IMG/VR virus record: IMGVR_UViG_3300021197_000260
Coordinates: 1-39,504 of that record
From: a virus
Length of the DNA: 39,504 bases
Reading direction: 5' to 3' (one strand)
Shown: positions 1 to 39,504 of the stretch, one piece after another
Numbering within the stretch: position 1 is the first letter of the stretch
How the letters are laid out: the number at the start of each line of letters is the position of its first letter
Notes under the pieces: model-generated
Seen by the model: only the letters and a program-made list of their open reading frames with translations
The model's database searches: none
Told to the model about the DNA's origin: nothing
Made by a program: the position numbers and the translations under genes

Positions 1-119
1 TTGCCATCCACCATTACTTTATAGGGTGTCATATACAAGATAGCTGTCAAGTATTCGCTACCATCACCCTTGATAGTTTTGGCATTTGTTCCAACGCCTA
101 ATAGTTTATAGTTACTCAT
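1..119 (-). CDS. gp88-like (DUF7227-type) phage protein, N-terminal fragment
   Basis: The first 39 residues of a leftward gene that runs off the left edge. It starts at the ATG at 119 and overlaps the stop of the upstream gene as ATGA. The N-terminus (LLGVGTNAKTIKGD, then EYLTAILYM and a following P.KV) resembles the start of the phage 'gene product 88' family, whose members typically open with NAKTxKG and a YLTxxLYLAP segment before a cysteine-rich core. The family's function is unknown; it is frequent in phages, including marine ones. The cysteine region that would confirm membership lies outside the window. The strand and ATGA coupling place it in the leftward early block. Confidence 0.6.
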   Translation of the reverse strand, partial: MSNYKLLGVGTNAKTIKGDGSEYLTAILYMTPYKVMVDG

Positions 120-244
120 TTGCTTTTTTCCAATCTAATAAGTATTTTCATTTCTAAGATATCTTTTTTAGTTTCAATATCTAAATCATTTTCTAATAGT
201 TTATCTAATAAAACTATATCTTTATGGTACTCTAATATTTCCAT
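116..244 (-). CDS. Small hypothetical protein (42 aa)
   Basis: A 42-residue acidic/lysine-rich helical protein (begins MEILEYHKDIVLLDK, ends RLEKSK). Its ATG at 244 directly follows the TAA of the upstream 93-aa gene, and its TGA overlaps the ATG of the gp88-like gene. This head-to-tail packing in one frame chain is the main support for it being real. The composition suggests one or two amphipathic helices. No domain was recognised and no function is proposed. Confidence 0.55.
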   Translation of the reverse strand: MEILEYHKDIVLLDKLLENDLDIETKKDILEMKILIRLEKSK

Positions 245-526
245 TTATATTTCCTCTTCAAATAGTTTTTCAGCTTCAAATATTGAAAACCATTTATGAT
301 TGCCGTTGTCGTAATTCTTCATTGTTTTTCTTTCAGCTTGTATTTTTGCTACGTTAATAAAACCACCATCTATTGCTTTTACAATCATATCGTTTTCTTC
401 AAGTTCTATCGTTCCTGCAATATCTCTTGAAGGATCATAAAAAGTTATTTTATCTCGTTCAATAAGCATTAATACTTTTTGAGGGAAGTTGTATATTCTC
501 CCTGTTGCAAAAGAATGTTTAATCAT
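245..526 (-). CDS. Hypothetical protein (93 aa)
   Basis: The ATG at 526 is preceded on the minus strand by AAGGAAA about 7 bases upstream, a good ribosome binding site. The protein mixes beta-type segments (KITFYDPSRDIAGTIEL) with a C-terminal acidic helix ending FEEEI. No domain, signal or membrane segment was recognised. It is first in a tight cluster with the 42-aa gene and the gp88-like gene, with zero or overlapping spacing, so the three are probably co-transcribed leftward. Confidence 0.7.
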   Translation of the reverse strand: MIKHSFATGRIYNFPQKVLMLIERDKITFYDPSRDIAGTIELEENDMIVKAIDGGFINVAKIQAERKTMKNYDNGNHKWFSIFEAEKLFEEEI

Positions 527-565
527 TTTTGTATTTCCTTTTATTGTTTAGATCTCCCACCAATA

Positions 566-585
566 AGGGCTAAATAAATAGCCCT
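566..585 (-). terminator. Hairpin after the 65-aa ORF, weak terminator or processing site
   Basis: A 7-bp perfect stem, AGGGCTA (566-572) with TAGCCCT (579-585), around a 6-base A/T loop. It sits between the leftward ORF at 585-782 and the leftward gene at 526. The U-tract is poor (TTATTGG), so it may attenuate or mark processing rather than fully terminate. Confidence 0.4.
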
Positions 586-782
586 CATAAATAGTATATC
601 TTATCACGCTTTGCATCTGCTACGTGATACCCTTTTAAAACTTTTGTTTTCTTTTTGTAGTCAACTTGGCATTTCAATTCGCTGTACTTAGTACGCCCTA
701 AAAGAATTAAACTATATGTTAAACGCTTTATTTCATTTACTACTATGAGCAATAAACTAGGCTGAACTATACCCAAAAACAT
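585..782 (-). CDS. Possible small hypothetical protein (65 aa)
   Basis: A 65-codon leftward ORF with a hydrophobic N-terminal third (LLLIVV, then LILLG) and a lysine-rich C-terminal half ending KRDKIYYL. It would be the first gene of the leftward block after the control region. The upstream sequence (AAGCGG) is a weak ribosome binding site, and its stop lies at the edge of a hairpin. No family was recognised. It could be a real small membrane-associated early protein or a chance ORF. Confidence 0.35.
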   Translation of the reverse strand: MFLGIVQPSLLLIVVNEIKRLTYSLILLGRTKYSELKCQVDYKKKTKVLKGYHVADAKRDKIYYL

Positions 783-1116
783 CCGCTTATATTCGGTATC
801 TAATCCGTTACCATAAGATTAGGTTGATTTACTTGTTATGTATGACGTTTGCTGTGCTGTACTTCAGGCCTATCAACTAAGGGAAGTAACTTTATTTTAC
901 AGTGTCAGTTTTCAAATAACGTGAGAGGGTCTGAAGTCTGAAAATCTCACTCCGAAAGTCAGCTCTCAAAAATCACATGCGCATAGTTTCAAAAAGTGGT
1001 CAAGTAAAAAATGCATTTTATTTTAATTATTTTTTTGAGGGTAAAAATATCACCCGTTTTTTACACAGTATATATATACGCTTTTTAGAGGCTTTTTTGG
1101 GGTGTTTTTTAGGTCG

Positions 1117-1265
1117 TATTCAAAAAAGTGAATATGGCCGTAGAAGCGCTCAGAAGCTCGCTGAGTATGAGAACGAAAAAAGTGAGTAACGCATTGCTAC
1201 TTTTTTAGCCCATCTAAAAAGCTCAGACGTTTGACGTGTGAAAGATATTCAAAAAAGTGAATATG
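1117..1265. repeat. Two copies of an inverted-repeat element around AAAAAAGTGAAT
   Basis: TATTCAAAAAAGTGAATATG occurs at about 1118-1136 and again at about 1247-1265, 129 bases apart. The second copy is a full dyad, ATATTC-AAAAAAGT-GAATAT; the first has one mismatch in its left arm. Related AAAAAGTG cores lie near 992 and 1176. The repeats could be protein-binding operators or origin iterons. Confidence 0.6.
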
Positions 1266-1271
1266 ATATTT

Positions 1272-1314
1272 GTTCTCTCTTTGTTCTACTTTCCAGGATG
1301 TTCTATGTTTGTTC
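1272..1314. promoter_or_regulatory. Two tandem alphaproteobacterial-type LexA boxes
   Basis: GTTC at 1272-1275 and 1283-1286, and again at 1300-1303 and 1311-1314, form two sites of exact pattern GTTC-N7-GTTC (N7 = TCTCTTT and TATGTTT), 28 bp apart start to start. GTTC-N7-GTTC is the established LexA recognition pattern of Alphaproteobacteria such as Rhodobacter. An inverted partner AGAAC follows at about 1324-1328. The T-rich spacer agrees with known sites. Inference: host LexA represses a nearby phage promoter, which would fire upon SOS induction. Confidence 0.65.
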
Positions 1315-1370
1315 TACTTTATGAGAACATTGCTATTTTTTATTAATATATAATGTGTCATTTCTTTTTT

Positions 1371-1460
1371 GTGATCACATTTGTTTTTGAGGGGTGGTAT
1401 ATTTGTGATCACATTTTATGGGGTGGATATATTGTGCATCCTTTTCTGTTTTGTGATCAC
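1371..1460. repeat. Three TGTGATCACA palindromic operators
   Basis: The palindrome GTGATCAC, flanked by T and A, occurs at about 1371-1379, 1405-1413 and 1453-1460. The third is a 14-bp perfect palindrome, TTTGTGATCACAAA. Spacings are 34 and 48 bp. Three near-identical sites within 90 bp, each in a T-rich context, look like dimer-binding operators. They are not CRP sites, which have six bases between the half-sites. Each also carries a GATC methylation target. The binding protein is unknown. Confidence 0.6.
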
Positions 1461-1698
1461 AAATGCTAAAATGTACCAGAAAACACCCTTTTTTGTGGGG
1501 TGATTGACGTTATATCAGTTAGTTTATGCAGTAAAAACAGTAACTTATAAAGAAAAGTATTGCAAAAACACAAAAGAACAGCAAAAAAGAGGGGTGGCGA
1601 GGGCCAGTGGGGGTCTATCCGTAGTATGTATATGTATATCTACACAGAAGTGGTTTTTTAAAGGGGTGACAAACTGTCGCATGTATACAAAAACCCCC

Positions 1699-1726
1699 TT
1701 GACACAGCCTTATTTCCGGGTATAAC
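1699..1726 (+). promoter_or_regulatory. Sigma70-type promoter P1 toward the virion genes
   Basis: TTGACA at 1699-1704 and TATAAC at 1721-1726 with a 16-bp spacer; a perfect -35 and a 5/6 match at -10. A start near 1733 would read rightward into the gene at 2007. An 11-bp dyad, GACA-AAC-TGTC (1668-1678), lies 20 bp upstream. Confidence 0.6.
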
Positions 1727-1745
1727 TGCGGAGCAGGAGCAGGTT

Positions 1746-1836
1746 AGTTTAACATTTAATGTTTTAACATAATAAATAGTAAATATAAATAAATAGTTTA
1801 ACTATATAAAAGATGTTGGACATAGGTAAGTTTAAC
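1746..1836. repeat. Three AGTTTAAC octamers upstream of promoter P2
   Basis: AGTTTAAC occurs at 1746-1753, 1795-1802 and 1829-1836, on the same strand. The last copy directly abuts the -35 TTGACA of promoter P2. A short dyad, AACATT-T-AATGTT, lies at 1751-1763. This is consistent with activator or repressor sites at a phage promoter. Confidence 0.45.
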
Positions 1837-1865
1837 TTGACAGTTATACTGTCCTTCTGTATACT
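1837..1865 (+). promoter_or_regulatory. Strong sigma70-type promoter P2 with dyad operator over the -35
   Basis: TTGACA (1837-1842), a 17-bp spacer and TATACT (1860-1865): consensus -35, ideal spacing and a 5/6 -10. A perfect dyad, GACAGT-TAT-ACTGTC (1839-1853), overlaps the -35 and half the spacer, where a bound repressor would block RNA polymerase. Transcription would start near 1872 and leave about 135 bases of leader before 2007. The leader contains a C/T-rich run and a 9-bp inverted repeat, TGGTATGTG (1914-1922) with CACATACCA (1979-1987). Confidence 0.7.
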
Positions 1866-2006
1866 TATTTATAATAACACAATATAAAGTAACAAATAAT
1901 AAGTGTTATACTATGGTATGTGTGGTATCTAGGTGTCACTCCTCCTCATGTCTCCTCCTCCTAACACGTAGGTTGCTGCACATACCACCTTTTTCCAGGC
2001 AATAAT

Positions 2007-2267
2007 ATGTATAAACAAAAGATAAGCTTGTACTCTTCTGAAGATGTCATTGAAGAGTTCTACGATGCTATAGCAGACGGTGATAGTAAACGCCTTAGAC
2101 GTGTACACATACCTAAGTCGGATGTATTCTACGTTCGTGAAGCCCTGGAAGCTAGGCTAGGACAGAGATATACACTGGACCACGTAGAGAGAGCTATGTA
2201 TTTAGAGGGATTCCTTACTAAATATGAAGTGTTAGACCCGGAAAGAGAAAGACCGGGGGTTGGATAA
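2007..2267 (+). CDS. Hypothetical protein (86 aa), first gene of the rightward unit
   Basis: Starts with ATG at 2007 after the long leader of P1/P2, with a modest AGG-type binding site (CCAGGCAA). The protein is charged and helical: an acidic N-terminal helix (SEDVIEEFYDAIADGD), a basic segment (SKRLRRVHIPKSDVFYVREALEARLG) and a tyrosine-containing C-terminal half. It has no membrane segment. Its basic centre and position next to the control region are compatible with a small DNA-binding or regulatory role, but no family was recognised. Confidence 0.7.
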   Translation: MYKQKISLYSSEDVIEEFYDAIADGDSKRLRRVHIPKSDVFYVREALEARLGQRYTLDHVERAMYLEGFLTKYEVLDPERERPGVG

Positions 2268-2272
2268 AAAAA

Positions 2273-2515
2273 GTGTTGACAAAGAAACAACTATCCGTAC
2301 AACTATGTATATTAATGTTGTTATCCGCTTGTCAAACCGTAACATATACAGCGTCATGCAGGGTGGGAGATACTGTATGTCAGAGAAACCAAAATGCTCA
2401 AACACTCGCACTCATTGGACATACGGAAGCTGCTACAAAGCTTATGTGTAGCGACACTACTATTGGCAACCTTTTGCCATCCAGTGAATGCCCAAGAGCA
2501 AGTGCCGATAGATGA
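2273..2515 (+). CDS. Probable small lipoprotein (about 80 aa)
   Basis: GTG at 2273 (or TTG at 2276), preceded by GGGGGT five to ten bases upstream. The N-terminus is a classical lipoprotein signal: a basic start (LTKKQ), a hydrophobic stretch and the lipobox LLSAC near residue 20, so the mature form would begin CQTVTYTASC. The mature part has further cysteines (C29, C36, C59 and C73 approximately) that could form disulfides in the periplasm. Its last 120 bases overlap the next gene in another frame. Lipoprotein and secreted-protein pairs with overlap recall Rz1/Rz spanins, but the partner here is not a typical Rz. Superinfection exclusion or an envelope-facing role is also possible. Confidence 0.5.
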   Translation: MLTKKQLSVQLCILMLLSACQTVTYTASCRVGDTVCQRNQNAQTLALIGHTEAATKLMCSDTTIGNLLPSSECPRASADR

Positions 2516-3197
2516 TGGTGTAACTAACAATACCACAACTACTACGGACAACGGTAACGACATTGAGGGAGACTTCTCTAATAACTACGAAGACTCCACT
2601 GTAGATTCTAACAATAATGCAGAAACTATAAACTATAACGGAGCAGGATCTTCACCAGGCAGTAGCCCTGTAATGTCCAGCATAGCTCCAACAGTAATGG
2701 GTGGGGGAGGTAACGATTCTTGTCTAATCCCGAAGACTAGAGGGCTTCAGTTAAATATAATTGGCCTAAGTCAAGGTGAGATGCAGCAAGACCCTAATTG
2801 CAATCGCAGGAAGAATGCTAGATTGCTGGGGATACCTCAACAGGTTGGTGGGCTAGGATTACAGGTTTCGGCTATATCGGTTATGTGCCAAGACCCTACA
2901 GTGTTTAGGAGTATGATGTTAGCAAATACTCCGTGTCCTATAAACGATGCACGTACTGGTAAGTTGTTGATGGGCAGAAACGCTATAATGAAATACAGAG
3001 AGAACCCTTCTTTATTTGTTGTTGGGTATGAGTTGGACAAAGAGTTTTGGGATGCCTTATTAAAGGTAGGGGAGGAATACAATGAAGAGTTTGTTGAAGA
3101 CACTACTACTAAGCTCAGTCTTAGTGATCAGTTCAGGAGTAGCAAACGCAACAAGTCCAGTGGTAAACCCACCTCCTCCAACGTCAACAATCCTTGA
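2394..3197 (+). CDS. Secreted hypothetical protein (267 aa)
   Basis: A signal peptide is visible: a basic residue pair near residue 11, hydrophobic core LLQSLCVATLLLATF and a cleavage site after VNA (about residue 33). The mature part opens with an N/T/D-rich, probably disordered linker (34-95), then a compact segment with four or five cysteines (SCLIP, DPNCNR, VMCQDP, NTPCP), then a charged C-terminus. The gene overlaps the upstream lipoprotein by about 120 bases and the downstream secreted protein by 116 bases, both in other frames, so either end could be extra reading. A start at the internal TTG after HSHS would shorten the first overlap. No family recognised; an envelope or virion-surface location is likely. 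Confidence 0.6.
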   Translation: MLKHSHSLDIRKLLQSLCVATLLLATFCHPVNAQEQVPIDDGVTNNTTTTTDNGNDIEGDFSNNYEDSTVDSNNNAETINYNGAGSSPGSSPVMSSIAPTVMGGGGNDSCLIPKTRGLQLNIIGLSQGEMQQDPNCNRRKNARLLGIPQQVGGLGLQVSAISVMCQDPTVFRSMMLANTPCPINDARTGKLLMGRNAIMKYRENPSLFVVGYELDKEFWDALLKVGEEYNEEFVEDTTTKLSLSDQFRSSKRNKSSGKPTSSNVNNP

Positions 3198-3951
3198 GAT
3201 AGACTTAAACCTAACTCTAACAGGACAAGAAAAGCTTGACGCATTGATTGCCTCACTAGGTGCAATAAAGAACAGGGTTACAGACAACGGTATTAACACA
3301 GTAGGTGCTGTGGGATACGCAGCACTAGGCGGTGTCATAGAAGACGATACATTTAATGACGGACTCATTACGCAAGATGAGTTAGACGATTATCTAGAAG
3401 CACACGCTCTTGTAATAGGACATGACTACGAAACAGCTACTACATCACAGCAGTTGTTCACACAAGAATACCAAGCTTCTATGAATGACTTGGATGCAGC
3501 TATAGATTTACTAGCAGATGCTGCTGGAGAAATACTAACAGCTACTGGTATAATGGAAAGTGCTGCTACAGCAGATACATCACCAGAGCAGACTGCTTTG
3601 CAAGGCATGTTAGGTGAAGATGAGTACAGCATAGATCAGGCTGAAGTAGATGCGTATAACCAAGCTGTAGCACAAGTAGAGAACTACGCACAACAAGCTG
3701 GTGCTTTCATGGCTGCTGCTAACAACACAGACCTTACAGCAAGCATAGACAGCTACGCACAGGTAAACAACTTTGTAGTTGGTAACTATACAGCCATCAC
3801 ATACACACAGAATATAGATGAGTTTGTAATTAACTGGGATGATGATGGCTTTGGCTCTGGGTGGCAAGGATACCTAACAGAAGATATGGTATCTGCCTCA
3901 GAGTTATTTACTGCTGGTGAATATGTGGAACAATACGGAACAATGCCATAA
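3082..3951 (+). CDS. Secreted hypothetical protein (289 aa)
   Basis: The start at ATG 3082 is well fixed by the strong binding site GGGGAGGAA seven bases upstream. Residues 1-24 are a textbook Sec signal (MKSLLKTLLLSSVLVISSG, cleavage after VANA). The mature protein is acidic and Ala/Thr-rich, with a short proline run (NPPPP) and long helical segments (about 100-215), and ends in a Trp/Gly/Asp-rich part (INWDDDGFGSGWQGYL). Export means it acts in the periplasm or outside, which is unusual so close to virion genes. Possible roles are envelope modification, receptor masking or a virion component using the Sec pathway. Function not recognised. Confidence 0.75.
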   Translation: MKSLLKTLLLSSVLVISSGVANATSPVVNPPPPTSTILEIDLNLTLTGQEKLDALIASLGAIKNRVTDNGINTVGAVGYAALGGVIEDDTFNDGLITQDELDDYLEAHALVIGHDYETATTSQQLFTQEYQASMNDLDAAIDLLADAAGEILTATGIMESAATADTSPEQTALQGMLGEDEYSIDQAEVDAYNQAVAQVENYAQQAGAFMAAANNTDLTASIDSYAQVNNFVVGNYTAITYTQNIDEFVINWDDDGFGSGWQGYLTEDMVSASELFTAGEYVEQYGTMP

Positions 3952-4055
3952 TAAAGAAAAAGAAGTTACCTAAAAAGAAAAGACCAATACAAAGAATGAA
4001 GAAGAGGCGTTACCTAGAGAAGAAGGAACGTAAAGAGGATGGACGTAGGCTTTAG
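3951..4055 (+). CDS. Very basic 34-aa peptide with apparent ATA start
   Basis: An open frame between two well-supported genes encodes a peptide in which about 60% of residues are Lys or Arg (KKKKLPKKKRPIQRMKKRR and onward). The only start that uses the whole frame is ATA at 3951, overlapping the upstream TAA as TAATA, where this genome elsewhere uses TAATG. An internal ATG at 3996 would give 19 residues. It overlaps the start of the next gene by 17 bases. Its composition resembles DNA- or RNA-binding phage peptides. It may instead be non-coding purine-rich sequence. Confidence 0.35.
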   Translation: MKKKKLPKKKRPIQRMKKRRYLEKKERKEDGRRL

Positions 4056-4683
4056 CATAGGTGGCTACAACATTAAAGGTTGGATGATAGCTGTAGCACT
4101 TCCAGTACTATCTGCTGTATCAGGTGGAGTATACTTTGGATATGACACACTAAATAGATTCTACGGTGTAGAGGGTGGCGTAGAAGAAGCACTAGGAAAA
4201 GGCTCAACCAACGCAAAGCAAATCTCAGAACTACAAAAAAGCTTAACTAAGTTAGAGACTGACACTGCAAGAGATAGAACAGCGAATAAAACATTTGCGT
4301 CAAACCAGCTAACTACAGCTAAAACAGCAATAGCAAATGAAATACAAAACAAAACAGATAAACTAAACCAGCAGGTAGTAGAACTATCAGAGGAACTAAC
4401 TGAGCAAATAGTAGAACTAAACTCTGAACTAAACAGTAGAGTACAAACTGTAGAACAAGCTGTGATAGATAATGATGTACGTGGACTAAATACTAAACTA
4501 GCACAACTAACTACAAACATGCAGCAGATACTACAGCAGCAAAAAACATTGCTAGACCTAAGATCACAGGTTGACAAAGCTACCACAATAACGGATACTA
4601 TAGGAGATAAGTTAGATGTTATTCAAACAGAGATTGACGACATTTGGAAAGCGTATGATAGCATGGTTGAAAACCCCCTTTAG
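4039..4683 (+). CDS. Membrane-anchored coiled-coil protein (214 aa, possibly frameshift-extended)
   Basis: An N-terminal membrane segment (about residues 13-34, WMIAVALPVLSAVSGGVYFGY) is followed by a glycine-rich turn and a long heptad-type coiled coil from about residue 58 to 200, rich in Q, L, E and T. This is the shape of phage membrane or tail-associated coil proteins; spanin-like or holin-associated roles are possible. The frame closes at CTT-TAG (4678-4683). In the +1 frame the sequence continues RKLFGKRCDCE and stops at 4717, filling the gap before the next gene's binding site. CUU followed by a stop is the slip site type used in bacterial prfB, so a recoded long form is possible. Confidence 0.75.
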   Translation: MDVGFSIGGYNIKGWMIAVALPVLSAVSGGVYFGYDTLNRFYGVEGGVEEALGKGSTNAKQISELQKSLTKLETDTARDRTANKTFASNQLTTAKTAIANEIQNKTDKLNQQVVELSEELTEQIVELNSELNSRVQTVEQAVIDNDVRGLNTKLAQLTTNMQQILQQQKTLLDLRSQVDKATTITDTIGDKLDVIQTEIDDIWKAYDSMVENPL

Positions 4684-4727
4684 GAAGCTATTCGGTAAAC
4701 GATGCGATTGTGAATAAGGATAATTAG

Positions 4728-5009
4728 ATGGCGTATATGGGATATGAAGATTTAAACAAGTCTAGTAAGATTGGTATAAAAGGTATCATAGCATTAGCAA
4801 AAGATAATGGTTTTGATTTTGTACGAACTGACAATGGTGTAAAACTAATAGATCCTAATGGTAGAGATCAAACATTTGGAGCTAAAACTACAGCAGGACG
4901 TGTAGGAAAATGGATGGGTTATAACGAAGGTGGTATGGCTAGAAAAAAAGCAGCCTTTAGCAAAGGTGGATATAACGCACCAATGCGTCCTATAAAAAGT
5001 AAAAAATAA
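4728..5009 (+). CDS. Small basic phage protein with Gly-Gly-Met / Lys-Gly-Gly tail (93 aa)
   Basis: The ATG at 4728 follows AAGGA ten bases upstream. The first 60 residues look like a compact domain resembling a small nucleic-acid-binding fold (IGIKGIIALAKDNGFDFVRTDNGVKLIDPNG read in pieces), followed by a basic, flexible tail (EGGMARKKAAFSKGGY and KSKK). The tail motif of Gly-Gly followed by Lys-rich stretches recurs in neighbouring genes and in many marine phage proteins. It is coupled to the next gene by TAATG. Function unknown. Confidence 0.7.
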   Translation: MAYMGYEDLNKSSKIGIKGIIALAKDNGFDFVRTDNGVKLIDPNGRDQTFGAKTTAGRVGKWMGYNEGGMARKKAAFSKGGYNAPMRPIKSKK

Positions 5010-5278
5010 TGGCTAAACCAGCAAAAGGCAAGATGTTTGCCAAGACAACTACTAACCCTAAGACAGGGCGTAAGATAAAGGTGAGCTACGGTCAAGCAGG
5101 TAAAGCCAAGGACGGTGGCAAACGTATACGTGCAGGTACAGCCAAAGGTGATTCGTATTGTGCAAGAAGCGCTGGTCAAATGAAGAAACACCCAAAGGCA
5201 GCAAAGAATCCTAACAGCCCACTACGTCTATCTCGTAAGAAGTGGAAGTGCGCTGGTACAAAATCTAAGAGAACATAA
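5009..5278 (+). CDS. Conserved basic phage protein with C-terminal Trp-Lys-Cys (89 aa)
   Basis: Very basic (many K/R), with recognisable family features: TTTNPKTGRKIKVSYGQAGK, a central GDSYCARSAGQMKK and a C-terminal LRLSRKKWKCAG. Similar small proteins occur in marine cyanophages and other marine phages. I tentatively associate it with the DUF6321 type but could not verify this. The paired cysteines (about residues 51 and 81) could bind metal or form a disulfide. It is translationally coupled on both sides by TAATG junctions. Confidence 0.7.
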   Translation: MAKPAKGKMFAKTTTNPKTGRKIKVSYGQAGKAKDGGKRIRAGTAKGDSYCARSAGQMKKHPKAAKNPNSPLRLSRKKWKCAGTKSKRT

Positions 5279-5460
5279 TGGCAAGCAAACCTAAGAACCC
5301 AGCTTTGTACTCTAGAGTAAAGTCAGAAGCTAAGAAGAAGTTTAAGTGGCCCAGCGCATATGGGAGTGCATGGTTAGTTAAGACATACAAAAAACGTGGA
5401 GGCACGTACAGTAAGGGAGGATCAGTTGCACAAATCAAGACACGTACTACAAAGTCGTAG
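5278..5460 (+). CDS. DUF5872-like small basic protein (60 aa)
   Basis: Pattern PALYSRVKSEAKKKF...WPSAYGSAWLVKTYKKRGGTY, a helix-rich 40-residue module seen in small proteins of marine phages and large DNA viruses, which I associate with DUF5872 (from memory, not verified). It is coupled to the previous gene by TAATG. The C-terminus carries the KGGS motif shared with neighbours. The next gene begins inside its last 35 bases in another frame. Function unknown. Confidence 0.65.
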   Translation: MASKPKNPALYSRVKSEAKKKFKWPSAYGSAWLVKTYKKRGGTYSKGGSVAQIKTRTTKS

Positions 5461-5689
5461 ATCCTTTGGTGAAGGTGGCCTAACTCAGTGGTTTAAGGAA
5501 GATTGGCGTGACGTAAAGACAGGCAAGGAATGTGGACGTTCTAGTGTCAAAGACAGTAGTAGACCATACCCAGCTTGTAGACCTGCAAAGGTAGCAGGTA
5601 GAATTAGTAAAGCAGAAGCTGCAAAGAAGACAGGGCCAAAGAAAGTTAAATGGTCTGTAACTGCATCGGGGAGGAAAAGAAAAAAATGA
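5426..5689 (+). CDS. Small basic Cys-containing protein (87 aa), TTG start
   Basis: TTG at 5426 is chosen because GTAAGGGAGG (5411-5420) sits five bases upstream, a near-perfect ribosome binding site; upstream in-frame codons only overlap the previous gene further. The protein has WFKEDWRDVKTGKECGRSS, then RPYPACRPAK and a basic C-terminus ending GRKRKK. The CGR...YP.CRP pattern is shared with small proteins in marine phages and giant viruses. The two cysteines and high charge suggest a small nucleic-acid- or metal-binding protein. Function unknown. Confidence 0.65.
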   Translation: MHKSRHVLQSRRSFGEGGLTQWFKEDWRDVKTGKECGRSSVKDSSRPYPACRPAKVAGRISKAEAAKKTGPKKVKWSVTASGRKRKK

Positions 5690-5701
5690 AAAGGGTAATA
5701 T

Positions 5702-6430
5702 ATGCCATTCCTCACAAGCAGTATACCGTACTTCAAAGCATGGGTACGTAGAGAATACACTAAGAACCTAGAAGAATATCATGGCGACTTTCTACACGCT
5801 ATGGTTATTGGCGTTACTACAATGCCTAACAGAACACTGAGCTTTCAAGTAATCTTCACAGGATGTGAATCAGATTTTGATGACTCAGAAAACGTACATG
5901 GTGGTGCTATGTGGGCAAGAATGCCTTTGACTGCACTAGTAGCTGACGTATCATTAGAGCAATGGCCTAACGAGTTACCACCATATTTAGCACAGCCTTG
6001 GGATTGTATGTCACATACACATTCCGTATACAAGCTAGAACGAGCAAGTCCTGCTCCGTGGATAGCTAAAGTAGATGGCGAGTTCTACCCAGCAAAGTAT
6101 TACTTTACGGTAGACTATACAGATAACGAAGTCGCTGATGACCCAGCGCAGCATAAACAGTCTCATGTATTAGAACTACTAGATGCAGGAGAATATACTG
6201 GTAACATGGTTGCGTTGCCCAATAACAGAGTGAGAGTAACTCACCCAGCTTGGTTTGAAACTGGACAAGGTGCGCCAGACTTTAGACCAAATCAACATAT
6301 ATTTAACTCTAAAGAAAACGTAGACTATGTATGGGATACGCAACGAGTTTTTAACAATCTATATAGTGGTGATACAGTAGAGTTTATCAGAAGGGAAGAA
6401 GACAATGATGAAGAAAAAAGGTTACGCTAA
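5702..6430 (+). CDS. Conserved marine-phage protein of unknown function (242 aa)
   Basis: Starts at ATG 5702 after AAGGG. It is a soluble, beta-rich protein with distinctive segments (PFLTSSIPYFKAWVRREYT, VTTMPNRTLSFQVIFTGCESD, GGAMWARMPLTALVADV, HKQSHVLELLDAGEYTG). I recognise these as recurring in phages of marine alphaproteobacteria and other marine phages, where the protein sits near the terminase genes. No catalytic motif was identified. The last 26 bases overlap the tandem-repeat gene. A structural or packaging-linked role is inferred only from position. Confidence 0.75.
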   Translation: MPFLTSSIPYFKAWVRREYTKNLEEYHGDFLHAMVIGVTTMPNRTLSFQVIFTGCESDFDDSENVHGGAMWARMPLTALVADVSLEQWPNELPPYLAQPWDCMSHTHSVYKLERASPAPWIAKVDGEFYPAKYYFTVDYTDNEVADDPAQHKQSHVLELLDAGEYTGNMVALPNNRVRVTHPAWFETGQGAPDFRPNQHIFNSKENVDYVWDTQRVFNNLYSGDTVEFIRREEDNDEEKRLR

Positions 6431-6572
6431 AGGTGGCATGAAGAAAAAAGGTTACGCTAAAGGTGGCATGAAGAAAAAAGGTTACTCTAAAGGCGGTGCT
6501 ACTATGAAGAAGATGTCAAGAGGTGGCTTTCTAGCTCCTGCTTCTAGACCTATGAAAGGCATCAAGAAATAA
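6405..6572 (+). CDS. Basic Gly-rich protein with three tandem decapeptide repeats (55 aa)
   Basis: The start codon pair ATGATG at 6405 follows AAGGGAAG. The protein is three consecutive copies of MKKKGYAKGG (third copy MKKKGYSKGG), followed by a short tail ending RPMKGIKK. It is about 40% Lys/Arg plus Gly, with no acidic residues, so it is expected to bind nucleic acid or act as a condensing/scaffold peptide; that is inference. It overlaps the previous gene by 26 bases and abuts the next (TAA directly before ATG). Confidence 0.65.
   Translation: MMKKKGYAKGGMKKKGYAKGGMKKKGYSKGGATMKKMSRGGFLAPASRPMKGIKK
6408..6497 (+). repeat. Three 30-bp direct tandem repeats
   Basis: A 30-base unit beginning ATGAAGAAAAAAGG and ending AAAGGTGGC is present at 6408-6437, 6438-6467 and 6468-6497. 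The first two copies are identical; the third differs at two positions. The unit is in frame and encodes the decapeptide repeat. Near-identity points to a recent duplication that could expand or contract. Confidence 0.9.
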
Positions 6573-6938
6573 ATGGCTTTTTCAGATACTGCTAAATATT
6601 TTACAAAAGCTAAAGACTTATCTGCTACAGCAGGTGGGGCAAGTGGTGATGTTATATACACTTGTCCTAACAACTTTATTAGCTTAATTACATTTATGCA
6701 TGTATCTAGTGGATCGTCTAGTACAAAAAAGTATAGCTTGCAATGGTACGAAGCAGCTACTACTACGTATCACTTTATAATTGATGCACACAGCGTAGCA
6801 GGTAACGGCATTGAAGAAGTTGTAGATGCAGGTGCATATTTAGCACTTTCTCCAGGTGATAAGATTATAGGCTTTGAAGAAAGCAGTTCTGACTTTCATA
6901 TAATACTATCAGGTGAGGAACACTTCCAACCAACATAA
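6573..6938 (+). CDS. Probable virion structural protein (121 aa)
   Basis: Begins at ATG 6573 immediately after the previous TAA. It is a small all-beta-type protein (DVIYTCPNNFISLITFMHVSS, KYSLQWYEAATTTYHFIIDA, GAYLALSPGDKIIGFEES), the look of a jelly-roll or decoration/fibre-associated subunit commonly found in phages. No signal peptide. A virion role is inferred from fold-like composition and neighbours. Confidence 0.65.
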   Translation: MAFSDTAKYFTKAKDLSATAGGASGDVIYTCPNNFISLITFMHVSSGSSSTKKYSLQWYEAATTTYHFIIDAHSVAGNGIEEVVDAGAYLALSPGDKIIGFEESSSDFHIILSGEEHFQPT

Positions 6939-6953
6939 CGGATATGCAATAAT

Positions 6954-6967
6954 AGGTACTACTACCT
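6954..6967 (+). other. Short hairpin in the gap before the DUF1127 gene
   Basis: AGGTA (6954-6958) pairs with TACCT (6963-6967) around CTAC. There is no U-tract, so a transcription terminator is unlikely. It may protect or process the mRNA, or be an operator. Confidence 0.3.
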
Positions 6968-6986
6968 GACCTAACTTTGAGTATAA

Positions 6987-7015
6987 CTATCTCCGCACAC
7001 AAACAAAGGAGATAG
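6987..7015 (+). promoter_or_regulatory. Hairpin sequestering the ribosome binding site of the DUF1127 gene
   Basis: CTATCTCC (6987-6994) and GGAGATAG (7008-7015) form a perfect 8-bp stem with a 13-base A-rich loop. The right arm contains the Shine-Dalgarno GGAG, eight bases before the ATG at 7020. Folding would hide the ribosome binding site, so translation may be gated by a protein, an RNA or upstream ribosomes. Confidence 0.6.
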
Positions 7016-7019
7016 TGCT

Positions 7020-7184
7020 ATGAAAAACTTATTAAGAAAGATGTGGAATAACCACGTAATCAGACAACAAAAACGTGCAGAGTTTAGAATGCTACACATG
7101 TTGGATGATAGACAACTAAACGATCTAGGAATTGGTAGATCACAAATAAGGAATGCAATATATGGCGAGGAATCTAACAGATAA
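7020..7184 (+). CDS. DUF1127-family small protein (54 aa)
   Basis: A 54-residue basic protein. The C-terminal half carries the DUF1127 (YjiS-like) signature: LHMLDDRQLNDLGIGRSQI, i.e. the L..LDDR.L.DLGI.R..I pattern. The N-terminal half is an arginine/lysine-rich helix. DUF1127 proteins are abundant in Alphaproteobacteria; members there have been linked to RNA turnover, small-RNA maturation and nutrient regulation. A phage copy may redirect host RNA metabolism or regulate phage mRNA (inference). The ATG is at 7020 with GGAG eight bases upstream, inside a hairpin. Its last 23 bases overlap the small terminase start in another frame. Confidence 0.8.
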   Translation: MKNLLRKMWNNHVIRQQKRAEFRMLHMLDDRQLNDLGIGRSQIRNAIYGEESNR

Positions 7185-7530
7185 ACAACAAAGATTCTTA
7201 GATGTATTATTTGACGAAGCTAATGGTGATGTTATCGCTGCTAAAAAACTGGCAGGTTACGGTGATAACAGTAACACTGCAGCGATTGTTGAATCTTTAA
7301 AAGATGAGATTGGTGAGAAGACTCGTACATTTTTTGCACGTACTGCACCTAAAGCTGCTATGGCTATGGTTGGTGCGTTATATGATCCAACAGAGCTAGG
7401 CATTAAAGAAAAGATGGTAGCAGCAAAAGACTTGCTTGATAGAGCAGGACTTGGTAAGGTAGATAAAGTAGATGTTACTAGCGGTGGTGGCATCTTCTAC
7501 CTACCACCAAAAGAAGGTCAGAACGAATAA
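7162..7530 (+). CDS. terS: Terminase small subunit
   Basis: The start at ATG 7162 is preferred over ATG 7153 because AAGG lies at 7148-7151, ten bases away. The N-terminal LTDKQQRFLDVLFDEANGDVIAAKKLAGYGDN is the helix-turn-helix DNA-recognition region typical of small terminase subunits, followed by helical oligomerisation segments and a C-terminal tail. It recognises phage DNA and hands it to the large subunit for packaging. The order TerS - HTH-like protein - TerL - portal supports the call. The gene overlaps the DUF1127 gene upstream and ends in a TAATA junction with the next ORF. Confidence 0.8.
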   Translation: MARNLTDKQQRFLDVLFDEANGDVIAAKKLAGYGDNSNTAAIVESLKDEIGEKTRTFFARTAPKAAMAMVGALYDPTELGIKEKMVAAKDLLDRAGLGKVDKVDVTSGGGIFYLPPKEGQNE

Positions 7531-7985
7531 TACCACAAAGAGAGTTAGGCTTTTGGCAATTACCCAAACCGCCTAAGACACACAACAAACAATGGCACAA
7601 GATTGTCAGGATTACTAAGAAGATACCTTTTGGTTATGAACTAGATCCCGACAACGATAAAATACTTGTACCTATAGAACATGAGTTAGAAGCTTTAGAG
7701 CTTGCAAAACGACACCTCAAGCAGTATAGTTACAGAGCAGTAGCACAATGGTTGAGTAAAGAAGCAGACCGCTATATATCACACATGGGTCTAAAGAAGA
7801 GAATAGAAGTTGAGCAAAGACGTAGAAAAGCATCTATCACTAAACGTAAGCTTGCCAAGTGGCTCCAAGAAACGCTTGCGGAAATCGAAAAACTCGAAAC
7901 ACAAGGAGTCGGTGCATACTCAGAAGCCAGCGGAGATAGAAGCCCCCCAGAAAGAACCTATCCCAGCGCAGGTAGTAGCAACTGA
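7530..7985 (+). CDS. HTH-like protein between the terminase subunits (about 151 aa), ATA start
   Basis: The open frame has no ATG, GTG or TTG before residue 75. The only starts that include the conserved-looking N-terminus (PQRELGFWQLPKPPKTHNKQW) are ATA at 7530, overlapping the terS stop as TAATA, or ATA at 7527. The central part (LELAKRHLKQYSYRAVAQWLSKEADRYISHMGLKKRI) looks like a helix-turn-helix recruited from resolvase-type proteins, followed by a long basic helix (about 92-125). I recall similar proteins beside terminase genes in marine phages. A -1 frameshift from terS is an alternative to ATA initiation. The C-terminus overlaps terL by 74 bases if terL starts at 7912. Confidence 0.6.
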   Translation: MPQRELGFWQLPKPPKTHNKQWHKIVRITKKIPFGYELDPDNDKILVPIEHELEALELAKRHLKQYSYRAVAQWLSKEADRYISHMGLKKRIEVEQRRRKASITKRKLAKWLQETLAEIEKLETQGVGAYSEASGDRSPPERTYPSAGSSN

Positions 7986-9399
7986 CTATGACGTTGAAGA
8001 AGCGCAAGAAGTCGTATTCAGACCCAATGCAGGGCCACAGACATCCTTCTTGAGTTCTTCGGAAAGAGAAGTCCTATACGGTGGGGCAGCAGGTGGTGGT
8101 AAATCGTATGCTATGTTGGCAGATCCATTACACGGCCTAAACAATCCACACTTCTCTGGACTCCTTGTACGACACACTACTGAAGAACTAAGGGAACTAA
8201 TACAGAAGTCACAGGAGTTATACCCACGTGCAGTACCAGGAATCAAATGGTCAGAACGTAAGTCACAGTGGATATCTCCTAAAGGTGGACGTTTATGGAT
8301 GTCGTATCTGGATAAAGATACAGATGTTACTAGGTATCAAGGACAGGCATTTAACTGGATTGGATTTGACGAACTCACTCAATGGCCTACACCTTACGCT
8401 TGGGATTATATGAGATCACGTCTTCGTAGCGCATATGGTAGAGAACTAGGTCTGTACATGAGAGCTACAACAAACCCCGGTGGTGCAGGACATTCTTGGG
8501 TAAAGAAGATGTTTATAGATCCTGCCCCTGCAGGTAAAGACTTTTGGGCCACAGACATTGAATCAAGTAAAACAATTACATTCCCTAAAGGACACAGCAA
8601 GGAAGGTCAGCCTCTATTCAAGCGTAGGTTTATTCCTGCATCTCTCTTCGATAACCCATACCTCGCCGAAGAGGGTGACTATGAGGCCATGCTCTTATCA
8701 CTACCAGAGCATCAGAGGAAGCAACTCCTTGAAGGAAACTGGGATATCAACGAGGGAGCAGCATTTCCTGAGTTCGACAGAACTACCCACGTTATCGAAC
8801 ACTTTGAGATTCCTAACTCGTGGGTACGTTTTAGAGCGTGTGATTATGGGTATGGTTCTTACACTGGGGTTCTTTGGTTTACTGTGGCTCCTGATGAGCA
8901 GCTTATAGTATACAGAGAGATGTACGTATCTAAAGTAACAGCTTCTGATCTAGCTGATATGATATTAGAAGCAGAAGCAAAAGACGGTGGAATGAGATAT
9001 GGTGTGCTTGATAGTTCTTTGTGGCACAACCGTGGCGATACTGGGCCATCACTAGCTGAACAAATGAATATGAAGGGTTGCCGTTGGCGTCCTTCTGATC
9101 GTTCACGAGGCTCACGTATCGCTGGAAAAAACGAAATACATAGGCGTCTAAAGGTAGATGAGTTTACTGAAAAACCTATGTTAGCATTTATGGATAACTG
9201 TACTAATACAATAGCACAATTACCAGGTATACCACTGGACAAAAAGAATCCAGAAGATGTAGACACAAAAGCAGAAGATCACTTGTATGATGCATTACGT
9301 TATGGTATAATGACAAGACCAAGAAGTAACATATGGGATTACAACCCTGCTAAACAACGAACAGGATTTCAAGCCAGTGATTCAACATTCGGATACTGA
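7912..9399 (+). CDS. terL: Terminase large subunit (about 495 aa)
   Basis: ATP-driven DNA packaging motor. Walker A is GGAAGGGKS near residue 57-65, Walker B WIGFDE at about 149-154, and coupling motif TTNPGG at about 186-191. A C-terminal nuclease domain follows, with likely metal-binding acidic residues (ACDYG near 311, GVLDSS near 367, and DHLYDALRYG near the end). The start is uncertain: GTG 7912 has AAGGAG three bases upstream (tight spacing); TTG 7810 would add 34 basic residues and overlap the preceding gene by 176 bases. Length is normal for the family. Its end overlaps a small zinc-ribbon ORF. Confidence 0.9.
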   Translation: MHTQKPAEIEAPQKEPIPAQVVATDYDVEEAQEVVFRPNAGPQTSFLSSSEREVLYGGAAGGGKSYAMLADPLHGLNNPHFSGLLVRHTTEELRELIQKSQELYPRAVPGIKWSERKSQWISPKGGRLWMSYLDKDTDVTRYQGQAFNWIGFDELTQWPTPYAWDYMRSRLRSAYGRELGLYMRATTNPGGAGHSWVKKMFIDPAPAGKDFWATDIESSKTITFPKGHSKEGQPLFKRRFIPASLFDNPYLAEEGDYEAMLLSLPEHQRKQLLEGNWDINEGAAFPEFDRTTHVIEHFEIPNSWVRFRACDYGYGSYTGVLWFTVAPDEQLIVYREMYVSKVTASDLADMILEAEAKDGGMRYGVLDSSLWHNRGDTGPSLAEQMNMKGCRWRPSDRSRGSRIAGKNEIHRRLKVDEFTEKPMLAFMDNCTNTIAQLPGIPLDKKNPEDVDTKAEDHLYDALRYGIMTRPRSNIWDYNPAKQRTGFQASDSTFGY

Positions 9400-9523
9400 A
9401 GTAGTAGAGTCTTGCCCTAAGTGTGAGATAACTTACAATACTAATATGTGGACCACTTGTCCTAATTGCCAAGAGCAAGCGGCTTTTAATAATGGACCTT
9501 GGAGAAGAAAGGACAACAGCTAA
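9377..9523 (+). CDS. Small zinc-ribbon protein (48 aa)
   Basis: The frame fills the gap between terL and portal, with GTG start at 9377 and CAGGAT upstream, and ends in a TAATG junction with portal. It encodes CPKC, a 12-residue spacer and CPNC, a standard two-knuckle zinc ribbon, followed by a basic tail (WRRKDNS). Such tiny zinc ribbons bind nucleic acid or act as protein adaptors. The start is weakly supported, but the twin CxxC pattern and the coupling make it credible. Confidence 0.6.
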   Translation: MIQHSDTEVVESCPKCEITYNTNMWTTCPNCQEQAAFNNGPWRRKDNS

Positions 9524-11622
9524 TGGCTGAAGAAATGTTTGAGACAGATGATGTTGTAGCTGCAGAAGACAGCCTAGACAGTATTTTTGAAGAAAAGTCT
9601 AGTGTAGTTTCATTTATAAAAGATAGATACAAAAGAGCAGAAGACGCTAGGTATGCTGATGAAAGTAGATGGTTAAGAGCTTATCGTAACTATCGTGGGT
9701 TGTATGGGTCTGATGTAAAGTTCACAGACTCAGAAAAGTCTCGTGTGTTTGTTAAAGTTACAAAGACTAAAACACTAGCCGCCTATGGACAAATAGTAGA
9801 TGTCTTGTTTGGTAATAACAACTTTCCACTAACAGTAAATCCTTCTATACTACCAGATGGTGTAGCCGAATCTGTACATATAAATGTAGATCCAAATGCA
9901 GAACAAGCAGGAGAATCACTATCAGGTATAACAAGAGATGAAGCTGCTTCTCCATATTTACTTGATGGTGTTACAGAACTAAGACCAGGAGAAACGTTAA
10001 AAGATTTACAAGCACGACTAGGACCACTAGAAGAAAAACTATCATCTGTATCTGAAAAGATAGTAGAAGGTGATGGTACTACAGGAACTACAGTTACTTT
10101 TCACCCTGCTACGATTGCAGCTAAAAAGATGGAGAAGAAGATCCATGATCAGCTACAGGAAAGCGGAGCTAGTACACATCTAAGAAGTATGGCATTTGAG
10201 ATGGCACTTCTAGGTACAGGTGTAATGAAAGGTCCATTTGCTGTCGATAAAGAATATCCTAACTGGGGTGATGATGGTGAATATGACCCTATTGTTAAGA
10301 CTGTGCCAGAGTGTAGTCATGTAAGTATTTGGGATTTCTATCCTGATCCAGAAGCACACTCTATGCAGGATGCAGAATACGTTGTTGAAAGACATAAGAT
10401 GTCAAGAACACAACTAAGAGCATTAAAAAGTCGCCCATACTTTATGGAAGATTCCGTACAGAAAGCTATAGACGTAGGACCAGACTACAATCAGAAGTAC
10501 TGGGAAATGACTATGGAAGACGATGACACTCAGCCAAACTCTGAGCGTTGGGAAGTATTAGAGTTTTGGGGCTATGTAGATGTAGAAATACTAAAAGAAC
10601 ACGGTGTAAATATCCCCAGTGAACTAAAAGACTTAGATGAAGTTAATTGTAATATATGGGTAGCTAATGGTGAGATACTACGATTTGTACTAAACCCATT
10701 CAAGCCTACACGTATTCCATACTACGCTGTACCATACGAGCATAACCCATACTCTTTCTTTGGCGTTGGTATTGCTGAGAACATGGATGATACACAGACA
10801 TTGATGAATGGCTTTATGCGTATGGCTATTGACAATGCTGCACTGTCAGGTAATCTTATTATAGAGGTAGATGAAACTAACCTAGTTCCAGGACAAGACA
10901 TGTCTGTTTATCCCGGAAAGATTTTTAGGAGACAGGGTGGCGCTCCGGGACAAGGTATCTTTGGTACTAAGTTTCCAAACGTAGCACAAGAGAATATGCA
11001 ACTATTTGATAAAGCGAGGGTACTAGCAGATGAGTCTACTGGATTCCCATCTTTTGCACATGGTCAAACAGGAGTTCAAGGAGTGGGGCGTACTGCTTCT
11101 GGAATCTCTATGCTTATGTCTGCTGCTAACGGTAGTATCCGTACTGTTGTTAAAAACGTTGATGATTATCTTATACGTCCTTTAGGTAAAGCATTCTTTG
11201 CATTCAACATGCAGTTTGACTTTGATGAAGATATTCGTGGAGACTTGGAAGTACAGGCATCAGGTACAGAAAGCTTGATGGCTAATGAAGTACGTAGCCA
11301 ACGCTTGATGCAGTTCTTACAGGTTGCACAGAATCCAGTACTTGCACCTTTTGCTAAGATGGATTATATTATACGTGAGATTGCTAAGAGCATGGATCTT
11401 GATCCAGATAAGGTTACTAACTCTATGCAGGACGCAGCTATACAAGCAGAGATATTAAAAGCATTTCAAGCGCCAGCACCAACACCAGCAGGTCCAGAGG
11501 GTCAGGGTGTACAAGGTGTAGCTGATACTTCAGGAGGTGGAGGATCACAGGTAGGAGTAGGCACAGCACCACTACCAGAAGAGCAAGGATTTACAGGTAA
11601 TGCACCTCAATCAGTTGGTTAA
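9523..11622 (+). CDS. Portal protein (699 aa)
   Basis: Dodecameric ring at the capsid vertex through which DNA passes. ATG 9523 (TAATG junction, AAAGGA nine bases upstream) is preferred to the upstream in-frame TTG 9499. The length of about 700 residues and sequence features fit podovirus/P22-like portals: an early helical clip/stem region (FIKDRYKRAEDARYADES), a long central domain with EVLEFWGYVD and GIAENMDDTQTLMNG, and a C-terminal Q/A-rich barrel tail with Gly/Ser linkers. Position directly after terL and before scaffold/capsid is standard. The last bases overlap the next small gene. Confidence 0.85.
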   Translation: MAEEMFETDDVVAAEDSLDSIFEEKSSVVSFIKDRYKRAEDARYADESRWLRAYRNYRGLYGSDVKFTDSEKSRVFVKVTKTKTLAAYGQIVDVLFGNNNFPLTVNPSILPDGVAESVHINVDPNAEQAGESLSGITRDEAASPYLLDGVTELRPGETLKDLQARLGPLEEKLSSVSEKIVEGDGTTGTTVTFHPATIAAKKMEKKIHDQLQESGASTHLRSMAFEMALLGTGVMKGPFAVDKEYPNWGDDGEYDPIVKTVPECSHVSIWDFYPDPEAHSMQDAEYVVERHKMSRTQLRALKSRPYFMEDSVQKAIDVGPDYNQKYWEMTMEDDDTQPNSERWEVLEFWGYVDVEILKEHGVNIPSELKDLDEVNCNIWVANGEILRFVLNPFKPTRIPYYAVPYEHNPYSFFGVGIAENMDDTQTLMNGFMRMAIDNAALSGNLIIEVDETNLVPGQDMSVYPGKIFRRQGGAPGQGIFGTKFPNVAQENMQLFDKARVLADESTGFPSFAHGQTGVQGVGRTASGISMLMSAANGSIRTVVKNVDDYLIRPLGKAFFAFNMQFDFDEDIRGDLEVQASGTESLMANEVRSQRLMQFLQVAQNPVLAPFAKMDYIIREIAKSMDLDPDKVTNSMQDAAIQAEILKAFQAPAPTPAGPEGQGVQGVADTSGGGGSQVGVGTAPLPEEQGFTGNAPQSVG

Positions 11623-11791
11623 TGACAAAGAGTGTTACGAGCAGTTTCAAAAACACATAGATGAATTAATAAACATAAGACAACGTGCGTTAGAAACTGC
11701 CAATGAACCACATGTTATGCACAGACAGCAGGGTGCGATAGACGTACTAAGAAAGTTAAAGCTACTGAGGGAGACAGTAAACAGTGGATGA
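11600..11791 (+). CDS. Small helical protein after portal (63 aa)
   Basis: ATG at 11600 inside the portal 3' end (TTG at 11612 is an alternative). The protein is a two-helix, charged protein (ECYEQFQKHIDELINIRQRALETA, then GAIDVLRKLKLLRETVN). Similar short helical proteins are common directly after portal in marine podoviruses; a head-assembly accessory role is likely but unproven. The stop overlaps the GTG start of the next gene (GGATGA context). Confidence 0.65.
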   Translation: MHLNQLVNDKECYEQFQKHIDELINIRQRALETANEPHVMHRQQGAIDVLRKLKLLRETVNSG

Positions 11792-14700
11792 AGAACAAAA
11801 AAGTTTTCTAGATATGCTTACCTCTCCCCTGACAGGTGACTATCGAAAGAAAAAACCTATTAGTGTTAAAGCTGCAGATGTAGCAGTAGACATGACCCCT
11901 GTTGGATCTGCTGTTGATATAGCTGAAGAATTAGGTGAAGAAGATCCTAGTATAGCTAAGATAGGACTTATTGCAGCAGGTGATGTGCTTGGTGCGGCTA
12001 TACCTGTAATGGGTCCAGTTGCTAAAACCTTAATAAAAGGTGGTGTTAAAAAACTAGATGAAGTTGTTGATGTAAAAGATCTTACAAAAAATGCAGACAC
12101 AAATGCACTAGAAGAAATAGGATTAACTGATGAACAGTTAGAAGCATGGAAAGCAGATAACTACGCTAAAGATAAATATAGAATACCACGTGATCCTCAG
12201 TTAAAGGAAGCTGCAGAAAAACTACGTGATGGTAAACTTACTCAAGAAGAATATATAATATTATCTAATCAAGTACAACCTATTATACCCATAGAAAAAA
12301 TGCCTAAGTTTCCAACTAAAGAGGAAGTTATACAGGCATTACACGCAACAGATAAACGCAAAGTAGAAAAAGGTATTGTAGGAATAAACAAAACTATACC
12401 TGATGGCACTAAAATATCTGCAAGATTAGATATACCTGCATACAACGATACAGATACATGGATTGTTTCTTTACACGATGGTACAACAAAGAATGGAAAT
12501 ACTGTAGGGTATGCTCAAACAGCAGTTTTAGATGATGTTAAGTTTACTTCAAATCCTTTAGCAGCTACTTCTATTGCTGCAGGAACACCAAAGACAACTA
12601 TAGGTAGAATGAATGGTAGCTATGTAAATGCAGAACCAGATGAAGTATATGAATACACAAAAGAAATACTAGAAGGTAAAGCGGAAGATTGGACACAGGT
12701 AGGTATGAACCCTACTAGAGCATCTTACTTTTATGACAAATCAGATGGTATGCCTGTAGTATCTGCTGAACAAGTATTGCAAGTAGGTCCACTTGTAATG
12801 GCTTACAAGATTAAGAAAACAACTCCTGATGATGAGATGTTTCAATTCACAAATAAAAGAACAGGCGTAACAGGCAACTTTAATGAGGGCGGCATGGCAC
12901 TAGAAGAACAAATGATGATGAACTTTGGAGATGTACCTGATAATACAGTAGGAGTAGATCCTGTGTCGGGCAATGAAATACCTTTGGGTTCTACAGCAGA
13001 AAACGTAAGAGATGATATACCAGCGCAACTAAGCGAAGGTGAAATGGTTATACCTGCTGATGTAGTTAGGTTCTTTGGTGTAAAGTTTTTTGAAGACATA
13101 CGCCAAGCTGCTAAGATAGGCTACTCTAAGATGGCAGAAGATGGACGCATAGGTGGAGAACCTATGGACATGGAAGATGAGACTGGTCTAGGTTTAGAGA
13201 TGGCTGACTTAGAAGTAATGGATGATGGCGCTCCTGTTGAAATGAATAGAGGCGGTACTTCTATGGCTGACTACAGCGGCGCTGCGTTTAAGGCTGCTCA
13301 ATCAGCAGCATCTAAGAGAAATCCAGGTCGTACTGGTAGAAAAACACATGAACAGATAATGGCTCAGTTTAGAAATGATGATAATAACTCAAGCTCATCT
13401 AGTTCTAAACCTACTTCATCAAAAGCTAAATCTTCTGATTATTATTCTCCTGAAAATATCTCTAAAAGAGTTAAGGCTAGAGAGAACCAACCAAAGACAA
13501 AAGCAGAAGCATTTTACAGGGCGCTTCAGGGTTACTTATTTGACAACGAGGATAATACACCTGACAATCGTAGAGTTACTCTAACAGAAAAACCCCCAAC
13601 GTCTGACGATGAAAGACAGTTTGGAACCATAGATGAACAAATAAACTTTGGAGGAGACTTTTCAGGTAACAAGAAAACTAAAGAAGAACGTCCTAAAGCA
13701 GAGCGCCCTGTAGTAGATAAGAGTAAATACACAGTTACAGATTTACGAGAAGGTCAAGATCCTTTTCTTACTAAACTAGCTAAAAACTCAGGGTTAGACG
13801 AGATATTTGAAAAACTAGGTTTTAAGTTTGATGAAGGTGGTGATGTAGTAGATCCAGACGTAGTACAAGAAGGTACAACTGGAGGCTTTGGGGAAGAGAT
13901 AGGCTTGGGTGACACAGGTGTTATGGAAGCTCGTGAATATCAAAACGATGCAGGTCATGTAATAATTATTATGTTCTTAGACGGTGTACCTCTACAAGAA
14001 ATACCTGATGGTTATTACCCTGTAGGTAGTGAGCCTATTGCTGTAGATCCCGGTGAAGAGGCAGGTACTAGCAGTGGAGGCGGTGGAAGTAGTAATGATG
14101 ATGACGGTCCATCTGCACCAGCACCTACACCTGTTAACTTTAAAGAGTTAACTATGGAAGAACTAACTCAAATGGTAGACGATCAGAAAGGCATGAAAAA
14201 TAATGTAATAGCTGGTGGTATTTCTTATCTAAGTCCTGTTGTAGGCGGTGCAATAAAAGTTGCTATGTGGAACACAACAAGGCAAACTAAAAACGAGATA
14301 AAGCGTAGAATTGAACTAGATACAACTTCAAATGTTGACAGGATGCGTTATGAAAACTTACTTGATATTACTAACAGACAAGAACCTGGTTTAGTTAAAG
14401 TTTTATTAGGCAAGATAACAGGAGATTACACTGGTCCTGAGTTAAAGTCTCCTAAAGCAGTAGAAGGTGATGTATCTGATCCAACAATGGCCCCTGATCA
14501 AGGTATAGCAAAAGCTTACACACCTGAGATAAAAGCTCCAGAGACTACAGAAATAGCAACAGCTTTTACACCAGAAAGAATGGAAGCTATTCAAAAAATA
14601 ATGGCTGATACTGACCTGAGCAAGATTGGCAAAACACTAGATAAAACGGGACCTACAAATGTCAAAATCAGTGATGACGATAAGGGGCCAACATTTGTAT

Positions 14701-14972
14701 CAACTCCTGCTACTACACAAGTTGCACTTGACAATCAAAGTGCAGCAGATGCTGCTATGGGTAGACCAACAAGTAGTGACGATGATGATAATAATGACTC
14801 ACCTATTTATACACCTCCTTCATATACAAAACCATCTGAAGATCCATATGCTGAACCAGGAAGACCTACCTCTGGTGGTGGCGGTAGACGCACCTATGGC
14901 GGTGGCGGTAAAAACAAAGGAGCCTTGATGAGTAAAGCTAAAAAGAAGAAAGTTACTAAGAATAAAAAATAA
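11784..14972 (+). CDS. Large virion-associated protein with polyvalent-like domain (1062 aa)
   Basis: GTG start at 11784 overlaps the previous stop. Order of parts: an N-terminal helical region with a hydrophobic stretch (about 58-90); a globular domain (about 175-345) ending in MNPTRASYFYDK and VLQVGPLVMAY, a motif I associate with phage polyvalent proteins; a conserved block DDIPAQLSEGEMVIPADVVRFFGVKFFED (about 410-438) known from many marine phage virion proteins; a Ser/Lys-rich linker; a Gly-rich segment; and a basic Gly/Lys C-terminus (GGGGRRTYGGGG, KKKKVTKNKK). It lies between portal and scaffold, so it is probably packaged or head-associated. A catalytic role for the N-terminal domain is possible but not shown. 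Confidence 0.7.
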   Translation: MDEEQKSFLDMLTSPLTGDYRKKKPISVKAADVAVDMTPVGSAVDIAEELGEEDPSIAKIGLIAAGDVLGAAIPVMGPVAKTLIKGGVKKLDEVVDVKDLTKNADTNALEEIGLTDEQLEAWKADNYAKDKYRIPRDPQLKEAAEKLRDGKLTQEEYIILSNQVQPIIPIEKMPKFPTKEEVIQALHATDKRKVEKGIVGINKTIPDGTKISARLDIPAYNDTDTWIVSLHDGTTKNGNTVGYAQTAVLDDVKFTSNPLAATSIAAGTPKTTIGRMNGSYVNAEPDEVYEYTKEILEGKAEDWTQVGMNPTRASYFYDKSDGMPVVSAEQVLQVGPLVMAYKIKKTTPDDEMFQFTNKRTGVTGNFNEGGMALEEQMMMNFGDVPDNTVGVDPVSGNEIPLGSTAENVRDDIPAQLSEGEMVIPADVVRFFGVKFFEDIRQAAKIGYSKMAEDGRIGGEPMDMEDETGLGLEMADLEVMDDGAPVEMNRGGTSMADYSGAAFKAAQSAASKRNPGRTGRKTHEQIMAQFRNDDNNSSSSSSKPTSSKAKSSDYYSPENISKRVKARENQPKTKAEAFYRALQGYLFDNEDNTPDNRRVTLTEKPPTSDDERQFGTIDEQINFGGDFSGNKKTKEERPKAERPVVDKSKYTVTDLREGQDPFLTKLAKNSGLDEIFEKLGFKFDEGGDVVDPDVVQEGTTGGFGEEIGLGDTGVMEAREYQNDAGHVIIIMFLDGVPLQEIPDGYYPVGSEPIAVDPGEEAGTSSGGGGSSNDDDGPSAPAPTPVNFKELTMEELTQMVDDQKGMKNNVIAGGISYLSPVVGGAIKVAMWNTTRQTKNEIKRRIELDTTSNVDRMRYENLLDITNRQEPGLVKVLLGKITGDYTGPELKSPKAVEGDVSDPTMAPDQGIAKAYTPEIKAPETTEIATAFTPERMEAIQKIMADTDLSKIGKTLDKTGPTNVKISDDDKGPTFVSTPATTQVALDNQSAADAAMGRPTSSDDDDNNDSPIYTPPSYTKPSEDPYAEPGRPTSGGGGRRTYGGGGKNKGALMSKAKKKKVTKNKK

Positions 14973-14987
14973 ATCCAAATAACTATA

Positions 14988-15013
14988 AGGCCACTCGGCT
15001 TCGGCTGACCCCA
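14988..15013 (+). other. UUCG-type hairpin before the scaffold gene
   Basis: TCGGC-TTCG-GCTGA in the 58-base gap forms a short stem capped by a stable UUCG tetraloop. No U-tract follows, so it more likely stabilises or separates mRNA segments than terminates transcription. AAGGAG follows, nine bases before the scaffold ATG. Confidence 0.4.
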
Positions 15014-15030
15014 ACATAAGGAGAAAACAA

Positions 15031-16002
15031 ATGGCTACAAGCGAAACAGCGAAACCAAACCCAATGGTAAAACCTGATATACCAAGAGTATTAATGGGTA
15101 GAGGTGGATACATATCCACTGAAGAGCGTATCAAGAAAGATGAAGAAGAGCTTTTAGCTTTAAAGAAAGAAGCACTAGGTATAACAGATGAAGAAAGTAC
15201 TGAAGATAAACCCAGTAGCGAAGAGCCTAAAGCTGAACCAGTACAGGCAGAAAGTGATACCAAACAAAAAGAAAAACCAGAAGCCAAAGCACAAGAAGAT
15301 GATGACTTAGGTGCTGAAGAAAAGAACTTCAAGAAACGCTATGGTGATTTACGTAGACACTCACAGAAAAAAGAAGAAGAGTTTAATGCAAGACTAGAAG
15401 CATTACAAGGACAGCTAGATAAAGCAGCAAAGCAAGAACTTGTACTACCTAAGTCTGAAGAAGAGCTTGAAGCTTGGTCTAAGCAGTATCCTGATGTAGC
15501 AGGTATTGTTGAGGCTATCGCTGACAAAAAGTCTAAGGCTACCGCTAAAGATCTTGAAGCACGTATGGCTGAGTTTGAAGAGTTACGTATTACAGCTAAA
15601 CGTGAAAAAGCTGAAGCTGAACTAGCTTCTATGCATCCTGACTTTGATGAGATACGTTCAGATGACTCTTTTCATAACTGGGCAGAAGAACAACCTAAGT
15701 GGGTGCAAGATGCTTTGTATGAAAACGTAGATGATGCAAAGTCTGTATCACGTGTAATTGATCTTTATAAAACAGATAAAGGCATAACTACCAAAGTTAA
15801 AAAGAATAACTCTTCAGATAAAGCAGCAGCAGCTTCTGTAAAGACAAAAGGAAGTAGTGTTCCTGACACAGATGATACATCTAAGTATATACGTGAATCA
15901 GAAGTAGCTGCAATGTCAATTAAAGAATACGAAAAGCGACAGGAAGAAATCCTAGATGCTCAACGTAATAGAAGATTTATTTATGATATGTCAAGAAAGT
16001 AG
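15031..16002 (+). CDS. Capsid scaffolding protein (323 aa)
   Basis: Highly charged, Glu/Lys/Ala-rich and helical, with an acidic, disordered stretch (about 50-95), a long coiled coil (about 100-145 and 175-205) and a C-terminal basic helix-turn-helix-like tail (EKRQEEILDAQRNRRFIYDMSRK in pieces). This composition and its position right before the major capsid gene are typical of internal scaffolds that guide procapsid assembly and then exit or are degraded. The start ATG 15031 has AAGGAG upstream. Confidence 0.8.
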   Translation: MATSETAKPNPMVKPDIPRVLMGRGGYISTEERIKKDEEELLALKKEALGITDEESTEDKPSSEEPKAEPVQAESDTKQKEKPEAKAQEDDDLGAEEKNFKKRYGDLRRHSQKKEEEFNARLEALQGQLDKAAKQELVLPKSEEELEAWSKQYPDVAGIVEAIADKKSKATAKDLEARMAEFEELRITAKREKAEAELASMHPDFDEIRSDDSFHNWAEEQPKWVQDALYENVDDAKSVSRVIDLYKTDKGITTKVKKNNSSDKAAAASVKTKGSSVPDTDDTSKYIRESEVAAMSIKEYEKRQEEILDAQRNRRFIYDMSRK

Positions 16003-16030
16003 TTGACAAACAAACTATTGTAGATAAAAC
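16003..16030 (+). promoter_or_regulatory. Possible promoter for the capsid gene
   Basis: TTGACA (16003-16008) directly after the scaffold stop, a 16-bp spacer, then TAAAAC (16025-16030, 4/6 match). It lies in a 226-base leader before the capsid gene and could boost capsid expression above that of the scaffold. Confidence 0.45.
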
Positions 16031-16034
16031 TATA

Positions 16035-16064
16035 GCATATACACAACAACTAAAGTGTGTATGC
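16035..16064 (+). other. Hairpin in the capsid leader
   Basis: GCATATACACA (16035-16045) pairs with TGTGTATGC (16056-16064) with one bulged T and a 10-base loop. A second dyad, CCACC (16150-16154) with GGTGG (16177-16181), lies nearer the capsid start. There is no U-run; the likely role is mRNA stability or processing. The rest of the 16065-16228 gap shows only the capsid ribosome binding site AAGGAG. Confidence 0.45.
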
Positions 16065-16228
16065 TTAATCAAGCACTAGCCACACAAAAGAACTACCTCA
16101 AAGTATAGGCCCAGCGCAGAGAGAAAGCGCATTCTCAAAGCATAGCTGACCACCCTAATACAAAGAGCCTCTTCATGGTGGATATGTAGTGTACTAAACC
16201 CACGCCATATCTATAAGGAGATTTAACT

Positions 16229-17296
16229 ATGGCTATTACATCAGCAAGTGGAGGCTTTGACGCTAACTTTAGCCCAATCATGTTCTCCAAACAGGCGCAG
16301 ATCGCATTGCGAAAGTCGTCTGTTATCAGCGCAGTTACCAACAACTCATACTTTGGTGACATCGCAAATCAAGGGGATGTTGTACGCATCCAAAAAGAAC
16401 CAGACGTAACTGTAAACGCTCTACAGCGTCATACAGGTATAACTGTTGAGAAACTAGATGACACTGACTTCTCGTTAACTATTGACAAAGCTAACTACTT
16501 TGCTTTTAAAATGGATGACATCGAAGAGCAGTTCTCACACGTTGATTTCGTAAGCCTAGCTGCAGACAGAGCAGCATATAAAATGGCTGACTCTATTGAC
16601 GCTGACGTACTATCTTACATGTCAGGTTACACAGCAGCAGGTGCTTTAATAACTGCATCTTCAGGTGATGCACAGCACCCAACATCAAGTGCAATCAACG
16701 GTGAATCTTTAAAGACTAACCAGTTGGACGCTACTGATATGGGTGCATTAGGTTCAGCAGACGCTGCATCTACAGCATATGCTACTGGTGACTCTATTCC
16801 ATTAGCAACACGTTTGCCTGGCGCAACTTCAATCTCAGCAATTACTGTATCACCATTAACAGTCATCGCACGTATGGCACGTCAAATGGATACAGCAAAT
16901 GTTGATTCACGTGGACGCTACATTATTGTTGATCCAGTATTCATGGAACTGCTAAAAGATGAAGATTCACGTCTTCTCAATGCAGACTTCGGTGGAGCAG
17001 GTCTACAAAATGGATTAGTTGCAGGAAACATACACGGTTTCAAAATGTACGTTTCAAACAACCTACCTGCTAAAGGTAACGGTCCAACACATGCTGGCGC
17101 ACTAGCACAAGATGCACACTACGGTGTGATCTTAGGTGGTCAGGAAGAAGCTGTAGCTACTGCAGAGCAAATGAATAAAGTTGAGAACTATAGAGATCCC
17201 GACTCATTTGCAGACATTGTACGTGGTATGCACCTATATGGACGTAAGATTCTACGCCCTGAAGGTTTGGTGTCAGCTATCTACAACGTTGCTTAA
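16229..17296 (+). CDS. Major capsid protein (355 aa)
   Basis: Follows the scaffold and has the size and composition of an HK97-fold coat protein: an N-terminal helical arm (FSPIMFSKQAQIALRKSSV), E-loop-like strands (VVRIQKEPDVTV), a long spine-helix region (LAADRAAYKMADSIDADVLSYM), a central Gly/Ala/Ser-rich insertion (about 135-195), and a C-terminal P-domain/A-domain segment (RGRYIIVDPVFMELL, then FADIVRGMHLYGRKILRPEGLVSA). Start ATG 16229 with AAGGAG upstream. It is preceded by its own leader and followed by a hairpin, consistent with high expression. Confidence 0.85.
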   Translation: MAITSASGGFDANFSPIMFSKQAQIALRKSSVISAVTNNSYFGDIANQGDVVRIQKEPDVTVNALQRHTGITVEKLDDTDFSLTIDKANYFAFKMDDIEEQFSHVDFVSLAADRAAYKMADSIDADVLSYMSGYTAAGALITASSGDAQHPTSSAINGESLKTNQLDATDMGALGSADAASTAYATGDSIPLATRLPGATSISAITVSPLTVIARMARQMDTANVDSRGRYIIVDPVFMELLKDEDSRLLNADFGGAGLQNGLVAGNIHGFKMYVSNNLPAKGNGPTHAGALAQDAHYGVILGGQEEAVATAEQMNKVENYRDPDSFADIVRGMHLYGRKILRPEGLVSAIYNVA

Positions 17297-17309
17297 TCAA
17301 GTTAAACTT

Positions 17310-17334
17310 AGAGGCTGGCTTAATGCTGGCCTCT
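17310..17334 (+). terminator. Hairpin after the capsid gene, partial terminator
   Basis: AGAGGC (17310-17315) pairs with GCCTCT (17329-17334), with a small inner GC/GC pairing around TTAAT. The following T-run is short (TTCGTACATTT), so readthrough is expected. It would make the capsid mRNA the more abundant species. Confidence 0.45.
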
Positions 17335-17364
17335 TCGTACATTTAAATCTTTGAGGATATTGAC

Positions 17365-17802
17365 ATGGCTATAACAACGGCAATGTGTACAAGTTTTAAG
17401 TCTGAGCTTCTTGGTGGTACTCACGATCTGGACACTCACACGATAAAACTTGCATTAATTAAAGCATCTATGTCTGGTACATATGGTGCAGCAACAACAA
17501 ACTATTCAGATGTCACAGGTAACTCTGATGAAGCAAGTGGCACAAACTACACTGCAGGTGGACAAAACTTAGATAGTGCTGCTATTACAGTAGACGGTAC
17601 AACCGCAATAGTAGACTTTGCAGATGAAGTATTTGCTAACGTAACAACTTCAGCAACAGGTTGTATTTTGTATAACTCTTCAGCTTCTAACAAAGCTATT
17701 TGTGTGATTGACTTTGGTGGTACAGTTAGTGCTACAGCAGGTGATTTAACTATTGAGTTTCCAGCAGCAGGTGCAAGTACTGCAGTAATACGTATCGCCT
17801 AA
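17365..17802 (+). CDS. Capsid-associated/decoration-like structural protein (145 aa)
   Basis: Ala/Thr/Gly-rich, all-beta composition (TIKLALIKASMSGTYG, GGQNLDSAAITVDGT, LTIEFPAAGASTAVIRIA), with ATG 17365 after GAGGAT. Genes directly after the capsid gene with this length and composition often encode decoration or head-completion proteins in marine phages. No specific family motif confirmed. Confidence 0.65.
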   Translation: MAITTAMCTSFKSELLGGTHDLDTHTIKLALIKASMSGTYGAATTNYSDVTGNSDEASGTNYTAGGQNLDSAAITVDGTTAIVDFADEVFANVTTSATGCILYNSSASNKAICVIDFGGTVSATAGDLTIEFPAAGASTAVIRIA

Positions 17803-17812
17803 GAGGTAACCT

Positions 17813-18544
17813 ATGGCTATTGTAGCAGGTTCAGCACTATATGGAACAGGTGTATACGGAGGTTCTTCATTTGGACTTCAAGATGTTTCATTTACTCTAA
17901 CAGGAGTAGCTGGAACAAGTGCATTAGGAACAGTAGAGCCTAAGACAAGTGAAGCTCTACTAAGTGTTTCTGCAAGTGGCGCTGTTGCCTCAGTACAGGT
18001 TAATCTAGCACCAAATATTACTGGTGTTGTTGGTACATTTACACTAGACGTTTCAGCACTGACGGTAAAAAGTGTAAATCGTATTCCTGTAACACAGAGC
18101 GCACTAACAGGTTCTATAGAAGCAGTATCTGCTGGTGGCTTTGAGATTGATATATCTGAAAGACTAGGCAGTGTATCTGCTACTGGTGCAATAGGAACAA
18201 TAGAAGCACAAGTAGATGAGAACTTACTGAGTGTTTCAGCCACAAGCGCATTAGGTACTATTGTACCACACGCAGACTCATCTTTAACACTAACAGGTGT
18301 ATCTGCTACTGGCGAAGTAAATGAGCTAGAAGAGAATCCTACAGAAGCACTTAGTAGCGTTTTTGCTACATGTACTATAAACCCTGCAGGAGTATCACTC
18401 AGCACAAGTGCAGGTTTGACTTCAGTTGCCATGACAGGTATAGCAAGTGAACCAAGCATAACAGCAGTACAGTTCGACTACACAGCAGTTGCACATCTTT
18501 ATAGTCGTAGAAGAGCAGCAATCATACCACCCAGAGCAGCATAA
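17813..18544 (+). CDS. Repeat-containing beta structural protein (243 aa)
   Basis: Begins at ATG 17813 with AGAGGT upstream. The N-terminus (MAIVAGSALYGTGVYGG) is followed by about six degenerate 20-30-residue repeats of the type L.SVSATGALGTIEP, e.g. SVSASGAVASVQ, SVSATGAIGTIE, SVSATSALGTIV and GVSATGEVN. The C-terminus is an Arg-rich tail (YSRRRAAIIPPRAA). It is likely a virion surface or head-tail component. The same repeat is found in the next gene, suggesting they share an origin or split from one gene. Coupled to it by TAATG. Confidence 0.6.
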   Translation: MAIVAGSALYGTGVYGGSSFGLQDVSFTLTGVAGTSALGTVEPKTSEALLSVSASGAVASVQVNLAPNITGVVGTFTLDVSALTVKSVNRIPVTQSALTGSIEAVSAGGFEIDISERLGSVSATGAIGTIEAQVDENLLSVSATSALGTIVPHADSSLTLTGVSATGEVNELEENPTEALSSVFATCTINPAGVSLSTSAGLTSVAMTGIASEPSITAVQFDYTAVAHLYSRRRAAIIPPRAA

Positions 18545-18786
18545 TGCCTACTAAAGTAATAACTGGTGTAACATCCACAGGTTCTATTGGTACACTATCT
18601 GCCAATGCAGGTGAAAGTTTATTAAGTGTTTTTGCTACAACTGGTTTAACTGCAGTAGCAGTAAGTATAATAAACGGTCCTGTATCTGGTGCAAGAAAAG
18701 CACTAGTACCAGCAGAACTTAGAATGGTATATATGAACCGTAAACCTACATCAAGAGATCGTGTTGTTTACGCAAATGAGGATTAA
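18544..18786 (+). CDS. Short repeat-containing structural protein (80 aa)
   Basis: TAATG coupling with the previous gene. Residues 5-45 carry two copies of the same TGSIGTLSANAGESLLSVFAT-type repeat found in the preceding protein; the C-terminal half is basic (RKALVPAELRMVYMNRKPTSRDR). It may be a minor form or partner of the preceding virion protein. Confidence 0.6.
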   Translation: MPTKVITGVTSTGSIGTLSANAGESLLSVFATTGLTAVAVSIINGPVSGARKALVPAELRMVYMNRKPTSRDRVVYANED

Positions 18787-18789
18787 TAA

Positions 18790-19137
18790 ATGAGTTTTCG
18801 TTGGCCTAGTAAAGACCCAGATGAAACATTAGATTATAGTGTAGATTGGTCAAGGTTTCTTGATACTGCAACAATAAACAGCGTTAAGTGGTTTGTTAAA
18901 TCTACTTTATTTAATACAAAAACAGAAATAGCAGCAGGTCAAACTTTAACAGCAGCTTCTAGCAATGCTACTACTGATGACCTACAAAATGTTGCTCAGA
19001 CAAATACTAATACTGTTGCAACTATAAATGTAGGTGGCGGTCAAAATAATGTAGAGTATACTTTCTTTTGTCAGATGACAGACACTACAGGAAGCACTGC
19101 TGAAAGAAGTATTAGATTACGATTGAAGGAACGTTAA
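18790..19137 (+). CDS. Fibre-tail adaptor-like protein (115 aa)
   Basis: Opening FRWPSKDPDETLDYSVDWSRFL matches the WP.KDPDE.LDY..DWS start of small phage proteins annotated as fibre-tail adaptors, followed by an immunoglobulin-like beta sandwich (NNVEYTFFCQMTDTTGSTAERSIRLRL in pieces). It sits between decoration-like proteins and the adaptor/nozzle pair, consistent with a neck or tail attachment role. The family call is from memory. Confidence 0.6.
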   Translation: MSFRWPSKDPDETLDYSVDWSRFLDTATINSVKWFVKSTLFNTKTEIAAGQTLTAASSNATTDDLQNVAQTNTNTVATINVGGGQNNVEYTFFCQMTDTTGSTAERSIRLRLKER

Positions 19138-19138
19138 T

Positions 19139-19867
19139 ATGGCTTATGATTTTATTGGTCTGGTAAATGACGTAAATCGTAGACTTAATGAAGTAGAGCT
19201 TGTAGGCGGTACAGGAACTAGTGCAAACTTCCTTACTGCAAAAGGTGAGTACTCTATGATTAAAGATGCTGTAAACGCATCTGTACGATACATAAATCAG
19301 CATGAGTTTGAGTGGCCTTTCAATCATATTGAAGAGACAGAAACATTAACAGCAGGTATTATTAGATATGCTTATCCTGCAGATGCAAAGACTATAAACT
19401 TTAACACATTTAGAATAAAACAAAACGACACACTTGGTAATTCAACAGTAAAACTAAAAGAACTTACATACGAAGATTATTTAGACAATTATATTAATGT
19501 AGAGTATGCTACGTCTACAAGTGTAAGAGGTTTGCCTAGTCGAGTATTCAGAGCGCCAAGTCAAGAGTTTGGTTTAGTTAATCCACCAGATCAAAACTAT
19601 GAAGTAGTTTATGAGTACTATAGATTACCTGTTGACCTAATCAATGATACGGATGTACCTAGTGTACCAGAACAGTTTAGATATGTAATTGTGAATGGCG
19701 CTATGTATTTTGCTTATATGTTCAGAGGTGAATCTCAAGAGTCTAACATGATGCAGAGTAGATTTGAGCAAGAGATAAAACAAATGAGAAGTTTGTACAT
19801 AAATCGTTATGACTACATAAGATCCACTGTTAGAAACATTAATACAACTTCTGTGAGAGCGCTTTAA
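19139..19867 (+). CDS. Head-to-tail adaptor (P22 gp4 / T7 gp11 type), 242 aa
   Basis: ATG 19139, two bases after the previous stop. Helical N-terminus (FIGLVNDVNRRLNEVEL), then KDAVNASVRYINQHEFEWPFN, TAGIIRYAYPADAKTIN and a VPEQFRYVIVNGAMYFAYMFRGES block: the pattern of podovirus tail-tube A or adaptor proteins that bind under the portal ring. Placement directly before the nozzle gene supports this. The residue-level family assignment was not verified. Confidence 0.7.
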   Translation: MAYDFIGLVNDVNRRLNEVELVGGTGTSANFLTAKGEYSMIKDAVNASVRYINQHEFEWPFNHIEETETLTAGIIRYAYPADAKTINFNTFRIKQNDTLGNSTVKLKELTYEDYLDNYINVEYATSTSVRGLPSRVFRAPSQEFGLVNPPDQNYEVVYEYYRLPVDLINDTDVPSVPEQFRYVIVNGAMYFAYMFRGESQESNMMQSRFEQEIKQMRSLYINRYDYIRSTVRNINTTSVRAL

Positions 19868-19870
19868 TAT

Positions 19871-22261
19871 ATGCCAACAACTCGTGAAACATACCCTATA
19901 GAGTTTCGTGGTGGTCTTTTAAGTAATATGAGTCCTTTGCAACAAGGTATTAACATGCCCGGTTCTGCAAGAGTGTTAAAAAACTTTGAGCCATCAATAG
20001 AAGGTGGTTATCGTAGAATAGAAGGATACTCTAAATATGATGACAATATCATACCTCCATACGGCGCTCCTGTTGTTACAGGCGCAGGTCAAAGTGGTAC
20101 AACTTTAAATATAGCTAATATACGTAAAGCTCCAGTAGCAGGAGATACATTAAAAATAATACATGCTACAGCCGCTGTGAATGGTGCTATTAGTAATACT
20201 ACTGCACTTGTATTAGATACAAACGTTGGAACTCTTGCTGCAGGTATGGAAGTTACAGGCACTGGTATTTCTGGAACAGTAACCATAGCCTCAGTTACAA
20301 ATCAGAATAACATTGTATTGTCCTCTGCACAAACACTAACAGATGATGTTGACTTAACATTCTTTAAAGTTTATACTATTGCAACTGGTGGTGTTAGCTT
20401 TAATAGTACAAATAAATCTGCTACTTTAACTTTAACTTCTAGTCTTCTTGATCCTCCTTCTAATGGACAAACAGTAGAGTTTATAAGTACTACAGATAAA
20501 CACCTAACATTAGGAGTAGGTGTATTTGTAGACCAAGTAGTAGTTGCAAAAAATCAAAGTCTTTTTAGGACATCAGGAAATGGTTATACATTAATAAATG
20601 TACCTTCTTATGGAACTGTTTTAGTAAATGGTGCATCACAAACAGGTACAAGCCTTGCAATAGATGGTCTTACAAGTACTCCTCAAATAGGTGATGTTTT
20701 TAAGATAGCTTCTGCAGGTCCAACAGCAGTAGTAAATGGAGCTACATCCAGTACAACTGCACTTGTTGTAGATACAAACGTTGGAACTATCGTGGCAGGT
20801 ATGACTGTATCTGGTGACGGTATCCCAGATGGAGTGACTGTAGCTAGTCTATCAGACCAAAATAATCTAGTATTATCAGCAGCACAATCAGTAGCAAATG
20901 ATGTAGCGTTAACATTTAGTATCACTACAGATAAAATATATGCTATAACTTCTACTCCTTCAGTTTCTTCAGGTGGCTCAACCCTTACAATAGCACCTGC
21001 ATTAGCTAGTTCTCCTGCAGATAATGCTGTAATAACTTTTTTAAGTACGTCAAGAGAAAGTGCTAGTAAAACTAGGTTTTCTAGATATAACTATAGTGGT
21101 ACTGAAAAAATAGCTATAGTAGATGGAGTTAATACTCCTGCTCTATATGATAGAACATCTTTTACAGATCTTAATGATGCTCCAAATGATGTAGTAGGAG
21201 CAAAGTTTGTTGTTAGCTTTAAGAACCAGTTACTATTTGCTAAAGGTTCTAACATAGCTTTTACTGCACCTTACACAGACAATGACTTTACAGCAGCAAA
21301 CGGTGCAGGTACAATAAATGTAGGCAATGAAGTTACAGGTCTTATTGTATTTAGAGAACAACTTATAATATTTACTGAATCTAGTATCCAAAGATTAGTA
21401 GGTAACACTGTATCTGACTTTCAGTTACAACCCATTACAATTGACATAGGTTGTATAGATGAAGATACTATGCAGGAGATTGGTGGAGATGTAATGTTTC
21501 TTGCTCCTGATGGTTTGAGGCTTTTAAGTGCCACAGAAAGATTGGGAGATTTTGGTTTATCTGTTGTATCTAAGCCTATACAACAAGAGGTTACATCTTT
21601 TATTTCATCACACACTTCTTTTACAAGTGTAGTTATTCGTAAAAAATCACAATATAGAATATTAGGATATAAAACTAACTTAACGAATCGAAGCTCCAAA
21701 GGTATACTGGGTACACAGTTCTCAGGTCAGGGTGGAGAAGGTATGGCTTGGGCAGAGGTTCAAGGAATAAACGCACACGTAGCAGACAGTAGGTTTTATT
21801 TAGGAAGAGAAACTATAGTTTTTTCTAACGATGATGGCTACTTATACTCTATGGAAAACGGAAGTAGCTTTGATGGTGGTAAGGTAGAGACTTCTTTTGC
21901 TACACCTTATATGCCAATAAGTGACCCTAGAGTACGTAAGACATTTTACAAGATGCTCTTATACACAGATCCACGAGGTAGTGTGTCCTTTGACATATCT
22001 TTAAAGCTTGACTTTGACCAGAAGAATAGTGTACAACCTACTAAGATAGATTTTAGTAACCAAACAGGTCAAGTTGCATTTCTTGGATCAACTACTTTTG
22101 GATCGTCAGCAGTATATAGTAGTAAGCTACTAACATTATTTGAATCACAAATGATAGGAACAGGGTATGTTGTATCTTTACAATTCACTTCCGATAGTAC
22201 AGACCCACCATTTTCACTAGATGCTATAACATTAGAATACGGAACAAACACAAGAAGGTAA
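19871..22261 (+). CDS. Tail nozzle protein (T7 gp12 / P22 gp10-like), 796 aa
   Basis: Starts MPTTRETYPIEFRGGLLSNMSP; the early FRGGLxxxxSPLQQ... and KNFEPSIEGGYRRIEGYSKYD region and later blade-like motifs (KIAIVDGVNTPALYDR, FVVSFKNQLLFAKGSNI, LIVFREQLIIFTESSIQRLVG, GGDVMFLAPDGLRLLSATERLG) are characteristic of podovirus nozzles. Between them (about residues 75-360) are inserted beta domains that include a clear internal duplication. It completes the short tail below the adaptor. Its length is comparable to T7 gp12 because of the insertions. Confidence 0.8.
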   Translation: MPTTRETYPIEFRGGLLSNMSPLQQGINMPGSARVLKNFEPSIEGGYRRIEGYSKYDDNIIPPYGAPVVTGAGQSGTTLNIANIRKAPVAGDTLKIIHATAAVNGAISNTTALVLDTNVGTLAAGMEVTGTGISGTVTIASVTNQNNIVLSSAQTLTDDVDLTFFKVYTIATGGVSFNSTNKSATLTLTSSLLDPPSNGQTVEFISTTDKHLTLGVGVFVDQVVVAKNQSLFRTSGNGYTLINVPSYGTVLVNGASQTGTSLAIDGLTSTPQIGDVFKIASAGPTAVVNGATSSTTALVVDTNVGTIVAGMTVSGDGIPDGVTVASLSDQNNLVLSAAQSVANDVALTFSITTDKIYAITSTPSVSSGGSTLTIAPALASSPADNAVITFLSTSRESASKTRFSRYNYSGTEKIAIVDGVNTPALYDRTSFTDLNDAPNDVVGAKFVVSFKNQLLFAKGSNIAFTAPYTDNDFTAANGAGTINVGNEVTGLIVFREQLIIFTESSIQRLVGNTVSDFQLQPITIDIGCIDEDTMQEIGGDVMFLAPDGLRLLSATERLGDFGLSVVSKPIQQEVTSFISSHTSFTSVVIRKKSQYRILGYKTNLTNRSSKGILGTQFSGQGGEGMAWAEVQGINAHVADSRFYLGRETIVFSNDDGYLYSMENGSSFDGGKVETSFATPYMPISDPRVRKTFYKMLLYTDPRGSVSFDISLKLDFDQKNSVQPTKIDFSNQTGQVAFLGSTTFGSSAVYSSKLLTLFESQMIGTGYVVSLQFTSDSTDPPFSLDAITLEYGTNTRR
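20166..20935 (+). repeat. Internal duplication within the nozzle gene
   Basis: Two diverged copies of about 180 bases (about 20166-20345 and 20722-20925) encode VNGA.S.TTALV.DTNVGT..AGM.V.G.GI and a following NQNN/DQNN.VLS.AQ...DV.LTF. They share an identical 20-base run TAGATACAAACGTTGGAACT. An inserted domain was therefore duplicated in place. Confidence 0.8.
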
Positions 22262-22267
22262 AACGAC

Positions 22268-25200
22268 ATGGGAACAGGTTACACTAGAAACGATACAGGT
22301 AATAACATTGCTGATGGTAACGTTATCAACGCTGCAGACTTTGATGGTGAATACGATGCTATAGAAGCTGCGTTCAACTCCTCTTCAGGACACACACACG
22401 ATGGTACATCTGCAGAGGGTGCGCCCATTGCGGTGCTTGGCCCATCACAGGATGTAGTTATTACCGCATCAGTTATACGCCCAAAAACAACTAACACCGT
22501 GGACTTAGGTACTAGCTCTTTAAAGTTTAAAGATATTCATCTAACAGGAGATCTTAACTTAACTGCGTTAAACGTCACTGATGCTAGTGCTAGTGATGCT
22601 ACAGTTAAACTAGATGGTAATTACCCTGATGGTTCTAGAAACATAGCATTTGGTTTAACTGCATTAGATAGTTTAGATGGATCAAGTCCAGGTGGAGACA
22701 ACGTTGCTATAGGTAATGCTGCACTAACTGCACTCACAGAGGGTGATCATAACATTGCCATAGGCTCGTCTGCAGGTGATGCTTTGACTGTTGGTGGTAA
22801 GAACATAGCCATTGGCTTTGAGGCGCTCTCAACAGAAGACGGTAACGGTGAAACTGTTGCTATTGGATACCAAGCACTAAAGGCACAGAATGCAGGTGCA
22901 TCTGGCCTAAACGTTGCTGTAGGTTATCAGGCTGGTACAGCGGTAACAACAGGGGTTCAGAATACACTTATTGGTGCTTCTGCAGGTGTGGCTCTTTTAG
23001 CAGGTGCAGGTAATGTTGCAGTAGGCTTTGAAGCTTTATCAACAGAAGACGGTCATGGTACTGCCACAGCTATAGGGTATCAAGCTCTTAAAACACTTAA
23101 CGCAGCAGCAGACTCATTTAACGTAGCGGTAGGTTATCAAGCAGCCGAAGCAATGACTACAGGTAAAAGAAACATTGCCATAGGTGCTAACGCTTTAGAC
23201 ACAGCTACTGATGGAGATGACAACGTAGCCATTGGTTACGATGCAGGTACAGCAATCACAACAGCATCAGACAATACTGTAATAGGTGCTTATTCAGGTA
23301 CAGCTTTAACTACAGGTACAGCTAACGTAGCGTTAGGCTTTGAATCACTTATGACTGAAGATGGCAATGGTGAAAGTACCGCTATTGGTTATCGTGCATT
23401 AAAGATGCAAAACGCTGGTGCGTCTGGTTTAAACGTGGCAGTTGGGTATAATGCAGGTGCTGCTGTTACAGTAGGTGTTAAGAATGTTATAGTAGGTGCT
23501 TCAGCAGGGGATGCCCTTGCAGCAGGAACTAACAATACGGCTGTAGGTTTTGAAGCACTCTCAACTGAGGATGGTCACGGTAATAACACTGCTATAGGCT
23601 ATAGAGCATTAAAAGATTTAGATGCTGGCGCAGAGGGTTATAATACTGCTGTTGGCGTAGATGCAGGTTTATCTGTTAGTACTGGTGTTAGAAATACTGC
23701 AATAGGTAGCTTTGCTTTAGATGCTGCTACTACTTCAGATGACAACACTGCAGTTGGATATAATGCAGGTACTGAAATAACTACTGGTACAGATAATGTT
23801 ATTATGGGCGCTTCAGCAGGTGCTGCGCTTGTTGCAGGTAGTAATAACGTAGCGTTAGGCTTTGAATCACTTATGACGGAAGACGGTAATGGTGAAAGTA
23901 CTGCTGTTGGTTATCAAACTCTTAAAATGCAAAACGCAGGAGCTTCTGGTTTAAACGTAGCGGTAGGATATCAAGCAGGTTCAGCAGTTACAACAGGTGT
24001 TAAAAACGTCATAGTCGGTGCTTCTGCAGGAGATGCGTTAGCAGCAGGGGCTAACAATACAGCAGTAGGTTATGAGGCATTATCAACTGAGGACGCTAAT
24101 GGTAATAGTACAGCTATAGGCTATAGGGCGTTAAAGACACAAAATGCTGGGGCAGAAGCTTACAACGTAGCTGTAGGTGTAGACGCAGGGTTATCTGTTA
24201 CTACAGGTATTAAAAATGTTATAATGGGTGCTTTTGCAGGTGACGCTTTAGATGCAGGTGCTAACAATGTAGCAATAGGTTTTGAAGCTCTGTCTACAGA
24301 AGATGGTCATGGTGAAAGCACTGCTGTTGGTTATCAAGCACTGAAAACACAAAATGCAGGGGCTTCTGGTTTAAACACAGCAGTAGGTTACCAAGCAGGT
24401 GCTGCAGTTACAACAGGTGTAAAAAATACCTTGATAGGCGGTTTAGCAGGTGATGCAATTACTATTGGGTTTAACAATACTGCACTTGGTTACGGAGCAA
24501 TAAGTGATGTTACAGAGGGTGACTATAATGTAGCCATAGGAACTCTATCTTTAGATGCAGAAACTCTAGGAAATGGTAGTGTTGCTATTGGTCATGCCAC
24601 GCTAACTGCCCAAAACTTTACAAGTGATACAGATGTTTTTAATACTGCTGTGGGGTATGGGGCAGGTGCAGCAGTAACAACAGGTAAAGAAAATACCTTA
24701 ATCGGTGGATTAGCAGGACTTTCAATTACATCGGGTACAGAAAACGTCATCATAGGTAATTCAACAGGTGATGCACTAACAGATGCAGACTATAATGTAG
24801 CGATTGGTAAAAGTGCTTTAACCGCTGATACTAAAGGCAGTAAGACAGTGGCTATTGGATATGAAGCGTTAAACGTTCAAAACTTTACAACTCCTACAGA
24901 TAGTTTTAACACAGCAGTTGGCTACCAAGCAGGTGCTGCAGTTGCAACAGGCGTTAGAAATACTATAGTCGGTGCGTTAGCAGGTGATGCTGCAACAACT
25001 ACTGATGACACAACATTAGTTGGTTATGGTGCTGGTAGTGCTGTTATGACAGGTCATGATAATACTGGCGTTGGTGCTAGTGCTTTAGCTGCTGCAACAA
25101 CTGGCGCAAGCAATGTGGCTATTGGTAAAGATGCTGGGCTTGCAATAAGCACTGGTGCTAACAATGTAGCTGTTGGATTTGAAGCATTAAAAACTGAAGA

Positions 25201-26833
25201 TGGTAATGGTAACACTACAGCTATAGGTTATCGTTCATTAAAAACTCAGAACGCAGGAGCAGAAGCTTATAACGTAGCGGTGGGGATTGATGCTGGAACA
25301 GGTCTTACAACAGGTGTCAGCAATACTTTAATAGGTGCTTTTTCTGGTGGCGGTGCAACTTTAACAGGTTCAAGCAATACTGCTGTAGGTAGAAATAGTT
25401 TATATGTAAATACGTCTGGTGCTAATAACACAGCTATTGGTGCAGAAGCATTAACTGCAAACATTAGCGCAACTAATAACGTAGCCATTGGAGCTAACAC
25501 ATTACAAGCTAATACAACTGGTGGCCCAAATACTGCGATAGGTAAAGGTGCTATGGCAAGTAATATTAGTGGTGGCACTAACACTGCTATAGGTTTTGAG
25601 GCACTAGTATCCAATACAACAGGCGCTCATAATACGGTAAATGGAGATTCAGCCCTTTATGCAAACACTACTGGCGGTCAAAATGTGGCGATTGGTAGAG
25701 AGGCATTAAAATCAAGCGTATCAGCATTTTTCCAAACAGCAGTTGGTTATAATGCATTATTGAATTCTAATTACACAACAAATGTGTATGCTTATAACAC
25801 TGCAGTTGGTTGGAATGCAGGTGCTGCAAACACTACAGGTAAAATAACAGCGGTTGGTGCTTCTGTCCTGCAATCAAATACTACTGGAATTAATAACGTT
25901 GCTGTTGGTGGTGCAACTGACGCTGCTGGTGCTTCATTACAGAATAATACTACAGGCGGTCATAACACTGCTGTAGGTAATGTATCTTTAAGGAGTAACA
26001 CAACTGGATCTCTTAATGTTGCAGTGGGCTATACTGCAATGCAGAATAGTACTACAACATCTTATAACAGTGCTGTAGGAAACTTAGCTTTGGGTTTATT
26101 GACCACAGGTCCATCGAACACTGCAATGGGCTATGACGCTTTGGGTGGAGCGACAACAGCAAGTTATAGTGTTGCTTTTGGTAGTTCTGCTGGTAGGGGT
26201 CATACTACTGCAACTGGTGGTACATATATAGGTCATGTAGCAGGATATAATTCAAACGCTCAAAATACTTGTATTGGTTATGCGTCAGCATATTCTGGCA
26301 ATGGTCCTACTTCTCTTAGTACGGGTGGTGGTAATACGTTAATTGGTGCGTACACTGGTGTTTCCGCCGCAACAAATACGGGAACTGTAATTATAGGACA
26401 TAACGCAACAGGTAAAGGTAGTAATACTGGATTTATTAATCCTACAAGTGGTGTTTATCAAGGAAATAACTCTTCTACTTGGTCACAAACTTCAGACCGA
26501 AGGTTAAAGAAAAACATAGTAGATAGCCCTATAGGTCTTGCTGAGATTAACCAGTTAAAAGTTAGAAACTTTGAGTACAAAACTAAAGATGATTTATCAG
26601 AAATAGAATCTGATGGATTAGTAGAAACTGATATTATTGAATCTTCTGGCGTACAAGTTGGAGCGATAGCTCAAGAGATACAAGCCGTATTACCTAAGTG
26701 TGTTACAGAACAAGATACAGGCGTACTTTCATTAAACACTGATAACCTTACTTGGCATTTAATCAAAGCAGTACAAGAGTTATCAGCAAAGAATGATGCA
26801 TTAACGGCACGAGTAACTGCCTTAGAATCCTAG
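22268..26833 (+). CDS. Long tail fibre with YadA-like head repeats and S74 chaperone (1521 aa)
   Basis: Receptor-binding fibre. N-terminal part (1-110) is a virion-anchor region (FDGEYDAIEAAFNSSSGHTHDG...RPKTTNTVDLGTSSLKFKDIHLTGDL). Residues about 120-1400 are left-handed beta-roll repeats of the trimeric-autotransporter head type (NVAIGYxAG/NTAVGYxAL every 14-16 residues), organised in about ten larger units. From T1408 a Peptidase_S74 intramolecular chaperone begins (TSDRRLKKNI, with the conserved Ser-Asp at 1409-1410) and ends in a coiled coil (LSAKNDALTARVTALES). The S74 domain promotes trimerisation and then cleaves itself off. Unusually long for a podovirus fibre. Confidence 0.9.
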   Translation: MGTGYTRNDTGNNIADGNVINAADFDGEYDAIEAAFNSSSGHTHDGTSAEGAPIAVLGPSQDVVITASVIRPKTTNTVDLGTSSLKFKDIHLTGDLNLTALNVTDASASDATVKLDGNYPDGSRNIAFGLTALDSLDGSSPGGDNVAIGNAALTALTEGDHNIAIGSSAGDALTVGGKNIAIGFEALSTEDGNGETVAIGYQALKAQNAGASGLNVAVGYQAGTAVTTGVQNTLIGASAGVALLAGAGNVAVGFEALSTEDGHGTATAIGYQALKTLNAAADSFNVAVGYQAAEAMTTGKRNIAIGANALDTATDGDDNVAIGYDAGTAITTASDNTVIGAYSGTALTTGTANVALGFESLMTEDGNGESTAIGYRALKMQNAGASGLNVAVGYNAGAAVTVGVKNVIVGASAGDALAAGTNNTAVGFEALSTEDGHGNNTAIGYRALKDLDAGAEGYNTAVGVDAGLSVSTGVRNTAIGSFALDAATTSDDNTAVGYNAGTEITTGTDNVIMGASAGAALVAGSNNVALGFESLMTEDGNGESTAVGYQTLKMQNAGASGLNVAVGYQAGSAVTTGVKNVIVGASAGDALAAGANNTAVGYEALSTEDANGNSTAIGYRALKTQNAGAEAYNVAVGVDAGLSVTTGIKNVIMGAFAGDALDAGANNVAIGFEALSTEDGHGESTAVGYQALKTQNAGASGLNTAVGYQAGAAVTTGVKNTLIGGLAGDAITIGFNNTALGYGAISDVTEGDYNVAIGTLSLDAETLGNGSVAIGHATLTAQNFTSDTDVFNTAVGYGAGAAVTTGKENTLIGGLAGLSITSGTENVIIGNSTGDALTDADYNVAIGKSALTADTKGSKTVAIGYEALNVQNFTTPTDSFNTAVGYQAGAAVATGVRNTIVGALAGDAATTTDDTTLVGYGAGSAVMTGHDNTGVGASALAAATTGASNVAIGKDAGLAISTGANNVAVGFEALKTEDGNGNTTAIGYRSLKTQNAGAEAYNVAVGIDAGTGLTTGVSNTLIGAFSGGGATLTGSSNTAVGRNSLYVNTSGANNTAIGAEALTANISATNNVAIGANTLQANTTGGPNTAIGKGAMASNISGGTNTAIGFEALVSNTTGAHNTVNGDSALYANTTGGQNVAIGREALKSSVSAFFQTAVGYNALLNSNYTTNVYAYNTAVGWNAGAANTTGKITAVGASVLQSNTTGINNVAVGGATDAAGASLQNNTTGGHNTAVGNVSLRSNTTGSLNVAVGYTAMQNSTTTSYNSAVGNLALGLLTTGPSNTAMGYDALGGATTASYSVAFGSSAGRGHTTATGGTYIGHVAGYNSNAQNTCIGYASAYSGNGPTSLSTGGGNTLIGAYTGVSAATNTGTVIIGHNATGKGSNTGFINPTSGVYQGNNSSTWSQTSDRRLKKNIVDSPIGLAEINQLKVRNFEYKTKDDLSEIESDGLVETDIIESSGVQVGAIAQEIQAVLPKCVTEQDTGVLSLNTDNLTWHLIKAVQELSAKNDALTARVTALES

Positions 26834-26858
26834 TAATTAGTCAGAAAAGGAGAAAGAA

Positions 26859-27080
26859 ATGACTGATACACCAAGCGCTGACGATATCGCAGCACACTAC
26901 ACAGCAATGGGTCACTCTGTTGATCTGTTAAACGCAGGGAAACCTGCTGACATGGCTGCAGACGAGTGGACTGCAATCAAAAAACGTAACGTAGATCATT
27001 TAGAAATAATGAAAGCCAAGACTTATTGGACTTCAGAAAGTATGACTGCTGTAGATAAAGCTATTGCAGATTTTAAATAA
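26859..27080 (+). CDS. Small fibre-adjacent protein (73 aa)
   Basis: ATG 26859 with AAAAGGAG upstream. A soluble, helical protein (DDIAAHYTAMGHSVDLLNAGKP, RNVDHLEIMKAKTYWTSE). Short proteins of this type frequently follow S74 fibre genes in marine phages. A role as fibre-assembly helper is inferred from position. Confidence 0.65.
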   Translation: MTDTPSADDIAAHYTAMGHSVDLLNAGKPADMAADEWTAIKKRNVDHLEIMKAKTYWTSESMTAVDKAIADFK

Positions 27081-27084
27081 GTCT

Positions 27085-27115
27085 GTTATGTTAACCAAGC
27101 ACATAAGTGCATAAC
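27085..27115 (+). other. Hairpin between fibre-adjacent and DUF6447 genes
   Basis: GTTAT (27085-27089) pairs with ATAAC (27111-27115), enclosing GCAC (27099-27102) pairing with GTGC (27107-27110); the left side has an unpaired stretch. There is no strong U-run (CTTTAAAC). Possible mRNA processing or weak termination. Confidence 0.3.
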
Positions 27116-27142
27116 TTTAAACTCTAGAAAAGGAGATACGTA

Positions 27143-27373
27143 ATGGGTAAAAACGAAAAAACCCCCATCACTATCAACGACAAAGAATACTTCGTTGAAG
27201 ACTTAACTGATGATCAAAAAACAATGGTCAACCATCTTGCAGATCTAAATCGTAAACTAGCAAGCTCTGCATTTAACATGGATCAGCTAAGAGTAGGACG
27301 TGATGCATTTGTTAATATGCTTGCAGCGTCTGTAGAAAGCGAAGTAGAAGAAGCTGAAATCGTAGAAGAATAA
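27143..27373 (+). CDS. DUF6447-like small protein (76 aa)
   Basis: Opening ITINDKEYFVEDLTDDQKTMVNHLADLNRKL has the form of DUF6447 proteins (TI.GKEY...DLSDEAK.QL..L...), usually found in phage and bacterial genomes near fibre or lysis genes. The C-terminus is strongly acidic (SEVEEAEIVEE). ATG 27143 with AAAGGAG upstream. Function unknown. Confidence 0.65.
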   Translation: MGKNEKTPITINDKEYFVEDLTDDQKTMVNHLADLNRKLASSAFNMDQLRVGRDAFVNMLAASVESEVEEAEIVEE

Positions 27374-27381
27374 TTCTACCC

Positions 27382-27414
27382 AAGAGTTGCTGCTTATACC
27401 AAGTGGCAACTCTT
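27382..27414 (+). terminator. Hairpin after the DUF6447-like gene
   Basis: AAGAGTTGC (27382-27390) and GCAACTCTT (27406-27414) form a perfect 9-bp stem with a 15-base loop, followed by TTTAC. The loop is long and the U-tract short, so it is a partial terminator or processing site within the late transcript. Confidence 0.5.
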
Positions 27415-27436
27415 TACAAAACACCCAGTAAAACAT

Positions 27437-27685
27437 ATGTCTAATATTACTCCAGAAGAACTAGAAGCTATGCTAGATCGTGCAGCAAAGCGTGGTGCTA
27501 AGATGGCATTACGTGAGGTAGGCTTGCATGATGATGATGCTCGTAAAGACATAACAGAAATGCGTAACCTACTAGAGGCATGGCGTGACACACGTAAAGG
27601 TGTGTGGTCAACTATGGTCAAGATGTCAACTGTAGCAGTAATAACATTCATTGCCGCATCACTTTGGATGCAAATAGGGAAATAA
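27437..27685 (+). CDS. DUF6127-like membrane protein (82 aa)
   Basis: EELEAMLDRAAKRGAKMALREVGLHDDDARKDI, then RNLLEAWRDTRKGVW, and a C-terminal membrane helix (about 62-79, VAVITFIAASLWMQI) match the layout of DUF6127 phage proteins: cytosolic helices with a C-terminal anchor. Such proteins commonly lie near lysis or internal virion genes and may be holin-like; that role is inference. Confidence 0.65.
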   Translation: MSNITPEELEAMLDRAAKRGAKMALREVGLHDDDARKDITEMRNLLEAWRDTRKGVWSTMVKMSTVAVITFIAASLWMQIGK

Positions 27686-27689
27686 TAAT

Positions 27690-29771
27690 ATGGCTAAAAG
27701 ATTTGCAGGGTTTAAGCCTGAAACATTTGAAAAGAAGATACTCCCAGCGCTGGGTTATGACGGTCCAACAGATACAAAATCTATTAACTTATTCTTAGCA
27801 GCTAACCCTGCAGCAGCAACACAGATGGGTAAGTATACTATGGCAGCTAGGCAGATGGTTGAGGGTAAGCCTATCAAAGCTGCTGGGGGTAAAGATATTT
27901 TTGGAAGAGACATTGGTAGTAACACTCCTGCAGCGGTGGCAGCTAGAGCGCATGGTGCAAATAGCGCTGCCGCACAACATGTTGCATACACACAAGCACG
28001 TGATGCTTCAGGTTCAGCTTCTTATACAGGACCAGTGGAAGAAGCACGTAAACAAGCAGCATTAAACCAGTCAAGACAGGCTACCTTGGGTCTATCTTCT
28101 GCTACATCTGGAAACCCAAACCCTACTAACGGTGCTACAAACGGCGTAGTAGTAGACTCTACTAAGAAAGATTCTGCTGGTAGTAAGATGACTGGTGCAA
28201 TAACATCTGACCCTACTAAGGTAGCAACCAAAGCTGGTGTTGTAGCTAGTACAGGAACAGGCACAAATATAGCAACCAACACAGGACAGGCAGGTCCAGT
28301 AAACCTAGCAGGTACTTCACAGGCTGGTCCTGTTGGTACGGTAGCACAACCTACTACATTAACAGCACCACAGATGCAAGCTGCAGGTGCTGCTCCAAGT
28401 GTAACACAAGCTTTATCAGGACTACAGGGCGCACAAGGACAGGTTGGCCCTGACTCTGTTGTAGATCCTGCACAAGGAGATCCTACTCAGTTAGCAGCAT
28501 TACAACTACAGCAAGCACAGGCTCAAGCAGCACAGGTACAAGCACCTTCTGCACTACAGGCTACACCTAATCAGTTAGTTTCTGGATCTGCTGTAGACAT
28601 GAACCAAGCAGAAAGTGTACTACAAAAATCAGAAGCTGCTACAGTAAGAGATGAATTATCTGGCTTGATGAAAGACTTTGAGGGTGGTAATACACCTTCT
28701 TGGGCTGCAGGAGCTATGAGAACAGCTACAGCAAATATGGCTGCACGTGGATTAGGGGCATCATCTATAGCAGGTATGGCTACAGTACAGGCAGCTATGG
28801 AAGCAGCATTACCTATAGCTCAGATGGATGCAGCTAATAAGCAACAGATGGCTATGGCTAAAGCAGAGCAACGAGCTAAGTTTTTGGGTATGGAGTTTGA
28901 TCAGAACTTCCAAACTAAAGTAAGGAATGCAGCTAGGATTTCTGAAGTAGCAAACTTAAACTTTACTGCTGAACAGCAAGTTGCTCTAGAGAATGCTCGT
29001 ATGGCTAACACAGTTAACCTAGCTAACCTAGATGCTAGAAGTGCCAAAGTATTATCAGATGCTGCAGCAATGTCGCAGATGGACATGACTAATCTAAATA
29101 GTAGACAACAGGCTCAAGTTGTAAATGCTCAATCTTTCTTAGAAATGGATATGGCTAACTTAGACAACGATCAGCAGACATCCTTGTTTAAAGCACAACA
29201 AAGAGTTTCGGCTCTACTAAGTGATGCTTCTTCAGAGAATGCAGCTAGACAGTTTAATGCTACTTCCCAGATGCAAACAGATCAGTTTATGGCTAATCTT
29301 AGCACAGATGTTTCTCGTTTTAACGTAGAACAAAAGAGTGCTATGGATCGTTTCAATGCAGGTGAGTCTAATGCACAGTCTAGATTTAACGCTCAACAAG
29401 GTAATGCACGTGATGAGTTTAATGCTAAGAACCACTTAGTTGTTGCACAGGCAAACGCTCAGTGGGCGCAGTCTGTAACTACAGCAAGTAACGCTGCTAT
29501 AAATCAATCTAATCGTGATGCTGCACTTGCCGCTAATAACTTAACTATGGCTGCATACAATTCAGTAGTACAGCGTGAACGTGACATGTTAGCTTGGGCT
29601 TGGAAGTCAGCAGATAACGCAGCAGAAAGAGATTCAAACGTTATGATAGCTAATATTACTGCTAATAAAGCTGCTGAAGGTGGTAGCTTCTTATCCAAAG
29701 CTGGCTCTAAGTTCTTAGCTACTATAGGAGCAGCAGCAGTAGATAAAATATTTCTAAAGAACTTCACATAG
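27690..29771 (+). CDS. Internal virion/ejection protein, Ala/Gln-rich (693 aa)
   Basis: Begins four bases after the previous stop. An N-terminal segment (RFAGFKPETFEKKILPALGYDGP) is followed by a long low-complexity Ala/Gln/Gly/Thr-rich stretch (about 120-320), then extended helices (about 330-500) and a repeated F-N motif region (RFNVEQ, RFNAGES, RFNAQQGN, EFNAKN at about 560-600). The tail is hydrophobic (ATIGAAAVDKIFL). The composition and place among virion proteins fit core proteins ejected into the cell with DNA in podoviruses. The sequence is not assigned to a named family. Confidence 0.65.
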   Translation: MAKRFAGFKPETFEKKILPALGYDGPTDTKSINLFLAANPAAATQMGKYTMAARQMVEGKPIKAAGGKDIFGRDIGSNTPAAVAARAHGANSAAAQHVAYTQARDASGSASYTGPVEEARKQAALNQSRQATLGLSSATSGNPNPTNGATNGVVVDSTKKDSAGSKMTGAITSDPTKVATKAGVVASTGTGTNIATNTGQAGPVNLAGTSQAGPVGTVAQPTTLTAPQMQAAGAAPSVTQALSGLQGAQGQVGPDSVVDPAQGDPTQLAALQLQQAQAQAAQVQAPSALQATPNQLVSGSAVDMNQAESVLQKSEAATVRDELSGLMKDFEGGNTPSWAAGAMRTATANMAARGLGASSIAGMATVQAAMEAALPIAQMDAANKQQMAMAKAEQRAKFLGMEFDQNFQTKVRNAARISEVANLNFTAEQQVALENARMANTVNLANLDARSAKVLSDAAAMSQMDMTNLNSRQQAQVVNAQSFLEMDMANLDNDQQTSLFKAQQRVSALLSDASSENAARQFNATSQMQTDQFMANLSTDVSRFNVEQKSAMDRFNAGESNAQSRFNAQQGNARDEFNAKNHLVVAQANAQWAQSVTTASNAAINQSNRDAALAANNLTMAAYNSVVQRERDMLAWAWKSADNAAERDSNVMIANITANKAAEGGSFLSKAGSKFLATIGAAAVDKIFLKNFT

Positions 29772-29787
29772 GTAGGATATAAATAGA

Positions 29788-31515
29788 ATGACATACAATC
29801 CTAGACAAACATTTGAAGCGGGTCGTGGTAGTATATATAGCAGTTACAAACCGCCAAGCAAGTCAAAACCAAAATCATCTAGAAATAGTATGACTTTTGA
29901 ACCCGGTCGTGGTAGTATATATGACACTTACAAGCCACCAAAGAAGTCAAAACCAAAGCCACCTAATAGAAACACTGGAGGTTATGACCCAGTAGGTGGT
30001 GGTTCTATAGATGATCCGGGATATAAAGGTCCAGGTTTAGGTTCTAATCCAAATACTGGTAACGATAATGATGACTCATCATCACAGGATACTTTTATAG
30101 ATACACTAATGAAAAAAGTAAAGTCATCGTTTAACTTTGCTGGTGGAACATCTCAAAACGATGAACCAGTAGACCCAGACCCAGTTGCTGTATATAGTGC
30201 TGATAGGTTTTTAGCAAGCGTTATACCAGTTGGATATGAGAACCCTAATCCTATGAGATCTTCTGCAGAAATAGTAGGAGATATTGATACAATGCTTGAT
30301 AGGAGTAAAGACAAAGGTTACTACCAATACTCAACAGAGGCAGGTAGTCGTTACGATGAGGTTCCAGCAGCTAGTGCTAACAAGAACTTAGAGGTAAACA
30401 AAACTAAAAGTGCTGTTGAAAGATTTCTAAAAGATGTTATAGCTCCAGACTCTAAAGAGTATAAGATAAAAAAGAATGACACGCTATCATCTATTGCTCT
30501 ACGAGAAGGTATTACTGTAGCAGATCTTGTTAAGGTTAATGGTATAAAAGATAAGGATAGAATATACACAGACGAAACTCTTATTATACCTGAGTCTAAA
30601 GATATGCAAAAAGTAAAAGACTTTGTTAATAGTATAGATCCTGATGCAGAGTTCTATCAGTCAGGTGTACCTATGGATCAAAGAGAGTTTCCACCAGAAG
30701 ATACATCTGAATTGAATAACCCACAGACTCAACAAGGCTTGATGTCTACTACTTCTGATATACCAGAGGTTACTGTCACTGAGCTTGATCCTGTAGTGGG
30801 GGGTTATGATGATGGTCCTTTAAAAGATTTAGGTTTGATGTCACCACCTAGACCTCAACCTGTAGATGCTGTAACTGCTGCAAAGAAAGACTTAACAAAT
30901 AAGTTTTATGATGATATAGGTACACATGGTGAAACTGATCATGGTGATACACCTGTGCAAACTAATGACGAAGGTGCTGATGCGGATGATTTAGACGTTG
31001 GGTATGGTCATAAGCTAAAACAATCTGAAAAAGATTCTGGTATGATTCACGGTATAAAGTTTAAAAATGAAGATGGTACATACATACCTTTGACTGAAGT
31101 ACAGAAAAGAGAAATACTTAAAAAAGACTTTGAAGTAGAAACAAACCTAGCACGTACTGTTCAAAACGGTTGGGATAGTAAGTTAGAAACAAAAGGTTCT
31201 TCTTGGGATCAGTTAGACTTTAAATATCAAAATGCATTATCTTCGTTAGCCTTTAACGTAGGTGGGGGTTTGGCAGGAGATGATTGGGATAGAGTTTTAG
31301 ACGCAGCTATTGCAGAAGATCCTAAAGCTTTTGCCACAGAGATGAGAAGAACAAGAGATGTAAAGCAAGCAGACGGAACTATTAAAAAAGTCAAAGATGA
31401 AGCAATGGATAACCGTGTAGCTAAAGAGTTGTATTACTCAGGAATAATAGATAAGCAATCTGAAGTCGAAGATGAATTACCAGAAGCTACTGTTAGGTCA
31501 GGAGTACCTCAGTAA
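29788..31515 (+). CDS. Virion peptidoglycan hydrolase with LysM and lysozyme-like domains (575 aa)
   Basis: The N-terminus has two tandem 34-residue repeats (TFEAGRGSIYSSYKPP and TFEPGRGSIYDTYKPP, each followed by KSKPK). Residues 224-269 form a LysM domain (EYKIKKNDTLSSIALREGITVADLVKVNG in pieces) that binds peptidoglycan. Residues about 375-555 resemble GH24/T4-type lysozyme: LDVGYGHKL corresponds to the T.GYGH motif, and QNALSSLAFNVGGG to the later conserved helix. The Thr of the usual TxGYGH is replaced (LDVGYGH), and a catalytic Glu is not obvious, so activity is uncertain. It most likely opens the cell wall during DNA entry or lysis. TAATG coupling to the holin-like gene supports the latter. 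Confidence 0.75.
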   Translation: MTYNPRQTFEAGRGSIYSSYKPPSKSKPKSSRNSMTFEPGRGSIYDTYKPPKKSKPKPPNRNTGGYDPVGGGSIDDPGYKGPGLGSNPNTGNDNDDSSSQDTFIDTLMKKVKSSFNFAGGTSQNDEPVDPDPVAVYSADRFLASVIPVGYENPNPMRSSAEIVGDIDTMLDRSKDKGYYQYSTEAGSRYDEVPAASANKNLEVNKTKSAVERFLKDVIAPDSKEYKIKKNDTLSSIALREGITVADLVKVNGIKDKDRIYTDETLIIPESKDMQKVKDFVNSIDPDAEFYQSGVPMDQREFPPEDTSELNNPQTQQGLMSTTSDIPEVTVTELDPVVGGYDDGPLKDLGLMSPPRPQPVDAVTAAKKDLTNKFYDDIGTHGETDHGDTPVQTNDEGADADDLDVGYGHKLKQSEKDSGMIHGIKFKNEDGTYIPLTEVQKREILKKDFEVETNLARTVQNGWDSKLETKGSSWDQLDFKYQNALSSLAFNVGGGLAGDDWDRVLDAAIAEDPKAFATEMRRTRDVKQADGTIKKVKDEAMDNRVAKELYYSGIIDKQSEVEDELPEATVRSGVPQ

Positions 31516-31937
31516 TGTTCGGACTACCACTAGAACTTATAACAATGCTTTTCTCTACCGTACTAGGTGGAGTTATGTCTTTAATAGGACAGAATGCTAA
31601 GAATAAAGCTGAACAACAAAAGGCTTTAATAGGTGCAGTCAACGAAGCCAGAGAGCATGGCAGTAAAGATATACACTTTGCATGGACACGTAGGATCATA
31701 GCTTTATCTGCAGTCTTTGCTATTATTGTCTTGCCAAAGATGGTAGCTGTGTGGTATCCTGACGTAAGCGTTATCGTAGGTTACACAGAAGTACATGGTG
31801 GTTTATTTAACTGGCTATTTGGTGGTGACGGTACAGTACAATGGCAAGCTGCACGAGGTTTCGTTATCACACCACTAGATACACACATCGTATCAGCTAT
31901 CGTAGGCTTATACTTTGGAGCAGGATTTACTAAATAG
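31515..31937 (+). CDS. Holin-like membrane protein (140 aa)
   Basis: Three hydrophobic helices (about 5-24, 61-83 and 121-137), with a charged lysine-rich segment between the first and second (QNAKNKAEQQKALIGAV, then GSKDIHFAWTRRI) are visible. This matches 3-TM phage holins of marine phages, which form membrane lesions for endolysin release. Start at ATG 31515 in a TAATG junction with the lysozyme-like gene. Confidence 0.7.
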   Translation: MFGLPLELITMLFSTVLGGVMSLIGQNAKNKAEQQKALIGAVNEAREHGSKDIHFAWTRRIIALSAVFAIIVLPKMVAVWYPDVSVIVGYTEVHGGLFNWLFGGDGTVQWQAARGFVITPLDTHIVSAIVGLYFGAGFTK

Positions 31938-31946
31938 GATAATAAC

Positions 31947-32477
31947 ATGGCAATAGCAGGACCATTCGACAGACCAGTTCCAGGTGAGTCTTTAACAGAT
32001 GAACCTAAGAATAACCCTTGGGAGCAACCTCCTGAGATGGACACCATTGAAGAAGTTACAAAGTACTACATAAATAGTTTGGCTAATCAAGAAGTACTAG
32101 ATGATCTAGCTGCAATGTGTCAGGTAGGCTCACCTCTAAAGCCTATTGTACAGAGCATCACAACATCAGGTCAGATGAGAGGACTACACACAGTAGACAA
32201 CAGCTTACTTGTAGCTCCAATCATACATGAGTTCTTAAAGCAAGCCATACAGTCTATGGGTATTGATGTAGACGATGATGGTACAGATCCACAGGCAGAA
32301 GCAGAAGCTTCAGAAATGAGGCGCTTTCAAATGTTAGCTGCAAAGTATTTAGAAGATGAACCAGATGCTGCAGATCCCGGAAAGCAACTACTACAAGAAA
32401 TAGTAGATGAGACAGAAGAAGCTGAAGTAGGTGACACACCAGAAGAAAAGCCACAAGGCTTAATGGCAAAGGGTTAA
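31947..32477 (+). CDS. Conserved virion-associated protein, acidic (176 aa)
   Basis: A soluble acidic protein with a proline-rich N-terminus (GPFDRPVPGESLTDEPKNNPWEQPPEM) followed by helices (EEVTKYYINSLANQEVLDDLAAM; VAPIIHEFLKQAIQSMGI) and an E/D-rich C-terminus. NPWEQPP-containing proteins recur next to ejection proteins in marine podoviruses. It may be a chaperone or adaptor for the neighbouring large internal proteins (inference). Confidence 0.65.
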   Translation: MAIAGPFDRPVPGESLTDEPKNNPWEQPPEMDTIEEVTKYYINSLANQEVLDDLAAMCQVGSPLKPIVQSITTSGQMRGLHTVDNSLLVAPIIHEFLKQAIQSMGIDVDDDGTDPQAEAEASEMRRFQMLAAKYLEDEPDAADPGKQLLQEIVDETEEAEVGDTPEEKPQGLMAKG

Positions 32478-32481
32478 TATA

Positions 32482-34080
32482 ATGGGATTAGATTGGAAAA
32501 TGTTTGCTGCTGATTTCCTCACAGAAGTAACTGAGGATATTGAAGATAGACAGACAGAAGCTAAAACATATGAGAAAGAACAAAAGGCTGCTGCTGAACG
32601 TAATGGACAACTCATACAACAACGAGACTTGAAAGCAAGAAAAGCCGCAGGTCTAGGCAAACAAGCAAGAGCTTTAGGAGCATCACCTGCACAAGTTAGA
32701 ACAGCTATGTCATCTGGTATATCAGGAATAGCTGATCTCTACAGTAAACTACAGGCTGCAGCTAATACCCAAGGCATTAAAACTCTGGGTGTAGATGACG
32801 TTGATGCTCTTATAAACATGCCAAACCTAGCTACAGTAAATCAAGAGTTAGTAGATATGCCCTTAGAAGAGTTTGCTAAACGTACCTATGGCGTACAACC
32901 TCTTACAACAACAACTAAACCTGATACTAAAGAAGCCAGTATGCTTGCCAGTATGTTTGGTTATGATGCTAAACAACGTGCAGAAAAAAGACTTTCAGAT
33001 ACAGACTTTGGAGGAGGTTTATCTGTAGCTGATATAAATGCACTCTCACGTCAGTCTGAGTATAGATCATTGATTGACGATGCTACTATGACGTTCACTG
33101 AAGTAGATTACTTTACATCAGATAAATCTTTAACATTTAGTAAAACGTTAAGTAAAACCTTGTCAGATGCTGTAGAGGGAGATGAGGCTGAAGCTTACAT
33201 AAAAGGTAAAGTACGAACAGCAGGTAACTCTTCAATGAGTACATCTGAGCTTAAAGAAGCCAGAGATAAAGCAGCCAAGAATGCTCGTGATTTTCTAAAA
33301 ACTAATGCAGCTAAAATGTTAATAGATCAATATGCAGAAACTTATTACAAAGGTGGCTTCTTTGATAATAGGCTTGTAAGAAATCAGATAGAAGCTGCTA
33401 TGGGTACAGGATATTTAAACGAATTATTAGATATGTATGATCAAGTTCCAGATACTCAGGAAGATAGTGATCAAGATACTAGCACTACTTCTTCAACAAC
33501 TTCATCAGAGGTAAATCTAGAGAAACCTATTAAGGTTGAACAAACTCTCAGAAAACCAGACCCTGAAGCAGACGATTCAACAGAAGCTGCTTCACCTTTG
33601 ACAGATGAAGGTAAGGCTATAGTAGAGCAAGCACTGTCTGGACAACTTATACAAGGATACACGGCTGAGTTCACACGTGAGCAGTGGGATAACATGTCTC
33701 GTAAAGAAAGAAAAGATAATGGTTTACCTGAATCAAGATTAGGTATTGTAGGTTTTGACTTCAAAGATGATATAGATGAGATGTTAGAGAAACCTCTACG
33801 TAACTTAAACATCAAACGTAACCTAGATCCAGACAAAGAATATAAGATAAAAATAAAAGGTAAAGGAACGTACACAGTTACAGGAAACCAACTTTCAACT
33901 ATGGATGATGCAGCATTTACAATGCCGTATAAACCTTCTATTGAAATAACTGAGTATAAGGAAGGGGATAGCAAGGCTAAAAAAATAACCCAAAGAATAC
34001 TAGAGCGTTATCAACGTGACTTTAAAGAAGAAATACAAGAAGAAAAAGATTCCTTGGGGCCAACCAATCCTAATATGTAG
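32482..34080 (+). CDS. Internal virion/ejection protein (532 aa)
   Basis: Begins four bases after the preceding stop. It is largely helical: an N-terminal coiled coil (EVTEDIEDRQTEAKTYEKEQKAAAER in pieces), an Ala-rich core, a Ser/Thr/Asp-rich linker (about 330-350) and a charged C-terminal domain with a beta-type element (KEYKIKIKGKGTYTVTGN). No enzyme motif. Its position between the acidic adaptor and the 1168-aa protein fits a podovirus inner-core component. Confidence 0.65.
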   Translation: MGLDWKMFAADFLTEVTEDIEDRQTEAKTYEKEQKAAAERNGQLIQQRDLKARKAAGLGKQARALGASPAQVRTAMSSGISGIADLYSKLQAAANTQGIKTLGVDDVDALINMPNLATVNQELVDMPLEEFAKRTYGVQPLTTTTKPDTKEASMLASMFGYDAKQRAEKRLSDTDFGGGLSVADINALSRQSEYRSLIDDATMTFTEVDYFTSDKSLTFSKTLSKTLSDAVEGDEAEAYIKGKVRTAGNSSMSTSELKEARDKAAKNARDFLKTNAAKMLIDQYAETYYKGGFFDNRLVRNQIEAAMGTGYLNELLDMYDQVPDTQEDSDQDTSTTSSTTSSEVNLEKPIKVEQTLRKPDPEADDSTEAASPLTDEGKAIVEQALSGQLIQGYTAEFTREQWDNMSRKERKDNGLPESRLGIVGFDFKDDIDEMLEKPLRNLNIKRNLDPDKEYKIKIKGKGTYTVTGNQLSTMDDAAFTMPYKPSIEITEYKEGDSKAKKITQRILERYQRDFKEEIQEEKDSLGPTNPNM

Positions 34081-34090
34081 GTGAATAATA

Positions 34091-37000
34091 ATGGACTACT
34101 ATGAGTTACTAAAGTGGGATCAGGAAACAGGCTTTGATAATAAAGTTACTCCTGAAGAAATAATAGATGATGATGATGATTTTATTCTTGATTCAAATGC
34201 TACCCTTAAAAAAGATGACCTAAAGAAGTATCAATTCTTAAACCCTATTCGTGACTACATGGTAGAGCGTAAGGGTGTTGACTACGCAGATTTAAGTGCA
34301 GATGAAGTTGTAGAAGATTTCGTTGATCATATGCGTTACTTCAATGCTAACACTGTATCGACTGCAGGTGAGGTTCGCTTCATAGGTAAAGCAGATGATG
34401 TACGCAAAGAGAAAGCTAGAAAAGCATATGAGATATATGATCAACTAGGTAATGTGTTTGTCAATGATGGTGTTATGGGTGCAGTTGGTGGTATAAAAGA
34501 CTACGTATTTGCTGCAGCTACGGACCCTACAAACTATTTAGGTTTGATCACAGGTGGCATAGGACGTATGGGTGCTGCTGGTGTATCCTTAACAGGTAAA
34601 AAAGTAGTAACTGCTGCAGTACGTCAAGCAGGTAAAGAAGCATTACAGAGTGGTGCTACAAAAGCAGCAGCAAAAGAAGCAGCAGAACGTGCAGGTATAG
34701 AAGCGGCACGTAGAGCAATACATCAAGGCTATACCACAAAGCAGGGTGGTAGATTAGCAGGAGAGGTATCAGAACGTGTGGCTTCAGAAGGACGCAGAGT
34801 ACTAGCTAGAGAAGCTATGGAAAAGAAACAGAGAGATTTACTTGCATCTGGTCCTGGAATTAAACTAACAATAAAAGGTAAAGAAATACTATCAGGTAAA
34901 AGTGCGTTAAAACAAACTATAGTATTAGATGCTGGGGCTGCTGTGTTACAAGACGTAATGGCACAAAAGACTATGATGGCAGCAGGAGCGCAGGAAGAAT
35001 ATAGTGCTTTACAGACAGGCTTTTCATCCTTACTTGGTGGTGTGGCAGGTGCTGCACAGCTAGGCTTTGGTAAGTTTCGTGGTGCATCAGGTTTTGATGA
35101 CACAGGTGATCCACTAGAAAAACTTTCTAATAATGTTATTAAAGAAATGTCTCCTATCTTTACAGGCAAACAAGCTAAAGAAGCTAGTGGTGTAATGCTT
35201 AAAGAGATAGAAGCTTGGAATGCCAAGGTAGAACGTGGTGGAGATTTCACAGCAGATTCTATGCCAGCAGAACTAATTAAAAATATTATGTTAGGTTCTG
35301 ATAATAAGAGTGGCCTAGCTAAAGTATTTAAAGATTCAGGTTACAAGATAGGACGCGAAAAGCATATCTCTGATGTGATGACAAACGTAGCTAGGTTCTT
35401 ACCAGATGAAGAACTTGCTCGTATCAACAAAGAGATGCAGAAGTATACAGGCATACAGATAGGTGAGCTAACTGAAGACAGGACTGCTATAGGAGACTTA
35501 ATAGCTAAAAGAATAAATGAAGCAGGTAAAACTCTTAACGTTATGTCTCAGGTTCGTAAGACATTAGACGCAGGTATTATTGCATCTAGTGATAAACTTA
35601 CTAGAACACTTGATGAAGTAGAAGCTAAAGAAGCTATAGGTAAAGAGTTACGTAATGCTGAGAAGTCTGATAAGTTTCGTTATGGTCAGTCTGTATGGAA
35701 ACGTCTACTTGTTTCATCTCCTGCTACCACAGCAATCAACGTTGCAGGTTTTGCACAGTTCTACGTAGGTCAAACTATGGCTGACTTGTTTAACTCTACA
35801 GCACTAATGACAAAAGGACTAGGACAGTTAGCAGTAAACAGACAAGGTGCAGCAGAATCATTTAGACAGGCTGCAGCATTACGACATATACAAGCTCAAA
35901 AAATGCGTAACCTTCTTGATCCTTATACTACGCACGACACATACATGAAGTTCCTAGATGATAATGAAGATGTAAAAAAGACTTTGTTTGAAACTATGGC
36001 AGGTGGTATAGAAGCTAATGCAGATCGCTATGGTATAGACCCTGCTAACCCAGTGTTCAGAAACGTAGAAGCTATGGCTAATGCTGCAAGTAAAGTTACT
36101 GGTGTGCGTATACAGGATAGCTTCACTAAGTCTCAGATGTTTATGACAGAGCTTGACAAGTATCTACGTTTAGAGAAAGGTATTACATTAAAAAAAGCTA
36201 TGCAAATGGAAGAGAATATAATTGATGAAGTAGCTTTGCAGGGTGCGCTTGATGGTACATTGAAGTCTGTGTTTGCCAAGGACTACACAACTAAGGGAAC
36301 ACCAGAGCTACTAAGAACCACAGCCAAGTTTGTAGAAACAATATCTAACACACCTGTGCTAGGTACTATCTTACCATTTGGTAGGTTCTTTAATAACGTT
36401 GTGGCTACTAGCTATCAATGGTCCTTCCTTGCATACCCAGAAGCATTCGTTAAGTTTGCAAGTAGAACTTTTAGAAGAGAAGGAACAGATGTTACGGAAG
36501 GTGAGATTTTTGCTCGTGCAACTGTGGGTACTGCAGCCCTTGCTTTGTCTATGCAATACGACACAGAAAGACGTGAGAAAGGTCTTGGTGTTTATGACGT
36601 AGACGTAGGCGGTGGTACTATTGTTGATGCAAAGAATACATTCCCCTTCTCAGTATTTCTAGCAGCAGGACGTATACTTAACATGAAGCGTAATGGTGAG
36701 GAAGTACCAAGAGAGTTACTACAAGAGATGGGTACTCAAATAGGTGTAGGTCAGCTTGCTCGTGATGCACAGTTTGGTAATGACATAAACAATCTACTAG
36801 ATACTTTTATTAATGCTGATGGTGCATCTCGTGGTGCTTCTATTGACGCTCTATATAAAGTAACAGGTAACTTTGCAGCAGGTTTTACTAGACCACTAGA
36901 CGCAGTAAATAAAACTATAGGCTTTGCTATGGGTACGGATAGTGCTAAAGATGTACGTCAAGCTGATGGTGCAAATGTCTTTACACAGACTTCTACTAAA

Positions 37001-37597
37001 TACATTGATAATATATTAGAAGCATTCATTGATAAGACAGACTCTATAACAGGCGAAGATTTGCAGGTAGCATCAAGAGAGGGTGATGTGTATGACGCTA
37101 ATCCTTTTGCTAGGATCTTTGGTATAACTGTTAAACGAGGACGTACAGCTACAGAAAAAGCATACTCTATGTCTGAGATGTTTCCTTGGACTGCATCAGA
37201 AAGAACTAAGATACCTGCCTATGATAAAGCATTCAATGGTTTTATAGCTCCTATCTTAGAGCAGCAGACTAGTATACTAATAGAGACACCTGAGTTTAAA
37301 CAAGCAGGGCTTGCTGGAAGACGTAAGATGCTGAAGACTGTACTATCAGATACTAAGAAGTATATACGTGATGAAATGGAAAGTGGTTACTTGGGAGGCG
37401 AACCTGAGAGACTAAGGTTAGCAGCTAAAGCAAGTAGAAAAGGTACTAAAGAAATAAGGAGAGAGGCTCTAAAGCTTATGAAAGAGCAGTATGGAATAGA
37501 GGCAACACTAGAAGACCTAGACTATACTGAGCTAGATATATTTATGGAATACGTAGATTATCTGGAAGACATATATGAGGAAGCAGCAGACATCTAA
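34091..37597 (+). CDS. Large internal virion/ejection protein (1168 aa)
   Basis: The largest core-type protein and the last gene of the rightward unit. The N-terminus is acidic; residues about 130-330 are Ala/Lys-rich helices with hydrophobic stretches (GAVGGIKDYVFAAATDPTNYLG; FSSLLGGVAGAAQLGFG). The middle (about 530-760) contains RLLVSSPATTAINVAGFAQFYVG and LPFGRFFNNVVATSYQWSFL, features reminiscent of the LPD38-like large polyvalent-protein domain in phage ejection proteins. Two membrane-active segments there suggest it could form part of a DNA-translocation channel through the envelope, as gp16-type proteins do (inference). A terminator follows within seven bases. Confidence 0.7.
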   Translation: MDYYELLKWDQETGFDNKVTPEEIIDDDDDFILDSNATLKKDDLKKYQFLNPIRDYMVERKGVDYADLSADEVVEDFVDHMRYFNANTVSTAGEVRFIGKADDVRKEKARKAYEIYDQLGNVFVNDGVMGAVGGIKDYVFAAATDPTNYLGLITGGIGRMGAAGVSLTGKKVVTAAVRQAGKEALQSGATKAAAKEAAERAGIEAARRAIHQGYTTKQGGRLAGEVSERVASEGRRVLAREAMEKKQRDLLASGPGIKLTIKGKEILSGKSALKQTIVLDAGAAVLQDVMAQKTMMAAGAQEEYSALQTGFSSLLGGVAGAAQLGFGKFRGASGFDDTGDPLEKLSNNVIKEMSPIFTGKQAKEASGVMLKEIEAWNAKVERGGDFTADSMPAELIKNIMLGSDNKSGLAKVFKDSGYKIGREKHISDVMTNVARFLPDEELARINKEMQKYTGIQIGELTEDRTAIGDLIAKRINEAGKTLNVMSQVRKTLDAGIIASSDKLTRTLDEVEAKEAIGKELRNAEKSDKFRYGQSVWKRLLVSSPATTAINVAGFAQFYVGQTMADLFNSTALMTKGLGQLAVNRQGAAESFRQAAALRHIQAQKMRNLLDPYTTHDTYMKFLDDNEDVKKTLFETMAGGIEANADRYGIDPANPVFRNVEAMANAASKVTGVRIQDSFTKSQMFMTELDKYLRLEKGITLKKAMQMEENIIDEVALQGALDGTLKSVFAKDYTTKGTPELLRTTAKFVETISNTPVLGTILPFGRFFNNVVATSYQWSFLAYPEAFVKFASRTFRREGTDVTEGEIFARATVGTAALALSMQYDTERREKGLGVYDVDVGGGTIVDAKNTFPFSVFLAAGRILNMKRNGEEVPRELLQEMGTQIGVGQLARDAQFGNDINNLLDTFINADGASRGASIDALYKVTGNFAAGFTRPLDAVNKTIGFAMGTDSAKDVRQADGANVFTQTSTKYIDNILEAFIDKTDSITGEDLQVASREGDVYDANPFARIFGITVKRGRTATEKAYSMSEMFPWTASERTKIPAYDKAFNGFIAPILEQQTSILIETPEFKQAGLAGRRKMLKTVLSDTKKYIRDEMESGYLGGEPERLRLAAKASRKGTKEIRREALKLMKEQYGIEATLEDLDYTELDIFMEYVDYLEDIYEEAADI

Positions 37598-37600
37598 AAG

Positions 37601-37626
37601 AAGGGGCCGCATTTAGCGGCCCTTTT
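37601..37626. terminator. Bidirectional intrinsic terminator between converging units
   Basis: GGGCCGC (37604-37610), loop ATTTA, GCGGCCC (37616-37622), flanked by AAAAGAA on the left and TTTTC on the right, so both strands have a GC-rich stem followed by a T-run. It lies between the rightward stop at 37597 and the leftward stop at 37626. Confidence 0.9.
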
Positions 37627-37823
37627 CATTTGGTTATGTAGCTATGTCCTGCCCACATCTTACACTCAAGAAGTTTATCTCTAGCCTTCTTGCGTTGGTC
37701 ATTGTCATCAAGATTATCTAACAAGAAACTATCTACTACTTGTATAGCTTCTCTCAAGTCCTTCTTAAACTTCTCACGTTTAGACTCTATATAATCTGTA
37801 GCTTCACGCTCTAGCTTCTGCAT
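37626..37823 (-). CDS. Acb2/Tad1-like small protein, candidate cyclic-nucleotide sponge (65 aa)
   Basis: A 65-residue helical protein. The C-terminal half reads FLLDNLDDNDQRKKARDKLLECKMWAGHSYI in pieces, matching the Acb2/Tad1 hook pattern of a hydrophobic helix, a short turn with Arg, then A..KL.E..MWA...I. Acb2/Tad1 proteins of phages sequester signalling cyclic (oligo)nucleotides and thereby block CBASS or Thoeris defence. Here the N-terminal helix (residues 1-25) is charged. Its ATG lies inside the 3' end of the GIY-YIG gene (20-base overlap), so the two are co-translated. Recognition is from motif memory; a short helical protein could match by chance. Confidence 0.55.
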   Translation of the reverse strand: MQKLEREATDYIESKREKFKKDLREAIQVVDSFLLDNLDDNDQRKKARDKLLECKMWAGHSYITK

Positions 37824-38409
37824 AAGTAAATAGATCCTGTGTGGCAGATTGTTTCTGCTCTTGTTTTGCTACTAGTTTTTTAGGTAGACTGTCTAATATA
37901 TTTTTAGCAGTATCTTTGTCTATCTTAAACCACTCTGCGTTGGTTTCTTTAGCCACAAGTTTTGCTTTTTCGTGAGCAGCAGCTTCGTATTTACGCATAT
38001 GAGAAACATTTACGTGGTGTATTAACTCATAAGATCTATAAGGATCACCAGTATTAAACTGTGACAGTCTCTTGTGGGGGTTCTCTGCCATTCCTATCTT
38101 TATCCAAATAAAGCCATCTTCGTTAAAAGCTTTATTAGTTATTGCATAGATAGAACCTTCCGTAGTAGATGAAGACTCTGACGTAACATTAAGTAATCCA
38201 TCAATGTTTTTGTAGTTTCCAGGTTTTAAAATATTATAAAGTGGGTGACCCCTTGGTAGATACTTACCATCTTTATATATATTCTTAGCGTTGTTTCTAG
38301 GATTACTTCTTTGATTACGTTCCTTCTGTATTTCAGAACTATTATTAGGGTCAGAGTATTTACGTTTACCTGTTCTAGGATTTATTTCTAAGTCTTTTAA
38401 TAAAGTCAT
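37804..38409 (-). CDS. T5orf172/GIY-YIG-like nuclease-fold protein (201 aa)
   Basis: ATG at 38409 with a perfect AGGAGG about eight bases upstream. Residues 1-80 are polar and basic (GKRKYSDPNNSSEIQKERNQR, then GHPLYNILKPGNY). Residues about 85-175 carry the T5orf172/MUG113-type fold: GSIYAITN (in place of GIY-YIG), IWIKIGMAENPHKRLSQFNTGDP, a YEAAAHEKAKL helix and EWFKID. The family is related to GIY-YIG nucleases, and phage members act as homing-type or defence-related nucleases. The conserved Arg (KRL) and Glu (YEAAAHE) are present, so activity is possible. Confidence 0.75.
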   Translation of the reverse strand: MTLLKDLEINPRTGKRKYSDPNNSSEIQKERNQRSNPRNNAKNIYKDGKYLPRGHPLYNILKPGNYKNIDGLLNVTSESSSTTEGSIYAITNKAFNEDGFIWIKIGMAENPHKRLSQFNTGDPYRSYELIHHVNVSHMRKYEAAAHEKAKLVAKETNAEWFKIDKDTAKNILDSLPKKLVAKQEQKQSATQDLFTYAEARA

Positions 38410-38410
38410 T

Positions 38411-38608
38411 CTATACCTCCTGTGGTATTTGAGTACACCATACCCAGTATTTTGCTTCCCACATATACTCAGGTCTAGTAGCCTCCAATACTTTGCTACG
38501 TTCAGTCGCAGCCACGTTACATTTTTCTATACTCTCATATAAAATATTATCACTCATAATCATTGGCTCTTTATTAAATATAAAGAGTGCTACTAATACC
38601 CAAGCCAT
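38411..38608 (-). CDS. Small protein with hydrophobic N-terminus (65 aa)
   Basis: The N-terminus MAWVLVALFIF resembles a short membrane or signal segment, followed by a soluble part with two cysteines (KCN and VWCTQ) and aromatic residues (YMWEAKYWVWC). Similar short proteins exist in marine phages near replication genes. ATG at 38608, four bases after the stop of the next upstream gene, so they are co-translated. Function unknown. Confidence 0.6.
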   Translation of the reverse strand: MAWVLVALFIFNKEPMIMSDNILYESIEKCNVAATERSKVLEATRPEYMWEAKYWVWCTQIPQEV

Positions 38609-38611
38609 ATA

Positions 38612-38728
38612 CTATTCCTTTGCTTCGTAATACTGTTCAACTTTATCGTTGACCCAAGGTTCAAGATACTTCTCTGTTACACTGAATGTCGCAAAGAAAA
38701 CTATTATTGCTGTTGCTACTACTTCCAT
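38612..38728 (-). CDS. Small membrane peptide (38 aa)
   Basis: ATG at 38728 with AAGGAAG eight bases upstream. Sequence begins MEVVATAIIVFFATFSV, one membrane helix, followed by an acidic/aromatic tail (EKYLEPWVNDKVEQYYEAKE). It sits in the 10-130 base window between the ribonucleotide reductase stop and the next small gene, in the same strand and tight spacing. Likely a real single-pass membrane peptide. Function unknown. Confidence 0.6.
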   Translation of the reverse strand: MEVVATAIIVFFATFSVTEKYLEPWVNDKVEQYYEAKE

Positions 38729-38738
38729 ATTATCTTCC

Positions 38739-39504
38739 TTATGTTATATCTACTATTTCACACACGTCACCAGAGCAAGCAAAAGTTTGACTCGACTTCG
38801 TGTTGTCTTCTTGTTCATACTCTGAAAGCTTAGTCCAGTCAATCTTTTTCGGCATGGTCTTGAGTAATTCTTTGTACTCTTCCTTGCTGCAATCTTGATA
38901 TGGAGCTTGCTGATAGGTATGGTCTGAGTGTGGTAGAAAAGATACACCTGACATTTCGTCAAAGTGTTTGTAGACAAAGGCTCCTACCTCAAGCCATTCA
39001 TCATCACGTACTGATATTGTAACTGAGGGCTTATGCTCACACCAATGGCGTTGGTAAGTAAGCCAAGTCTCTAGCTGTTCAATAGCAGTCATGTCGTTAC
39101 GTGTCGTTGCTCTCTCTGGTGCTTGTACAGGGAAGCTGAACACGGTTGTGCTGTCGCTCTTAAATACACATGGCTCATTAGGTACACCATTGTCTATCAT
39201 AAACTGTGTAAGGGGATCTTTATTATCACCTCGTACAGTACGGATGTAATATGGAGAGTGACGAGCATGTATACCACTGGCACTGTCCACCAACTGCGAG
39301 ACAGTACCCGAAGGTTTGACGCAGGTAATAGCAGCAGACTGAGGTATACCAAGCAGAGAAGCATATTCATCGTTAATGCCCACAGCGACAGTTCGTAAGT
39401 CATCTAATAGTTTCTCCAAGTTAGCGTTGACTGAGGTCATCAATGGGTTGTCCATGATACCTGTTAGCGACACACCAAGCAATCTCTCTTCTTCTGTATT
39501 ACGT
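38739..39504 (-). CDS. Class II (cobalamin-dependent) ribonucleoside-triphosphate reductase, C-terminal part
   Basis: Runs off the right edge; about 255 C-terminal residues are present, beginning NTEEERLLGVSLTGIMDNP before any start codon. Family features: CVKPSGTVSQL (loop around the active site), SASGIHARHSPYYIRTVRGD, ERATTRNDMTAIEQLE, GVSFLPHSDHTYQQAPYQD, and a C-terminal ACSGDVCEI, the swinging redox cysteine pair in C-x4-C arrangement as in adenosylcobalamin-dependent RTPR. It converts NTPs to dNTPs for phage DNA synthesis and depends on host vitamin B12. It heads the visible leftward gene set, suggesting a replication/nucleotide block upstream outside the window. Confidence 0.9.
   Translation of the reverse strand, partial: RNTEEERLLGVSLTGIMDNPLMTSVNANLEKLLDDLRTVAVGINDEYASLLGIPQSAAITCVKPSGTVSQLVDSASGIHARHSPYYIRTVRGDNKDPLTQFMIDNGVPNEPCVFKSDSTTVFSFPVQAPERATTRNDMTAIEQLETWLTYQRHWCEHKPSVTISVRDDEWLEVGAFVYKHFDEMSGVSFLPHSDHTYQQAPYQDCSKEEYKELLKTMPKKIDWTKLSEYEQEDNTKSSQTFACSGDVCEIVDIT

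Follow-up and report, generated by a model that had tools for sequence, protein, structure and literature searches.

The control region of an HMO-2011-type marine podophage was found to carry two tandem GTTC-N7-GTTC sites, which on the basis of sequence comparison are well supported as LexA boxes of the alphaproteobacterial type and are probably operators for the LexA protein of the host. We propose that host LexA probably represses a rightward promoter of the phage, which would be released by the SOS response. The window, i.e., the whole stretch of DNA that was analyzed (39,504 nucleotides), is a 39.5-kb IMG/VR virus record and represents a fragment of the phage genome.

The phage fragment and its control region

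The closest isolate to the window is roseophage CRP-207, whose large terminase (TerL) is 83.5% identical over 100% to that of the window, followed by CRP-2 and CRP-603 with 82% identity. Right of the control-region gap, the gene order is syntenic with these three phages. The window contains the homologous packaging and structural module of HMO-2011-type phages; the gene for a DNA polymerase with an inserted DnaJ-like domain, another hallmark of the group, resides outside of the fragment. The part absent from the window, approximately 15 kb, holds the replication genes. CRP-207, CRP-2 and CRP-603 infect RCA roseobacters (PMC9038755, PMC6918029), and since these are the hosts of the nearest isolates, the host class Alphaproteobacteria predicted by the first-pass annotation fits.

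The control-region gap (783-2006) spans 1.2 kb between divergent genes. The nearest leftward ORF (585..782, minus strand) encodes 65 aa without a family match and begins the leftward gene block. The first rightward gene (2007..2267, plus strand) encodes a conserved 86-aa protein of unknown function, for which no Pfam family was found and whose predicted fold was of low confidence (pLDDT 55) and left out of the argument. Within the gap, the presence of two exact GTTC-N7-GTTC sites, annotated as lying 28 bp apart in a divergent intergenic region, was confirmed. Box 1 (GTTC-TCTCTTT-GTTC, GTTCTCTCTTTGTTC) covers positions 1272-1286 and box 2 (GTTC-TATGTTT-GTTC, GTTCTATGTTTGTTC), starting 28 bp from box 1, positions 1300-1314, both on the plus strand. 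A third match (13624-13638, minus strand) lies inside a long ORF. Three sites in the whole window against 1.1 expected are not unusual, at least three being reached in eight out of 100 shuffles. For at least two sites within the intergenic region, P was 0.00025, and two same-strand sites not more than 50 bp apart arose in six out of 1500 shuffles of the window.

Box 2 is partly overlapped by an inverted half-site pair, GTTCTACTTTATGAGAAC (1311-1328, with GAAC at 1325-1328), which may provide an extra LexA half-site. A full reverse box is found at the corresponding position in two relatives, L041 and L048. The GAAC half-site had been overlooked in the first-pass annotation, as had a TATAAT hexamer and two further repeat families of the same region, which are described below.

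Conservation of the boxes and likeness to host SOS boxes

Relatives were compared by use of the 86-aa gene as anchor, which was found in 574 viral stretches, and by examining the stretch upstream of it. Boxes recurred there at the homologous place, including that of box 1. The relatives are not independent samples, and their 64 homologous control regions fell into 36 sequence clusters; 19 clusters exhibited one or more boxes, irrespective of orientation, and 17, among them most cultured isolates (CRP-1, -2, -13, -207, -345, -603 and HMO-2011), none. In 74 regions, 74 forward GTTC pairs with a spacer of 7 bp were detected versus 0.6 expected (at most three in 200 shuffles). Counted as distinct contexts, 64 pairs had this spacer and zero to two any other spacing below 13, the excess among short spacings thus being almost confined to spacer 7. 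Seven of the 74 regions had entered the set through a search for the tandem pair itself; without these, a site was present in 38 out of 67 regions. In the alignment, the GTTC columns were conserved to 97-100%, the spacers and the linker to 77-88%. Many relatives possess a pair 29-30 bp apart, others three half-sites at an 11-bp period, a reversed box or a single box. The isolate CRP-9 (RCA strain FZCC0023) harbors GTTCCTGATTTGTTC and GTTCCTGATTCGTTC in the homologous region (55,590-55,670 of its record), 29 bp apart. A scan of IMG/VR for tandem GTTC pairs gave 34 non-coding sites out of 119 matches listed, compared to nine out of 120 listed for a reversed CTTG control; of these figures, the non-coding share alone is informative.

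Loss of the pair from close relatives that keep the flanking sequence had been named beforehand as evidence against LexA boxes. Such losses occurred in a minority: L024, which is close to the window, has kept the surrounding repeats with degenerate boxes, and the close relatives L023 and L026 have no boxes. The many relatives without boxes and the unremarkable count in the whole window are what could be expected of chance matches without function. This explanation is very improbable, as it is already contradicted by the comparison, in which the sites share the same place in 19 clusters, a strict spacing and a fixed distance to a promoter.

For comparison, we used host boxes from plasmids of Rhodobacterales on which the SOS operon imuA-imuB-dnaE2 is encoded. 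The boxes GTTCTTTATTTGTTC, GTTCTTATTTTGTTC, GTTCTTGTTTTGTTC, GTTCCTGTTTTGTTC (twice), GTTCACCATTCGTTC and GTTCCTCTTTTGTTC lie just upstream of imuA or, where imuA is unannotated, in the equivalent place; the host box of Roseibium (Hyphomicrobiales) is GTTCATTATTTGTTC. The 15-mer GTTCCTGTTTTGTTC is common to two phage regions (L015, L031) and two Paracoccus imuA promoters. Furthermore, L041 shares the 15-mer GTTCTTGTTATGTTC with Caulobacter, where it is an SOS box (PMC12700426), and the Caulobacter SOS box GTTCttgttatGTTC (PMC12700426) occurs in L041. Two T residues at spacer positions 5-6 were present in 56 out of 73 control-region contexts and in all eight host imuA boxes, but in only five out of 31 matches outside the control regions of the same phages (P = 5e-4, distinct spacers). 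By this contrast, real boxes can be told from chance matches independently of conservation. Both spacers of the window, TCTCTTT and TATGTTT, carry this TT, in agreement with the T-rich spacers originally reported. Conservation, the strict N7 direct repeat, host-like spacers and the placement at promoters together lend good support to the reading as alphaproteobacterial LexA boxes.

Alternatively, the sites may belong to a DNA-binding protein of the phage itself, as operators or iterons that only look like LexA boxes. In some relatives (L011, L041), GTTC recurs at an 11-bp period, dense GTTC arrays exist in seemingly unrelated viral contigs (L278, L249, L240, L246), and an unrecognized binder is conceivable because most of the phage genes are of unknown function. 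However, spacers and whole 15-mers match those of host SOS boxes, a LexA-type domain was not found in the phages examined, and the sites are few and placed like operators on a promoter, which makes a phage-encoded binder rather improbable. S24 peptidase (PF00717), LexA DNA-binding (PF01726) and HTH_3 (PF01381) domains did not score above cut-off in the fragment represented by the window or in its relatives (16-20 records), with partial coverage of other repressor families. Among the early-region genes of one relative (G001), no recognizable phage repressor was detected; a weak match to PF07704, a transcription-factor family, remained below cut-off.

Alternative host signals were also considered. 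CtrA sites (TTAA-N7-TTAA) did not occur in the first 2300 bases of the window, and CtrA or CcrM (GANTC) sites were either lacking or not in excess. The SAR11 phage HTVC033P was dropped as a LexA-free control, as lexA has been reported in SAR11 (PMC12753301).

Promoter geometry and other repeats of the control region

In 22 distinct contexts representing three architectures, exactly 13 bp separate the end of a box from a TATAAT or TATACT hexamer in the rightward reading direction. The same distance is seen in L018 and L047, whose proximal box is reversed, and in the divergent regions L055 and L056, which have a single box. In L025 and L033, a 15-mer identical to box 2 precedes TATACT by 13 bp. 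At this distance, the 15-bp box covers the -35 position of the rightward promoter, which is the classical place for repression. In the window, a putative -10 region (TATAAT, 1349-1354, plus strand) lies 34 bp after box 2 instead of the 13 bp in most relatives. By this distance the window is an atypical member, in which repression would depend on either binding upstream or the inverted half-site. A consensus scan did not disclose a good -35 hexamer for this TATAAT; thus, we infer the activity of the promoter at the boxes from conservation.

A strong sigma-70-type promoter, TTGACA-17-TATACT (1837-1865, plus strand), precedes the rightward operon. It is separate from the boxes and lies approximately 520 bp downstream of them, and most relatives have it at about -170 relative to the first rightward gene; promoter-like sites overall were not in excess in a sigma-70 scan of the window. 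As the rightward genes are transcribed from this separate, stronger promoter, they may be outside the control of the LexA-linked one. The latter might serve the rightward operon as an additional promoter, or give rise to a leader or a small RNA.

The suggestion that LexA holds an early promoter off stood in part: in relatives, a box resides on a promoter, but this promoter points rightward and is not clearly that of the leftward early genes. The operators could still be aimed at the latter (replication, integrase), if LexA near or beyond the leftward start blocked early transcription, as in the Bacillus phage GIL01 at P1. The two gene sets are more or less equally far from the boxes, whose distance to the leftward block is about 490 bp in the window and about 540 bp in G001, and an AT-rich element adjoining the box is partly self-complementary. 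We consider a leftward target unlikely, since the fixed distance of 13 bp is to a TATACT or TATAAT read rightward and a conserved leftward promoter was not found near the boxes.

Besides the boxes, the region harbors three TGTGATCACA palindromes (1370-1379, 1404-1413 and 1452-1461), which are operator-like and lie downstream of the LexA-linked promoter. Such palindromes come as two to four copies 30-48 bp apart and are conserved in many relatives, among them CRP-2, CRP-603, CRP-13 and CRP-345; a tandem pattern was found in 59 viral stretches. The second family is a perfect 20-bp direct repeat, TATTCAAAAAAGTGAATATG (1117-1136 and 1246-1265), which is itself an inverted repeat (TATTCA-N6-TGAATA) and looks like another operator. 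Its second copy ends 6 bp before box 1, and it is kept only in the subgroup of the window (L024, L041, L048). Upstream of the rightward promoters, a GGGCCA-n-GGGG-...-GTATATCTACACAG block (1597-1645) is conserved in CRP-207, CRP-2 and CRP-603, possibly a replication origin or the site of a regulator. At the place equivalent to that of the boxes, CRP-207 (L001, 600-690) has five TGATTCG repeats and no GTTC boxes.

The dense arrays in seemingly unrelated viral contigs consist of 6-11 GTTC-N7-GTTC sites repeated every 11 bp, most of the spacers resembling ACGTTTT (L278, 7987-8200; L249, 3991-4120; L240, 5416; L246, 3526; L214, 4493; L220, 7641-7830). Searches for matching phage records gave none for L249 and L214 and only a weak one for L220. 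These arrays could represent multi-LexA operators or, alternatively, iterons bound by a different protein.

Proposed switch and comparison with known systems

According to the proposed repression by host LexA, LexA dimers bound to the boxes in an undamaged cell would cover the -35 position of the rightward promoter and keep it off. Upon DNA damage, RecA-driven cleavage of LexA would clear the boxes, and the promoter would become active in the direction of the lysis, packaging and structural genes. The purpose may be to keep a lysogen quiet or to gate the lytic programme. All of these points, from LexA binding, repression and SOS induction to the promoter's direction, its product and the purpose of the switch, we infer from the DNA. 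The fact that boxes have been kept on a promoter in relatives indicates that the phage probably lets the damage alarm of its host switch on some of its genes.

The first-pass annotation had described a phage with no integrase in view. This is correct for the 39.5-kb fragment, but misleading with regard to the phage, as a tyrosine integrase is encoded by nearly all full-length HMO-2011-type relatives tested, in the part absent from the window. CRP-3, a member of the group, integrates at the host tRNA-Met gene (PMC6918029). A prophage search with the 86-aa gene in 84,980 species genomes returned only one spurious match of 17 residues, which speaks neither for nor against prophages. Lysogeny is a plausible purpose in members possessing an integrase. 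CRP-9 contains tandem boxes and no integrase, so that the boxes can have uses other than lysogeny. The same binder may rather serve to time lytic infection, a damage-gated analogue of the 'lytic deferment' by CtrA proposed for other phages of Alphaproteobacteria (PMC9437464), which differs from the favored explanation in purpose. CRP-9 fits this possibility; the integrase of nearly all full-length box-carrying relatives and the integration of CRP-3 leave lysogeny as the simpler use there, and we regard lytic timing as the less probable purpose, though a possible one.

More tentatively, host LexA might be the main brake on the central control region throughout an abundant marine phage group, which would then do without a CI-type repressor. 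DNA damage of hosts in the ocean would then set the lytic-lysogenic balance, and integrase-less relatives like CRP-9 would gate lytic infection by the same boxes. With host LexA as the switch, phages belonging to one of the most abundant marine groups would have their activity set directly by sunlight or oxidative DNA damage. CRP-9 and its RCA host FZCC0023 have been reported as isolates, so the idea is testable in a cultured pair. The papers searched on the HMO-2011-type group did not mention a repressor, promoter or LexA site, and within the open literature, subscription journals being outside its scope, we found no report on LexA co-option in these phages or in roseophages.

In CTXphi, coliphage 186, N15 and similar phages, which are treated in reviews cited by PMC9437464, phage genes are linked to the SOS response by a host LexA box located at a phage promoter; LexA works there alongside a repressor of the phage or governs an antirepressor. 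In contrast, no such phage repressor was recognized in the HMO-2011-type phages examined. The SOS promoters of Caulobacter (PMC12700426) and the imuA-imuB-dnaE2 promoters of Paracoccus exhibit the same GTTC-N7-GTTC motif with a T-rich spacer, including some 15-mers identical to phage boxes, but the phage boxes reside in phage control DNA and often form pairs 28-30 bp apart. Alphaproteobacterial phages with CtrA sites at their promoters (PMC9437464) likewise use sites of a host regulator in the same N7 layout; the regulator differs and the half-sites are TTAA.

The nearest parallel in kind is GIL01, in which host LexA together with gp7 acts at P1 and P3 (PMC4551915, PMC6182141) and lysogeny rests on host LexA (PMC6182141). 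Both systems feature tandem host-LexA sites at phage promoters, putative ones in the phages studied here, including the late promoter P3 of GIL01 with its paired operators, and lack a dedicated CI-type repressor, which for the phages studied here refers to PF00717, PF01726 and PF01381. At the sequence level, putative LexA operators are present at a phage promoter. The integrase of nearly all full-length relatives would fit a temperate life cycle; it is absent from the window fragment and from CRP-9. GIL01 differs by its Gram-positive host, palindromic boxes, a linear extrachromosomal lysogen and a phage co-repressor, with binding and induction demonstrated by experiment, whereas the phage described here, known from its sequence, is a tailed podophage whose host is an alphaproteobacterium and whose boxes are direct repeats. 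Co-option of LexA by phages is already established through GIL01, CTXphi and 186, to which the HMO-2011-type group would be an addition.
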